Source: Aeromicrobium sp.
Lineage (GTDB): Bacteria > Actinomycetota > Actinomycetes > Propionibacteriales > Nocardioidaceae
Assembly (NCBI GenBank): GCA_014377785.1
Contig: JACMOZ010000150.1
Coordinates: 1-47,702 of the forward strand
Reading direction: 5' to 3'
DNA length: 47,702 nt
Shown here: piece by piece, positions 1-47,702 of the stretch
Layout of the letters: every line of letters starts with the position of its first letter
Numbering within the stretch: position 1 is the first letter of the stretch
Translations under genes and position numbers: made by a program
The notes under the pieces: model-generated
What the model saw: only the letters and a program-made list of their open reading frames with translations
Databases searched by the model: none
What the model was told of the DNA's origin: nothing

Positions 1-117
1 GATTGCCAAGACCGAGGAGTCCGCTCAACGCTGAAGCGCAATCAAAGAAACGTCATTTTGGCCGTCCGAGCCCCGTGCGAATTGCAGGCCCTCGGGCGGT
101 AAGAAAATGCCAGCACA

Positions 118-123
118 TAGGCT
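118..123 (+). promoter_or_regulatory. -10 element of a leaderless promoter for the Cdd1-like gene
   Basis: The hexamer TAGGCT is followed by exactly six bases (GGCGCC) and then the GTG at 130. That would put the transcription start at the start codon. The same 12-base string stands in front of the minus-strand plsC gene at 8234-8245. A short hairpin (GCCAGC at 109-114, GCTGGC at 121-126) overlaps the element. No convincing Shine-Dalgarno is present. Confidence 0.45.
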
Positions 124-129
124 GGCGCC

Positions 130-396
130 GTGGCCGTGAAACTCCCCCAGTGTGACCGCCTCGAAGACCTGCCAGGTGTCGGCAAAGCCGTCGTCAAAGA
201 CTTGAGGCGCATGGGTTATGTGACTCCCGCCGAACTGACCGGCAAGGATCCGAACGCCCTATACGAGCAGATCGAGACGCTCGACGGGCCGACGGATCGC
301 TGCATGCTCTACACCTTCCGTTCTGTCACCTACGCGTTGTCGACCGACAAACCCGAGGCAGAAAAGCTGCTGTGGTGGAACTGGAAAGAACGCTAG
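130..396 (+). CDS. Helix-hairpin-helix protein, Cdd1 family
   Basis: This 88-residue protein resembles the Cdd1 (pathogenicity locus) helix-hairpin-helix family. It carries an HhH core, LPGVGKAVVKDLRRMG, at about residues 14-29, the type of motif that contacts nucleic-acid backbone. A C-terminal helical part ends in WWNWKER. The length is normal for the family, whose molecular role is not established; a DNA- or RNA-binding function is inference from the fold. The GTG at 130 is chosen because a -10-like hexamer lies six bases upstream. A second GTG at 136 is an alternative. The gene stands alone, and the iron box for the next operon begins 44 bases after its stop. Confidence 0.7.
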   Translation: MAVKLPQCDRLEDLPGVGKAVVKDLRRMGYVTPAELTGKDPNALYEQIETLDGPTDRCMLYTFRSVTYALSTDKPEAEKLLWWNWKER

Positions 397-439
397 CGAT
401 TCGGGGCCACCCGCCTATGCGGCGCCATCGCTCGGTAGG

Positions 440-458
440 TAAGGTTAGGCATACCTGA
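440..458 (+). promoter_or_regulatory. IdeR/DtxR iron box upstream of the iron ABC transporter operon
   Basis: The 19-mer TAAGGTTAGGCATACCTGA closely matches the actinobacterial IdeR/DtxR consensus TTAGGTTAGGCTAACCTAA. It runs into a -10-like TGATAAT at 456-462, so a bound repressor would cover the promoter. The expected behaviour is repression when Fe(II) is replete and expression when iron is scarce. The regulator gene itself is not in the window. Confidence 0.85.
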
Positions 459-487
459 TAATGCCCACGAGGAACGGTAATCACCAC

Positions 488-1495
488 ATGAGACGAATAC
501 TGGCCGCCACAGTGGCAGTTGTAGCGATGGTCCCCATGCTCGCCGCGTGCGGGAGCAGTAACGACAAGCCATTTATCACGGTTTACAACGCCCAGCACAA
601 GGAACTCCTGGATGAAATGGTGCCCGGTTTCACGAAGGAAACGGGTATCGACGTCAAACTGCGAAACGGCGACGATTTCGAATTGGCCAATCAACTCGTG
701 CAGGAAGGCTCGGCTTCGCCGGCCGATGTGTTCCTCACCGAAAATTCGCCGGCGATGTCTCTCGTGGACCGTAAAGGCCTCTTCGCCTCTGTTGACAAGT
801 CAACGCTCGCGCAGGTCCCCGCGCAATATTCACCCTCGACCGGCAACTGGGCCGGTTTCGCCGCACGTTCGACGGTCCTGGCCTACAACACCGCTGCGGT
901 GAAAGACGCCGAACTTCCGGCGTCGATTCTCGATCTGGCCAATCCCGAATGGAAGGGCAAAGTCGCTTTCTCGCCGACCGGCGCCGACTTCCAGGCCATT
1001 GTGAGTGCCGTGCTCGAAACCAGTGGTGAAGCCGCGACCAAGACCTGGCTCGCGGGCCTTAAGACCAATGGAACTGTCTATGACGGCAACAGCACTGTGA
1101 TGAAAGCGGTCAACTCCGGCGAGGTCGAGGTTGGCGTTATTTACCACTACTACTGGTACGGCGATCAGGCCGAGTCCGGCGCCAACAGCGACAACATCAA
1201 AATCCACTTCTTTGGCAACAAGGACCCGGGTGCCTTCGTCAGCGTTTCCGGCGCCGGCGCACTCAAGTCGAGTGACAAGTTGAGCGATGCGCAGAAGTTC
1301 CTCAAGTATCTGAACGGCACTACCGGACAGCAGGCCCTTGCCGACGGCAAAGCCTTTGAATATCCGATTAACCCGGCCGTAGCAGTGAAGTCACCGGTCA
1401 AACCGTTCGGCGAACTCGATCCGCCTATCATCGACGTTGCCAACCTCAACGGCCCGAAGGTGATTTCGATGATGCAGGAAGCCGGTTTCCTCTGA
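488..1495 (+). CDS. Ferric-iron ABC transporter, substrate-binding lipoprotein (FbpA-like)
   Basis: This is a 335-residue extracellular solute-binding lipoprotein of the FbpA/SfuA/AfuA type that would capture Fe(III) outside the membrane. It starts MRRILAATV and reaches a lipobox LAAC at about residue 20. The motif HYYWYGDQ near residue 228 holds the adjacent tyrosines that usually ligate iron. The ATG at 488 is preferred over one at 461: it follows a GAGGAACGG Shine-Dalgarno and places the signal peptide at the N terminus. It is the first gene of a three-gene operon whose promoter carries an IdeR box. A neighbouring permease with two fused domains and a TOBE-containing ATPase support the Fe(III) assignment. 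The exact substrate (free Fe(III) or a complex) is not visible. Confidence 0.85.
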   Translation: MRRILAATVAVVAMVPMLAACGSSNDKPFITVYNAQHKELLDEMVPGFTKETGIDVKLRNGDDFELANQLVQEGSASPADVFLTENSPAMSLVDRKGLFASVDKSTLAQVPAQYSPSTGNWAGFAARSTVLAYNTAAVKDAELPASILDLANPEWKGKVAFSPTGADFQAIVSAVLETSGEAATKTWLAGLKTNGTVYDGNSTVMKAVNSGEVEVGVIYHYYWYGDQAESGANSDNIKIHFFGNKDPGAFVSVSGAGALKSSDKLSDAQKFLKYLNGTTGQQALADGKAFEYPINPAVAVKSPVKPFGELDPPIIDVANLNGPKVISMMQEAGFL

Positions 1496-1500
1496 TCGAT

Positions 1501-3060
1501 ATGGATGCGCCGCTCGCACCGATCGGTGCGCCGCGCCAGCGTCGACTGGCACCGCCATTCCTGCTTGTCGCAGGCTTGGCGGTGGCAGTGCTGACCCTGA
1601 TTCCGATTGGCTTCATCGCCGTCTACACGGTGATCATCGGTCCGGGTGAGGCGTGGGACCTTCTCATACGACCGCGCATCGGCGAATTGTTGTGGAACAC
1701 GGCACGACTCGTGGTTGTCGGCTGCTTACTCAGCATCGGATTGGGCCTCGCCTGCGCCTGGCTCGTCGAACGGACGAACGTACCGTGCCGCCGGTTGTGG
1801 CATGTGCTGCTGGCCGCGCCTCTGGCAGTCCCGGCCTTCGTCAACAGTTATGGATGGGTGTCGCTGACTCACAGCGTCGAGGGATTCGGCGGCGCTGCCC
1901 TGATCGTCACGCTGTCCTATTTCCCGTTGGTCTATCTTCCGGTCGCTGCGGCGCTCCGGGGCCTCGATCCGGCCCTCGAAGAGGCTTCATATTCGCTCAA
2001 CAACAACGCCTGGCAAACGTTTTGGCGGGTTGTCGTTCCACAATTGCGTCCCGCGATCCTCGGTGGCACCTTGCTGGTCGGACTCCATCTGCTCGCCGAG
2101 TTCGGCGCCCTGCAGATGCTGCGGTTTCCGACGTTCACGACCGCGATCTATGACCAATACCGCTCGTCGTTCAATGGTCCGGCGGCCAATATGATCGCCA
2201 GTGTGCTCGTGCTCTGTTGCCTTGTCCTCCTGCTCGCAGAGTTGAAACTCCGCGGAAACAGAAGACTGTCGCGTGTCGGCGGGGGCGCAGCGCGGGCGAC
2301 ATCGCCTTATCGACTTGGCAGGTTCACCGTTCCGTCCCTACTTGCACTGGCCGCCCTTGTCGTCCTCGCCCTGGGCGTGCCGCTTGGGAGCCTCGTTTAC
2401 TGGCTCGCCGTGGGGACGTCAACAGCATTCCCGCTGGGCGCACTCGGAACCGCCGCGACCACGTCCCTGCTGCTCGGCGCGACCGCCGCCGTGCTGACCA
2501 CGGTCTTTGCGCTTCCCGTTGCGTGGATTGCCATTCGCTATCGCGGAGTCGCCAGCAACATCGTCGAGCGCAGCACCTATATCGGCAATGCCTTGCCGGG
2601 CATCGTGGTCGCGCTGGCCCTCGTGACCGTCTCGATCCACGTCGCCCAACCGATTTATCAGACGTATGTCTTGCTGGTGCTGGCCTATTCGATCATGTTT
2701 TTGCCACGTGCGGTGGTCAATGTCCGGGCCGCTTTGGAACAGGCTCCGCCGTTGCTCGATGACGTCGCGCACAGTCTCGGCGTCAGCTCGTTGGCGACAG
2801 TTCGACGCGTGACGCTGCCGCTCATGATTCCCGGCCTCGGTGCGGGTGGCGCGCTCGTATTCCTGGCGGTGGCCACGGAGCTCACCGCAACGCTTTTGCT
2901 TGCCCCGATCGGCACCACGACACTGGCGACTGAATTCTGGTCGAATTCTTCGTCGCTGGCCTATGGTGCCGCAGCGCCCTATGCGCTGTTGATGATCCTC
3001 ATCTCGATCCCGGCGACCTATTTGTTGAGCAGAAATGTGAAGGGTTCGGTCGTTCCATGA
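1501..3060 (+). CDS. Ferric-iron ABC transporter permease with two fused domains (FbpB-like)
   Basis: This 519-residue inner-membrane permease carries two repeated BinP-type transport domains, as in FbpB/SfuB/HitB. The first domain spans about residues 60-245 and the second about 320-510. Each ends with an EAA-type loop that docks on the ATPase: EEASYSLNNNAWQTFWRVVVP around residues 160-180, and DDVAHSLGVSSLATVRRVTLP around 420-440. About twelve hydrophobic segments are visible. The ATG at 1501 lies five bases after the lipoprotein stop, and the end overlaps the ATPase start as ATGA. A fused double permease next to an FbpA-like protein and an iron box is the standard layout of Fe(III) importers. 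Confidence 0.85.
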   Translation: MDAPLAPIGAPRQRRLAPPFLLVAGLAVAVLTLIPIGFIAVYTVIIGPGEAWDLLIRPRIGELLWNTARLVVVGCLLSIGLGLACAWLVERTNVPCRRLWHVLLAAPLAVPAFVNSYGWVSLTHSVEGFGGAALIVTLSYFPLVYLPVAAALRGLDPALEEASYSLNNNAWQTFWRVVVPQLRPAILGGTLLVGLHLLAEFGALQMLRFPTFTTAIYDQYRSSFNGPAANMIASVLVLCCLVLLLAELKLRGNRRLSRVGGGAARATSPYRLGRFTVPSLLALAALVVLALGVPLGSLVYWLAVGTSTAFPLGALGTAATTSLLLGATAAVLTTVFALPVAWIAIRYRGVASNIVERSTYIGNALPGIVVALALVTVSIHVAQPIYQTYVLLVLAYSIMFLPRAVVNVRAALEQAPPLLDDVAHSLGVSSLATVRRVTLPLMIPGLGAGGALVFLAVATELTATLLLAPIGTTTLATEFWSNSSSLAYGAAAPYALLMILISIPATYLLSRNVKGSVVP

Positions 3061-4100
3061 CCTCATTGACAATCAAGGGCATCACCAAGAGTTTCGGCGC
3101 CGCCACGGTCCTCACCGGAGTCGATCTCGAGGTTCCGACCGGTGGCATCGGCGCCATTCTCGGTCCTTCGGGTTGCGGCAAGACGACCTTGCTGCGCATC
3201 ATCGCCGGCTTCCTCCACCCCGATGGCGGCATCGTGTCGTTCGGGGATCGTACGGTCGTCGGTGACGGGCATTTTGTGTCGCCGCAAAAGCGCCGTGTCG
3301 GTTATGTGCCCCAGGAAGGCGCGTTGTTCCCCCATCTCGATGTGCTGTCCAACATTGCTTTCGGATTGCCGCGTGCCCAACGCCGCGGCGCCCATCTTGC
3401 CGAGCTGCTCGACCTCGTCGAGTTGCCCTCGGCGATCGCCAACCGCTATCCGCATGAATTATCCGGCGGACAGCAGCAACGCGTCGCCCTTGCCCGTGCG
3501 CTGGCGCCCAACCCGGCACTGGTCCTGCTCGACGAACCATTCTCCTCACTCGATGCCGGTTTGCGCGAAAGCACCGGGCGAGCGGTGGCCCGGGTGCTTC
3601 GTACGGCCGGAGCGACCGCGGTGCTGGTGACCCACGACCAGGGCGAGGCGCTGTCGTTGGCCGATCATGTCGCGGTCATGCGCGACGGCGCTATCGCTCA
3701 AGTAGCCACGCCGACGCAGATCTATCTCAATCCGGTGGACCCGGGCGTCGCCGCCTTCGTCGGTGGCGCGGCGATCCTGCCGGCCCAAATCGAGGGCATC
3801 AGCGCGCGTTGCGTGCTCGGCGCTCTCGCAGTTGAGCCTCAGCACGCCCGCGGCGAAGCCCTGGTGTTGATCCGGCCCGAACAGATTGCCATTGGCGCGT
3901 GCGGGTCCGGCGGAGTCGAGGCACGAGTGACTGACGTGAGTTATTACGGCCACGACACGGCGGTTCACCTGACGGTGCTGCCCGCCGGACCCGATGTCAT
4001 CGCTCGTATCGCCGGGCGGGAAGTTCCTGACCGGGGGACCCTCGTGGATCTCAAGGTCCATGGATCGGTCACGGTCTTCGCTCCGGCTGCGCAGTTCTGA
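3057..4100 (+). CDS. Ferric-iron ABC transporter ATP-binding protein (FbpC-like)
   Basis: This 347-residue ATPase energises the importer from the cytoplasm. Visible motifs are the Walker A GPSGCGKTT (about 36-44), the Q-loop YVPQEGALFPH, the signature LSGGQQQRVALARAL (about 137), the Walker B LVLLDEPFSSLD and the H-loop VTHDQGEAL. A C-terminal TOBE-like region (about 240-345) contains the IRPEQI motif common in FbpC/CysA-type ATPases. The start overlaps the permease stop by four bases, so translation is probably coupled. It is the last gene of the operon; the second iron box begins 28 bases after its stop. Confidence 0.88.
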   Translation: MTSLTIKGITKSFGAATVLTGVDLEVPTGGIGAILGPSGCGKTTLLRIIAGFLHPDGGIVSFGDRTVVGDGHFVSPQKRRVGYVPQEGALFPHLDVLSNIAFGLPRAQRRGAHLAELLDLVELPSAIANRYPHELSGGQQQRVALARALAPNPALVLLDEPFSSLDAGLRESTGRAVARVLRTAGATAVLVTHDQGEALSLADHVAVMRDGAIAQVATPTQIYLNPVDPGVAAFVGGAAILPAQIEGISARCVLGALAVEPQHARGEALVLIRPEQIAIGACGSGGVEARVTDVSYYGHDTAVHLTVLPAGPDVIARIAGREVPDRGTLVDLKVHGSVTVFAPAAQF

Positions 4101-4128
4101 TTCAGCACAGTTAGGCAGCCACTTGTAC

Positions 4129-4147
4129 TGAGGTTAGGCTAACCTAA
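4129..4147 (+). promoter_or_regulatory. IdeR/DtxR iron box in front of the A-carrier-acyltransferase gene
   Basis: TGAGGTTAGGCTAACCTAA differs from the canonical IdeR operator at one position and contains the perfect inner palindrome GGTTAGGCTAACC apart from its centre. It abuts a -10-like TAGGAT at 4148-4153, which lies exactly six bases before the GTG at 4160. A bound repressor would therefore occlude a leaderless promoter. This is the better of the two iron boxes in the window. Confidence 0.9.
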
Positions 4148-4159
4148 TAGGATGGTCGC

Positions 4160-6730
4160 GTGTTTCCGCAACCGTCAGCGTCGCTCACCGGATCGCGACG
4201 CCTCTTCGACCTCAGTACTTTCGGCGATCGCGTCGCGTTGACGACGGTCGAGGGTGAACTGACCTACAGCGAACTCGACGAGCGCGTGCGCGAGACAAGC
4301 GCTCGGCTCGGCACGACGCGCCGTCTCGTCCTGATTGCCGGGGCGAACGACGTCGAGACGATCGTGGCTTATCTCGCCGCCCTCGATGGCCGTCATCCCG
4401 TCCTGCTTGCCGCCGGTGACAGCGGCAGGCACCTGGACAGCACCATCCGCGACTACGACCCCGATGTGGTGTTTTCCCGTCACAATGAGGAGTGGAGCCT
4501 GACAGAGCGCCAAGAGGGCACGGCCCACCGGCTGCATCCGGACCTCGCAGTCTTGTTGAGCACATCGGGATCGACCGGCTCGTCGAAACTTGTGCGGTTG
4601 TCGCGCGACAATATCCGCAGCAATGCACTGAGCATCGCCGACTACCTTGGCATCAGACCGACGGACCGCGCCGCGACGACTCTGCCGGTGCACTATTGCT
4701 ACGGATTGTCGGTTGTCAACAGCCACCTCATCACCGGTGCCGGCCTTGTCGTCACCGACTTGTCAGTGGTCGATCGCTGCTTCTGGGACTTGTTCGACCG
4801 TGCGGGGGCCACAACTTTCGCCGGTGTCCCCTACACCTTCGATCTGCTCGACAATTGCGGATTCGCCGGCCGCGACCTGCCGCAATTGCGCTATGTCACC
4901 CAGGCGGGTGGCAAACTCTCTCCCGATCGCGTCGCGCGCTTCGCCCGACTGGGGATCGAAAGGGATTGGGACTTCTACGTCATGTATGGCCAGACGGAGG
5001 CGACAGCGCGGATGGCGTACCTGCCGCCCGCACTGGCGTGTGATCGGCCCGAGGCGATCGGCGTGCCCATCCCGGGTGGGCAATTTCGCCTGGATCCGCT
5101 GCCCGGCGGCGAGGCCGATACAGGCGAACTCGTCTATGCCGGATCCAACGTGATGATGGGCTACGCCGAATCGCCCGACGACCTCGCGCTCGGACTGACG
5201 GTGACGGAATTGCGCACGGGCGACATTGCCCGCCAGGACCCCGACGGGCTTTACGAAGTCATCGGGCGGAGGAGCCGCTTTGCCAAGGTGTTCGGTCTCC
5301 GCCTCGACCTCGACGGCCTGGAACGTATGCTCGCCGACCGCGGGACGCCGGCCCTTTGCGTCGCAGCCGGCGACAGCCTTTACGCCTTCTCGACACGTCG
5401 ACGGGATTTGGCGTCGATCGGTTCGGGTATCGCCGAACACTGCGGCATTCCACGCCGCGCGGTCCATACGAGCTTCATCGAGCGTGAGCCGCGGACGGCG
5501 AACGGCAAGACCGACTTCGGCGCGCTTGACCGGCAAGCCGGGATCATCGCCGACCGGCGGTCCATGCTCCGGTCGACACCGGAGCGGGCCCAGGTCTCCG
5601 TCGCCTCCCTGCGCGACCTCTATGCCGAACTCCTCGCCCGGCCCGACGCGACTGGGACGAGTAGTTTCGTAAGCCTCGGCGGTGATTCGCTGTCCTACGT
5701 GGAACTGTCTGTTCGGCTCGGCGGGATTCTCGGCCATGTGCCGCGCGATTGGCACACCCGGCCGATCTGCGAACTCGTCGATGAGACCGACCGGCCGCGC
5801 CGCCGGGGCGCGTTCCTTGAGACTTCGGTCCTGTTGCGTGCGGTCGCGATCCTGCTGATCGTCGGTACTCATGCCAACCTCTTCACGGTCCTCGGCGGGG
5901 CACACCTTTTGTTGGCGGTCGCCGGCTACAATTTCGCCCGTTTTCAGGTGAGTTCGGCCCCTCGGGTTGACCGGCTCCGACGCGGACTCGGCGCCATCGC
6001 CCAGATCGCCGTTCCCAGCATGATTTGGATCGGTCTCGTCGCCTTCTCGCAGCGAACATATGAGTGGAAGACACTGTTTTTCCTCAATGGACTGCTGGGC
6101 AGCGACACGTGGACCGACCAATGGCAGTTCTGGTTCCTCGAAACCCTGATCTGGACGCTGGCCGCGGTGGTGGCTCTGCTCGCAATCCCATGGGTGGACG
6201 TCGCCGAGCGAGCGTCGCCGTTCGGCTTCGCGCTCGGCGTGCTCGCAGTGGGTCTGGCATTGCGTTACGGACTGACCGGCATCGAATCCGGACCGATCGA
6301 GCGCTACATGCCTTCGATCGTGTTTTGGTGCTTTGCCCTCGGGTGGGCAGCGGCAAAGGCAAGCCGAAAGTGGCAGCGTGTGGTGGTCAGCCTGCCCATT
6401 GCGGCAACCGTCCCCGGATTCTTCGGCGGCGACGTCCAGCGCGAAGCATTCATCGTCGCCGGCATGCTGCTGCTCGTCTGGCTCACCGGCATCCAAGCGC
6501 CCAGGATTGCGACCGCGTCGCTGGGTGTCGTGGCGAGTGCCTCGCTCTTCATCTATCTCACGCACTGGCAGGTCTACCCCAACCTGGAGGTGGACCATTC
6601 GCTACTCGCGGTGATCTGCTCACTCGCCGTGGGCGTCGCCTATTGGCGGGCGTCGAGGAGGAGCATGAGGAGGCTGAACGGGCTGTTGCGGCCCAAACAA
6701 CGGCCTTCGATTCGTGTGCCTCTAGGTTGA
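4160..6730 (+). CDS. Iron-regulated adenylation - carrier - membrane acyltransferase (AT3) fusion
   Basis: This 856-residue chain has three parts. Residues 1-455 are an ANL-superfamily adenylation domain with LSTSGSTGSSK (133-143), YGQTE (276-280), RTGD (352-355) and the catalytic lysine in TANGK (446-450). Residues 485-545 are a carrier domain with the phosphopantetheine serine in LGGDS (506-510). Residues 553-840 are an acyltransferase-3 membrane domain with about ten helices and the family Arg (560) and His (571). The expected chemistry is activation of a carboxylic acid, loading on the carrier, and transfer by the membrane domain to an acceptor, like DltA, DltC and DltB in one protein. 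The substrate is unknown. The stretch TTFAGVPYTFDLL resembles acyl/aryl ligases more than amino-acid NRPS domains. A role in siderophore or envelope acylation is inference from the iron box. Confidence 0.8.
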   Translation: MFPQPSASLTGSRRLFDLSTFGDRVALTTVEGELTYSELDERVRETSARLGTTRRLVLIAGANDVETIVAYLAALDGRHPVLLAAGDSGRHLDSTIRDYDPDVVFSRHNEEWSLTERQEGTAHRLHPDLAVLLSTSGSTGSSKLVRLSRDNIRSNALSIADYLGIRPTDRAATTLPVHYCYGLSVVNSHLITGAGLVVTDLSVVDRCFWDLFDRAGATTFAGVPYTFDLLDNCGFAGRDLPQLRYVTQAGGKLSPDRVARFARLGIERDWDFYVMYGQTEATARMAYLPPALACDRPEAIGVPIPGGQFRLDPLPGGEADTGELVYAGSNVMMGYAESPDDLALGLTVTELRTGDIARQDPDGLYEVIGRRSRFAKVFGLRLDLDGLERMLADRGTPALCVAAGDSLYAFSTRRRDLASIGSGIAEHCGIPRRAVHTSFIEREPRTANGKTDFGALDRQAGIIADRRSMLRSTPERAQVSVASLRDLYAELLARPDATGTSSFVSLGGDSLSYVELSVRLGGILGHVPRDWHTRPICELVDETDRPRRRGAFLETSVLLRAVAILLIVGTHANLFTVLGGAHLLLAVAGYNFARFQVSSAPRVDRLRRGLGAIAQIAVPSMIWIGLVAFSQRTYEWKTLFFLNGLLGSDTWTDQWQFWFLETLIWTLAAVVALLAIPWVDVAERASPFGFALGVLAVGLALRYGLTGIESGPIERYMPSIVFWCFALGWAAAKASRKWQRVVVSLPIAATVPGFFGGDVQREAFIVAGMLLLVWLTGIQAPRIATASLGVVASASLFIYLTHWQVYPNLEVDHSLLAVICSLAVGVAYWRASRRSMRRLNGLLRPKQRPSIRVPLG

Positions 6731-6734
6731 ATCC

Positions 6735-7490
6735 ATGAGTCGCAATGACGGTGATGCCGTTGAAGTTCGCGTCGCCATCCGGCCGACAGGCAGTCCCGCT
6801 CTTGGTTCGGACCCGGTGGAGTCAATCGCTCGCGAGATCGGGACCTTTGGGATTGCCGGTCGGGCCATTGATGGAGCCGCTTTGGGTATTCCCGGGTGGA
6901 TTCACGAGCGCGAAGGTGTGGGGCCGACCTGGCAAACGATTGAGCAGGCGGGGGCCGACAGTCCCGACACGCACAAATGGGTGGCCGAAGTCGTCGAAAA
7001 CCTGGGCTTCGGTGAGCCCGATATCAGCGAGTTTGTCGCACAGTTCGATCTGGACAACGAGGCCACAGTCCATTTCAGGGCGCAGCTCCGACGGCTTGAA
7101 CCCGACTTCAATGAGTTGGCGAAACTTCTCCGATTGCCTTCAGAAGTCGGCCAGATCCTCGTCGGCGCCCCGGCAATGATCGACCGACCGGGATTCGAAG
7201 TCTTCGAACCGCACTCGCCGCGAAACCTCATACGCGATGAATTCAACAGGGTGCCAACCGGTCCGGGATTCTTCGATCGGATCCAGCGTGCCGCGGTCCA
7301 GGGCTCGCGTTGGCATATCGGGGCGAACTTGTTTTTTCTTGCGATCTGTGTGCTGACAGTGGGAGACACGTTCCGTGGCCGGACACCTCTGTGGGTGGGC
7401 GTGCTCGCCGGGTTATTCGGGATACTCACCGTTGTCGACCATGTTCTGCGCGTTCGCTTTCGGCGGCGACGACGTCAGGTTTCTGATTAA
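6735..7490 (+). CDS. Uncharacterised protein with two C-terminal membrane helices
   Basis: I do not recognise this 251-residue protein. Residues 1-190 look soluble and acidic, with few aromatic clusters. Two hydrophobic segments near 195-215 and 220-240 form a hairpin, followed by a very basic tail (RVRFRRRRRQ) that should stay cytoplasmic. It starts four bases after the acyltransferase fusion, so it may be co-transcribed with it. A TAGGTT hexamer six bases before its ATG could also give it its own leaderless promoter. It overlaps the tail of plsC by three bases in convergent orientation. A function linked to the fusion protein is possible but not shown. Confidence 0.6.
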   Translation: MSRNDGDAVEVRVAIRPTGSPALGSDPVESIAREIGTFGIAGRAIDGAALGIPGWIHEREGVGPTWQTIEQAGADSPDTHKWVAEVVENLGFGEPDISEFVAQFDLDNEATVHFRAQLRRLEPDFNELAKLLRLPSEVGQILVGAPAMIDRPGFEVFEPHSPRNLIRDEFNRVPTGPGFFDRIQRAAVQGSRWHIGANLFFLAICVLTVGDTFRGRTPLWVGVLAGLFGILTVVDHVLRVRFRRRRRQVSD

Positions 7491-8233
7491 CTAGTCATCC
7501 CGCGCGCGGCTGCCTTCGCTTCCATTTCCTTGCGCTCGATCTCGTTGGCTTGTTCGAGTGTTGGCGCGGTGCCGCCCATGGAGGCCGGCACCCAAAACTC
7601 ACCGACGGGGTGTGGCCCATAGGCCTTCTTGACGTCTTCGAGAAGCGCCAGCATCGCGACGCGAAGCGCTTTCGTCAACGACTCGGCATCACCCTCGGCT
7701 GGTATGGGTGCTCCAACGGACACGGCAACAGGCGTTTTGGTGCGCCCGAGATGATTGGGATGACCCTTGGGCGCAATGCGCTGTGATCCCCATACGACCG
7801 CGGGAATGATCGGGACGCCGGCTTCGAGCGCCATCCGGGCGGCGCCGGACTTGAATTCCTTGAGTTCATAACTCCGGCTGATGGTCGCTTCGGGGTAGAC
7901 GCCGACCACCTCGCCGGCCTGGAGTTCTCTCACCGCAGCGATATACGCATCGCGACCGGCAGAACGATCGACCAGAATCACCCGGCAACTCCACATGAGC
8001 CAACGCAGGATGGGGTTTTTCTTCAGCTCGACCTTGCCCATGAATCGGAGGTATCTGTTGTCGCGCTTGATCACTTCCACGGCGATGTAGGTGAAATCGA
8101 CATAACTTGTGTGGTTGATCGCGACGACCGCGCCGCCGCTCGCAGGGAGTAGCCCGGCTCCGACACGCGTCGTCTTATGACCGGCAAAGCGGTTGTAGGT
8201 GCGAAGGAAAACAGCCAGCGCCCAATAGATCAT
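7487..8233 (-). CDS. 1-acyl-sn-glycerol-3-phosphate acyltransferase family protein (PlsC-like)
   Basis: This 248-residue member of the PlsC/LPLAT family acylates lysophosphatidate, or a related acceptor, at the membrane. The catalytic NHTSYVDF block (an NHX4D variant, about residues 40-47) and the acceptor-site block VYPEATISRS (about 131) are present. A hydrophobic N terminus (IYWALAVFL) should anchor it. The ATG at 8233 is preceded by TAGGCT plus six bases, consistent with a leaderless transcript. The exact acyl acceptor cannot be read from sequence; actinobacterial genomes usually hold several such paralogues. Confidence 0.8.
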   Translation of the reverse strand: MIYWALAVFLRTYNRFAGHKTTRVGAGLLPASGGAVVAINHTSYVDFTYIAVEVIKRDNRYLRFMGKVELKKNPILRWLMWSCRVILVDRSAGRDAYIAAVRELQAGEVVGVYPEATISRSYELKEFKSGAARMALEAGVPIIPAVVWGSQRIAPKGHPNHLGRTKTPVAVSVGAPIPAEGDAESLTKALRVAMLALLEDVKKAYGPHPVGEFWVPASMGGTAPTLEQANEIERKEMEAKAAARGMTS

Positions 8234-8239
8234 GGCGCC

Positions 8240-8245
8240 AGCCTA
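8240..8245 (-). promoter_or_regulatory. -10 element of a leaderless promoter for the PlsC-like gene
   Basis: On the minus strand TAGGCT is followed by GGCGCC and then the ATG at 8233. The 12-mer is identical to the one before the gene at 130. Confidence 0.4.
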
Positions 8246-8269
8246 GTGACCACCTTGGGGCATTGGCGG

Positions 8270-9106
8270 TCAGAGCGAATCGAGAATGGCAAGCGTCCTT
8301 TGCCATGCCTTAGTTGAAGGGTCGATGAGAACAAAATGATCGCCGTCTACTTCGACGAGTTCGGCGCGGGCCCCTGCCGCCTTGGCTGCCTTGACGTAAT
8401 CGATGGACTGGCTGATCGGCACGGTGTTGTCGGACCTGCCATGGACACACCACACAGGGACCTTGAGCGGAATCTGCCTGGTCGGATCGGCCAACACATA
8501 TCGGTTGTCGACTGCACGACCATCGACCGTGCCCCCCATGAACTCCTGAACGGCGTCATTGCCCAGATGCATCGCGGCCGCTGCCGTAAAGTCGAGGATG
8601 CCGGCCTGCGAAATCGCCGCCGTCACCGGGACCTTGGGGTCGGCCCAGTTGCTGCCGGTGAGCGCCGGCCGGGCCGCCGCCCATACACCCAGATGGCCTC
8701 CGGCCGAATGACCGAGCGTCACGACCTTGTCGGTCGCGATGTTCGGAATGTCGGCGAGTTTGTCGATGCCGGTGTCGATGTCATCGAACGTCGTCGGCCA
8801 ACCGCCGCCGTTCTCGATGCGCCGATACTCCAGGTTCCAGGCGATCCAGCCCTTGGCGGCGAGATCTTCGGCCAGCGGCCGACCGAGCGACAGGTCGTAT
8901 TGCGCGTGCCAAAATCCGCCGTGAATCACGACGACGACTCCCCGAGGGGTCCCCTCGGGCCGGAACAATTCGCCGAATTGTGAGGGGTCTTTGCCGTACG
9001 CGATTTTTTCGGAGTCGGTCTTGCTCACGGTTTTGCTGCCCTTCGGGGTGCACGCCGCCACCAGGAAGCCGGCTCCCAGGAGTGTAATCGCGCGACGTCG
9101 ATCCAT
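8270..9106 (-). CDS. Alpha/beta-hydrolase lipoprotein (esterase/lipase, BD-FAE-like)
   Basis: This predicted 278-residue lipoprotein esterase starts MDRRRAITLLGAGFLVAAC. The twin-arginine-like N terminus and the lipobox VAAC at about residue 19 suggest export and lipid anchoring. The oxyanion-hole motif HGGFW (about 64), the nucleophile elbow GHSAGGH (about 129), an acid in GRSDNTVP and a histidine in DGDHF form the catalytic set. This arrangement is typical of alkylglycerol/acylaminoacyl-type esterases. The open frame extends upstream to 9604, but that part is low-complexity and antisense to the next gene, so the ATG at 9106 is preferred. The natural substrate is unknown. Confidence 0.78.
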   Translation of the reverse strand: MDRRRAITLLGAGFLVAACTPKGSKTVSKTDSEKIAYGKDPSQFGELFRPEGTPRGVVVVIHGGFWHAQYDLSLGRPLAEDLAAKGWIAWNLEYRRIENGGGWPTTFDDIDTGIDKLADIPNIATDKVVTLGHSAGGHLGVWAAARPALTGSNWADPKVPVTAAISQAGILDFTAAAAMHLGNDAVQEFMGGTVDGRAVDNRYVLADPTRQIPLKVPVWCVHGRSDNTVPISQSIDYVKAAKAAGARAELVEVDGDHFVLIDPSTKAWQRTLAILDSL

Positions 9107-9137
9107 GCGCCAAGCAAACAGGACGAAGGGCCGGCCC

Positions 9138-9176
9138 GCCATTCGACTGTGCCATTCGGCTGTGCCATTCGACCGG
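9138..9176. repeat. Three tandem 13-bp units
   Basis: Three consecutive 13-base units (9138-9150, 9151-9163, 9164-9176) all begin GCCATTCG and differ at one to three later positions. They lie between two divergent genes, upstream of the lipoprotein esterase. They may be a small expandable repeat or a multi-copy binding site. Confidence 0.6.
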
Positions 9177-9247
9177 GTTGCGCGGGTGTAATCGGGGCAT
9201 CCCGACCCCGATAGAATCAGGCTCAGTCGAGGCGTCAGGAGTGCACG

Positions 9248-10723
9248 GTGAATTCGGAGGACCTCGACACTTACCTGCTCATCGGCTCCGGTGTCCTCGT
9301 CCTGGCGATTCTGGCCGTACGCGTGTCGATGACTGCCGGCCTCCCCAGCCTTCTGTTTTATCTGGGTATCGGGCTCGCCATCGGCAGTTCGGGCCTCGGC
9401 ATCCAGTTTGCCAACGCGGATCTCGCGCTTGCGCTCGGCCTCGCCGCGCTGGTGCTGATCCTCGCCGAGGGCGGTGTGACAACCAAGTGGGACAACGTCC
9501 GCACCTCGATGCGCCTGGGCCTGTTGCTCGCGACGATCGGTGTCACCGTGAGCGTTGTCATCGTCGCGCTGGGCGCCCACTATATCCTCGGCCTCGATTG
9601 GCAACTCGCCGTCCTGTTGGCCGCCGTGACCTCACCGACCGATGCGGCCGCGGTGTTCTCGGTGTTGCGCGCGGTCCCGCTCAAATACCGCATTTCGGGC
9701 GTCCTCGAATCCGAGTCGGGTCTCAACGACGCCCCGATCGTGGTGCTCGTCGTGGCCATCAGCGCCGGAGAACTCGCCGACAAGAGCCCGGCCGAATTCC
9801 TCCTGCTGATCCTGTTCGAGCTCATCGCCGGCGCCGCGATCGGCTTCGGTATCGGCCGCATCGGCGCCTTGATGCTGCGCCTTGTCGCCTTGCCCGCTTC
9901 GGGTCTTTATCCGATAGCGATCCTGGCGTTCTCGGTGCTCGCCTATGGCGCCGCCGCGAGCCTTCATACCAGCGGATTTGCGGCCGTCTATCTTGCGGCC
10001 CTCGTCCTGGGCAACGCCGATCTCCCGCACCGCGCGGCTACCCGGTCCTTCGCCGAGGGCATCGGCTCGCTCGCCCAGATCGGGCTGTTCGTCATGCTCG
10101 GGCTGTTGGCCAATCCCGGTGAAATCCGTGGGTGGCACGTATGGACGGCGATCGCGATGGGCGCGATCCTGACATTCGTGGCCAGGCCGTTGTCGATCCT
10201 GGTCAGTTCGATCGGCCAAAAATACCGGACCGAGGAAAAGGTCTTCATCGCCTGGGCGGGTCTTCGCGGGGCTGTGCCGATCATTCTGGCGACAATTCCA
10301 TTGGCCGCCGGTGTGAAAGGGTCTCGAGACTTGTTCAACATCGTGCTGGTCTTCGTGATCATCTACACGGTGATCCAGGCTCCGACACTTGGTTGGCTAG
10401 CGCGCCGCACCAACGTGCTGACCGATGCCGCCCGCGACGTCGAGGTTGAGGCCGCGCCGCTGGAAAATATTTCGGCCGATCTTCTGCAGATTCACATCCC
10501 GTCCGGCTCGAAGCTCGTCGGTGTGGAGATCAGCGAACTGCGATTGCCTAAGGGCGTTTCAATCTCTCTGGTGGTACGTAACGGCGAAACGCTGGTGCCG
10601 CACCACACGACCCGCATCCAACTCAACGACGACCTGCTGATCGTGTCGCCTCGTGCCGTGCGCGAAGCCACCGAGCAGCGGCTCCGCGACGTGGGCCGCA
10701 AGGGGCGCCTCGCCGGTTGGTGA
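9248..10723 (+). CDS. Potassium/proton antiporter, CPA1 family (NhaP2/CvrA-like)
   Basis: This 491-residue cation/proton antiporter has about twelve membrane segments over residues 1-385. Family blocks include AVTSPTDAAAVFSVL (about 127-141) and GVLESESGLNDAPIV (about 152-166), which carry the ion-binding aspartates, and AWAGLRGAVPI. A C-terminal TrkA_C/RCK_C domain (about 405-480, GSKLVGVEISELRLPKG) is the regulatory module found in NhaP2/CvrA K+/H+ antiporters. The GTG at 9248 follows AGGAG six bases upstream. The likely role is K+ or osmotic homeostasis. It is transcribed alone, divergently from the esterase. Confidence 0.85.
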   Translation: MNSEDLDTYLLIGSGVLVLAILAVRVSMTAGLPSLLFYLGIGLAIGSSGLGIQFANADLALALGLAALVLILAEGGVTTKWDNVRTSMRLGLLLATIGVTVSVVIVALGAHYILGLDWQLAVLLAAVTSPTDAAAVFSVLRAVPLKYRISGVLESESGLNDAPIVVLVVAISAGELADKSPAEFLLLILFELIAGAAIGFGIGRIGALMLRLVALPASGLYPIAILAFSVLAYGAAASLHTSGFAAVYLAALVLGNADLPHRAATRSFAEGIGSLAQIGLFVMLGLLANPGEIRGWHVWTAIAMGAILTFVARPLSILVSSIGQKYRTEEKVFIAWAGLRGAVPIILATIPLAAGVKGSRDLFNIVLVFVIIYTVIQAPTLGWLARRTNVLTDAARDVEVEAAPLENISADLLQIHIPSGSKLVGVEISELRLPKGVSISLVVRNGETLVPHHTTRIQLNDDLLIVSPRAVREATEQRLRDVGRKGRLAGW

Positions 10724-10739
10724 GGCAACCGATGGCGGT

Positions 10740-11255
10740 CTAGCCGACCGGCACGATTGGCAGGCAGAACTGCAGGGTGCGGTCGGACTTGACCGATCGG
10801 GATGCCTTGCTGGCCAAGCCCGAATAGCCGTCGCCGACGATGATGGTCACCCCACTGCCAAGTGTGTCTTTCGGTGCGGCATACCGAGCCTTGTCCTTGA
10901 ATTGCGCGGCGAGGAGTTTGACCTGCGGATCGGCGCGGTCAGAGGTGATGATGGTGACAGTTTTGGTCGCGATGCCACCGGTGTCGTTGCCGATTTTGCC
11001 GCCCAGGAAACCGCGTCGCTGAAGATTGATGTTGACACGGTTGGCAAGCCCGGAGCGTTGACTCGCATTGAACACGTTGACCTTGACGAGGTTGGGGGTG
11101 ACATTCTCACCCGCCTTGACGGTGCGGGCCTCGCACGTCGGTCCGGCTGCGGTCGTCGCGACCGGGGCAGTTACCAGTTTCACGCCGTAGGCAGTGCTGG
11201 CGAGGAACACGACCACGACAGCGGCCAGGGTGAGTTGAGCCGTCGGCCTGTTCAT
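10740..11255 (-). CDS. LytR_C domain envelope protein
   Basis: This 171-residue protein begins MNRPTAQLTLAAVVVVFLA, a signal anchor. It continues into a LytR_C domain from about residue 50, with VKVNVFNASQRSGLANRV and the paired pattern LQRRGF. LytR_C domains occur at the C terminus of LytR-CpsA-Psr proteins and as stand-alone actinobacterial envelope proteins; the ligand is not known. The ATG at 11255 overlaps the stop of the upstream gene as ATGA, which supports this start over a frame extension to 11363. Translation is probably coupled. Confidence 0.75.
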   Translation of the reverse strand: MNRPTAQLTLAAVVVVFLASTAYGVKLVTAPVATTAAGPTCEARTVKAGENVTPNLVKVNVFNASQRSGLANRVNINLQRRGFLGGKIGNDTGGIATKTVTIITSDRADPQVKLLAAQFKDKARYAAPKDTLGSGVTIIVGDGYSGLASKASRSVKSDRTLQFCLPIVPVG

Positions 11256-11554
11256 ACGTGCCTGCCCATCGTGTAGACGCGTGCGTGGACCATATTGCGT
11301 TGCTGGAGGGCGGCGCGAACTGCGCGGTGCAGACCGTCCTCGAGAAACAGGTCGCCTTTCCATTTGACGACGTGGGCGAACAAGTCGCCGAAGTAGGTCG
11401 AGTCTTCATCGAGCAGGTGGTCGAGGTCAAGTTGTGTCTTCGTGGTCACGAGGTCGTCGAGACGCACCTGTGTCGGCGGGATCTCCGCCCAGGCGCTCTG
11501 TGTAAGTCCGTGATCGGGGTAGGGCCGGCCGGCATTCACTCGTTTGAAAATCAC
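11252..11554 (-). CDS. Conserved actinobacterial protein, often labelled VapB-family antitoxin
   Basis: This 100-residue soluble protein begins MIFKRVNAGRPYPDHG and contains IPPTQVRLDDLVTTK and FLEDGLHRAVRAALQQRN. It matches, from memory, a small protein conserved across actinobacteria next to a LytR_C gene. Databases often name it a type II antitoxin of the VapB family, but no toxin gene is adjacent here. The conserved LEDGLHRALRA stretch looks more like a ParB/sulfiredoxin-type nucleotide site than a DNA-binding antitoxin; that is my inference. The GTG at 11554 has TAGACT six bases upstream, indicating leaderless transcription. It forms an overlapping pair with the LytR_C gene. Confidence 0.7.
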   Translation of the reverse strand: MIFKRVNAGRPYPDHGLTQSAWAEIPPTQVRLDDLVTTKTQLDLDHLLDEDSTYFGDLFAHVVKWKGDLFLEDGLHRAVRAALQQRNMVHARVYTMGRHV

Positions 11555-11634
11555 TCCTTCAGTCTAAACGGCGATGACAGAAGTGGCGGTAGCCTTGAAT
11601 TGCGTCCTGAGTAGTGAGTCGACAGGAGGATTCG

Positions 11635-12450
11635 GTGTTCGAATCGCCCCGTTCTGCTGCACGTGGTTCTGTTGCACGGGCAACCCAGTTGGTCGGCAGC
11701 GTTTCGCTGTCCTCGCGTGGCCTCAAACGCGGCGTCATCGAACTCGCCCTCTTGGCCGTCCTCTATGTCGGCTACAGCGCTTCACGGCTGCTCGCGTCCA
11801 ATGACTTCCAGGAGGCCCATGTTCGTGCCGTCGAAATCCTGAATTTCGAGACAACGTGGCGGATCGCCCTGGAGAATTCGCTCAACGACTTCTTCGCCCG
11901 TGACGACTTGGTCGGCCTCTTCGGCAGTTTTTGGTATGCGACGACTCACTACCTGATCACCGCCGCGGCACTCATCTGGCTCTATCGCCGCGGCGCGACC
12001 CAGTATGTGACGGCGAGGCGGGCGCTGGTCGTGGGGACGATCATCGGTCTGGCGTTCTATTTGCTGGTCCCGACCGCTCCTCCGCGCCTCATCGACGGCG
12101 CCTACGTTGACATCTTGCGCCAGCACGCTCAAGCGGGTTGGTGGGACGCCGACGCTTCGGCGCCGCGTGGACTTGGCGGTATGACCAATGAACTTGCGGC
12201 CATGCCCTCGCTCCACGCCGGCTGGGCGTTGTGGGTCGCTCTCGTCCTCATCCGTGCGCAGGTGCGGAAAATCTTTCAAGTCCTGGGGATTCTTTATGCG
12301 GTCGTCACATCGATCGTCATCGTCGGCACAGCTAATCACTGGGTGCTGGACGTGGTGGTCGGTTGGATGGTCGTTGGCATGGGCTTCGCCTTCGTGATGG
12401 CCTGGGAGAAAAGAAGTCCGCTCGTCGCCCACGAGGAACTCTTCAGCTGA
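11635..12450 (+). CDS. PAP2-family membrane phosphatase / inositol-phosphoceramide-synthase-like protein
   Basis: This 271-residue integral membrane protein of the PAP2 superfamily has about six helices. The phosphatase motifs are AMPSLHAGWALW (about 195-206) and GTANHWVLDVVVGW (about 236-249), which hold the two catalytic histidines and the aspartate. The missing canonical first block and the preserved PSLH and H-x3-D pattern match the AUR1/inositol phosphorylceramide synthase-like subgroup. The GTG at 11635 is chosen because AGGAGGA lies four bases upstream; an in-frame GTG at 11614 is less likely. The substrate is probably a lipid phosphate or phosphoinositol acceptor. Confidence 0.78.
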   Translation: MFESPRSAARGSVARATQLVGSVSLSSRGLKRGVIELALLAVLYVGYSASRLLASNDFQEAHVRAVEILNFETTWRIALENSLNDFFARDDLVGLFGSFWYATTHYLITAAALIWLYRRGATQYVTARRALVVGTIIGLAFYLLVPTAPPRLIDGAYVDILRQHAQAGWWDADASAPRGLGGMTNELAAMPSLHAGWALWVALVLIRAQVRKIFQVLGILYAVVTSIVIVGTANHWVLDVVVGWMVVGMGFAFVMAWEKRSPLVAHEELFS

Positions 12451-12453
12451 GCC

Positions 12454-13335
12454 TCACGTCGCACGCGACAACCAGTCGGCGATGGTTTCACCAATGACTT
12501 TGCCCTGATCTTCGGGCAGAAAATGGCCTGCGGCCTTGATCACGTGGAGAGGCTCGGACACCGGGAAAGCCTGTTCCATCGCCCGGCCGGTTGCCTCCAG
12601 CGGAAGGATCATGTCCGAGTCCGCCCACAAGAGCAGGATCGGCCGGCTGTCGGTCGTGAGGGCCTCGACCGCTGCGCGTCCCTCGATTGCTCCCGGCGCA
12701 TCGGGCGTCTGAGGTATGAGCGCGGGCAAGCTACGGGGACCGGCTTTGGACTCTTGTGACGGGAACGGCGCCTCGTATCCTGCGATGATCTCGGGCGGAA
12801 GGTCGGTAACACAGGCCGCATTGACCAGCATGCCGATCGGCAGATCAGGAGTCGCGTCGATGAAATTGCGGAACGCCTGCCAGGCATTGCCCATCTTCTG
12901 ATGACCGGTGAAAAGACCCGAATCCATGATGGCGATGCGCGAAATCCGGTCGGCGATCTCGGTTGTCGCGGCGCGCAGGCCGATCGGCCCGCCCCAGTCG
13001 TGCACCACGAGGGTGACGTCGCTCAGATCGAGTTCTTCGAAGAGCGACACGAGTGAGGCCAGCAGACGGTCATACGTGTACCAATCGTCGGTGGGCTTGT
13101 CCGAACGGCCGAATCCGGGCAGGTCCGGGGCGATGCAGCGGTGTCCCGCGGCGACGAGCGGGTCGATGACCTTGCGCCACAAATAGGACCAAGTGGGTAC
13201 GCCGTGCAGCAAGACGATCGTCGACCCCTCACCCTCGTCGATGTGGGCGAGCCGCATACCCTCCCACTCGCGATAATGAGGCACGAAACCGAAGCTGGGC
13301 AGGTTCTCGAAACGTTCGTCAGGGGTGCGATACAT
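12454..13335 (-). CDS. Haloalkane dehalogenase-like alpha/beta hydrolase
   Basis: This 293-residue hydrolase starts MYRTPDERF, as haloalkane dehalogenases do. It carries HGVPTWSYLWRK (about 44-55), the nucleophile Asp113 with the following halide-binding Trp114 in VVHDWGG, a second acid in LWADSDMILP and the histidine in AAGHFLPED. An aspartate nucleophile rather than serine, with Trp directly after it, separates this family from ordinary esterases. It should cleave carbon-halogen bonds to an alcohol and halide in the cytoplasm; the substrate range is not readable. An upstream ATG at 13353 is possible. The gene is convergent with the PAP2 gene, three bases apart. Confidence 0.8.
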   Translation of the reverse strand: MYRTPDERFENLPSFGFVPHYREWEGMRLAHIDEGEGSTIVLLHGVPTWSYLWRKVIDPLVAAGHRCIAPDLPGFGRSDKPTDDWYTYDRLLASLVSLFEELDLSDVTLVVHDWGGPIGLRAATTEIADRISRIAIMDSGLFTGHQKMGNAWQAFRNFIDATPDLPIGMLVNAACVTDLPPEIIAGYEAPFPSQESKAGPRSLPALIPQTPDAPGAIEGRAAVEALTTDSRPILLLWADSDMILPLEATGRAMEQAFPVSEPLHVIKAAGHFLPEDQGKVIGETIADWLSRAT

Positions 13336-13402
13336 AGACCGATCATGGTCCATAACGCTTTGTTTGGCGGAGGCAAGCCTCCTCATGGCCCGGGGCGCAG
13401 AG

Positions 13403-13445
13403 GGAACCAGCGTGGTCGTCGTCTACGTGACGACACGCTGGCTCC
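13403..13445 (-). terminator. Hairpin terminator of the tRNA-Ser transcript
   Basis: GGAACCAGCGTG and CACGCTGGCTCC form a 12-bp arm pair with one mismatch, extended by GTCGTC/GACGAC inside. The hairpin starts 12 bases after the tRNA 3' end. There is no U-tract, which is common in GC-rich actinobacteria. Confidence 0.55.
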
Positions 13446-13456
13446 TTGCGTTGCAG

Positions 13457-13541
13457 CGGAGGATAGGGGATTCGAACCCCTGAGAGCTTTCACTCAACCC
13501 GCTTTCCAAGCGAGCGCACTAGGCCACTATGCGAATCCTCC
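13457..13541 (-). tRNA. tRNA-Ser (anticodon GGA)
   Basis: The 85-base minus-strand cloverleaf begins GGAGGAT and ends ATCCTCC plus discriminator G. The anticodon loop TTGGAAA gives GGA, which reads UCC/UCU. A long variable arm (TTGAGTGAAAGCTCTCA region) identifies it as serine. The T arm is GGGGTTCGAATCCCC. CCA is not encoded. Confidence 0.93.
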
Positions 13542-13603
13542 GCGGACGAGGCTACCGGTCGGGTCCCGCTTCGTTTCATTCGGGATCGGCCGTTAGGATT
13601 ATG

Positions 13604-13695
13604 GCAGCCCCTCGCGCGGCGGTATCTCACCCAACTCCCCCAGGGCCGGAAGGCAGCAAGGGTCAGTGAGCTCTACTGGGTGCGCGAGGGGTCCT
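13604..13695 (+). ncRNA. ffs: Signal recognition particle RNA, small bacterial (4.5S-like)
   Basis: The conserved SRP RNA apical sequence GGGCCGGAAGGCAGCAAGGG lies at 13643-13662, with the Ffh-binding GGAA tetraloop and the asymmetric loop. The terminal helix is CCCCTCGCGC (13608-13617) paired with GCGCGAGGGG (13682-13691). A TAGGAT -10 element at 13594-13599 places the start near 13606. The ends are estimated from the helix. In many actinobacteria ffs sits just upstream of dnaX; here about 10.6 kb separates them. Confidence 0.93.
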
Positions 13696-13720
13696 TCAAT
13701 TTCCCCCACCCCGTGATGAG

Positions 13721-13764
13721 AAGCCTTATCGGGTTTCCCGGAAAGTTTTGGCCCGATAAAGCTT
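13721..13764. terminator. Inverted repeat between ffs and the acyltransferase gene, probable bidirectional terminator
   Basis: AAGCCTTATCGGG (13721-13733) and CCCGATAAAGCTT (13752-13764) pair over 13 positions with one mismatch and an 18-base loop. It lies between the convergent ends of ffs and the acyltransferase gene. Confidence 0.5.
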
Positions 13765-13780
13765 CAGATCTCGCGAGGGG

Positions 13781-15952
13781 TCAGCGGGTCAGGCGTTCCA
13801 CGGTGCTGGTCAACGGCTCCTCGAGATACGGCGCGAGCGTCGTGACGATGGCCTTCGTCAGGTGGTGGCCGTCGTAGTAGGCCAGCACGCCGCCGATGAC
13901 TCCTGTGCAGCGCGTCGCGGCGCACAGGTGATCATTCATGTCGATGACGGTCGCGCGCGGATCCTTGAGACCGGCGATGGCATGTGCCGTCGGGTCCTCA
14001 CGGATCCAGTCGCTGGCCATGCCGGAGCACGCGGAGAGGTCGTCGGTGTTGCGAGCGACACAGTCGGGGACGTTGCCGATCGTGGTTTCGGGCATCGGCG
14101 TATCGCGCAACACCGCGACATTGACCCCGCTCTCGACGATCGGCTTGAAGTAGTCGCGGAAGCCCTGCTCCCAGATAGGGAGAGCCTCGCGTCGAGTGTC
14201 CGCGCCTTCGGGCAAGCCCCCGCTCGAGTTCGAGGTGAGGACCAGGTCGAAGTCATCGTTCAGCAGCTTGTCCCGCACCCTCTGCCCCCACTCGAAGCAG
14301 CCCTCGGACGCCCTGACGTCATCCCACAGTTCTGGGGCCCAACGCGCCATCGTCGGCGTGCATTGAGAGGCGATGTATGTGGTCACCTTCCAGCCGGCTT
14401 GCTTCGCGATCAGCTCGACGCCCGGCAGCCAATGCGCCGCGTGGGAGTTACCGATGAGGGCAATCGAGACGTCGCCATCGGGGTCGCCGGACACGCAGCT
14501 TCGGGTGCCTTCGAAGGGATCGCGTTGGGGACAGGCGCGCCCATACTCCACAGGCTTCTCGTCCTTGGCCTGGGCAGGCCCGGGAATGACTTCGTCGCTG
14601 GTGGTTGGTTCGCAGCCGGCGGACGGATCCAGGGCACGCACGCCGAAGCACGGATCGCTCCCCAGGCGCTCCTCGAACGTGGCGGCCTGTTGCGACAGGC
14701 GGTTGTCGATCTCCTTCTGCTGGACCACGGTGCCGGCACAGAGGATGGCCATGCCGATGAACGCGAGCACATACGTCGATCGGAGACCCGATTTCGGCAG
14801 CGGCCGGAAGCGGTCCTCGATGTAGGTCTTGGTGAATGCTGCGAGGGCCAAGGTGGCGAGCAGGATGACGAGCTTGTCGAGACGGCCGAGCTCGCCGCCG
14901 CTGACATGTGGCAGCAGCACGATCATGGGCCAGTGCCACAGGTAGACCGAGTAGGAGAGGTCACCGAGAATCTGGGCGGGCCTGTTGGCCAGCAGCCCGT
15001 CTGCGGGAACCGGGTTGCTGGGTGCACCGATGCCGATCAGCAGGGCGACGCCGAGTACGGGTACCAAGGCATGCCAACCGGGAAACGGTGTCGCACCCGA
15101 GTAGGTGAACGCAGAGAACATGATGGCGCCCAGTCCGACCGCGATCGACACCGAACGGGGCACGCCGTATGCGGCGAAGGGCAGGAGTCGTCGCTGTTGC
15201 TGCGCGCGCAGGGTCATGAGGCAGGCGACCAGGCCGCCGACGCCGAGCTCCCAGATGCGGGTGGGCGTGACGAAGAAAGCACTCGCCGGAGTCTGAGACG
15301 TCGCAACGACCGAATACATGAAGGAGATGCCGACGACCGCTCCCAGACCGACCGTTGTGATCTTCAGCGAGTTGAGGCCACGCCGACGGGCGAGCAAGCC
15401 GAGCAGGAGGATCAGGATCGGCCAGGCGAGGTAGAACTGCTCCTCCACCGACAGCGACCAGAAGTGCTGGACGGGGGACGGGACGTCGGCTGCCGCCAGG
15501 TAGTCGGTGGAGGATCCGGCGAGGCTCCAGTTGACGACATACAACGTCGCGGACCTGATCTCGCGGGCGGTTTGTCCCCAGTCCGTCTCGGGCGCGATCA
15601 GGCGGGAGGCGATGAGCGTGACAGCAAGAACCAGGAAGGACGCGGGCAACAGGCGTCGGATTCGCCGAGCCCAGAAGGTCGCGAGTCCCCCGAAGGATGT
15701 TGGTGGTCGGGCGATCAGGTGCGAGGTGATCAGGAAGCCTGAGATGACGAAGAAGATGTCGACGCCGATGTAGCCGCCGCCGAGACGGTTGGGCCACAGG
15801 TGGAAGAGCAGCACGAGCGACACGGCCAGCGCCCGTAGACCCTGGATGTCGGCTCGGAAGTCCGATGCCTGGCGTATCCGGGTCGCCGGGGTCGTGTCGA
15901 TGCGACGACCATCCGCTTCCGCGACTGCTAGGCGCGTCTCGGAGGCAGGCAT
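13781..15952 (-). CDS. OafA-like membrane acyltransferase with SGNH hydrolase domain
   Basis: This 723-residue envelope O-acyltransferase has two parts. Residues 30-410 are an acyltransferase-3 domain with IQGLRALAVSLVLLFHLWP (the family Arg and His) and GVDIFFVISGFLIT, about ten membrane helices. After about residue 430 comes an exported SGNH domain with GNSHAAHW near residue 500 (nucleophile serine) and YYDGHHLT near 690 (Asp/His). Proteins of this layout O-acetylate surface polysaccharides or peptidoglycan-linked glycans. Leucine is mostly CTG/CTC in its first 70 codons, whereas neighbouring genes use TTG often, so it may have been acquired separately. It lies next to the tRNA-Ser/ffs pair. 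The weak Shine-Dalgarno leaves the start slightly uncertain. Confidence 0.85.
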   Translation of the reverse strand: MPASETRLAVAEADGRRIDTTPATRIRQASDFRADIQGLRALAVSLVLLFHLWPNRLGGGYIGVDIFFVISGFLITSHLIARPPTSFGGLATFWARRIRRLLPASFLVLAVTLIASRLIAPETDWGQTAREIRSATLYVVNWSLAGSSTDYLAAADVPSPVQHFWSLSVEEQFYLAWPILILLLGLLARRRGLNSLKITTVGLGAVVGISFMYSVVATSQTPASAFFVTPTRIWELGVGGLVACLMTLRAQQQRRLLPFAAYGVPRSVSIAVGLGAIMFSAFTYSGATPFPGWHALVPVLGVALLIGIGAPSNPVPADGLLANRPAQILGDLSYSVYLWHWPMIVLLPHVSGGELGRLDKLVILLATLALAAFTKTYIEDRFRPLPKSGLRSTYVLAFIGMAILCAGTVVQQKEIDNRLSQQAATFEERLGSDPCFGVRALDPSAGCEPTTSDEVIPGPAQAKDEKPVEYGRACPQRDPFEGTRSCVSGDPDGDVSIALIGNSHAAHWLPGVELIAKQAGWKVTTYIASQCTPTMARWAPELWDDVRASEGCFEWGQRVRDKLLNDDFDLVLTSNSSGGLPEGADTRREALPIWEQGFRDYFKPIVESGVNVAVLRDTPMPETTIGNVPDCVARNTDDLSACSGMASDWIREDPTAHAIAGLKDPRATVIDMNDHLCAATRCTGVIGGVLAYYDGHHLTKAIVTTLAPYLEEPLTSTVERLTR

Positions 15953-15996
15953 GGCTGAAGTCCCCGATCTATCAGACGAAAGGTCCTATCGTTACA

Positions 15997-16024
15997 GGCC
16001 GCGGGTCATGGAGAACCCGCGGCC
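15997..16024 (-). terminator. Hairpin terminator of the acyl-CoA dehydrogenase operon
   Basis: GGCCGCGGGT (15997-16006) and ACCCGCGGCC (16015-16024) form a perfect 10-bp stem with an 8-base loop. It is 23 bases past the stop of the minus-strand operon. There is no U-run. Confidence 0.55.
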
Positions 16025-16047
16025 GATGCGCGGAACGGCGAATGGGG

Positions 16048-17205
16048 CTAGCGCAGCGCGTCGACCACGTCGTGATCGCCAACGTCGGCGGTCAGCTTAG
16101 TCAAATGGTGCCGCCCGTCCCCGAGCGTATGGTCAAGCGCCGTGAGCCTGCTCAGGTAATGCCCGACACTGTATTCGGCCGTCATGCCGATGCCGCCGTG
16201 CAGCTGGACCGCTTCCTGACCGATATGGCGGCTGGTGCGACTCACTATCAGCTTCGCCCGTGACGCGGCTTCGCTGATTTCCGCCGTTTGTACTGAACTT
16301 GTCGAAACGGCATCGAGCACGAGCGTCGCCCATGACGTCATGCTCTTGGCAAGCTCGAGCGAGACATACATGTCGGCTGCCCGGAATTTCAGCGCTTGGA
16401 ACGTGTTGAGCGTGACGCCGAATTGTTTACGCGTCTTGAGGTACGCCGTCGTCGTCTCCAGGGCAATCTCCATGGCGCCCACGGCCTCGTGGCAGTAGGC
16501 GATCTGGGCACGGGCAACGGCTTCTTCGATTGCGGCAGTCTGGTCGAGCCCTGCTTCGCCCAGCGGTGTCGCCGGTGTCTTGTCGAAAGTCACTCGGGCA
16601 GCACGTCCGCCGTCATGGGTTTTGTAGCCGTCGCGGGTGAGGCCACTGGCATCCGCTGCGACGGTGAAGAGCGCTGTGCCCTCGCCGACCTTGGCGGTGA
16701 CGACCAGCATGTCGGCCCGGGCTCCACCCAGGACGGGTTCCTTGACGCCGCTCAGGGTCCAGCGGCCATCCGACTCCGACGCCGTGACGGCCTGCGCTGC
16801 GACACTCCACCGTCCGGCCGGCTCGTTGCCGGCGAAGGCCGGGATGAGCGTTCCTTCGGCAATGGTCGGCAGGAGTTCGCCGCGCTGTTGGTCGGTACCG
16901 ACTGCCGAGATCAGCCCGCCCGCCAACACGATGGCCTCGATGAACGGTTCGGGGGCCAGCACGCGGCCAATTTCTTCGGCCACGATAGAAATTTCGACCG
17001 GGCCGGCGCCCATACCGCCGTCCTCCTCGGCAAAGGGCAGCCCGAGGACTCCCATTTCGGCGAGGCGTTGCCACGTGTCGGCCTTCCAGCCCGGATCTTT
17101 GCCGACAACAGCCCTTCGTGTCTCGGACGTCTCATACGCCTTGTTCAGGAGAGCGCGAACGGCATCGCGCAGTGCTTCTTGCTCAGTATCAAAAGTGAAA
17201 TCCAT
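16048..17205 (-). CDS. Acyl-CoA dehydrogenase, second subunit of a pair (FadE-like)
   Basis: This 385-residue flavoprotein would catalyse alpha,beta-dehydrogenation of an acyl-CoA. The acyl-CoA dehydrogenase fold is shown by the N-terminal helical domain (MDFTFDTEQEALRDAVR), GLPFAEEDGGMGAGPVE in the middle and the C-terminal block QLHGGIGMTAEYSVGHYLSRL (about 338-358). It lies six bases downstream of a second acyl-CoA dehydrogenase gene. In actinobacteria such adjacent pairs often form alpha2-beta2 heterotetramers for steroid or branched substrates; that assembly is inference here. Substrate chain length is not visible. Confidence 0.82.
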   Translation of the reverse strand: MDFTFDTEQEALRDAVRALLNKAYETSETRRAVVGKDPGWKADTWQRLAEMGVLGLPFAEEDGGMGAGPVEISIVAEEIGRVLAPEPFIEAIVLAGGLISAVGTDQQRGELLPTIAEGTLIPAFAGNEPAGRWSVAAQAVTASESDGRWTLSGVKEPVLGGARADMLVVTAKVGEGTALFTVAADASGLTRDGYKTHDGGRAARVTFDKTPATPLGEAGLDQTAAIEEAVARAQIAYCHEAVGAMEIALETTTAYLKTRKQFGVTLNTFQALKFRAADMYVSLELAKSMTSWATLVLDAVSTSSVQTAEISEAASRAKLIVSRTSRHIGQEAVQLHGGIGMTAEYSVGHYLSRLTALDHTLGDGRHHLTKLTADVGDHDVVDALR

Positions 17206-17211
17206 GTCAGC

Positions 17212-18387
17212 TCACAGTCCCAGAATCGTGCCGGCAACAATGGTGCGTTGCACTTCGTTGGAGCCGCCATAAATGGAGGCCTTGCGGTAATTGAGAAATT
17301 GCGGCGTGGCGACCTTCGTCCAGTCGGGCAGGTCCGAATCAGGGCCGGCGCCGGAGGCCAGAGACGCCGGACCGGCAAGGTCGACTATAAGTTCGGTGAC
17401 CGCTTGCTGAAGTTCGGTTCCGCGCAGTTTGAGCACCGAGGATGCCGGATGCGGCTTTCCGCCAGCGGAATTCGCCACCACTCTGAGGGCAGTGAGCTCG
17501 AGTGCCAACAGCTCATTCTCCAATTCGGTGATGTGTGCCGCGACCAACGGATCGTCGAGTAACGATGTTCCGCCGCTGCCGGCGCTCTGCGCGTAGGTCT
17601 TCGCCTGGGCGAGCAGCCTCTTCGTCGAGCCGACTGGTGCGACGCCGACGCGTTCGTTGCCGAGCAGGAACTTGGCGTAGTCCCAACCGTGGTTCTCCTC
17701 GCCGACAAGGTTTTCGATCGGGACGCGAACGTTGTCGAAAAACACTTCGTTGACCTCATAGCCGCCGTCGATCAGCTCGATCGGTCGCACCGTGAGGCCG
17801 GGTGACGTCATGTCGATGAGCAGGAAGGAAATGCCCTGCTGGCGCTTCGGCGCTTCGGGGTTCGTGCGGACGAGGCAGAAGATCCAGTCGCCGTATTGGC
17901 CAAGGGTTGTCCACGCCTTCTGCCCGTTGACGACATACTCGTCGCCTTCGCGTATGGCTGTGGTTCGCAGCGACGCGAGGTCGGAACCGGCCTCGGGCTC
18001 GGAGAATCCCTGTGACCACCAGATGTCGAGGTTGGCGGTCTTCGCCAGGAAGCGTTCCTTGATTGCCTGCGAACCAAAGGCTGCGATCACCGGCCCGACC
18101 ATCGAGGCGTTGAACGCGAGTGGGAGCGGGACCGAGGCGAGCTGCATTTCCTCATGCCAAATGTGGCGTTGCAGCGGCGTCCAGTCGCGGCCGCCCCATT
18201 CGACCGGCCAGTTGGGCACGGCAAGTCCTGCGCCGTTGAGAATTTGCTGGGTCTGGACTATGAGTTCCTTGCTCAGTTCGCGCCGGGCGGCGACGATGTC
18301 ACGCGTCGTTTGCGGAACCTGAGTGGTGAAGAACGTGCGCATCTCTTCACGGAATGCGGCGTCCTCCGGCGACAATTGCAACTTCAT
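17212..18387 (-). CDS. Acyl-CoA dehydrogenase, first subunit of a pair (FadE-like)
   Basis: This 391-residue acyl-CoA dehydrogenase begins MKLQLSPEDAAFREEMR. It carries WSQGFSEPEAGSDLASLRT (about 120-138, FAD/substrate contact), NGQKAWTTLGQYGDW (about 153-167) and the C-terminal YGGSNEVQRTIVAGTILGL. The ATG at 18387 follows AGGAG at eight bases. It is the first gene of a two-gene operon with the dehydrogenase at 16048. Upstream lie a TAGGAT -10 (18433-18438, minus strand) and a palindrome at 18441-18456, which suggests control by a TetR-type repressor of lipid or steroid catabolism. Confidence 0.85.
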   Translation of the reverse strand: MKLQLSPEDAAFREEMRTFFTTQVPQTTRDIVAARRELSKELIVQTQQILNGAGLAVPNWPVEWGGRDWTPLQRHIWHEEMQLASVPLPLAFNASMVGPVIAAFGSQAIKERFLAKTANLDIWWSQGFSEPEAGSDLASLRTTAIREGDEYVVNGQKAWTTLGQYGDWIFCLVRTNPEAPKRQQGISFLLIDMTSPGLTVRPIELIDGGYEVNEVFFDNVRVPIENLVGEENHGWDYAKFLLGNERVGVAPVGSTKRLLAQAKTYAQSAGSGGTSLLDDPLVAAHITELENELLALELTALRVVANSAGGKPHPASSVLKLRGTELQQAVTELIVDLAGPASLASGAGPDSDLPDWTKVATPQFLNYRKASIYGGSNEVQRTIVAGTILGL

Positions 18388-18440
18388 GTGTAGTAACTCC
18401 TGGGTGAAGGCGAGATGGCACCGAGTTTTCCGATCCTAGT

Positions 18441-18456
18441 GTTACCACGTGGTAGC
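18441..18456. promoter_or_regulatory. Palindromic operator between the dehydrogenase operon and the lipase gene
   Basis: GTTACCACGTGGTAGC contains the perfect 12-bp palindrome TACCACGTGGTA (18443-18454). It lies two bases upstream of the minus-strand -10 TAGGAT, so a bound protein would block that promoter and could also affect the divergent lipase gene. The size and symmetry fit a TetR-family site. No regulator is encoded beside it. Confidence 0.6.
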
Positions 18457-18510
18457 AATGTGACTGGCCGACCGGTGGCGGCTCTTCAGTATGGGGTCCA
18501 CGATGGTCAT

Positions 18511-19293
18511 GTGCTCGACACACTCTCTCCGCCGAGGCGCCGCCTGGCTCTGGTCGCCTTCGCCGCGGTCGTTGTTGCCGTGCTGGTCGTCGGCGGACTG
18601 GTCGTGCACGCGAGCCGAGTGGACGATGCGGTCGCTCAGGACCAACCAGGGCCCGTTCTCGTGGTTCCGGGCTATGGCGGAAGCCTGACTTCGCTGGCTC
18701 CGCTGACCGCGGAGCTCGAACGCGAGGGGCGGGACGTCGTGGTGGTGCGTGCGACTGGAGGCGGAACGGGCGACCTCCGGGTGCAGGCCAACCGGCTTGG
18801 TGACGCCGCGAAACAAGCCCTCGAACGCACTGGTGCGAGCTCGGTCGACGTGATTGGTTATTCGGCCGGTGGCGTGATCGCGCGACTGTGGGTCCGTGAC
18901 GGCGGAGGCGCCGGGTTGGCGCGGCGCGTGCTGACCCTCGGCTCACCCCATCACGGGACGGACCTTGCGGCCCTGGCCACCGAGGTTGCCGGCAGTTGTC
19001 CGTTGGCGTGCCAGCAACTCGGGCCCGACAGCGACTTGCTGCGTGCCCTCAACGCGGGCAATGAGACCCCCGCCGGGCCGATCTGGATCACTGTCCGTTC
19101 GAACGACGACCAAGTAGTCACGCCGACAGGGTCCGCCATGCTCGACGGCGCACTCAACCTGCTCATCCAGGACATCTGCTCCAGCGAGAAGACTCCGCAC
19201 TCCGGACTTCCGGGCGACCCCGTCGTGCTGGCTGTTTTGCCGGCCGTGCTCGGCTCCGGAGCGCCCCGTGCACCGCGAGAAGTCAACTGTTGA
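18511..19293 (+). CDS. Membrane-anchored or secreted lipase/esterase (alpha/beta hydrolase)
   Basis: This predicted 260-residue lipase resembles the LipA/EstA class 2 lipases. A basic start (PPRRRLALVAF) and a hydrophobic stretch (about 12-32) form a signal or anchor. Next come VVPGYGGS (about 51, oxyanion region), the nucleophile elbow GYSAGG (about 116) and GSPHHGTDLA, which is typical of lipases. Paired cysteines (SCPLACQQL) suggest an extracytoplasmic disulfide. The GTG at 18511 is chosen because the open frame further upstream (to 18415) would run through the palindromic operator; the ribosome site is weak, so the start is uncertain. The last 11 bases overlap the convergent permease gene. 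Confidence 0.7.
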   Translation: MLDTLSPPRRRLALVAFAAVVVAVLVVGGLVVHASRVDDAVAQDQPGPVLVVPGYGGSLTSLAPLTAELEREGRDVVVVRATGGGTGDLRVQANRLGDAAKQALERTGASSVDVIGYSAGGVIARLWVRDGGGAGLARRVLTLGSPHHGTDLAALATEVAGSCPLACQQLGPDSDLLRALNAGNETPAGPIWITVRSNDDQVVTPTGSAMLDGALNLLIQDICSSEKTPHSGLPGDPVVLAVLPAVLGSGAPRAPREVNC

Positions 19294-20098
19294 TGTCCTT
19301 CGTGCTGAAATTCGCCCACGCTGCCCCGACGAACACCACGAGATAGGCGAATTGGCTTGCGACGCCGTGGAGCACCCCGCTCCATCTGATCGGGTCGCGG
19401 AACAGGTCGACAAACGACAACCAATAGCGCGTCGGCAAGTATGGATGCAGCGCCTGGGCGGCGTCGAGACCGAGAAGGACCGTCGAGCCGATGAGGATGG
19501 CAACCGTGCCAAGTGCGGCGGAAATCGCCGAATCGGTGAGTGTCGACAGAAGCAAGGCGATGGCCGCGACGCCGAGCATCATGAGCGTCACATAGGCAAG
19601 GGCGAGGCCGGTGCGCTGGATCATCTGGGTTTGGCTGAGCGCTGTGCCGGACACGCTGCTCACGGTCCCCGACGGGTCTCCCTTGCCGAGCAGCAGTCGG
19701 CCCTCGACATACGCCGCTGCAGCCACGATCAGGACGGCGATCAACACGAACACGACAACACTCACGAGTTTGGCGACGAGCAGCCGAGTACGTCCTACCG
19801 GACGGATCAGCAGATAACGCAGAGTGCCGGTTTGGGCCTCGCCGGCGATAGCGTCGCCCGCGACGACGGCCACCGCGACTGGCAGGAAAAGGGGGAGGAC
19901 GATCCCGAGCGCGGCGAGCGGGAAAAGGGTGCCGTCGGTCAGTACTGCCGACAGGAACGGGGGGCCGGTGCCCGGCCGCGGGCCGAGGTCGGTGAGCGCG
20001 AGCAGCACCGCGACGAGGGCGGGCAGGGCGTTGAGCATGAGAATCGTGACCCAAGTGCGCGGCCGGCGCAGCATGTTGACGATCTCGACGCCGATCAT
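19283..20098 (-). CDS. ABC-2 type exporter permease
   Basis: This 271-residue permease has about six membrane helices and the pattern GEAQTGTLRYLLIRPVGRTRLLVAKL (about 84-109), the cytoplasmic coupling region of ABC-2 permeases. The start ATG at 20098 overlaps the stop of the ATPase gene (ATGA), which rules out the longer open frame to 20386. It is the last gene of a three-gene operon (LolA-like protein, ATPase, permease). The exported substrate is unknown. Confidence 0.8.
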   Translation of the reverse strand: MIGVEIVNMLRRPRTWVTILMLNALPALVAVLLALTDLGPRPGTGPPFLSAVLTDGTLFPLAALGIVLPLFLPVAVAVVAGDAIAGEAQTGTLRYLLIRPVGRTRLLVAKLVSVVVFVLIAVLIVAAAAYVEGRLLLGKGDPSGTVSSVSGTALSQTQMIQRTGLALAYVTLMMLGVAAIALLLSTLTDSAISAALGTVAILIGSTVLLGLDAAQALHPYLPTRYWLSFVDLFRDPIRWSGVLHGVASQFAYLVVFVGAAWANFSTKDINS

Positions 20099-20982
20099 GA
20101 GGACTCCGTCGCCTGCAGGACGACGTCCTCGAGACTGATGCGCAGTGGGCCGATCTCGCTCACCCGCACGCCACGGCCGACCAGCAGTGCATTGACCTCG
20201 ACGGCGTCGTTCCCCTCGACGATGAGCCGGCCATCGTCGACCGACTCCACCAGGCGACCGAGGATCTCGGCAGCGAGGGCTCCGTCGGGCGTGTGTACGA
20301 CCACGCGGCCGGTCGGCACTTGGAGCGTGTCCAGTTGTTCCTGAAGAACCAACCGGCCGCGGTCGAGAACCCCGACGCGCGTGCACATCTTCTCGATCTC
20401 GGCCAGCAAGTGGCTCGACAGGAAAATCGTCGTGCCGGAAGCATTGAGGTCCAGCAGCAATTTGCGGATTTCGCGGATGCCTTGCGGATCGAGGCCGTTG
20501 GTGGGCTCATCGAGCACCAGGAGCCGCGGGCGCCGCAGCAGTGCCAGGGCGAGGCCGAGCCGTTGGTGCATGCCGAGGGAATAGGTGCGCACCGGGCGGC
20601 GGTCCGAAGCGTCAAGCCCGACCTGCTCGAGCACCTCGGTGATCCTGGCGTCCCGGCCGCGCCGGCGGCTTCGGGCTCCGGCCGAGTCGAAGGTTGCAAG
20701 ATTGGCACGGCCGGACAGATGCGGGGAGGCAGCAGGCCCCTCGACCAGGGCCCCGACTTGGGGCAGCACCGAGCGACCGGAGGACGGCATCGACTCCCCG
20801 AGCAATTCGATGTCCCCCGATGTAGCCAGCACGAGGCCGAGCAGCATACGAACGGTAGTGGTCTTACCGGAGCCATTTGCGCCGAGGAAGCCATAGACAT
20901 CGCCTTCGCGTACGTCGAGGTCGATGCCGTCGACGGCGTGCACCGCACCGAACTGCTTGGAAAGCGACCGCGTCTGGATCAT
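20095..20982 (-). CDS. ABC exporter ATP-binding protein (DrrA/BcrA type)
   Basis: This 295-residue ATPase is of the DrrA/BcrA/CcmA type. It has Walker A GANGSGKTTT (about 33-42), signature YSLGMHQRLGLALAL (about 134), Walker B LLVLDEPTNGLDPQG (about 155) and the H-loop SSHLLAEIEKM. A C-terminal extension of about 80 residues follows, as in DrrA-type exporters. It starts by overlapping the stop of the LolA-like gene (ATGA) and overlaps the permease in the same way, so all three are translationally coupled. Confidence 0.85.
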   Translation of the reverse strand: MIQTRSLSKQFGAVHAVDGIDLDVREGDVYGFLGANGSGKTTTVRMLLGLVLATSGDIELLGESMPSSGRSVLPQVGALVEGPAASPHLSGRANLATFDSAGARSRRRGRDARITEVLEQVGLDASDRRPVRTYSLGMHQRLGLALALLRRPRLLVLDEPTNGLDPQGIREIRKLLLDLNASGTTIFLSSHLLAEIEKMCTRVGVLDRGRLVLQEQLDTLQVPTGRVVVHTPDGALAAEILGRLVESVDDGRLIVEGNDAVEVNALLVGRGVRVSEIGPLRISLEDVVLQATESS

Positions 20983-22073
20983 CGGAATGTCACCGTGTCT
21001 CTGAGCTCGGTGGAGGCCTGTTCGAGGGTTTTCGGCGTGACGGTGCCGGCGAGAAGGAAGATGCCGCGGCCCCGTTCCCTTGGCGTCAGCAGGACCGACA
21101 ACGGGCCAACCTTCAAGGCGGTGCCCGCATCAGTAGTGCTGGCGGTTGCGTCTTTAACGAGCTGGTTGCGGACCTGGTCGGAGAGATTTCGACGCAGCGG
21201 TATGAGGATGAATGCGGTCGGTCCGCTGCCGTAGACACCGACAGCGCCGAAGTCGGCCGCGTCGCCGTGGCGCTTGAGTCCGGCGAGCCCGTTGGGCAGA
21301 ACGAAGGGGGCAAAGGCGTTGGCGCCGGCCGCGACGTCGAGGGAGTTCTGACGTCGGATCTTGATTCCCGGCGGCGGGATGAACTCCGTCGTGCTTGGAT
21401 CCGGCTTTTTCAGGTCCACGGTGGTGAGTTCGGTCGTGACAATCGGTCGCGAGTCGGCGGCGTCGAATGCCTCGACCCGCAACGGCAGCCCGGATGCCGT
21501 GTCAGCCCATACGTCGACGTGGTCGATGGTCGACCTTGGATCGGACGGGTTGAGCCGGAGGCCGGCCGCGCTGAGCCCAGCTACACGCTTTGATGGCAAC
21601 CGCGACACTTCCGCGGCGGTAGCTCCTGAAAGCAACCGCTTGGCGAGACGGGAGGGGAGCAGATCTGAGGCATCGGGCAGCCGAACTGCCGAATAGGGAG
21701 TCATGGTGGCTGTCTCGGATTCGAAATTCCAACTGGTGGTGAGCGAGCCGTTGCGGATGAGGTCGGTCTCGCCGGTTTGACGTATTTTGTCGACCCGCCA
21801 ATGTGTGGGGTCGCGCCACCACACGCGCAGCGAGTTGTTGTCGCCGAGCAGTGCGGAGATGCCGCCGAAAGAGTTCGTCGCGGGGATCTTCAGCGTCCCA
21901 CGCGTTTTGACGGCGCCGGACCACGCGAGAGTGCTCGAATGGGCGATTTGCTGTCGCAGAGTGTTTGCGGATACGACCGAACTGCTCGCGGGAATCAGGC
22001 TGATGGCCACCGGCGTTGCGACGATCAGGGTGGCCCCGAACACCACGAGGAGCCACCGCCGCACGGGAGTCAT
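20979..22073 (-). CDS. Exported LolA/RseB-fold-like protein linked to an ABC exporter
   Basis: This 364-residue protein has an N-terminal signal anchor (RRWLLVVFGATLIVATPVAISL). The body resembles LolA/DUF2092-type lipid-binding folds: SLRVWWRDPTHWRVDKI (about 82-98), then HVDVWADTASGLPLRVEAFD (about 187-206), the paired strands seen in actinobacterial sigma-factor regulatory or lipoprotein-carrier-like proteins. Its gene is first in an operon with an ABC-2 exporter, so it may receive, or sense, the exported molecule outside the membrane. That link is inferred only from gene order. TACCGT lies seven bases and GAGG three bases before the ATG. Confidence 0.6.
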   Translation of the reverse strand: MTPVRRWLLVVFGATLIVATPVAISLIPASSSVVSANTLRQQIAHSSTLAWSGAVKTRGTLKIPATNSFGGISALLGDNNSLRVWWRDPTHWRVDKIRQTGETDLIRNGSLTTSWNFESETATMTPYSAVRLPDASDLLPSRLAKRLLSGATAAEVSRLPSKRVAGLSAAGLRLNPSDPRSTIDHVDVWADTASGLPLRVEAFDAADSRPIVTTELTTVDLKKPDPSTTEFIPPPGIKIRRQNSLDVAAGANAFAPFVLPNGLAGLKRHGDAADFGAVGVYGSGPTAFILIPLRRNLSDQVRNQLVKDATASTTDAGTALKVGPLSVLLTPRERGRGIFLLAGTVTPKTLEQASTELRDTVTFR

Positions 22074-22139
22074 TCCTCAAACGGTACGTCGGTGTGACCG
22101 TTGGGGCGCGCTGAACTATTTGTCAGCTGAATCGACCTT

Positions 22140-22919
22140 TTATGTTCTGGTGAGTTGTTGGGTGTGTCGTTGTCTGACGTTGTGGGTGGTTTGGCGGATG
22201 TGCCAGTTTTCGCGATGGGTGTCTTGTCGTTGGCGGTAAGCGGCCAGGAGGGGCCGGTTGTCGGTGTTGGTTGTGCCTCCCCTTGACCACCAGGTGGGGT
22301 GGTGCATTTCGAGGCGCGTGTTGTGACACCCCGGTGTTGCACATTGGCCACTTTGACGGGCGATGACCGCGCGGCGTTGTTTCAACGTGGCGAGGCGGTA
22401 GGACCGTCCGACGTCGAGGACATCAGTGTTGCCGCGTAGGAGGATCGCGGTCATATCGGAGCCGCAGGTGATGTAGCCCAAGAGTTGACCCCCGATGGAC
22501 CCGAACCCGGCGAGTTGAGCGGGTGTGCCGGCGTTGGCGTCGAGGGTGTTGGCGTCGACAATCACCGAGACGTGCGGGCGGATGCCTTTATCCGAGGGGA
22601 GCCCCGACTCAAGAATTCGGGTGATGAGTTCATCGAAACCGTCTATGCGTCGTTCGGAACCGGTGCGGTTGTCGTCCTCGTCCCGGGGTGCGCTGCTGGA
22701 GCCGAGAACAGCACTGAACTTCGCACCAATGGTGGTGGAAAGGAAACCGGTGACAACGGAGCCGCCGCAAAATAGGGCATAGCCGCGGGGGAAAAGCCGG
22801 CTGGGACGGCGTTGACCTGGAGGTCTTGCTTGTCCATGCCCTTGGCCCAGTCCTTGTCGAGCTCCTCGGGATAGATCGCATCACGCAGCGCACGGATGAC
22901 CCTGAATAAAAAGTGCAGT
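22140..22919 (-). pseudogene. Remnant of a DUF222-HNH endonuclease gene (13E12-type), truncated and frameshifted
   Basis: Reading the minus strand from 22919, one frame gives RALRDAIYPEELDKDWAKG and continues to about 22780. A second frame then picks up the same family with VTGFLSTTIGAKFSAVLG and SERRIDGFDELITRILESG, and runs to the HNH part CATPGCHNTRLEMHHPTWW. Together they follow the DUF222-then-HNH order, but with a frameshift between about 22800 and 22760. The N terminus is missing and a TGA stands just before the surviving part. The normal terminal CAYHH-type HNH residues are replaced by AAYRQRQ. The gene is almost certainly inactive. DUF222-HNH genes are dispersed, repeat-like genes in actinobacteria. 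Confidence 0.75.
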
Positions 22920-22931
22920 CAATACGGGAAA

Positions 22932-24248
22932 CTATTTCTTCGTATTCTTCCTGACCGCACGTGCCCGCAGGGGTCCGACGAGTCGGGGACCGGCCAGTCG
23001 ATGTTCGAGCCGGCGCGCTTCACGCTTGAGCGGCTGAGCGACATACTCACCCAGAATCACGCCCGATGACAAAGAAATCGCGACTGCTGCGGCCGTGACC
23101 AGGGCCAGTATTCCGTTGCTGTCGCCGGCGGCCATGAGGGACAGCGCGCGATAAATCGACAGGCCGGGAAGTAAGGGCACGATGCAGGAGACCACTATGA
23201 CAAGAGGTGGAACGCGCGCCCAGCCGGCTACCGAATAACTCACCACACCGATCGTGATGGCCGCGATGGCCGAAGCCCACGCCCGACCGAATCCCTGCTG
23301 CGTCATGAGGAAATAAATCGCCGAAGCAACGCCGCCGATCACCGCGATCGGAAGGAGTACCCGCGTCGGGGCATGCCCCGAAAAGGCGAAGCCCGAAGCG
23401 GCGAGGGCGGCACCGAAGATCATGACGGGCAGCTGCGACAACTCGGCGATGCCAGGTTCGAGCGCGATGTCGACACCGAGCACACTGCCCAATCCCAAGC
23501 CGCCACTGACGCCGACGATGATGCCCGCCGTTGCGATCATGACTTCGAGCAGCCGGGCGCCAGCGGTGATATAAAAACCGGTGAGTGCATCCTGAACCGC
23601 GCCGATGAAACCGAGGCCGGCCAACAGCATGACGATGCTGGCGGTGATGACCAGGGATGGATCGACGGCGACATCGGTGGCCGCGACGCCGATGGCGAGC
23701 AAGGTCGCGAGGAGTCCTCCGGCGACTTGTTGATAAAAGAATGGAAAGCGCCGCCGGTCCAGCAAGCGTTGCAGGACTTCGATGCCGGCCGCGGCGACCA
23801 GCGCGGTGAGGACGACGACCCAGTCACCACCGAGCAGGAGTGCGACGCCCGCTCCGATCGCTCCCCAACTCGCCGTGATGGCCCATCGCGGAGTGCGATG
23901 GCCCGAGGAGGCGATCTGGGCGAGTTGCGTACGGGCCTCATCGCGGCCGATCTTGCCCTGCAGCAAGGCCGTCACGAGCTGGTCCACCGCGGTCAGATCG
24001 TCGTAGTCGATGTCGCGCTGCGTCACATTCCGCGTCTGGGTCAACGCGGGTTCGTCAAAACTCGTCTGATGACTGATTGTCAGGCGCGTGAACGTCACGT
24101 CGACGGATGCGGCGCGGAGCCCGAGATAGTGCACGATCGAGCCCATGGTGGCCGATACATCGGGGGCGCCGGCACCGTTGGAAAGCAACATTTCACCCAC
24201 GCGCAGGGCGAAGTCGAGTGTCTTGTAGATCTCCTTCGTTTCGGCCAC
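22932..24248 (-). CDS. Threonine/serine exporter family protein (ThrE-like)
   Basis: This 438-residue membrane protein is of the ThrE family. The cytoplasmic N-terminal part (residues 1-125) contains the family pattern VGEMLLSNGAGAPDVSATM (about 17-35). About ten membrane helices follow, in two units corresponding to the ThrE and ThrE_2 domains. The second unit includes PPLVIVVSCIVPLLPGLSIYRAL (about 347-369). In Corynebacterium the homologue exports threonine and serine by proton antiport; related members take other substrates. The start is GTG at 24248. It is divergent from dnaX, 84 bases away. Confidence 0.82.
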   Translation of the reverse strand: MAETKEIYKTLDFALRVGEMLLSNGAGAPDVSATMGSIVHYLGLRAASVDVTFTRLTISHQTSFDEPALTQTRNVTQRDIDYDDLTAVDQLVTALLQGKIGRDEARTQLAQIASSGHRTPRWAITASWGAIGAGVALLLGGDWVVVLTALVAAAGIEVLQRLLDRRRFPFFYQQVAGGLLATLLAIGVAATDVAVDPSLVITASIVMLLAGLGFIGAVQDALTGFYITAGARLLEVMIATAGIIVGVSGGLGLGSVLGVDIALEPGIAELSQLPVMIFGAALAASGFAFSGHAPTRVLLPIAVIGGVASAIYFLMTQQGFGRAWASAIAAITIGVVSYSVAGWARVPPLVIVVSCIVPLLPGLSIYRALSLMAAGDSNGILALVTAAAVAISLSSGVILGEYVAQPLKREARRLEHRLAGPRLVGPLRARAVRKNTKK

Positions 24249-24320
24249 GTGACCATTGTGTCCACCCCGTCATACGCGTCCATCCCAGGCCTCGACATGG
24301 TCAATGTCAGGCGTCCTCGT

Positions 24321-24326
24321 TAGGGT
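24321..24326 (+). promoter_or_regulatory. -10 element of a leaderless dnaX promoter
   Basis: TAGGGT is followed by six bases and the GTG of dnaX at 24333. No Shine-Dalgarno is seen. The spacing is the same as before several other genes of the window. Confidence 0.4.
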
Positions 24327-24332
24327 TCATAC

Positions 24333-26216
24333 GTGGACGCCCCGCTTGCGCTATATCGCCGATACCGACCTGAAACTTTCGCCGAAGTTATAGGTCAGGA
24401 TCACGTCACTGAACCCCTGCGCCACGCCCTCGCCGCCAACCGGGTCAATCACGCATATTTGTTTTCCGGACCGCGCGGTTGCGGCAAGACGACAAGCGCG
24501 CGCATCCTCGCCCGTGCCCTCAATTGCGCAAAGGCGCCGATCGCCGATCCCTGCGGCGAATGCCAGAGTTGCCGTGACCTTGCCCGTGGCGGCCCTGGCA
24601 GTATGGACGTCATCGAGATCGACGCGGCCAGCCACGGTGGTGTCGTTGACGCCCGTGACCTGCGTGAACGTGCTTTTTTTGCCCCAGTCAGCAGTCGCTA
24701 CAAGGTCTACATCATCGATGAGGCGCACATGGTCTCGCCGCAAGGCTTCAACGCCCTGCTCAAACTCGTCGAAGACCCGCCGCCGCACCTTAAATTCATT
24801 TTCGCGACGACCGAGCCCGACAAGGTCATCGGGACGATCCGTTCACGCACACATCACTACCCGTTTCGGCTGGTGCCGCCGAAAGTCCTCGGCGACTATC
24901 TCCTCCAGTTGTGCGAAGCCGAGGGCGTTATCCTCGATCCGCTCGCGTTGCCCCTGGTCGTCCGCGCCGGCGCGGGCTCGGTGCGCGACACCCTGAGCGT
25001 CCTCGACCAGCTTCTCGGCGGCGCCGGTCCCAACGGAGTCACGTATGAACTCGCCTCGACTCTTCTGGGCTACACCCCTGATTCGCTGCTCGATGAGGTT
25101 ATCGACGCTTTGGCGGCCGGCGACGGCGCGACGGTTTTCGGTGTCGTCGACAAGGTCATCGAGGTGGGGCAGGATCCGCGCCGTTTTGCCGAAGACCTGT
25201 TGCAGCGCCTGCGCGATCTTATCATCGTGTCGGCAGTCCCCAACGCGATCGAGCACGGTCTCCTCGAAGTCCCCGGTGACCGGGCCGAGCGGCTGCAAAA
25301 CCAGGCCGGCCGCTTCGGGCCCTCTGACCTCACCCGCGCCGCTGACCTGATCAGCGGGGGACTGTTGGAGTTCCGCGGGGCCACGGCGCCCCGGTTGCTG
25401 CTCGAACTCATGTGCTCCCGAATTCTTCTTCCCGGAGCAGACAATTCGACTCAGGGTTTCCAGGCCCGGCTGGACCGGATCGAGCGCCGTTTGGCCATCG
25501 ATCCGGGCGCCGGCGCAGTTTCTTCGGCGGCCCCGGTTGCCGCCCCCGCCCCGCCCCCGGTTCCGGTTCCCGCTGAGCGTGACGTTTCGCAGGAGACGCG
25601 CCGTGAAATCCCTGCCGAACGTCACGCTCAGCCGGAAGCGAGCATTCCAAAAGCGAGCATTCCGGAAGTTCCCGTGCCAGTACCGGAGGAACCAACGCCC
25701 GAACCCGAGCCCGTCGGCGCGATAGCCATCGCCGACGTACGCCGTTTGTGGCCGGACATTCTCGACAAGGTCAAGGTTCTGCGCCGCTTCACCTGGGTCA
25801 TGCTGAGCCAGAACGCGCAGGTCACGTCGCTCGACGGCGATACCCTGACAATTTCCCTCGTCAATGTCGGCGCTCGCGACTCGTTCCTCAAGAGCGGCTC
25901 CGACGCCTATGTCCAACAGGCCATCCAGCAGGTCCTCGGCACCAACTGGAAGATCGACACGATCGTCGACCCCTCGGCCGAACCCACGCCGCAACCCGGC
26001 GAGCAGGCCCCAACCGCTCCGCGCGGGGTGGGCGCGACCGCTGAGGTCCGCGAGGCCATCTTGCACCCACAGTCGCCGCAAACGCCCGAAGAACTCGATG
26101 CCTCGGCTGACCGCGATGACCCGATTGTCGAGACCGAAGAAATCGATCCCGAGCAGTTGCTGACGCGTGAGTTGGGCGCTGAGGTCATTGAAGAGATCAC
26201 CCCAAACCGCACCTGA
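24333..26216 (+). CDS. dnaX: DNA polymerase III subunits gamma and tau
   Basis: This 627-residue clamp-loader ATPase opens the sliding clamp and couples polymerase to the replication fork. Residues 1-370 carry Walker A GPRGCGKTTSARI (about 44-56), a zinc module with CAKAPIADPCGECQSC (about 65-80), Walker B YIIDEAHMVS and sensor 1 FIFATTEPDKV. A proline/glutamate-rich linker (about 400-460) precedes a tau-type C-terminal domain (about 465-550, WPDILDKVKVLRR). The protein is somewhat shorter than many tau proteins. Start GTG 24333, probably leaderless. The downstream ybaB gene that usually follows dnaX is absent here. Confidence 0.95.
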   Translation: MDAPLALYRRYRPETFAEVIGQDHVTEPLRHALAANRVNHAYLFSGPRGCGKTTSARILARALNCAKAPIADPCGECQSCRDLARGGPGSMDVIEIDAASHGGVVDARDLRERAFFAPVSSRYKVYIIDEAHMVSPQGFNALLKLVEDPPPHLKFIFATTEPDKVIGTIRSRTHHYPFRLVPPKVLGDYLLQLCEAEGVILDPLALPLVVRAGAGSVRDTLSVLDQLLGGAGPNGVTYELASTLLGYTPDSLLDEVIDALAAGDGATVFGVVDKVIEVGQDPRRFAEDLLQRLRDLIIVSAVPNAIEHGLLEVPGDRAERLQNQAGRFGPSDLTRAADLISGGLLEFRGATAPRLLLELMCSRILLPGADNSTQGFQARLDRIERRLAIDPGAGAVSSAAPVAAPAPPPVPVPAERDVSQETRREIPAERHAQPEASIPKASIPEVPVPVPEEPTPEPEPVGAIAIADVRRLWPDILDKVKVLRRFTWVMLSQNAQVTSLDGDTLTISLVNVGARDSFLKSGSDAYVQQAIQQVLGTNWKIDTIVDPSAEPTPQPGEQAPTAPRGVGATAEVREAILHPQSPQTPEELDASADRDDPIVETEEIDPEQLLTRELGAEVIEEITPNRT

Positions 26217-28923
26217 GTTGCGCAGGCGCCGGCTCGACACGGCACTCGATCCGCTCGATATTCTGCGTCTCCTGCGCGACGAACCCCGACTCGTTGCCCT
26301 GATCGGGGCGTGGCATCACGGCGAAGCATTATTCGCGTTCAACCCGGTCCGCGAACTCGACCGCGATCCCTTCGGCGGCATCGACCTCGATCCGATCGAC
26401 GATGCTGCCGGCGCGTTCGGCGGCGGCTGGATCGGCTCGTGGGGTTATCAACTCGGCGCGACTCTCGAACGGTTGCCGTCCTCACCGCCGCGACCGCTCT
26501 CGCAAGACGCTTTCACTCTCGGTTATTACGATTATGTCGTTCGTCGCACCGCGGGTGACTGGTGGTTCGAAGCCCTCGTCGCCGATGAACGTTCCGCACT
26601 GATCGACGTCGAGTATGAACGTCTTCGCGGACTCCTAAGCCAACCGGCGCCGGTCCCGACCGCCTATGAGGTCGGCACCTTCGCGATGACGCCGACGCCG
26701 GAGCAGCACAAGGCTGTTCTTGCCAGAACGCTCGAACACATCAGGGCCGGCGACGTCTTCCAGGCCAACCTCTGCGTGCGGCTCGAAGCACCGTTCAGCG
26801 GCGATCCGCTCGACGTGTTTTGCCAGGGCGTCGCCGAGCTGCGACCCGCGTACGCCGCCTTTGTGCGACGCCCCGAAGGCGCCCTGGTCAGCATGTCGCC
26901 CGAACTCTTCTTGCGACGCACCGCCGACGAAGTGTTGTCCTCGCCGATCAAGGGCACCGTTTCGCTCGATGTCGACGTCGCCGAGCTCGTAGCTTCGGCC
27001 AAGAACCGTGCCGAAAACATCATGATTGTCGACCTCATGCGCAATGACCTCGGCCGCGTGAGCGTGCCGGGCACGGTCCGGGTTCCAGCGATCAACCGTG
27101 CCGAACGCCATGCCGTCTGGCACCTCGTCTCCGATGTCGTCGGCCACCTCCGCCCGGGCATACGCGACTCCGATTTGTTGCGGGCGACATTCCCGCCGGG
27201 CTCGGTCACCGGGGCGCCCAAGATTCGTGCCATGGAAATCATCAACACGCTCGAGACGACGGGTCGCGAGGCCTACACCGGCGCGATCGGACACGTGAGC
27301 CCCTGCGCCGGGCTCGAACTCAATGTCGTCATCCGTACCTTCGAATTCGCCGGCGACAGCGTATGGCTGGGGGTCGGCGGCGGGGTTGTGGCCGACTCGA
27401 CGCCCGAGGGCGAATACGCCGAATGTCTGGTCAAGGCGCGGCCGCTCATCGACGCGATCGGCGGCCGTCTCGAGCTGAGTGCCACGGTCCCAGAGGAGCC
27501 CGAAGACCGCACACAGATCGTCGAAAAGCATGTCGGCGACATCGACGCGGCCCAAGGTGTCTTCGAGACCCTGCTCATCCAAGACGGCCGCGCTGTCGAC
27601 GCCCAAATGCATCTGGCCCGGCTCGATGCGAGCGTGCGCGCCGTTTACGGCACGACGATCGTCGCTGGGCTCGAAGGAGCCGTCGAGCGGCGGGCCAATA
27701 TTTTGAGGCTGAGCGGTCGTCACCGGATGCGGATCGTGGCCGTTCCGCGGGCCGACGGGTTGACCGATGTCGCCATCGAGACTTCACCGCTCAGCAGCGA
27801 CGCCAAGGCCTGGACGCTGATACCGCGGACGATTCCGGCGTGGATCGGAGCCCACAAATGGTGCGACCGGCGGCTCCTCGCCTCCGAACTGGCCCCCGAT
27901 CACGATGTGCTGCTGTGTGCTGACGACGGAGCCGTCCTCGAGACGGCCCGAGCAAGCATCTTCGTGGTGCGCGACGAGGGTGTCTACACGCCGGTGCTCG
28001 ACGGCCGCAATCTCCCCGGCACGGCTCGCGCCCGCGTCGTCGAGATCCTGCTCGAAGCCGGCATACCCGTGTTCCAGCGCCGTGTGACTGTCGACGATCT
28101 CGCCGCCGCGACCGAAGTCTTTGTCACCAATTCGCTGCGCGGCGTCGTCCCGGTCATCGCTTGTGAAGGAGTCGGCGCCTGGCCCGCCGGCAAAACAACG
28201 GCCTGGATCAAGGCAAAACTCTGGGACCTGTGGCTCGACCGTCCAGGCGGCGGTGAGTTAGCGTCCAGCGCGGGGCTTGACCTGGACGCTGAGTCACCGC
28301 CGAGGGGGGCGAGGGTTCTCCTCATCGACAACTACGACTCCTTCGTCTACAACCTGGCGCAGTATTTTGGTGAGTTGGGCGCATCGACGAGGGTCGTCCG
28401 CAACGACGCTGTCACCGTCGATGAACTCATGGCGTCATACGAGCGTGGCGAATTCACTCACCTCGTCGTCTCGCCCGGACCGGGCACACCCGCCGATGCC
28501 GGCATCAGCAGCGAGGCGATCCGTCGTCTCGGTCCGCTCGTTCCGACTCTGGGCGTATGCCTGGGCCACCAGTGCATCGGCGAGGTCTTCGGCGCCACCG
28601 TGGTGCGCGCGCCCGAAGTCGTCCACGGCAAACCTTCGCTCATCCACCACGACGGCCAAGGCACCTATGCCGGCATAGCCAGTCCGCTCGTCGCGGCGCG
28701 CTATCACTCGCTCGTGATCGACCCGTCGACCGTGCCCGACGCACTCGCGGTGACGGCGCATACGGCGAGCGGCGTCATCATGGGTGTTCGTCATACGTCC
28801 TACCCGATCGAAGGCGTGCAGATGCACCCCGAATCAATCCTCACGGCCGCCGGTCATGCCTTACTTGATAATTTTCTCCGCCACCCTGCGATCCCACCAG
28901 CAGGGCTATCCGGTATCCGGTAG
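26167..28923 (+). CDS. PabB-PabC-PabA triple fusion: aminodeoxychorismate synthase and lyase
   Basis: This 918-residue chain, counted from the GTG at 26167, carries three enzymes of p-aminobenzoate synthesis. Residues 175-430 are a chorismate-binding PabB domain with SPIKGT (Lys262), VDLMRNDLGRV and PPGSVTGAPKIRAMEII. Residues 455-690 are a class IV PLP lyase (PabC) with the likely PLP lysine 564 in GAHKWCDRR and the acid in ETARASIF. Residues 715-905 are a class I glutamine amidotransferase (PabA) with LLIDNYDSFVYN, Cys798 in GVCLGHQ and His887/Glu889 in HPES. It would convert chorismate and glutamine to p-aminobenzoate for folate. The start overlaps dnaX; TTG codons at 26188 or 26218 are alternatives. 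All visible catalytic residues are present. Confidence 0.9.
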   Translation: MSWALRSLKRSPQTAPELRRRRLDTALDPLDILRLLRDEPRLVALIGAWHHGEALFAFNPVRELDRDPFGGIDLDPIDDAAGAFGGGWIGSWGYQLGATLERLPSSPPRPLSQDAFTLGYYDYVVRRTAGDWWFEALVADERSALIDVEYERLRGLLSQPAPVPTAYEVGTFAMTPTPEQHKAVLARTLEHIRAGDVFQANLCVRLEAPFSGDPLDVFCQGVAELRPAYAAFVRRPEGALVSMSPELFLRRTADEVLSSPIKGTVSLDVDVAELVASAKNRAENIMIVDLMRNDLGRVSVPGTVRVPAINRAERHAVWHLVSDVVGHLRPGIRDSDLLRATFPPGSVTGAPKIRAMEIINTLETTGREAYTGAIGHVSPCAGLELNVVIRTFEFAGDSVWLGVGGGVVADSTPEGEYAECLVKARPLIDAIGGRLELSATVPEEPEDRTQIVEKHVGDIDAAQGVFETLLIQDGRAVDAQMHLARLDASVRAVYGTTIVAGLEGAVERRANILRLSGRHRMRIVAVPRADGLTDVAIETSPLSSDAKAWTLIPRTIPAWIGAHKWCDRRLLASELAPDHDVLLCADDGAVLETARASIFVVRDEGVYTPVLDGRNLPGTARARVVEILLEAGIPVFQRRVTVDDLAAATEVFVTNSLRGVVPVIACEGVGAWPAGKTTAWIKAKLWDLWLDRPGGGELASSAGLDLDAESPPRGARVLLIDNYDSFVYNLAQYFGELGASTRVVRNDAVTVDELMASYERGEFTHLVVSPGPGTPADAGISSEAIRRLGPLVPTLGVCLGHQCIGEVFGATVVRAPEVVHGKPSLIHHDGQGTYAGIASPLVAARYHSLVIDPSTVPDALAVTAHTASGVIMGVRHTSYPIEGVQMHPESILTAAGHALLDNFLRHPAIPPAGLSGIR

Positions 28924-29111
28924 GTGCCAACTTTGGCGACCACGGCGACCGTAGTTGATCGCCTGGGTCCAGGTATGTGACGCGGCGAAGACTGATGGGT
29001 CGGCTGATCGGACTAGCCGCCACCGCATCCCAACGAGGATGGCGGTCAGCAACAACATCCAAGTCGCGATCATGTCGTGGGGGCTCGGAAGACCTAGTCA
29101 ACCACCGACAA

Positions 29112-29126
29112 GCAACCAGTGGTTGC
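29112..29126. promoter_or_regulatory. Palindrome upstream of the SRPBCC-ArsR pair, candidate ArsR operator
   Basis: GCAACCA-G-TGGTTGC is a perfect 7-bp inverted repeat around one base. Further AACCA half-like motifs occur at 29100-29104, 29137-29141 and 29160-29164. It lies 63 bases upstream of the pair it would autoregulate. The rest of the gap between 28924 and 29188 shows no other feature. Confidence 0.4.
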
Positions 29127-29188
29127 GTGACCGGGTAACCATGGACTACTGTGATGCGCAACCAAACATTGCGGAAAGCAGGAAGATT

Positions 29189-29653
29189 ATGGAATACGGA
29201 AAAATCAAGCGTGAGTTCCACATCGATGCCTCGCCAGAGGTGGTATTCGAGGTCATCAGTAGCCCCGCGCACATCCGGGAGTGGTGGGGCGCCGAGACAG
29301 ACCTCGAGCCGGTCCCCGGTGCCATCGGTGAGCTTGCCTGGGGCGACAAGGCCGCAGCCCAGGCGATGGTCGTCCCGATCACCGTGGTGGACGCTGAACC
29401 TCCTCGATTATTCTCCTTTCGCTGGGTCTATCCCGGCGGTGAGGTCCCGACCCCGGCCAACTCTCTGCTGGTGACCTTCGAGCTCGTCCCGTCGGGCGCC
29501 GGCACCGTGCTTCGGCTCACCGAGACCGGGTTCCGCGAGCAAGGCTGGGAGATTGCCATCCTCGAAGAGGCCTACCAGGAGCACGTCGTCGGCTGGGATA
29601 CCCACCTGGCCCACCTCAGCGAGTACCTCACGCAGCTGGTTTCTACCCCATGA
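29189..29653 (+). CDS. SRPBCC/AHSA1-family protein
   Basis: This 154-residue protein has the START-like AHSA1 fold. The opening IKREFHIDASPEVVFEVISSPAHIREWWG (about 5-33) is the family hallmark, followed by RLFSFRWVYPGGE and a C-terminal helix. It binds a hydrophobic ligand in other members; the ligand here is unknown. The ATG at 29189 follows AGGAAG at the right distance and matches the family start; a longer frame to 28955 is not family-like. It overlaps the ArsR gene as ATGA, a very common pairing in actinobacteria. Confidence 0.82.
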   Translation: MEYGKIKREFHIDASPEVVFEVISSPAHIREWWGAETDLEPVPGAIGELAWGDKAAAQAMVVPITVVDAEPPRLFSFRWVYPGGEVPTPANSLLVTFELVPSGAGTVLRLTETGFREQGWEIAILEEAYQEHVVGWDTHLAHLSEYLTQLVSTP

Positions 29654-29988
29654 CTCCTGTTGTCGACGACGACCTGTGGTCGGCGATCGGAGAGCCGACC
29701 CGGCGACGGATCCTCGACCTGCTCCTGGCCGATGGCGATGGAACGGCAACCAGCCTCAGCGAGCAGATGCCCGTGACGCGTCAAGCCGTCGCGAAGCATC
29801 TCGGGGTGCTCGACCGCGTCGGCTTGGTCCGCGTCACACCGGCCGGACGGGAGATGCGTTACCGGGTGGACGATGCGCAACTCGCCCGCGCGGTAGCGCA
29901 GCTCTCGACAGTCGGGGCGACCTGGGACGCCCGACTGCGTCGTATCAAGCAGATTGCCGAAGCAATCCAGCGCAGCCAAAAGCAGTGA
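29650..29988 (+). CDS. ArsR-family winged-helix transcriptional regulator
   Basis: This 112-residue repressor has the ArsR signature IGEPTRRRILDLLL (about 13-26), a recognition helix in MPVTRQAVAKHLGVLDRVGLV (about 40-60) and the wing RYRVD. No metal-binding cysteines are present, so it probably senses something other than arsenite or zinc. The four-base overlap with the SRPBCC gene indicates co-expression. The palindrome at 29112 is a plausible operator. Confidence 0.85.
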   Translation: MTPVVDDDLWSAIGEPTRRRILDLLLADGDGTATSLSEQMPVTRQAVAKHLGVLDRVGLVRVTPAGREMRYRVDDAQLARAVAQLSTVGATWDARLRRIKQIAEAIQRSQKQ

Positions 29989-30087
29989 ATCCGACACCAC
30001 CGCGACCGTCAGCGGCGGGGGACCTGAGCGGCTAGCCGCGAACCCGCAATGAAGGACGACGCGTACCCGACTGAAAGGAAAGACGTC

Positions 30088-30570
30088 ATGGACACGACAG
30101 CACTTCGAAGCGCTTACGGAAGATTGCTCGATGTGGCGGCCATGCCCGACCTCGGCGACGCCGGCGACGGAGGATGGAACGCCGATCAAATATTGGCTCA
30201 TCTGATCAGCGTCGACGCCGCGATCGCGGCCGTCGCGCTTGGTGTCGTCTCGGGCTCGCGCCCCACCTTCGACAACCGGATTACTCTCGCCACCTGGAAT
30301 CTTGACCGGATCATCGCCGAGCACTCGGGAAGGGCAGAATTAATCGATCATGTCCGGAGCCAGGCCACCGTCCTTTGTGATATCGCCGATCAACTCAACG
30401 GCGAAGCAACCTCGGTTCCGGTGCCGTCGCTCATCTTGTCGAACGACGCGCTCGTCCTGGACCAGCCGATCCCGCTTGCCGCCCTCATCGATGGTCTCGC
30501 CGAGGACCACGTGCCAGTGCATGCCCAACAACTCCTCGACCTTCGAGTCCCCATCCTTGGGCACAGCTGA
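30088..30570 (+). CDS. DinB / maleylpyruvate-isomerase-like helical-bundle protein (tentative)
   Basis: This 160-residue soluble protein has a helical-bundle pattern: DTTALRSAYGRLLDVAAMPDL, then WNADQILAHLISVDAAIAAV (about 31-50). It resembles DinB-like or mycothiol-dependent maleylpyruvate isomerase N-terminal domains, where such a histidine helps bind a metal. The assignment is weak. The ATG at 30088 is preferred because AAAGGAAAG lies six bases upstream; an upstream in-frame ATG at 30049 lacks a site. It is transcribed after the ArsR gene and convergent with cld. Confidence 0.5.
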   Translation: MDTTALRSAYGRLLDVAAMPDLGDAGDGGWNADQILAHLISVDAAIAAVALGVVSGSRPTFDNRITLATWNLDRIIAEHSGRAELIDHVRSQATVLCDIADQLNGEATSVPVPSLILSNDALVLDQPIPLAALIDGLAEDHVPVHAQQLLDLRVPILGHS

Positions 30571-30606
30571 TCCTGGCCGTCGAAATGGCCTCCACTTCCC
30601 GGCCAC

Positions 30607-30633
30607 TTTCCCTGGCAGCCGCAGCCAGGGAAA
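30607..30633. terminator. Bidirectional terminator between the DinB-like gene and cld
   Basis: TTTCCCTGGC (30607-30616) and GCCAGGGAAA (30624-30633) form a perfect 10-bp stem with a 7-base loop, between two convergent genes. The A/T ends give a short U-run on both strands. Confidence 0.7.
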
Positions 30634-30721
30634 ATCCGCAGGCAGCATCGGACGCGACGAACGTGCTTGGCCTATCGGAAGTCGGCAAAGACTCCCAGAA
30701 GCAGAGCCGAGAGAAGGTGGG

Positions 30722-31261
30722 TCACCGCGCAAGGCGGATGTCGACCTCACGTTCCACGTAGCCCCACTCAGGGGTCGCGCGGAGTCGGTTCAAAAGCTCG
30801 TCAAACGCGGAGGCGTCCTCGGGCGCGTACTCGAACCAAGTGAGGAAGTCGAACGGCTCGCCCAGGTCACGACCGTGATACAGCTGGCGCGCGACTGCTG
30901 GCAGGTACTCCAACCCGATCGTGATGTGGTGGGAAGTCTCTTCAAGGAGTTCGCGACGTTCGTCCTGAGCGAGCAGCCACCACGAATCGGACTTGGTGAT
31001 GGGGATGAGAGCCGCGCGGGTTGCTTCCGGCCGGCCGAGTTGTGGCTGCCTGGCGTCGAGCGTCTCCTGCTCGTTGCGCTGCGTGTAGCGCTTGTAGCTC
31101 GTCATTCCGCGCAGCGTCCAGACCGGCGCAACGTCGCATACACATGGCCCGGTCAGCACTGCCAAACGTGAGACCATCGGCAAAGGCGGCCCGGTCACCG
31201 GCTCCATACTTTCGACCTGCCAAGCTCCCACCTGACCTCCGGCGAAAACGTTGAGTGGCAT
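30722..31261 (-). CDS. cld: Chlorite dismutase, short clade-2 type
   Basis: This 179-residue heme enzyme should convert chlorite to chloride and dioxygen. From memory it closely follows the short dimeric Cld of Nitrobacter winogradskyi, including EATRAALIPI, SHH, YLPA-ARQLYH and GEPFDFLTWFEYAPE. Key residues are kept: Lys90 and Trp94-Trp95 near the heme, proximal His112 (second of the HH pair) and distal Arg125, the residue that separates true chlorite dismutases from other family members. It has no signal peptide, so it should be cytoplasmic, like clade-2 enzymes. It sits about 3 kb upstream of a nitrate reductase operon, whose NarG can produce chlorite from chlorate. Nearby genes have different codon use from the dnaX-recR backbone. 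Confidence 0.85.
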   Translation of the reverse strand: MPLNVFAGGQVGAWQVESMEPVTGPPLPMVSRLAVLTGPCVCDVAPVWTLRGMTSYKRYTQRNEQETLDARQPQLGRPEATRAALIPITKSDSWWLLAQDERRELLEETSHHITIGLEYLPAVARQLYHGRDLGEPFDFLTWFEYAPEDASAFDELLNRLRATPEWGYVEREVDIRLAR

Positions 31262-31339
31262 GGACCCGACGTTACTACCTCATGTCTTCGATCGATCGCG
31301 GCACAAGCTGGGCGCCAAACCTGGGGCCAAATCAACGTG

Positions 31340-31666
31340 CTATTCCCAAATGGCCCGGAGGGCGGCGACATGGCCGTCGAAGGCGTTCCGGCCCATGGGT
31401 GTGAGGCGAACCCAGGCCATTCGGCGGAAGTCGGCGCGTTCCCGGCTGGCCGTCTTGTCCATGGTCACGTAACCGGCGTCGGTCAGGACCTTGAGGTGCT
31501 TGGACAGCGTGGCCGGTGTCAGGTCCAGGGTGTCGCGCAAGACGACGAAGGACAGTGCGTCGACCGCGCACAGCCGCCCGCAGATCCGCAGGCGCATCGG
31601 TGCGTGGACGATCTCGTCGAAGGCCACTTTGTTCCGGTCTGTCGCGGGGCTGCGGTCAGCGGCCAC
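31340..31666 (-). CDS. Winged-helix transcriptional regulator (HTH_34/MarR-like)
   Basis: This 108-residue DNA-binding protein has FDEIVHAPMRLRICGRL (about 15-31), a recognition helix region in LTPATLSKHLKVLTDAGYVTM (about 49-69) and a wing with RMAWVRLTPMGR. This is the one-domain winged-helix family often paired with a small membrane protein. The GTG at 31666 overlaps the end of the membrane-protein gene by 11 bases and gives the normal family length; the open frame extends to 31714 but only inside that gene. Two inverted repeats upstream of the operon are candidate operators. Confidence 0.75.
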   Translation of the reverse strand: MAADRSPATDRNKVAFDEIVHAPMRLRICGRLCAVDALSFVVLRDTLDLTPATLSKHLKVLTDAGYVTMDKTASRERADFRRMAWVRLTPMGRNAFDGHVAALRAIWE

Positions 31667-32096
31667 GGGTGACGCTCGCCAGGCTGTCGCGCTCGACGAG
31701 GCGTGTGGTTTCATACCCCGTTCCGGCCGCGGCGAGGGCGGGCAGGATGACCCACCAGCGCAGGTCGAGGGAGACTAGCCCAAGGCTCGTGCTGTAGAGC
31801 GCCAGGCCGATCGCGCTGGCCGCACCGACGATCCAGTAAGCACGGCCGCGGAGACAGCCGTGGCGTACACCTGCCGTGTGAACGGCGAGGTAGATCGCGA
31901 GCACGATGCCACCCACACTGATGAGGTAGGCGGAGGACGCGGCTTGGTCGCCGACGGCGGGTGAGGCGACCCACGCGGCGGTGAGGAAGGCGATGGTCGG
32001 GGCGAGCCAGATTGGCATGCGGACCCTCTCGCTCAGTCGGGCGCGGTCCTCCTCCAGAGCCTCGAGCATCCGGCGGGAGTTGGTGTCTCGTGTCAT
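31656..32096 (-). CDS. Small integral membrane protein paired with the regulator
   Basis: This 146-residue protein has a charged N terminus (RRMLEALEEDRARL) and four membrane helices between about residues 25 and 130. I do not recognise a defined family. Its overlap with a winged-helix regulator gene resembles the many regulator/membrane-protein pairs in actinobacteria. The ATG at 32096 is preferred over 32102 because TAGCGT lies seven bases upstream, suggesting a leaderless start. Its function is unknown. Confidence 0.6.
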   Translation of the reverse strand: MTRDTNSRRMLEALEEDRARLSERVRMPIWLAPTIAFLTAAWVASPAVGDQAASSAYLISVGGIVLAIYLAVHTAGVRHGCLRGRAYWIVGAASAIGLALYSTSLGLVSLDLRWWVILPALAAAGTGYETTRLVERDSLASVTRGR

Positions 32097-32116
32097 GTCC
32101 ATGACGCTAACGGATC

Positions 32117-32159
32117 AGTTGCCACTACGGCAAGAGTTTAAGTTGCCGAGTCTGCAACT
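32117..32159. promoter_or_regulatory. Two inverted repeats upstream of the regulator/membrane-protein operon
   Basis: TTGCC-N5-GGCAA (32119-32133) and AGTTGC-N7-GCAACT (32141-32159) lie next to each other, 20 to 60 bases upstream of the minus-strand operon. They share the TTGC core, so they look like two sites for one protein, plausibly the regulator itself. Confidence 0.45.
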
Positions 32160-32243
32160 GTTGCGCTGCCTCGCCGGGAAGACGTTCGACACGCTCGTCC
32201 AACCGGCGCCCGTATTGGTGGGACCTCATAGACTGAATCCCTT

Positions 32244-32840
32244 ATGTATGACGGTGTGATCCAAGACCTGATCGACGAACTGGGCCAGTTGCCCGGAATC
32301 GGCCCCAAGAGTGCGCAACGCATAGCGTTTTACCTGCTCGACGCCGACCCCGACGACGTACGCCGCTTCGCCGCGGTCCTCGTCGACGTCAAGGCCAAAG
32401 TCCATTTCTGCTCGATCTGCGGTAACGTTACCGAGTTGCCCGAGTGCCGCATCTGCACCGATCCTCGCCGTGACGACTCGGTGTTGTGCGTCGTCGAGGA
32501 GTCCAAAGATGTCGTCGCGATCGAACGCACCCGCGAATACCGCGGCCGCTATCACGTGCTCGGTGGAGCGATCTCGCCCATCGCCGGTATCGGCCCGGAT
32601 CAATTGCGGATCAAGCAACTTCTGCAGCGCCTCGCTGACAGCACGATCGAGGAAGTGATACTCGCCACCGACCCCAACCTCGAGGGTGAGGCGACGGCGA
32701 CCTACCTCATCCGGATGCTCACGCCGCTCGGCCTCCGCGTGACCAAACTCGCGAGCGGATTGCCCGTCGGCGGCGACCTGGAATATGCCGATGAACTCAC
32801 GCTGGGTCGGGCTTTCGAAGGTCGTCACGCTATCAGTTAG
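32244..32840 (+). CDS. recR: Recombination mediator protein RecR
   Basis: This 198-residue RecR helps load RecA at gaps and stalled forks with RecO/RecF. Features in order: the helix-hairpin-helix [20 protein letters not shown] (about 13-32), a zinc finger with [16 protein letters not shown] (about 56-71), a TOPRIM domain from about 80 with [12 protein letters not shown], and [13 protein letters not shown] (about 142-154). The length is typical. The ATG at 32244 lies nine bases after a TAGACT -10-like element, so the leader is very short. In many bacteria recR follows dnaX and ybaB; here accessory genes separate it from dnaX by 6 kb. Confidence 0.95.
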
Positions 32841-32851
32841 TTAATCCTCAC

Positions 32852-32929
32852 CGAGTGGCGCAGATTGGGTGCTTCTGACCGTTGAAAACCCCAAATCCGC
32901 GCCGCTCGCTGCCAGATTCGCGCCACTCG
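32852..32929. repeat. Inverted-repeat intergenic element between recR and the MFS gene
   Basis: CGAGTGGCGC (32852-32861) is repeated inverted as GCGCCACTCG (32920-32929). A second near-inverted copy, GCGCCGCTCG, lies at 32899-32908. One forward arm with two competing right arms suggests a convergent terminator or a small repeat element. The 14-mer CCGAGTGGCGCAGA at 32851-32864 recurs at 42347-42360. Confidence 0.5.
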
Positions 32930-32984
32930 ATCAGGCAGCCAGGACGAACCCCACCTATCGCCGTGCTCATACACCTCAGCGTAG

Positions 32985-34232
32985 TCAGCGAACCTTGCTG
33001 GAACCTGAACGCACTGCGCGAGTGTTCACTATCAGGAGTACGAGCGCCGCGGCCTGGACCACCGCGATGATGATCGTCAGCGAGATGATCGAGCGAGAAT
33101 ACAGATAACCGGCCAGCGCGCCGCCGGCGATCGCTGCGCCGCCCTGGATCGCCGCGAAGACGCCGTAGGCGGTTGCCCGCTTGGGAGCCGGGACCAGGTC
33201 GGCGACGAGGGCCTTGACGGTGGAGTCCTGTACGCCGACCGCGGCACCCCACACACAGACGCCGGCGACGACCAGCGGGAGGCGAGAAGACAGGGCCAAC
33301 GGCGGGACCAGCGACACCAGGACGGGCAACGCGAAAAGGACCTTCCCGCCCCAAAGGTCAAAGAACCAGCCACTGGCGAGCGCAGCAACGGCGGCTACGG
33401 CCATGGCGAGCGCGTACAGGACGGGGACGCCGGCAACCGGGACGATCCTCTCCTCGGCAAGGTGGAAACCGATGAGCCCATACGTCACAAGTCCGGCTGT
33501 GGCAGCTCCGGCCGCCGTGGCGAAGATGAAGAAGGGTCGGGGCAAATCCATGCCGAAATTCCGGGCGATGGGACCCTGTTCGACGACAGTGTTGTCGGCA
33601 ACCGGGGGATCGGGCATTTTGCGTTTGATCCATAACAGCAAGGTGATTGACAGCGCTCCGGGGATCGCGAGGACGGCCATCGCCGGCCAGATCGCTGCGG
33701 AAACGGCCACGACCCCGGCCACGATCAGTGGCCCGGAGAAGGCGCCGATCTGATCGAGCGCCTTGTGTACGCCGAAGCCACGTCCCAGGCCAACCTGACC
33801 GGCAGCCTGGGCGAGAAGGGCTGACTTGGACGGGCTGCGCACGGCCTTGCCGGTGCGCTCGGCGAGGATCAGCACGCAGGCAACGGTGAGGCCGGCGGCG
33901 CCGATGAACGGGGTGATCGCGAGCAGCGGGACGCAGACGGCGGTGAGCGCATATCCGATGAGAGTGAGGCCCCAATAGTTGCCGGTGCGGTCCGCGAGGC
34001 TGCCGAAGAACAGCCGCAACACGAGGGCGATCGCCTCACCGGCTCCGGTCACGACGCCGACCAGGAGGGCCGAAGCCCCGAGCGAAGCGAGGAGCGGACC
34101 GGTGATCGACCGGGCGCCCTCATAGACGAGGTCGGCCGACAGGCTGACGACGCCGAATCCGAGGACAGTTCGCCACGGCGACCAAACGCCGGGGGCCGGT
34201 AATTGGCGGTCGTGCAGGCCATCAGCTGACAT
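32985..34232 (-). CDS. Major facilitator superfamily transporter
   Basis: This 415-residue MFS protein has about twelve membrane helices. The loop 2-3 motif GSLADRTGNYWG (about 77-88) and the loop 8-9 equivalent SGWFFDLWGGK mark the family. The start ATG at 34232 follows GGAAGG at seven bases. It is divergent from narG with about 100 bases between. Its substrate is unknown; it is not a NarK-type sequence, and the nitrate link rests only on position. It is convergent with recR. Confidence 0.75.
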   Translation of the reverse strand: MSADGLHDRQLPAPGVWSPWRTVLGFGVVSLSADLVYEGARSITGPLLASLGASALLVGVVTGAGEAIALVLRLFFGSLADRTGNYWGLTLIGYALTAVCVPLLAITPFIGAAGLTVACVLILAERTGKAVRSPSKSALLAQAAGQVGLGRGFGVHKALDQIGAFSGPLIVAGVVAVSAAIWPAMAVLAIPGALSITLLLWIKRKMPDPPVADNTVVEQGPIARNFGMDLPRPFFIFATAAGAATAGLVTYGLIGFHLAEERIVPVAGVPVLYALAMAVAAVAALASGWFFDLWGGKVLFALPVLVSLVPPLALSSRLPLVVAGVCVWGAAVGVQDSTVKALVADLVPAPKRATAYGVFAAIQGGAAIAGGALAGYLYSRSIISLTIIIAVVQAAALVLLIVNTRAVRSGSSKVR

Positions 34233-34263
34233 GGCGCACCTTCCAGCAAGCGGATGTAACGAA

Positions 34264-34328
34264 TTGATTTGACAAGGAAAGTCTGCCTTAAATGGCAGTG
34301 TTTAATCGAGTCCGCCGCGGGGTACGGT
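34264..34328 (+). promoter_or_regulatory. narG promoter region
   Basis: TACGGT (34323-34328) lies exactly six bases before the narG ATG, fitting a leaderless start. Upstream are TTGACA (34269-34274) and the inverted repeat CTGCC-N6-GGCAG (34283-34298), a possible activator or repressor site. A lone TTGAT half-site of FNR type (34264-34268) has no proper partner. Confidence 0.4.
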
Positions 34329-34334
34329 CGACGT

Positions 34335-37300
34335 ATGGACGACGCGAAACGCGACATCGGCTTGGACGGCGCAGCCTCGGATACTTTGCTCAAGGTGGGT
34401 CGTTTCTTTACAAAATGGGACGGCTCCGACGACGGCCGTGCCGTCTTCCGCGAAGGCGGTCGCAAAGGCGATGTGTTCTATCGCGACCGGTGGAGTCACG
34501 ACAAAGTTGTTCGGTCAACTCACGGGGTCAATTGCACCGGCTCTTGTTCGTGGAAGGTCTACGTCAAGGACGGGATCATCACCTGGGAATCCCAGCAAAC
34601 CGACTACCCGTCGGTGGGCCCGGACAGCCCCGAATACGAGCCCCGCGGTTGCCCCCGCGGTGCAGCCTTCTCCTGGTACACGTATTCGCCGACGCGTGTC
34701 CGCTTCCCCTATGCGCGCGGCGTGCTCGTCGAGATGTACCGCGAAGCCAAGAATCGTCTGGGAGATCCAGTCCTCGCGTGGGCCGACATCCAGCGCGATC
34801 CCGTACGCCGCCGCCGCTATCAGAAGGCCCGCGGCAAGGGCGGACTCGTGCGAGTGTCCTGGAAGGAAGCGACCGAGATCGCCAGCGCCGCTCACGTTTA
34901 CACGATCAAGACCTATGGGCCCGACAGGTGCTCGGGGTTTTCGCCGATCCCGGCCATGTCAATGGTTTCGCACGCCGCCGGCAACCGCTTCATTCAGCTT
35001 ATCGGCGGCGTGATGACGTCGTTCTATGACTGGTATGCCGACCTTCCGGTGGCAAGCCCGCAAGTGTTCGGGGACCAAACCGATGTGCCCGAATCGGGCG
35101 ACTGGTGGGACTCGACGTACCTGATGATGTGGGGCTCGAATGTGCCGGTGACCCGCACGCCCGACGCCCACTGGATGGCCGAAGTCCGATATCGGGGCAC
35201 CAAGGTCGTCTCCGTCAGCCCGGACTACGCCGACAATACGAAATTCGCCGACGAGTGGCTGCCGGCGCAGGCCGGAACGGATGCGGCGCTGGCCATGGCG
35301 ATGGGGCACGTCATGCTTCGCGAGTTCTTCATCGAGCGGCAAGTGCCGTACTTCCAGGACTATGTCCGCACCTACACCGACCTTCCGTTCCTCATCCGGC
35401 TCAAGGCGCACAAGAGCGGCGGCTACGTTCCAGGCAAGTTCCTGATGGCCGCCGATCTGGCCGAACCGCACACGGGCGCCCCCGAAGACGCGTGGAAGAC
35501 CGTCGTTTTCGACGAGTCGACCGGTGATCCCTTCGTCCCTAATGGCTCCATGGGTTTCCGCTATGCGGAGTCGGGCGAGGGCAAATGGAACCTCGATCTC
35601 GAAGGAGTTCGGCCGGCCCTTTCGGTCTATGCCGACGACTGCGAGACGGTCGAGGTGAAACTGCCGCTGTTCGACCAGCCCGACGGTTCCGGCGAAATTC
35701 TGAGCCGCGGCGTGCCCGTGCGGCGCATCGGTGACGAGCTGGTCACGACGGTCTACGACCTCATGCTCGCCCAATACGGTGTGGGCCGCGAAGGATTGCC
35801 CGGAGACTGGGCGGCCGACTACGACGATGTGTCCTCGCCCTATACGCCCGCGTGGCAGGAAGAGATCACCAGCGTTCCGGCCAAGGCGTGCATCCGCATC
35901 GCCCGCGAATTTGCCCGCAACGCCGAGGAGTCCAATGGCCGGTCGATGATCATCATGGGCGCCGGCATTTGTCAGTGGTTCCATGGCGATGCGACGTATC
36001 GTGCGATCCTCTCGCTACTGATGCTCACCGGCTGTATGGGGAAAAACGGTGGCGGCTGGGCGCACTATGTCGGGCAGGAGAAGTGCCGCCCCATCACCGG
36101 CTGGATCTCACTGGCCAACGCGCTCGACTGGCAGCGGCCGCCACGCACCATGACCGGCACCACGTATTGGTACATGCACACCGATCAGTGGCGCAATGAC
36201 GGATATTCGGCCGACTCACTGTCCTCACCACTCGCCGAGGGCCACCTCGCCGGCATGCATACCGCGGACACGATCGCCCAGTCCGCGCGCAACGGCTGGA
36301 TGCCTTTCTTTCCGCAATTCGATGTGAATCCGCTCGATCTCGCCGATCAGGCGGAGGCCGCCGTCGCCGAGGGCCGTGCCACCGATGTGCCTGCCTATGT
36401 TGCCGAACGGCTCGTGGACGGTTCGCTCAAGCCGTCCATCGATGATGTCGACGCCCCCGAGAACTGGCCCCGAACTCTCGTTTTGTGGCGCTCGAATCTC
36501 ATGGGTTCCTCGGCCAAGGGCAACGAATACTTCCTCAAACATCTGCTCGGCACGCATTCCAACGTCATGGGCGACGACAGCCCGAGCCGCCCCAACGATG
36601 TGAAATGGCATGACGAGGCGCCGGAGGGCAAACTCGATTTGCTTGTCTCAGCCGATTTCCGGATGACATCGACGACACTGTTGTCCGACCTCGTCTTCCC
36701 CGCAGCGACTTGGTATGAAAAGCATGATTTGTCGTCGACCGACATGCACCCATTCGTGCACGCGTTCAGCCCCGCGATCGACCCGCCGTGGGAAGCCAAG
36801 ACCGACTTCGAAATGTTCCACCTGTTGGCCGAGGAGTTCTCCCGTCAGGCCAAGACTCATCTGGGTGTCCGCAAGGATCTGGTGAGCGTGCCCCTGCAGC
36901 ACGACACCGTGGGCCAGACCGCGCAGCCTGGCGGGCGTTCGATCGACTGGCGTCGCGACGGTATCGCGGTGCCGGGCAAAACGATGCCGATTTTCCAGAT
37001 CGTCGAACGCGACTTCACCACGATCGCCGACAAACTCGCTGCAGTGGGCCCGCTCGCTGACACCCTCGGGTTCACCGTCAAAAACGTCAAGTATGACGTC
37101 AAGCGCCAGAGCGAACGCCTCGCCAGGTCCAACGGCGTCATGCTTGGCGGCGCCGCCGACGGTCGCCCGGCCATCGACACCGACGCCAAGTTCGCCGAAG
37201 CGATCCTTGTCTATTCGGGCACGACCAATGGCGAACTCGCCGTTCAGGGATTCAAGACCCTGGAACGACGGGTGGGCAAAAAGCTCTCCGACCTTGCCGC

Positions 37301-38042
37301 AGGCTCGGAAGAAAGACGTATAAGTTTCGCCGACACCCAGAAGGGCCCACAGGCGGTCATCACGTCGCCGGAGTGGTCAGGCTCGGAAACCGGTGGCCGG
37401 CGTTACTCGCCGTTCACTATCAACATCGAGCGGCTCAAGCCGTTCCACACGCTGACCGGTCGTATGCACTTCTTCCTCGACCACGACTGGATGCAGGACC
37501 TCGGCGAGGCGTTGCCGATCTATCGTCCGCCACTGGACATGCACCGACTGTTCGGGGAACCCAAGCTTGGTGCCGACGGTTCAAAGCAGATCACGGTCCG
37601 CTATCTGACTCCCCATTCGAAATGGTCGATCCACTCGGAATATCAGGACAACCTGTTCATGCTCTCGCTTTCGCGCGGCGGTCCCACGGCTTGGATGAGC
37701 CCGGCCGACGCAGCCTCCATCGAGGTCAAGGACAACGACTGGATCGAGTGCACCAACCTCAATGGCGTACTCGTGTGTCGCGCCATTGTCAGCCACCGGA
37801 TGCCGGACGGCGTTGTCTACGTGCACCACGCGCAGGAACGCACCATCGACGTGCCGAAGTCCGAGGCGACAGGCCGACGCGGCGGCATCCATAACTCCCT
37901 GACCCGGCTTCTGGTGAAGCCTTCCCACCTCATCGGCGGTTACGCCCAATTGTCGTACGCGTTCAACTACCTCGGGCCCACCGGAAATCAACGCGACAAT
38001 GTGTCCACCATTCGACGACGTTCACAGGATGTGACTTACTGA
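34335..38042 (+). CDS. narG: Respiratory nitrate reductase alpha subunit
   Basis: This 1235-residue Mo-bisMGD catalytic subunit reduces nitrate to nitrite on the cytoplasmic face of the membrane; NarG-type enzymes also reduce chlorate. The FS0 cluster motif starts with THGVNCTGSCSW (about 60-71) and is followed by WESQQTDYP, which holds the Mo-ligand aspartate. The length agrees with E. coli NarG (about 1247). The ATG at 34335 is chosen over the open frame start at 34269 because it matches the family N terminus (GRFFTKWDG about 24) and follows a -10-like hexamer. It is the first gene of narGHJI-narK, overlapping narH by one base. Confidence 0.95.
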   Translation: MDDAKRDIGLDGAASDTLLKVGRFFTKWDGSDDGRAVFREGGRKGDVFYRDRWSHDKVVRSTHGVNCTGSCSWKVYVKDGIITWESQQTDYPSVGPDSPEYEPRGCPRGAAFSWYTYSPTRVRFPYARGVLVEMYREAKNRLGDPVLAWADIQRDPVRRRRYQKARGKGGLVRVSWKEATEIASAAHVYTIKTYGPDRCSGFSPIPAMSMVSHAAGNRFIQLIGGVMTSFYDWYADLPVASPQVFGDQTDVPESGDWWDSTYLMMWGSNVPVTRTPDAHWMAEVRYRGTKVVSVSPDYADNTKFADEWLPAQAGTDAALAMAMGHVMLREFFIERQVPYFQDYVRTYTDLPFLIRLKAHKSGGYVPGKFLMAADLAEPHTGAPEDAWKTVVFDESTGDPFVPNGSMGFRYAESGEGKWNLDLEGVRPALSVYADDCETVEVKLPLFDQPDGSGEILSRGVPVRRIGDELVTTVYDLMLAQYGVGREGLPGDWAADYDDVSSPYTPAWQEEITSVPAKACIRIAREFARNAEESNGRSMIIMGAGICQWFHGDATYRAILSLLMLTGCMGKNGGGWAHYVGQEKCRPITGWISLANALDWQRPPRTMTGTTYWYMHTDQWRNDGYSADSLSSPLAEGHLAGMHTADTIAQSARNGWMPFFPQFDVNPLDLADQAEAAVAEGRATDVPAYVAERLVDGSLKPSIDDVDAPENWPRTLVLWRSNLMGSSAKGNEYFLKHLLGTHSNVMGDDSPSRPNDVKWHDEAPEGKLDLLVSADFRMTSTTLLSDLVFPAATWYEKHDLSSTDMHPFVHAFSPAIDPPWEAKTDFEMFHLLAEEFSRQAKTHLGVRKDLVSVPLQHDTVGQTAQPGGRSIDWRRDGIAVPGKTMPIFQIVERDFTTIADKLAAVGPLADTLGFTVKNVKYDVKRQSERLARSNGVMLGGAADGRPAIDTDAKFAEAILVYSGTTNGELAVQGFKTLERRVGKKLSDLAAGSEERRISFADTQKGPQAVITSPEWSGSETGGRRYSPFTINIERLKPFHTLTGRMHFFLDHDWMQDLGEALPIYRPPLDMHRLFGEPKLGADGSKQITVRYLTPHSKWSIHSEYQDNLFMLSLSRGGPTAWMSPADAASIEVKDNDWIECTNLNGVLVCRAIVSHRMPDGVVYVHHAQERTIDVPKSEATGRRGGIHNSLTRLLVKPSHLIGGYAQLSYAFNYLGPTGNQRDNVSTIRRRSQDVTY

Positions 38043-39712
38043 TGAAGGTAATGGCGCAAATGGGCATGGTGATGAATCTCGACAAATGCATCGGGTGCCA
38101 CACCTGTTCGGTGACGTGCAAGCAGGCATGGACCAACCGGGCCGGCGTCGAATACGTCTGGTTCAACAACGTCGAGACGCGTCCCGGTCAGGGCTATCCG
38201 CGCCGGCACGAAGACCAGGAGAAGTGGAAGGGCGGCTGGGAACTCAACAAGAAGGGCCGGCTCGTCCTCAAGGCCGGCGGCCGGTTCAAGAAGCTGATGA
38301 CCATTTTCGCCAGCCCGGTGCAGCCCGAGCTCAAGGACTACTACGAGCCGTGGACCTACGACTACGAGACACTCGTCAATGCTCCGCTCGGGGATGACTT
38401 CCCCGTCGCCCGGCCCAAATCGCTCATCACCGGCAAGGACACGAAGATCACTTGGAGTGCCAACTGGGACGACAATCTCGGCGGCACGACCGAACTCGGC
38501 CATCTTGATCCCATCGTCGAAAAGGTGCGGCGCGAGTCCGAGGACAAGATCAAGTTCGAGTTCGAGCAGACGTTCATGTTCTATCTGCCCAGGATCTGCG
38601 AACACTGCCTCAACCCGTCGTGCGTCGCATCGTGCCCGTCGGGTGCGATCTACAAACGCGAAGAGGACGGCATCGTCCTCGTCGACCAAGACAGGTGTCG
38701 TGGTTGGCGTCAGTGCATCACCGGTTGCCCGTACAAAAAGATCTACTTCAACCACAAGTCGGGCAAAGCCGAGAAGTGCACTTTTTGCTACCCGAGGATC
38801 GAACAGGGCCTGCCAACGGTGTGTTCGGAGACCTGCGTCGGCCGGTTGCGCTACCTCGGGCTGTTCCTTTATGACGCCGACGGCGTGACCGAGGCCGCTT
38901 CGACTCTCGACGACAAGGATCTCTACGAAGCCCAGCTCGACCTTTTGCTCGACCCGAACGATCCTGCGGTCATCCGCGCCGCAAGGGAGCAGGGCATTGC
39001 CGACGACTGGATGGACGCGGCCAGGCGTTCGCCGGTCTACGCCTTGGCAAAGACGTATCGGGTTGCCTTGCCGCTTCATCCCGAATATCGCACGATGCCG
39101 ATGGTTTGGTATGTCCCGCCGCTGTCGCCGATCGTCGACTTGTTGTCCGAGCAGGGCCACGATGCTGAAGATCATGGCAACCTCTTCGGTGCGATCGACG
39201 CCTTGCGGATCCCGGTCGAATACCTCGCCGAAATGTTCACTGCCGGCGACACCGAGGTCATCAGCGATGTCTTGCGCAAACTCGCGGCCATGCGGGCCTA
39301 CATGCGTGGCATCACGCTGGGCCGCGAACCCGACGAGAGCATTCCCGCCTCGGTCGGCATGACCGAGGAGTCGATGTATGCGATGTACCGGCTGATGGCG
39401 ATCGCTAAATACGAAGATCGATACGTCATTCCCAAGGCTCACATGGAGCAGGCCCACGATCTCGAAGAGTTGGGATGTTCGCTGGACTTCGAGGATGGTC
39501 CGGGGATGTACGAATCGGGACCGTTCGGCGAGGCAAGCGGCAGGCCTGCCCCGGTCGCGGTCGAAACCTTCCAGGCCCTCAAACAGCGTCAAACCTCCGA
39601 TGTCCCGGCCTCCGAAGAAGCCCTGCGCGGTCGGGTCAATCTTCTCAATTGGGACGGCAACGGCGCGCCGCCGGGCATGTTCCCCGAACGCAGCCCGGAG
39701 GACGACTCATGA
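38042..39712 (+). CDS. narH: Respiratory nitrate reductase beta subunit
   Basis: This 556-residue iron-sulfur subunit passes electrons from NarI to NarG. Four cluster-binding cysteine groups are visible: CIGCHTCSVTC (about 16-26), CEHCLNPSCVASC (about 186-198), CRGWRQCITGCP (about 219-230, where Trp replaces one cysteine and gives the 3Fe-4S cluster) and CTFC with CSETC (about 247-270). The ATG at 38042 overlaps the narG stop (TGATG). The C-terminal region is typical of NarH. Confidence 0.95.
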   Translation: MKVMAQMGMVMNLDKCIGCHTCSVTCKQAWTNRAGVEYVWFNNVETRPGQGYPRRHEDQEKWKGGWELNKKGRLVLKAGGRFKKLMTIFASPVQPELKDYYEPWTYDYETLVNAPLGDDFPVARPKSLITGKDTKITWSANWDDNLGGTTELGHLDPIVEKVRRESEDKIKFEFEQTFMFYLPRICEHCLNPSCVASCPSGAIYKREEDGIVLVDQDRCRGWRQCITGCPYKKIYFNHKSGKAEKCTFCYPRIEQGLPTVCSETCVGRLRYLGLFLYDADGVTEAASTLDDKDLYEAQLDLLLDPNDPAVIRAAREQGIADDWMDAARRSPVYALAKTYRVALPLHPEYRTMPMVWYVPPLSPIVDLLSEQGHDAEDHGNLFGAIDALRIPVEYLAEMFTAGDTEVISDVLRKLAAMRAYMRGITLGREPDESIPASVGMTEESMYAMYRLMAIAKYEDRYVIPKAHMEQAHDLEELGCSLDFEDGPGMYESGPFGEASGRPAPVAVETFQALKQRQTSDVPASEEALRGRVNLLNWDGNGAPPGMFPERSPEDDS

Positions 39713-40338
39713 CGCACTCGACGCGCATCATTCACCAGGTCTCATCATGGTGTCTTTCCTATCCCGACGACGATTTCTGTGACCGTTTGCCTCTGTTGGC
39801 GGCGGCCGTGGAGGAGTTGAAGGCCGGCAAGGCGCGCAGTTGCCTCAAGCGCTTCCTCGATCACGTTGCCGGTCAGGACCTCGAGGTCTTGCGGACGACA
39901 TACGTCGACGTGTTCGACATGAGCCGCAAGCATGCACTGCATCTGTCGTACTGGACCGACGGAGACACCCGGCGACGCGGTGAGGTGCTCGGTGATTTCA
40001 AGAAGCATTTCCGCGGCAGCGGTTTCCTGGTCGATACGGGCGGGGAACTCCCCGACTTCCTGCCGATGGTGCTCGAGTACGCTGCGGTGGCCGATCCCCA
40101 GGACGGCCCCGAACTGTTGCAGAGTTATCGCGCCAGCATCGAATTGTTGCGGATCGCGCTGACCGAGATCGACAGTCCCTACGCGCAAGTGCTCGACGCG
40201 ATCTGTTCGACGCTCCCGGGTGCCTCCCCTGCGGATCGAAACGCCGTCATGAGGATGGTGGGGGCCGGGCCACCGACCGAAACGGTGGGTCTTGAACCCT
40301 ATGATCCGCGTTTGCTTCCATTGCAGGCAACGCGATGA
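39709..40338 (+). CDS. narJ: Nitrate reductase molybdenum cofactor assembly chaperone
   Basis: This 209-residue NarJ/NarW-type chaperone keeps NarG competent for molybdenum cofactor insertion and is not part of the final complex. Its opening HQVSSWCLSYPDDDF (about 8-22) and DVFDMSRKHALHLSYWTDGDTRRRG (about 66-90) are family hallmarks. The ATG at 39709 overlaps the narH stop as ATGA, so the longer open frame from 39475 is not used. It is somewhat shorter than the E. coli protein. Confidence 0.9.
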   Translation: MTHSTRIIHQVSSWCLSYPDDDFCDRLPLLAAAVEELKAGKARSCLKRFLDHVAGQDLEVLRTTYVDVFDMSRKHALHLSYWTDGDTRRRGEVLGDFKKHFRGSGFLVDTGGELPDFLPMVLEYAAVADPQDGPELLQSYRASIELLRIALTEIDSPYAQVLDAICSTLPGASPADRNAVMRMVGAGPPTETVGLEPYDPRLLPLQATR

Positions 40339-40354
40339 TGAATCGAGTGATTTG

Positions 40355-41101
40355 ATGGATGATCTTCTTTGGGGAGTCCTTCCCTACGTCATGGTTGTCG
40401 TCCTCGTCGGCGGAACCATCTGGCGCTATCGCTATGACCAGTTCGGCTGGACGACCCGATCCACGCAACTGTATGAATCGCGACTTTTGCGCATCGGTTC
40501 GCCGCTGTTTCATTTCGGCCTGGTCTTTGTCATCGCGGGCCATTTCTTCGGCCTGGTGATCCCGAAGTCGTGGACGGATGCTGCCGGTTTGTCGCAGCAT
40601 GTCTATCACCTGAACGCCCTCATCGTCGGGGGACTGGCCGGCTTCTGCACGCTGGTCGGGCTGATGATTCTCGTCTATCGCCGACGCACCATGGGTTCGG
40701 TCTTCATGGCGACGACCAAAAACGACAAGATGATGTACATCGTGCTGGTCGGCGCCATCGCCCTTGGTTTGTGGACGACGGTTGCCGGTGTCTGGGGCGA
40801 TGAGGAGGCGAACAACTATCGTGAATCGGTGGCGCCGTGGTTCCGGTCGTTGTTCATTTTCCAGCCCGATATCGCGTCCATGGCGGCAGCACCGTTTTCA
40901 TTCCATTTCCACACCCTCGTAGGAATGTTTCTGTTCATGATCTGGCCGTTCACCCGCTTGGTGCATGCCTTCACCGCACCGTTCCACTATCTGTTCAGGC
41001 CCTACATCGTCTATCGCAGCCGTGACAGCATCGGTTCGAGCGGGGCCCGTCAAGCCACACGGGGCTGGTCTTCGGTCGGCACCCACGACCGTGAAAAATA
41101 G
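40355..41101 (+). CDS. narI: Respiratory nitrate reductase gamma subunit (cytochrome b)
   Basis: This 248-residue membrane diheme cytochrome b takes electrons from the menaquinol pool. About five helices are visible. Heme-ligand histidines lie in SPLFHFGLVFVIAGHFFG (about 50-67) and FHFHTLVGMFLFMIWPFTRLVHAF (about 183-206). The ATG at 40355 gives the family start (MDDLLWGVLPYVMVV), 16 bases after narJ; the open frame to 40292 lies inside narJ. Confidence 0.92.
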   Translation: MDDLLWGVLPYVMVVVLVGGTIWRYRYDQFGWTTRSTQLYESRLLRIGSPLFHFGLVFVIAGHFFGLVIPKSWTDAAGLSQHVYHLNALIVGGLAGFCTLVGLMILVYRRRTMGSVFMATTKNDKMMYIVLVGAIALGLWTTVAGVWGDEEANNYRESVAPWFRSLFIFQPDIASMAAAPFSFHFHTLVGMFLFMIWPFTRLVHAFTAPFHYLFRPYIVYRSRDSIGSSGARQATRGWSSVGTHDREK

Positions 41102-41111
41102 GGAAAGTAGA

Positions 41112-42323
41112 TTGACGGCTGTGTCGAATACACCTACCGGCCAAGTCCGGAATCTCGCCCTTGCAACGTGGGCTTTTGCCATCAGCTTTTGGGCCTGGAA
41201 CCTCATTGCCCCACTTGGCGCCCGCTACACCACCGATCTGGGGTTGACGCCGGGGCAGAAGGCTTTGCTGGTCGCCATACCGGTGCTCGTTGGCGCTGCC
41301 GGCCGCATTGTGGTCGGCATCATGACCGACTTCTACGGCGGTCGCATCATGTTCCCGGTGCTGCTCTTGCTGTCGGTGCCCTTCGTCTTGCTTCTCGCGG
41401 TGGCGGGCAACCGGAATTCTTACTCGATGCTGCTTGTCGTCGGTTTCTTTCTCGGCATCGCCGGCACGACGTTCGCGGTAGGGATCCCGTTCGTCAACAG
41501 TTGGTATGAGCCTGAACGGCGCGGTTTCGCCACCGGCGTTTTCGGTGTCGGTATGGGCGGTACGGCGTTGTCGGCCTTCCTCACCCCGCGCTTCGTCGCC
41601 TGGTTCGGCTATACGACAACGCATGTCATCCTTGCGGTCGCGCTGGCGTTGTCGGCGGTGCTGGTGTGGAAGTTCATGAGCAATGCGCCGGGGTGGTCGC
41701 CCAACCGCGAACCTGCCCTCCCGAAACTCATAGGCGCGCTGAAATTGCCGGTGACCTGGCAAATGTCATTTTTGTACGCGGTGGCCTTCGGTGGATTCGT
41801 CGCATTTTCGACCTACTTGCCGACTTATCTCAAAGACGTCTATGAGTTTGGTTTGACCGGCGCGGGGACCAGGGCGGCGGGCTTCGCGGTCGCCGCCGTG
41901 ATCGCCAGACCAATCGGCGGCATCTTGTCGGACAAAATCGGTGCGAAACCGGTCGTGGCCGCCTCGTTTGCCGGAGTTGCAGTCCTCGCGGCCCTGGTCG
42001 CGAGGCAACCACAGCAGGAACTGTGGGCCGGTGGACAGTTCGTCGCGCTCGCGGTCTTCCTCGGTCTCGGCATGGGCGGCGTCTTTGCCTGGCTGAGCCG
42101 CAAGACCCCTCAGCAGCGCGCGGGGGCCGTCGCAGGCATCGTCGGCGCTGCCGGTGGTTTGGGCGGATTCTTCCCGCCGTTAGTGATGGGCGCGACGTAC
42201 GACGAGGCCAACCGCGACTACTCCTCGGGTCTGCTGCTGCTGTGCGGTGTCGCCACCATCGCGCTCGTCTTCACGGTGTTTGGCATTCGCAGTGCATTAA
42301 AGCCAGCTACCGCCTCCCACTAG
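41112..42323 (+). CDS. narK: Nitrate/nitrite transporter, MFS (NarK family)
   Basis: This 403-residue nitrate/nitrite transporter has about twelve helices. Nitrate-signature blocks are present: GFFLGIAGTTFAVGIPFVNSWY (about 113-134) and FLGLGMGGVFAWLSRKTP (about 319-336), with the conserved Arg in ALLVAIPVLVGAAGRIVVG (about 54-72). The TTG at 41112 follows GGGAAAG at a good distance, ten bases after narI; GTG at 41121 is an alternative. It probably brings in nitrate and/or exports nitrite for the NarGHI complex. Confidence 0.9.
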   Translation: MTAVSNTPTGQVRNLALATWAFAISFWAWNLIAPLGARYTTDLGLTPGQKALLVAIPVLVGAAGRIVVGIMTDFYGGRIMFPVLLLLSVPFVLLLAVAGNRNSYSMLLVVGFFLGIAGTTFAVGIPFVNSWYEPERRGFATGVFGVGMGGTALSAFLTPRFVAWFGYTTTHVILAVALALSAVLVWKFMSNAPGWSPNREPALPKLIGALKLPVTWQMSFLYAVAFGGFVAFSTYLPTYLKDVYEFGLTGAGTRAAGFAVAAVIARPIGGILSDKIGAKPVVAASFAGVAVLAALVARQPQQELWAGGQFVALAVFLGLGMGGVFAWLSRKTPQQRAGAVAGIVGAAGGLGGFFPPLVMGATYDEANRDYSSGLLLLCGVATIALVFTVFGIRSALKPATASH

Positions 42324-42373
42324 CCAACTACCCCCGCCCCGCTTCGCCGAGTGGCGCAGAAGGTGACCAAGGC

Positions 42374-42474
42374 GCGGGCGAAGCCCGCGAGTCGGGCAGC
42401 GGCGAAGCCGCGGATGAGCGCGAGGTACGAGCGCGGCCCGGGTACCACTCGCGGGGGCGGGGGCAGCGCTCATC
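42374..42474. repeat. Cluster of GC-rich hairpins between narK and the aspartokinase gene
   Basis: Two consecutive short hairpins with a GAA loop, GCGGGC-GAA-GCCCGC (42374-42388) and GCGGC-GAA-GCCGC (42399-42411), are followed by a wider inverted repeat, GATGAGCGC (42413-42421) with GCGCTCATC (42466-42474). The remainder of the gap to 42570 holds TAGACT (42496-42501) and TAGATT (42528-42533), possible -10 elements for ask. The block may terminate nar transcription or act as a structured leader. Confidence 0.5.
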
Positions 42475-42570
42475 GGCCGTCCCGAGCCCAACCGGTAGAC
42501 TTGACTGTACGCAGCGTCGCGCACCGTTAGATTTCTCCAGACGAGGTTGCCACCGCAAAGGATTTGGCCT

Positions 42571-44906
<2,336 letters not shown>

Positions 44907-44932
44907 ACGAATTTCGTCGAAACCAGCTTGAG

Positions 44933-45976
44933 TCAGATTTTCTGGCTCGGCGTGAACGGCACAAAATCGACCTGTTCGGCGTTGCCGATCAGGGTGCCGC
45001 CGGGCAAGTCGAACTCCTCGGCATGCTTGGGCGCCACGAGGCAATTCGTGCCGTAATAGTCGCTCTGGCCGTCCCAGCCGCCCGGCCCGGGCTCGGCGAC
45101 CGCCGTGAGTTGGCTGTCGATGTCCTCGCCCAGCAGAAGCGGCAGCGCATCGGTGCACACTCGGCTGATCTTCGCCCAATTGGCGTCATGAGGATCGGTG
45201 AGATCTACCGATTTCACGAACGCATCCCCGAAGGCCCTGCGCGCATCGAAGCTGAAAAACATTTCGCCGTAATGCTCCTCATCGCATGGTGTCAACGCGC
45301 GTTGTCCCTTGCCGTCGTATGTCACACATTGACGACGGACCAACGGAAAATCCTTCGTTAGGTAGTCCGCGTAGGCGGGAAGTTCGGTTTTCGCCTTAAC
45401 CGGTTGCGGGCCCACGTCGTTGGTGGTGATGATGTGCTTCGTGTAGCGGATCGAGCACACCAGCTTGGCGTCGCCGTCGATCCAGTTGGCCGTCGGAGTC
45501 AGGTTGAGCCAATTGAGCGCGCCGCCCATCACCGGATCGACGCCGGCCTCACTGGCCGCCTTGCCGGCGATTCTGAGTTTCGACAGCCCCGCAGCTTTGA
45601 GGGTCGCCTGGCCGCAACTGGCTGAGGCAAATTGCTCGAATTTCGTTTTCAGTGCGCTCTCGTCTTTGACAGTGGCGAGCTGTTTGCGGTTGGCTGCCCG
45701 ATCGGCTTTGGTGTTGCCCGTAAGGAATTGTTTCGGCACGGCGATGACATCGACGACTTCGTATACATGCGATTTCGTGCAGTCGACAACGTCGTTGAAG
45801 TCCGGCGCGAGGTCGTCAAAGTCCTTGATCTCCTGGCCGATGCATTGGCCGGCTTTGGGTATTGGGGCCTTCTCTTCGGCCCGCGGCGATGTGCCGGACT
45901 TGGTACAGCCGGCGGCCAGCAGGCATACGGCCAGCAGCCCAATAGACAGGACGGCCGCACGACGAAAGACCTTCAC
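44933..45976 (-). CDS. Lipoprotein with septum-formation-type repeats
   Basis: This 347-residue lipoprotein has a signal ending in lipobox LAAGC (about residues 20-24). Two copies of the actinobacterial septum-formation motif are visible: AGQCIGQ with VVDCTKSHVYEVVDV (about 42-78), and RRQCVTYDG with LTPCDEEHYGEMFFS (about 214-244). The paired cysteines and the C-x-x-x-H pattern suggest disulfides. Members of this family are extracellular, and a link to cell division has been proposed for some of them. The GTG at 45976 is the start. Confidence 0.75.
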   Translation of the reverse strand: MKVFRRAAVLSIGLLAVCLLAAGCTKSGTSPRAEEKAPIPKAGQCIGQEIKDFDDLAPDFNDVVDCTKSHVYEVVDVIAVPKQFLTGNTKADRAANRKQLATVKDESALKTKFEQFASASCGQATLKAAGLSKLRIAGKAASEAGVDPVMGGALNWLNLTPTANWIDGDAKLVCSIRYTKHIITTNDVGPQPVKAKTELPAYADYLTKDFPLVRRQCVTYDGKGQRALTPCDEEHYGEMFFSFDARRAFGDAFVKSVDLTDPHDANWAKISRVCTDALPLLLGEDIDSQLTAVAEPGPGGWDGQSDYYGTNCLVAPKHAEEFDLPGGTLIGNAEQVDFVPFTPSQKI

Positions 45977-46089
45977 AATTTTCCGTCTCTGAACGCAAAG
46001 AATTCTTCGAGGGCGCGCGGGTCAGTGACAAAAGTGCCAGTCACCAACCATTTTGGCCCCGTCATGTCGTCCACCCTATTTGGCCTATG

Positions 46090-46839
46090 TCATTGGGGTT
46101 GGGCGCGGCTGGAATCGGCGAGAGTAACCGCACGATGCGCTATCGCGTAGGCTGTGGCGCCAAGTAGCGGCAGGACGAGCCACGCCCACACTCCGTCGAC
46201 GACGTTGAGGAAGAATGCCATGATCGCTAACAAGGTGAGGCAGACACCAAGGAAACTTGTCGCCCGCGGTTGGCGGACATGCAGCTTGGCGAGAAGGTAT
46301 TCGCCGAGCGCAAAGGCGATGAACGCGACGATGACCACGGTAAGCGAACCCCAACGACCGCCGCCGGTGGAAGTGCCGCGCAGTTGGCTGAATCCCATCG
46401 CGAAGAGGGCGGTGACGCCGACCGTGATGAGTCCGATGAGCACTCCGACGATCGCTGAGGCTCGGGTCTGCTCGATTCGTGGAAGTCGATAGGCGCGAAC
46501 ACTCGCGAAGGCCGAACCGGTAGCCGAACCGACCTTGTTGGCCACCCCTTTGGCGCCGCCGGTGACGGCCGAGGCCGCCTTGCCGGTTTGCTGGCTTACC
46601 GCCCTTCCGGCTACTCCGGCCTTTTTACCAAGATCGCGCGAAGGCTTCGGAGCGGTGACTTTCGCCTTGGACTGAGTCGTTTTTGGCGGAGCAGCTTTTG
46701 CGGCGGGCATGAATCGGGTCGCCGTCGGGCGGCCATAGCGAATGGTCGGGGCAGGCTTCTTGGCAATCGGCCGCCTGACGACCGTCTTCTTCACCACCCG
46801 CTTGGCGGCTTTCTTTGCAGGTTCCTGCTCCTTAGCCAT
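46090..46839 (-). CDS. Membrane protein with a basic, Lys/Ala-rich N terminus
   Basis: I do not recognise this 249-residue protein. Residues 1-110 are rich in Lys, Ala and Pro (AKKAAKRVVKKTVVRRP), like a histone-H1-type or ribosome-associated tail. Residues 125-235 hold four membrane helices. The ATG at 46839 is preferred over 46857 because GGAAGAA lies eight bases upstream. The basic tail could bind nucleic acid or acidic lipids at the membrane; that is inference. Confidence 0.65.
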   Translation of the reverse strand: MAKEQEPAKKAAKRVVKKTVVRRPIAKKPAPTIRYGRPTATRFMPAAKAAPPKTTQSKAKVTAPKPSRDLGKKAGVAGRAVSQQTGKAASAVTGGAKGVANKVGSATGSAFASVRAYRLPRIEQTRASAIVGVLIGLITVGVTALFAMGFSQLRGTSTGGGRWGSLTVVIVAFIAFALGEYLLAKLHVRQPRATSFLGVCLTLLAIMAFFLNVVDGVWAWLVLPLLGATAYAIAHRAVTLADSSRAQPQ

Positions 46840-46934
46840 GGGGCGATTCTTCCACACGGTGCGCAGCCGAGATTACGGAAAAGGTTGCGATCTGGTGGAC
46901 TTTGGGCAGCGCGACCTCTGTGCATCCCAACTCC

Positions 46935-47269
46935 TCACATAACGTCGAGGCCGAGCGAGTGGGCCACCTGCCCCTGATCCGCATCGCGGGAAGCGAAGAG
47001 GAGAGCCTCGCCGGCCTTTGTCAGCGCGCCGCTCACCTCGATGCGTGTCCAGGCGCCGGTTATGAGAATCGTGTCGCCGTTGATCACCGAATGTGGCGCT
47101 CGGCGTCGAGGATTCCTTCATCCACGGGGCCGATGGCCTTCGATTCTGCAATCGCGTCTTCACGCGAGTATGCGACGACAGCGAGGTCACCCCAATTCAT
47201 GTCCGTGATTCCGAGAGCCGCGATCCTCTGATTCAGACGGTCCCGCGTTGAATCAGATTGGCTTCGCAC
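46935..47269 (-). pseudogene. Frameshifted remnant of an unrecognised gene
   Basis: On the minus strand one frame (47269-47084) reads TRDRLNQRIAALGITDMNWG and AVVAYSREDAIAESKAIG, then stops. A second frame immediately continues with well-formed protein-like sequence, INGDTILITGAWTRIEVSG and ending LGLDVM at 46935. A stop also lies just upstream of the first part. The simplest reading is a gene that lost its N terminus and suffered one frameshift near 47090. I do not recognise the family. Confidence 0.45.
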
Positions 47270-47304
47270 GGCAAGGGGCTACCAGGGCCGAGACGAAACC
47301 CCAT

Positions 47305-47341
47305 AAAAAAACTCCTGATCCTGCAAAATGCAGGTTCAGGA
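47305..47341 (-). terminator. Strong intrinsic terminator on the minus strand
   Basis: TCCTGATCCTGCA (47313-47325) and TGCAGGTTCAGGA (47329-47341) pair over 13 positions with one mismatch and a 3-base loop. On the minus strand the stem is followed by seven U residues (A-run at 47305-47311). It would end a transcript coming from the right edge of the window. Confidence 0.75.
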
Positions 47342-47345
47342 CTTT

Positions 47346-47685
47346 CCTATGTCCTCAGGCATCACATTGGTCGGGCTACTCCCCCACCTCGCTGCGCTGT
47401 GAGTGTTGTTTCTGGCTGACCTGCGGTTGGCTGGTAGGGCAGGTCGCTTGTTGCTGTCATGGTCGTGACTCATCGCTGCGCTGACCCCTTTGGGGTGTCT
47501 TTGTCGAGACTCGTCCGATTATGGCGGTGGCCGGTGGCCGGCCCTGCCCATCGCATTGGCTTGATTAGAAGCCTGTCCAAACCTCGGGTTGTGACTCATC
47601 ACAGTGGTGCCGCGCGGTGATCTCCTCAGGGTCCGGCCACCGGTCTGACGACCGGTCCCACCCAAATGAGGAAGGAACATCGCCA
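47346..47685 (+). other. Structured non-coding region, candidate left end of an IS110-type element
   Basis: No credible gene lies here. The region holds near-identical 14-mers GGTCGTGACTCATC (47461-47474) and GGTTGTGACTCATC (47587-47600), and an 11-bp direct repeat TCGCTGCGCTG (47389-47399 and 47473-47483). A perfect 11-bp inverted repeat pairs CCGGTGGCCGG (47531-47541) with CCGGCCACCGG (47633-47643), and a hairpin CCGGTC-TGAC-GACCGG lies at 47640-47655. It runs into a gene start at 47686 that resembles IS110 transposases. In IS110 elements the non-coding end before the transposase encodes the bridge RNA; that role here is inference. Confidence 0.4.
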
Positions 47686-47702
47686 ATGCCTATCGTTGCA
47701 GA
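47686..47702 (+). CDS. Start of a gene cut by the window edge, possibly an IS110-family transposase
   Basis: ATG at 47686 follows the strong ribosome site GAGGAAGGA (47669-47677). Only MPIVA plus part of a sixth codon (GA) is visible. Many actinobacterial IS110 transposases begin with a very similar M-x-I-V-A before their DEDD-type RuvC domain. The long structured non-coding region in front also fits that family. Five residues cannot prove it. Confidence 0.4.

Follow-up and report, generated by a model that had tools for sequence, protein, structure and literature searches.

A single protein encoded in a 47,702-nucleotide stretch of Aeromicrobium DNA (contig JACMOZ010000150.1, hereafter the window) joins an ANL adenylation domain, a phosphopantetheine carrier domain and a membrane acyltransferase-3 (AT3) domain in one chain. 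This architecture, the catalytic residues of its domains, the iron boxes in front of the gene and the association of the gene with a SfuABC/FbpABC-type ferric-iron importer, both in linkage and in co-occurrence, are conserved among relatives (Table 1). We consider the chances slightly better than even that the protein is an iron-repressed, single-chain enzyme of acyl activation and transmembrane acyl transfer that works together with the importer.

Table 1. The importer genes, the fused gene and their control elements (positions in the window).
Feature	Position	Strand	Remarks
IdeR-type box of importer, TAAGGTTAGGCATACCTGA	440..458	+	4 mismatches
SfuA/FbpA-type ferric-iron-binding lipoprotein	461..1495	+	SBP_bac_6 and others in Pfam
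Two-domain ferric ABC permease, SfuB/FbpB type	1501..3060	+	BPD_transp_1; conserved neighbour
ABC ATPase with TOBE_2, SfuC/FbpC type	3057..4100	+	Pfam; conserved neighbour
IdeR-type operator, TGAGGTTAGGCTAACCTAA	4129..4147		between -35 and -10-like hexamers
-10-like hexamer TAGGAT	4148..4153	+	directly 3' of the box
Adenylation-carrier-AT3 protein, single chain, 856 aa	4160..6730	+	GTG start, one frame
Adenylation (ANL) domain	4199..5540	+	residues ~14-460; invariant R284, K450
Carrier domain	5591..5794	+	residues ~478-545; phosphopantetheine site Ser510 (GGDSLSYVE)
AT3 membrane domain	5807..6727	+	residues ~550-856; invariant R560-X10-H571, W658, Y799

A Pfam search of the whole chain finds, in this order, AMP-binding (E 5e-40, residues 20-335), PP-binding (PF00550, residues 484-521), whose 20.8 bits are exactly the Pfam cut-off, and Acyl_transf_3 (PF01757, E 5.6e-9, residues 558-806), with 35.9 bits against a cut-off of 31. 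The sequence-only reading that we followed up had proposed these three domains in one protein and, from them, the logic of the Dlt system with an AT3 domain in place of MBOAT. The first proposal is confirmed and the second supported: the membrane part scores above the AT3 cut-off, has no MBOAT match in the Pfam profile search and, when searched on its own, stays AT3 by sequence with 39.3 bits to PF01757. No condensation, reductase or thioesterase domain was found in the protein. The ANL motifs (the TSGSTG loop, YGQTE, TGD, GRxxR and the A10 catalytic Lys) are all present, and the predicted adenylation fold matches ANL enzymes. The AF2 model of the full chain has a mean pLDDT of 89.6, and that of the AT3 part alone shows about ten long helices with a pLDDT of 94.6 and a pTM of 0.91. 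A Foldseek comparison of the AT3 model with the PDB matched no AT3-like solved structure; a further structural search gave a single match, an unnamed 637-aa viral protein (TMq 0.52).

The fusion is not an artefact of assembly or of one genome, as it occurs in complete genomes and on plasmids. With the carrier-AT3 part as the query, fused homologues were found in 24 of 59 genomes, i.e. the Aeromicrobium genome itself and 23 of the 58 relatives searched, and in 46 of a sample of 297 genomes of the class. The architecture recurs in near relatives as well as in many actinobacteria and in Alphaproteobacteria. Actinobacterial homologues are 43-66% identical over their length and, where the gene is uncut, form one chain of about 850-900 aa. 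They come from Streptomyces, Arthrobacter, Agromyces, Nocardioides, Pedococcus, Mycobacterium, Saccharothrix, Lentzea, Phytohabitans, Dietzia and, on plasmids, Rhodococcus; distant fused relatives with 31-37% identity are found in Rhizobium, Sinorhizobium, Mesorhizobium, Leisingera and other proteobacteria. RefSeq names the fused proteins only 'AMP-binding protein', and the open literature that we searched, which misses most subscription papers, holds no description of an adenylation-carrier-AT3 fusion. Among 44 fused homologues Pfam detects AMP-binding in all, AT3 in 40 and PP-binding in 39. K450, S510, R560-X10-H571, W658, Y799 and R284 are invariant throughout these 44 proteins, which span two phyla. 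In a tree of the adenylation domain all 44 lie on one side of a branch of moderate support (SH-aLRT 81), and 26 stand-alone relatives lie apart.

The membrane domain differs from characterized AT3 enzymes in one of the two motifs that define them. According to the AT3 literature, acyl-CoA is the donor, and R-X10-H and RXXR are the essential motifs (PMC9833829, PMC9558356); in simulations Arg74 of the latter touches the 3'-phosphate of CoA (PMC9833829). The R560 and H571 pair in TMH1 is retained in 44/44 fused proteins. The RXXR at the cytoplasmic end of TMH3 is absent from the window protein, which has GAIAQIAVP there. It shows the canonical spacing in only 2 of the 44 fused proteins, being out of register in the other 42, as against 13 of 13 stand-alone AT3s that served as controls; these are encoded by other genes within the same order, and their length marks most of them as AT3-SGNH types. 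Since the window protein lacks the motif and the family has it shifted, we class the domain, on its motifs, as a divergent form of AT3 rather than a standard enzyme of this kind. When the donor sits on the protein's own carrier there is no CoA nucleotide to be bound, and the loss of RXXR hence fits a carrier-fed transfer. Many of the fused proteins keep arginines at a distance of about one turn from the RXXR site, and given these, free acyl-CoA could still serve as the donor. One of the controls is encoded in the window itself, 7 kb away (13781-15952, minus strand). It is an ordinary AT3 of 723 aa (PF01757 E 1.9e-26) that, judging by length and layout, is probably an OatA-like AT3-SGNH protein. 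A haloalkane dehalogenase-like hydrolase, above the NCBIfam cut-off, is encoded at 12454-13386 on the same strand.

Motif alignment of the adenylation domain puts C180 of its A4 motif (HYCYGLS) at the position of the Asp at PheA-235. This residue is Cys or Ser in 44 of 44 fused proteins, and R284 is placed in the acyl pocket by the same type of alignment. NRPS A domains, OSB-CoA ligase, MatB and oxalyl-CoA ligase are among its closest relatives of solved structure. With the Asp that binds the amino group replaced by Cys or Ser, D-alanine is an unlikely substrate, and together with R284 the replacement also disfavours other alpha-amino acids. We infer as the likeliest substrate a carboxylic acid that bears another polar or anionic group. 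The nearest relatives of the adenylation domain overall, at about 40% identity, are stand-alone adenylation genes of Smithella, Clostridia, Treponema, Alteromonas and others, which often have a small carrier-like ORF just upstream. They were rejected as a guide to the substrate because their loci, unlike those of the fused family, lack a family-type AT3 and have a different, sugar-type context, with sugar and LuxE/LuxC-type neighbours by eye. In five of these loci (L139, L141, L143, L151 and L166, about 9-14 kb) the stand-alone gene follows the small carrier-like ORF and, by eye, precedes LuxE/LuxC-like ORFs among sugar genes. A carrier-bound acid-reduction pathway for surface sugars is possible there.

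Control by iron is suggested by the operator of the fused gene, which has a single mismatch to the IdeR palindrome. A chance match is ruled out: none is expected from 100 shuffles of the window, the box is the sole match with three or fewer mismatches in the 5.0-Mb draft genome, and its position is conserved in relatives. The sequence-only reading had described a near-perfect IdeR box abutting the -10 of a leaderless promoter, and the description stands, as TAGGAT adjoins the box and the GTG start lies 12 nt past it; the transcript is predicted to be leaderless, starting at about the GTG. The draft genome encodes one clear DtxR/IdeR repressor, with which the box would fit an IdeR/DtxR regulon.

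The same arrangement is found in the relatives. In a scan of 54 actinobacterial loci for an IdeR-type box with up to 5 mismatches in 19 positions, 38 loci had a box at the start of the fused gene, which amounts to 1.11 per kb compared to 0.018 per kb elsewhere. The loci without it belong to mycobacteria, Lentzea, Saccharothrix and some Propionibacteriales, in which the box usually precedes the importer gene that opens the operon. The leaderless layout also recurs, since in about half of the 52 box-bearing promoters the start codon, often a GTG after TAnnnT, is found 12-15 nt past the box. In Rhizobiales, 9 of 10 promoters of the fused gene contain TGA-N9-TCA (0.29 expected), which we take to be the IRO-box pattern of RirA. 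No iron box of a recognised type was found at the basal alphaproteobacterial copies. In S. meliloti the fused gene is located three genes before ndk, and as ndk is SMc00595 (PMC4941405), its position identifies it, by inference, as SMc00592. This 'hypothetical, transmembrane protein' has been listed, as induced together with hmuS/T/V and iron-uptake genes, among those responding to swarming conditions, and of all responses to these conditions the up-regulation of iron genes stood out most (PMC2848241). From the IdeR-type boxes, the RirA-type boxes and the SMc00592 listing, the same protein family appears to be under two unrelated iron regulators in two phyla. The modest Pfam scores of the carrier and AT3 domains in the window protein could also be read as those of a plain fusion of acyl-CoA ligase and acetyltransferase whose iron boxes are there by chance. 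However, distant lineages keep the boxes at a constant distance, RirA-type ones replace them in Rhizobiales, and the catalytic residues of the three domains are all invariant, which makes this explanation extremely improbable.

The substrate-binding protein (SBP) of the upstream importer matches the solved structure of SfuA with an E-value of 5e-115, and also YfuA, HitA and FbpA. Alignment to SfuA and YfuA shows that it keeps the iron-ligand motifs YNAQH, LTENSPAM and HYY, i.e. the His, Glu and Tyr-Tyr ligands of the SfuA/FbpA type. The earlier claim of a ferric-iron importer with an iron box of its own holds: the SfuABC/FbpABC genes are present and so is the box, which is weaker than that of the fused gene. 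ATG 488 is probably a better start of the SBP, as it would give a signal peptide MRRILAA...LAAC. A fragment 95% identical to this SBP is found at the end of another contig of the same draft genome (G000:C427:2-253) and would reflect a mixture of strains or a duplication, the draft having 7% contamination.

A SfuABC/FbpABC gene is found within 1.5 kb of the fused gene in 33 of the 54 actinobacterial loci, upstream and co-directional in 15, divergent in 14, downstream in 2 and convergent in 2; in the other 21 no importer lies within this distance. Rhodococcus plasmids have the order synthetase-SBP-permease-ATPase, with overlapping genes in R. fascians D188, and a Mycolicibacterium plasmid has SBP-permease-ATPase-synthetase. 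Among the 59 genomes, the importer SBP is present in 23 of the 24 with the fused gene and in 7 of the 35 that lack it (Fisher p 3e-9, relatedness ignored). None of the proteobacterial fused copies was seen to have a complete importer next to it. On the 165-kb plasmid of R. fascians D188 the four-gene operon of fused gene and SfuABC (L170 11968-18234) adjoins cadmium-type metal genes and an Nramp transporter. No other neighbour, a DltD-like partner included, recurs in the family loci as widely as the importer, and no exporter or precursor gene recurrently adjoins the fused gene. As the importer is the only widely recurring partner, the substrate and the acceptor are probably to be sought among common metabolites or components of the envelope.

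These data also bear on a reading in which the enzyme modifies the envelope in iron starvation without capturing iron, acylation of a glycan or lipid altering surface charge, permeability or biofilm, and in which the importer adjoins it merely through shared membership of the iron regulon. AT3 domains are known as envelope acylators (PMC9558356), about 40% of the actinobacterial loci have no importer nearby, and basal relatives have neighbours that resemble glycosyltransferase, flippase or AT3 genes. On the other hand, linkage in four arrangements, the Rhodococcus operon and the co-occurrence across genomes are more than regulon membership alone would need, and we regard this reading as quite unlikely. 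The three basal alphaproteobacterial copies in question (L115 8800-19607, L121 4587-8765 and L128 5149-12739) are beside flippase-, glycosyltransferase- or AT3-like ORFs by eye. Because such relatives lack a recognised iron box and adjoin glycan-type genes, the ancestral role may have been plain glycan acylation.

The sequence-only reading had proposed that iron starvation switches on the acyl modification, with an acylated siderophore or a modified envelope glycan as its possible product, and the analyses reported here agree with it. The explanation that we favour, an enzyme that works with the importer, would operate as follows. At low iron IdeR, or RirA in rhizobia, would leave the operator. 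The cytosolic adenylation domain would activate a carboxylic acid, probably not an alpha-amino acid and probably one that bears a further polar or anionic group, and transfer it to the phosphopantetheine arm that the protein itself carries at Ser510. From this arm the AT3 domain would draw the acyl group through its membrane pore (R560/H571) and attach it to an acceptor on the outer side. The product of this acylation, which may be an envelope glycan, a lipid or a small released molecule, would present ferric iron to the importer lipoprotein. The transfer from carrier to AT3, the outward direction and the role of the product in iron capture are, like the substrate class, what we infer from the conserved features. 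The loci without an importer, the proteobacterial copies without a complete one and the basal relatives among glycan-type genes count against this explanation.

The small-molecule branch of the favoured explanation can also be taken on its own, and the likelihoods that we assign to the two overlap. The protein would then be a minimal siderophore synthetase that couples an activated chelating acid (e.g. a di- or hydroxy-carboxylate) with a small acceptor, which could be an amine, an alcohol or an amino acid. The product would be soluble and leave the cell, and SfuABC would either re-import it as the ferric complex or strip the iron from it. A synthetase and an importer under iron boxes are the usual layout of synthesis and uptake, and the adenylation domain, in whose pocket motif alignment places an invariant Arg, has MatB, oxalyl-CoA and OSB-CoA ligases among its nearest solved relatives. 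A further point in favour is that no other siderophore synthetase was found. The window holds no other NRPS or siderophore gene, as had been claimed from the sequence, and a domain search extends this to the whole draft genome, where neither an NRPS condensation domain nor an IucA/IucC (NIS) synthetase, and thus no cluster of either kind, was found; two genes of the ACPS/PPTase fold are present. However, AT3 proteins in the literature act mostly on extracytoplasmic sugars, the ligand of SfuA/FbpA proteins is bare Fe3+ and not a siderophore, and the fused gene has no recurrent exporter or precursor gene beside it. We regard a siderophore synthetase proper as unlikely.

Taken together, the fused protein is probably an overlooked part of iron acquisition in actinobacteria and rhizobia; if so, it would have escaped notice because it has no condensation or NIS domain to mark it. 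More tentatively, and with clearly less than even confidence, we suggest an undescribed mode of iron acquisition under IdeR/RirA control: the membrane enzyme would put a carrier-charged chelating acid on the cell face or on a small exported acceptor, with the carrier thioester as the donor of AT3, and the resulting ligand would hand iron to SfuABC. If this is true, soil actinobacteria, mycobacteria and rhizobia share a common iron-acquisition component that is annotated as 'AMP-binding protein', and this could help to explain how SfuABC is supplied in genomes without either type of siderophore synthetase, such as that of the window. It would also mean that an AT3 can be fed by a built-in carrier and not by acyl-CoA, so that the transfer step becomes testable in one polypeptide with the donor covalently held.

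Several known systems resemble parts of this one. As in DltA-DltC-DltB(-DltD), an adenylation domain would charge a phosphopantetheine carrier, from which a polytopic membrane protein would transfer the acyl group outside the cell. However, the fused protein is one chain with AT3 in place of MBOAT, has no recurrent DltD-like partner, carries an iron-type box on its gene and has Cys/Ser (C180) where DltA has the Asp that binds the alpha-amino group. With OafA/OafB and OatA (PF01757/TmAT) it shares a membrane domain with about ten helices predicted in the model, the invariant R-X10-H and a Pfam score above the cut-off, but it has its own activating and carrier domains and lacks the RXXR, which is displaced in the family; the AT3 fusions named in the literature are those with SGNH, alanine racemase and eukaryotic NRF, none with an adenylation-carrier unit. 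The neighbouring importer is by its match to SfuA and its retained iron ligands a clear member of the SfuABC/FbpABC/HitABC kind, from which it differs in its link to an acyl-transfer synthetase, and we know of no importer of the SfuABC kind described with a dedicated acyltransferase. A-T-R carboxylate reductases and the epsilon-poly-lysine synthetase Pls likewise have a short adenylation-carrier module with a terminal domain that fixes the fate of the thioester. Compared to such NRPS-like modules, the fused protein ends in a membrane AT3, has a non-amino-acid pocket and does without condensation, reductase and thioesterase domains. In summary, the parts are ordinary, whereas their combination is new, conserved and apparently under the control of iron; it would work like Dlt but is not Dlt.

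Follow-up and report, generated by a model that had tools for sequence, protein, structure and literature searches.

A short-form clade 2 chlorite dismutase gene near narGHJI in an Aeromicrobium genome, probably acquired as a single mobile gene

The window, meaning the whole stretch of DNA that was analyzed (47,702 nucleotides of Aeromicrobium sp., family Nocardioidaceae; contig JACMOZ010000150.1 of assembly GCA_014377785.1), carries a gene for a chlorite dismutase (Cld) and, a short distance away, genes for a respiratory-type nitrate reductase. The features are given below from left to right; the names dnaX, pabB, lysC and asd were read off the translated sequences.

Left of cld: dnaX, a pabB-type gene, an AHSA1 protein, an ArsR regulator and one further ORF
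30722..31261, minus strand: cld, clade 2 chlorite dismutase, 179 aa (Pfam PF06778, PDB matches, residues, tree)
31340..31714, minus strand: HTH_34/ArsR-like winged-helix regulator (Pfam HTH_34, 2.8e-17)
31656..32102, minus strand: small membrane-like protein overlapping the regulator ORF (ORF only, without a Pfam family)
32244..32840, plus strand: recR, a conserved chromosomal marker (TIGR00615, 272 bits)
32985..34232, minus strand: MFS transporter between recR and narG, without a specific subfamily (MFS_1)
34335..38042, plus strand: narG, start codon approximate (TIGR01580, 1580 bits; cut-off 1084)
38042..39712, plus strand: narH (TIGR01660, 755 bits)
39709..40338, plus strand: narJ, start approximate (Nitrate_red_del, 1.9e-9)
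40355..41101, plus strand: narI, start approximate (TIGR00351, 196 bits)
41121..42323, plus strand: narK-type MFS transporter, start approximate (TIGR00886, 199 bits, below the cut-off of 311.7)
Right of the narK-type transporter: lysC and asd

The cld ORF on the minus strand is intact and begins with ATG. The HTH_34 regulator lies upstream on the same strand, 78 bp away, and the two genes may or may not be co-transcribed. A scan of positions 30500-32300 found no promoter or terminator, a result of little weight for a high-GC actinobacterium, and no terminator-like site was found between the regulator and cld, where the same caveat applies. The HTH_34 regulator, which together with the small membrane-like protein occupies 31340-32102 on the minus strand, is a possible regulator of cld. 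Profile matches confirmed that the narGHJI-narK locus is complete, as the original prediction had stated. That prediction had also placed nar 3 kb downstream of cld. The distance is right, as some 3.1 kb separate the start codon of cld from the beginning of nar, but "downstream" is not. Transcription runs to the left for cld and to the right for nar, so that nar is found 5' of cld and the two are divergent. They share no operon, being on opposite strands with the HTH_34 regulator, the membrane-like protein, recR and the MFS gene in between.

The 179-aa protein matched Pfam Chlor_dismutase (PF06778) at 2.4e-10. When the PDB was searched with phmmer, the best matches were all short Cld structures (3QPI, 2.1e-63; 9GTJ, 2.6e-63; 5K8Z, 3.3e-58), which scored 196-216 bits against about 42 or less for the clade 1 structures. 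The protein is approximately 57% identical to the crystallized Nitrobacter enzyme (3QPI) and 55% identical to Cyanothece CCld. In the alignment, K90, W94, W95, H112 and R125 correspond to K92, W96, W97, H114 and R127 of CCld. E165 corresponds to E167 and Q72 to Q74, the clade 2 loop glutamine that hydrogen-bonds the catalytic arginine (PMC7931450). Cld has been defined by four key residues, K92, H114, R127 and E167 in N. winogradskyi numbering (Barnum and Coates, 2022, PMC9751292), and the presence of K90, H112, R125 and E165 places the window protein within this definition. By these sequence features the protein is a genuine short-form clade 2 Cld, one more unremarkable member of a known family. 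The original prediction was therefore correct in reading it as a true clade 2 enzyme rather than a generic family member, a reading backed by the residues, the PDB matches and the tree, and the residues that it named (K90, W94-95, H112, R125) all sit at exactly the positions quoted. By homology, the protein is predicted to convert chlorite to chloride and O2 and to be a dimer, and its physiological role is likewise suggested by its relatives; protection from chlorite would be a sensible one.

A non-Cld identity, as HemQ (coproheme decarboxylase) or another member of the family, has in its favor that PF06778 is common to both groups and that the protein weakly matches the HemQ_actino model (NF042928). 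That match scored 14.8 bits, however, against an equivalog cut-off of 235. Ten actinobacterial HemQ proteins carry R, H, A and A where the window protein carries K90, H112, R125 and E165, so that its catalytic arginine is replaced by alanine in all ten. A phylogeny had been proposed as a check on the original prediction. Two trees, of 48 and 51 proteins without clade 1 Cld, split Cld from HemQ with 100/100 support and put the window protein on the Cld side; support for branching within Cld was mostly weak in both trees. A clear HemQ (358.9 bits; cut-off 235) is encoded on a different contig of the host genome, so Cld is no stand-in for heme synthesis. The score, the residues, the tree and the separate HemQ together rule out a HemQ/ChdC identity, and any non-Cld reading of the protein is extremely improbable. 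It could also be supposed that the contig comes from a contaminating organism in the bin, given an estimated contamination of 7.25% and a fragmented assembly of 519 contigs. Against this, lysC on the contig is 85% identical to that of a genome of the same family and less so to those of other families, the recR-nar order is common to family members, and GC and GC3 are even. Contamination is thus very unlikely to explain the locus.

The relation of cld to nar was compared across other carriers of cld. NarG-type matches turned up in six of the 22 cld-bearing genomes tested, those of three Cryobacterium, of Mycolicibacterium tusciae and of two Nitrobacter. The Nitrobacter matches are presumably nitrite oxidoreductase, as would be expected. 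Among 17 other actinobacterial carriers outside Cryobacterium, narG was found only in M. tusciae, on another contig. In Cryobacterium breve (L008:8583-17533) and C. algoricola (L024), a narK-like gene, cld and a convergent narI-narJ-narH-narG follow one another within 10 kb, and cld and narI stand tail to tail with their ends approximately 10 bases apart. The third Cryobacterium carries cld without an adjoining nar gene and has narG on a different contig. Because cld abuts nar in C. breve and C. algoricola, a functional pairing may be real in Cryobacterium and, given these two loci, may exist within the phylum Actinobacteria. These two species have the tightest cld-nar arrangement seen and would be better subjects than the window for studying a Nar-Cld pair.

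Within Nocardioidaceae the association is not repeated. Among 341 family genomes, cld was found in two and narG in 145, and only the window genome had both. The family's other cld carrier (G110) has no narG match, and neither does the Marmoricola endophyticus record that carries cld. Two relatives from another genus (G008 and G030) have the recR-narG-narH-narJ-narI-narK order of the window, with NarG 81% identical, and cld is absent from both genomes; the position of nar at recR is therefore independent of cld. Among relatives, pabB and recR lie anywhere from about 0.4 to 10 kb apart, and this interval is a variable spot where genes come and go. A nar-linked cld is ruled out as a family trait by the counts of the two genes. 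The original prediction had treated the position of cld beside nar as a meaningful pairing, a view that the lack of family-wide co-occurrence and the two recR-nar loci without cld speak against. The closeness of cld and nar in the window looks mostly accidental, and a functional link between them in this genome is weakly supported.

The main competing explanation is that cld is kept as a safety valve for the adjoining Nar: while the cell respires nitrate, NarG would reduce chlorate to chlorite in the cytoplasm, Cld would remove it, and the closeness of the genes would be retained for that purpose. The complete nar locus 3 kb away is consistent with this, as are the two Cryobacterium arrangements and the discussion of cytoplasmic Cld with cytoplasmic NarG in PMC9751292. 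Yet the genes lie on opposite strands with recR and an MFS gene between cld and nar, 144 of the 145 family genomes with narG lack cld while the other cld carrier lacks narG, relatives have nar at recR without it, and the single M. tusciae case is all that the actinobacterial carriers outside Cryobacterium provide. This explanation is considered unlikely. A wider form, in which a mobile cld has been placed beside narGHJI repeatedly (in Cryobacterium and, independently, in the window lineage) and selected there since Nar makes cytoplasmic chlorite from natural chlorate, is regarded as a doubtful conjecture, somewhat less credible still.

Several observations bear on the mobility of cld. The nearest Cld found (WP_193591234.1, 81% identical) is encoded on plasmid pYJND-1 of Paenarthrobacter sp. 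YJN-D, where the gene directly follows an IS3 transposase gene at a distance of 58 bp (L157:4136-8540). No neighboring genes are shared among the closest chromosomal copies or between them and the window, and no conserved cld gene cluster was found for these copies. The plasmid copy beside IS3 and the lack of common neighbors suggest that cld travels alone, and the window cld probably arrived by horizontal transfer as a lone mobile gene. Its GC content (63.5%) and GC3 (75.6%) both match those of neighboring genes, so composition gives no sign of recent arrival, and no transposase or integrase was seen among its translated neighbors in the window. In PLSDB, 529 plasmids carry a relative. Most are from Klebsiella, and for the copies on Klebsiella plasmids identity to the window protein is mostly near 59%. 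Separately, the Cld proteins of Pseudonocardia nigra (L001:5009-5551) and Geodermatophilus chilensis (L002:1852-2394) are 98% identical; their genes lie on short contigs without shared flanks, which may reflect either recent transfer or contamination.

The reading favored here, and held with good though not full confidence, is that of a horizontally acquired single-gene clade 2 Cld that acts as a stand-alone detoxifier and whose closeness to nar is mostly incidental. According to this model, cld would have been gained alone and would have settled in the variable pabB-recR spot; with the nar operon located at recR in part of the family, closeness would be mostly a by-product. The dimer-type enzyme would hold ferric heme b through His112 and, with Arg125 as the catalytic residue, split chlorite to chloride and O2 in the cytoplasm. 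The chlorite could come from any source, whether chlorate reduced by Nar or another molybdoenzyme, or chlorite from outside the cell. Molybdopterin oxidoreductases resembling NasA/Fdh/NapA are encoded elsewhere in the window genome (L086:168-2789, contig C78; L089:1246-2343, contig C284) and are possible alternative chlorate reducers.

Cld has been reported in Actinobacteria, with extensive horizontal transfer (Barnum and Coates, 2022, PMC9751292). The same work noted the co-location of cytoplasmic Cld with cytoplasmic NarG, citing its reference 60, a Cryobacterium paper; from this citation we infer that the case is the C. breve and C. algoricola arrangement. The original prediction had held an actinobacterial Cld beside nar to be notable, such enzymes being documented mainly in nitrite oxidizers, cyanobacteria and perchlorate reducers. 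Since both the actinobacterial Cld and the Cld-NarG neighborhood are in PMC9751292, this claim of novelty fails. If cld protects nitrate-respiring actinobacteria, then co-reduction of chlorate would genuinely exert selection where these bacteria live. Chlorate co-reduction has already been proposed in general form as an explanation for Cld (PMC9751292), and the window locus adds one more carrier. The family-wide counts are a caution against taking closeness to nar alone as function.

How does the window locus compare with known systems? The Cld of Klebsiella pneumoniae MGH 78578, a dimeric enzyme, is called a chlorite antioxidant in the title of its report (Celis et al., PMC4303309; cited in PMC9751292 and PMC4973843). 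Going by the title, it is also a clade 2 Cld from a host not known for perchlorate respiration, although its enterobacterial host is unlike that of the window. The pYJND-1 copy differs in residing on a mobilizable plasmid, with the IS3 transposase and a P-type ATPase as neighbors; nar genes are absent from the part of it that was read. The metal P-type ATPase near this copy is accompanied by an ArsR regulator. The Cryobacterium loci share with the window an actinobacterial clade 2 Cld less than 10 kb from narGHJI and a narK-like gene. There, however, cld comes after the narK-like gene and meets narI tail to tail, whereas in the window cld and nar are divergent and separated by recR and the MFS gene. 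The closest likeness is to the Nitrobacter winogradskyi-type Cld (3QPI) and Cyanothece CCld (5K8Z/5MAU). The window protein resembles these in length, in identity (55-57%) and in every active-site residue, the Q74 equivalent among them, and differs from them in host phylum and gene context only.

Follow-up and report, generated by a model that had tools for sequence, protein, structure and literature searches.

The window analysed here is a 47,702-nt stretch of DNA from an Aeromicrobium sp.; it is the whole of contig C471, one of 519 contigs in a draft genome of 5.0 Mb, and it stops inside a repeated element. Its last 17 bases are coding. From an ATG at 47686 they spell five codons, MPIVA, and the first two positions of a sixth (47686..47702, + strand), the start of a predicted IS110 recombinase gene that is cut by the contig end, and a ribosome-binding site, AGGAAGGA, precedes them at 47669..47676 (+). 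An earlier note on this DNA had pointed to this ATG with its ribosome site and to a gene-free stretch before it; the MPIVA reading was confirmed, and 47346-47685 contains only short overlapping ORFs. Because the contig ends 17 bases into the gene, the window's recombinase cannot be read. It lies beyond the assembly together with the right end of the element, and right-end features are known from relatives. Among the predicted starts of 79 relatives, 54 have IVA within the first 10 residues, and two begin with MPIVAE.

A second copy is found on contig C507, which ends at the same base; 300-odd shared bases are 97% identical and the outer flank is different. This looks like the pattern of a multi-copy insertion sequence in a short-read assembly. 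The sequence common to both contigs begins at 47387, and comparison with relatives places the first base of the element itself at 47398 (TGTGAG...). This left end, which includes the right donor arm TGTGAG (47398..47403, +), is conserved in relatives. Directly outside it lies the left target flank (47389..47397, +), nine bases reading TCGCTGCG-C, which are identical beside the left end in the window and in C507, at different sites. From 47399 to the ATG at 47686 there are 287 non-coding bases, a long left end upstream of the gene. An exact-pattern scan of the genome's contigs gave no match, and a plasmid search gave only four weak matches of about 80 bases each. The same genome carries a third element of the lineage (L014, contig C293) with a transposase split over frames, as well as a right-end fragment (L123, contig C34, about 3070-3110) with a different right flank, C-T-CCCCGCCC. 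The fragment lies near a hairpin and a putative tRNA-like stretch.

To the left, the earlier note had seen a strong minus-strand terminator bounding the region. The hairpin does fold on the minus strand (47301-47345, -23.2 kcal/mol, z -4.8, with a T run after it), although it is absent from the list of a simple terminator scan. It belongs to a decayed neighbour rather than to the IS110 element, namely the right-end remnant at 47279..47375 (+), which is 85.7% identical over 98 aligned columns to the element on contig C208. There, a full copy of the neighbouring element (L011, 103-1473) is followed by the same hairpin. Judged by its sequence, this element is presumably IS481-like.

Of 294 genomes searched in the family, 11 carry the same left end, the source genome among them, and IS110 transposases stand 3' of several of these left ends. 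When five of these proteins were aligned and used as a query, 79 loci in named genomes were retrieved, almost all of them actinobacterial according to the genome titles; with six others they form the set of 85 elements used below. Both DEDD_Tnp_IS110 and Transposase_20 domains (PF01548, PF02371) are present in all five aligned proteins. The relatives have their long non-coding region and RNA upstream of the gene, and their right end, after the stop codon, is only about 25 bases long.

The non-coding region has a shared fold. The RNAalifold consensus of 29 aligned sequences contains 58 pairs, of which 38 are changed on both sides, and 93.9% of cells are paired against 83.2% in shuffles, with none of 500 shuffles as high; sliding the helix partners left at most 47% of cells paired. 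The order of the shared structure is a 5' stem-loop, a long stem with the target-binding loop, and a second stem with the donor-binding loop. On the + strand of the window, the 5' stem-loop lies at 47414..47432 (consensus helix 1, 100% of cells paired). The 5' strand of the long stem (47433..47469, consensus helices 2-4) pairs with its 3' strand at 47513..47548 in both the window fold and the consensus, and the apical hairpin of the target-binding loop occupies 47483..47499 (helix 5, five of six pairs changed on both sides). The window's minimum-energy donor region deviates from the consensus in detail. The predicted bridge RNA is about 210-230 nt long and precedes the 17 coding bases at the contig end.

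A covariance model built from 28 relatives, with the window excluded, matched the window at 47456..47610 (+) with 110.3 bits and an E value of 3.8e-26. It gave four matches in the source genome, the window included, and in a sample of 296 genomes from the class it matched 44, again with the source genome counted. The L014 bridge RNA was matched over its full length (129 bits) despite the frame-split transposase. Rfam at gathering thresholds had no match in the bridge-RNA region; elsewhere in the window it matched an ordinary small SRP RNA (13603-13699, +) and an ordinary tRNA (13457-13541, -), both within 13457-13699.

We are highly confident that the left end of an IS110-group element, with a bridge RNA, occupies 47398-47702. 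The earlier note had proposed a bridge-RNA region of an IS110-type element here, and this is supported by the shared fold, the held-out covariance model and the guide-flank matching described below, as well as by the IS110 recombinases that stand 3' of the same RNA in relatives. Most of the reasons it gave did not hold. Its perfect 11-bp inverted repeat exists (47531-47541 and 47633-47643, enclosing exactly 91 bases), and among 500 sequences simulated from a first-order Markov model of this region, 3 held one of at least 11 bp. As a guide-bearing feature it was rejected: it is absent from the consensus fold, with one part inside the long stem and the other past the donor loop, and a small deletion in the C507 copy leaves 10 bp. 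The repeat is probably incidental. The two 14-mers, GGTCGTGACTCATC and GGTTGTGACTCATC, are likewise present at 47461 and 47587, 126 bases apart with one mismatch, but they are not guides; they are shoulders of the stems, one next to the left target guide and the other next to the right donor guide.

The repeat that the note had missed is an 11-base one, TCGCTGCGCTG, at 47389 and again at 47473. By itself it is weak evidence, since a repeated 11-mer of some kind turned up in 18 of 500 sequences from the Markov model of the region. Its second occurrence contains the left target guide (LTG, TCGCTGCGC, 47473..47481, +), which is identical in 9 of 9 bases to the left flank at 47389-47397. Two other assignments were rejected: the internal repeat as a donor guide matching the element's own end, because relatives show a match to the flank, and the conserved GGCTGGCAGGG as a target guide, because it belongs to the fold in every relative.

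The match between LTG and flank was examined in 61 of 65 elements by comparing ten left-flank bases with the 5' side of the first loop, at the same offsets for own and foreign flanks. Own flanks gave 8.03 of 10 identities, against a permuted mean of 5.07 and a maximum of 5.56 in 2000 permutations. Eight columns stand out (z 5.6-8.1); column 0, the C, showed no covariation (z -0.9), and column -9 was below chance in the same 61. The right target guide (RTG, 47502..47508, +) was compared with right flanks in 50 elements having both ends and a right-guide anchor, among them four that look mis-parsed (L058, L092, L106 and L110). RTG column 1 is an almost invariant C, and columns 2-6 pair in 46, 43, 40, 35 and 36 of the 50, against permuted means of 14.7, 13.5, 13.5, 13.9 and 20.1 (z 5.9-10.4). 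Whereas this anchored version was strong, an unanchored right-flank test was weak (5.54 vs 4.85, permuted maximum 5.23, n=48); in the unanchored test the left end was absent in 22 and the right end in 20 of the 85 elements. None of these counts are independent, because near duplicates are included (L051/L052, L107/L108, G263a/b).

For the window, the RTG predicts a right target C-T-CGACA, and the right end is predicted to read ...AGAAGCGT-C, then T-CGACA. The source genome contains no exact match to the full predicted target, TCGCTGCG-CT-CGAC. A search for the right end with this predicted target gave four one-mismatch matches, compared with six in a reversed control, and one of the four, when examined, was not a right end; none carrying this target came to light. 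L029, the closest relative of the left end, keeps both ends and the target guides while most of the element is deleted internally; when read by eye, its right guide still pairs with 7 bases of the flanking DNA on the right. Five copies in genome G028 have TGTCGAGA-C next to their left end, equal to their guide, which reads TGTCGAGAC, and genome G414 holds four copies.

Joining the flanks of relatives at a single C gives open frames in L062, L079, L086, L098 and L063. We take these frames to resemble conserved transposase codons, of the YNHHR type and the NAPTEAINGRLEHLRG type. Since they look like transposases of other insertion sequences, the relatives' guides seem aimed at other mobile elements. 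Another guide group (L076, L094, L118, L082, L115 and L119) has an LTG like TGACAAAA and the RTG CCTATG, and, judged by their sequences, these guides seem aimed at right ends of their own family (TTGACAnAC then ATAG). L076 and L094 carry a tandem pair of right ends, as would result if an element had entered the end of a cousin.

Further segments follow the ends of the element itself, as tested in 50 elements (48 for the right donor guide). The handshake guide AC (47509..47510, +) pairs with donor GT; its position -2 pairs with the own right end in 47 of 50 relatives (permuted mean 23.1, z 7.9), while position -3 is weak (19/50, z 2.4). The left donor guide (LDG, GATTAGAAGCCTG, 47563..47575, +) has one variable base, position -3, which equals the own right end in 49 of 50 (permuted mean 20.1, z 8.8); position -2 showed no match (4/50, permuted mean 4.9). 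The right donor guide (RDG, ATCACAG, 47598..47604, +) pairs in the window itself through TCACAG with CTGTGA of the window's own left end. Its variable position pairs with the own left end in 47 of 48 relatives (permuted mean 28.6, z 7.5), and position 6 showed no match (6/48). The ends also carry promoter-like boxes: TTGACA (5 or 6 of 6 bases) on the right end lies 17-18 nt upstream of a -10-like box in 52 of 54 relatives, with A2 and T6 of the latter invariant in those 52. The corresponding box in the window is GAGTGT at 47401..47406 (+). Joined right and left ends are predicted to form a promoter for the bridge RNA.

Other copies had been suggested as a way to fix the ends and the core. Comparison with relatives does place the left end, and both junctions share C alone. 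Position 9 of the left junction is T in 74 of 75 anchored elements (out of 85); the exception, L054, is divergent and probably mis-anchored. On the right, the base after C is C, T, A or G in 22, 13, 14 and 10 of 59 elements, and it pairs with the guide in 46 of 49 scored. The right base is other than T in 46 elements, and the left base is still T in 46/46. The lineage therefore behaves as if C alone were shared. A CT core dinucleotide common to donor and target, as in IS621, does not fit these relatives, and a CT core with random mismatch repair was rejected because the left T is kept in all cases of a differing right base. An empty site in G263 reads AGCCAAAT-C-TTTTCTCGACATGG, and another has C-C replacing C-T. 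We give an even chance to the reading that the core is one base, the C common to donor and target, with strands in effect joined right after it, and that the second base, nearly always T in IS621 cores, can vary in the target, where the right target guide reads it. A shifted cut or a one-way resolution of mismatches would each produce the shared-C pattern.

From the observed fold, guide matches, element ends, empty site of a relative and recombinase domains of relatives, a mechanism can be proposed. The element would excise as a circle, in which the right end would provide the -35 box and the left end the -10 box; brought together, the two boxes would make the joined ends a promoter from which the RNA may be transcribed. 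The RNA folds into the 5' stem-loop and two internal loops, the first of which would pair with the target and the second with the element's own joined ends. The recombinase (DEDD/Transposase_20) would then bind and exchange strands, joining donor and target just after the shared C. The window's own recombinase gene, cut by the contig end, is presumably intact.

Because of its strong fold and its place immediately before the gene, the region might be thought an ordinary structured 5' leader of the transposase gene (an attenuator or riboswitch) with no part in target choice. Such a leader has no need to resemble DNA outside the element. In this family, however, two segments of the loop agree with the insertion flanks of the element that carries them, each on a different strand, and vary as those flanks vary; two further segments track the element's ends. 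For the family the leader is refuted, and we regard it as highly improbable here. Scarcely more credit, though slightly more, goes to the view that the repeat at 47389 and 47473 arose by chance or duplication in a GC-rich stretch and that the window copy is a dead fragment. Some repeated 11-mer does occur in a few of the Markov sequences, and fragments do exist, L029 lacking the middle of the element; however, the repeat falls exactly at the guide and flank positions that 61 relatives show as a group, and the second copy, at a different site, has the identical 9-base flank. Least probable of all, to the point of being negligible, is an IS1111-type element with its guide RNA downstream of the transposase. 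The transposase superfamily is identical, but the relatives' RNA is upstream of the gene, their right end after the stop is only about 25 bases long, and the LTG stands 5' of the RTG, the IS110 order as described in the seekRNA report (PMC11187229). The preferred reading is the IS110-group left end with a bridge RNA.

This element can be compared with characterised systems. IS621 likewise has its RNA in the left end, with a 5' stem-loop, target loop and donor loop in this order (Durrant et al. 2024, PMC11208160; Hiraizumi et al. 2024, PMC11208158). The likeness extends to left guides, on the 5' side, that pair with bottom strands and right guides that pair with top strands, to a two-base handshake guide beside the right target guide, and to a promoter across the joined ends, which in IS621 is rebuilt by the joined right and left ends (PMC11208158). 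The two differ at the core. In IS621, CT is present in donor and target, top-strand cleavage follows the T, and the second core T is almost invariant (PMC11208158); here only C is shared, the next base being the donor T on the left and the target's own base on the right. ISEc21 and its seekRNA resemble the present case in the upstream non-coding region and the guide order, and ISEc21 is aimed at codons conserved in a different insertion sequence (Siddiquee et al. 2024, PMC11187229), as some relatives seem to be. It differs in host group and target, and its seekRNA is described as shorter (PMC11187229).

In the literature library searched, no paper on bridge RNA and IS110 in Arthrobacter was found, and among the papers listed none had a title or displayed abstract on this lineage or on a one-base core. 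The name ISAar29 suggests Arthrobacter, the genus of many relatives found here. ISAar29 is an IS110/IS1111 element whose bridge RNA was predicted along with those of five other diverse elements (Extended Data Fig. 10, PMC11208160). Structural models predicted a bridge RNA in 85.7% of catalogued IS110s, according to the same report (PMC11208160). Bridge RNAs are thus widely known in IS110 elements, and it is the core rule alone that is unusual in this actinobacterial lineage.

In GC-rich actinobacteria, raw sequence allows a bridge RNA to be recognised, and natural guide-to-flank matching can test it without experiments. The junction rule bears on the retargeting range of bridge recombinases and on the fate of mismatched core bases once strands have been exchanged. 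If it is true, the CT-core limit of IS621 would not apply to the family as a whole, and the recombinases of this lineage could be aimed at any C-N site.
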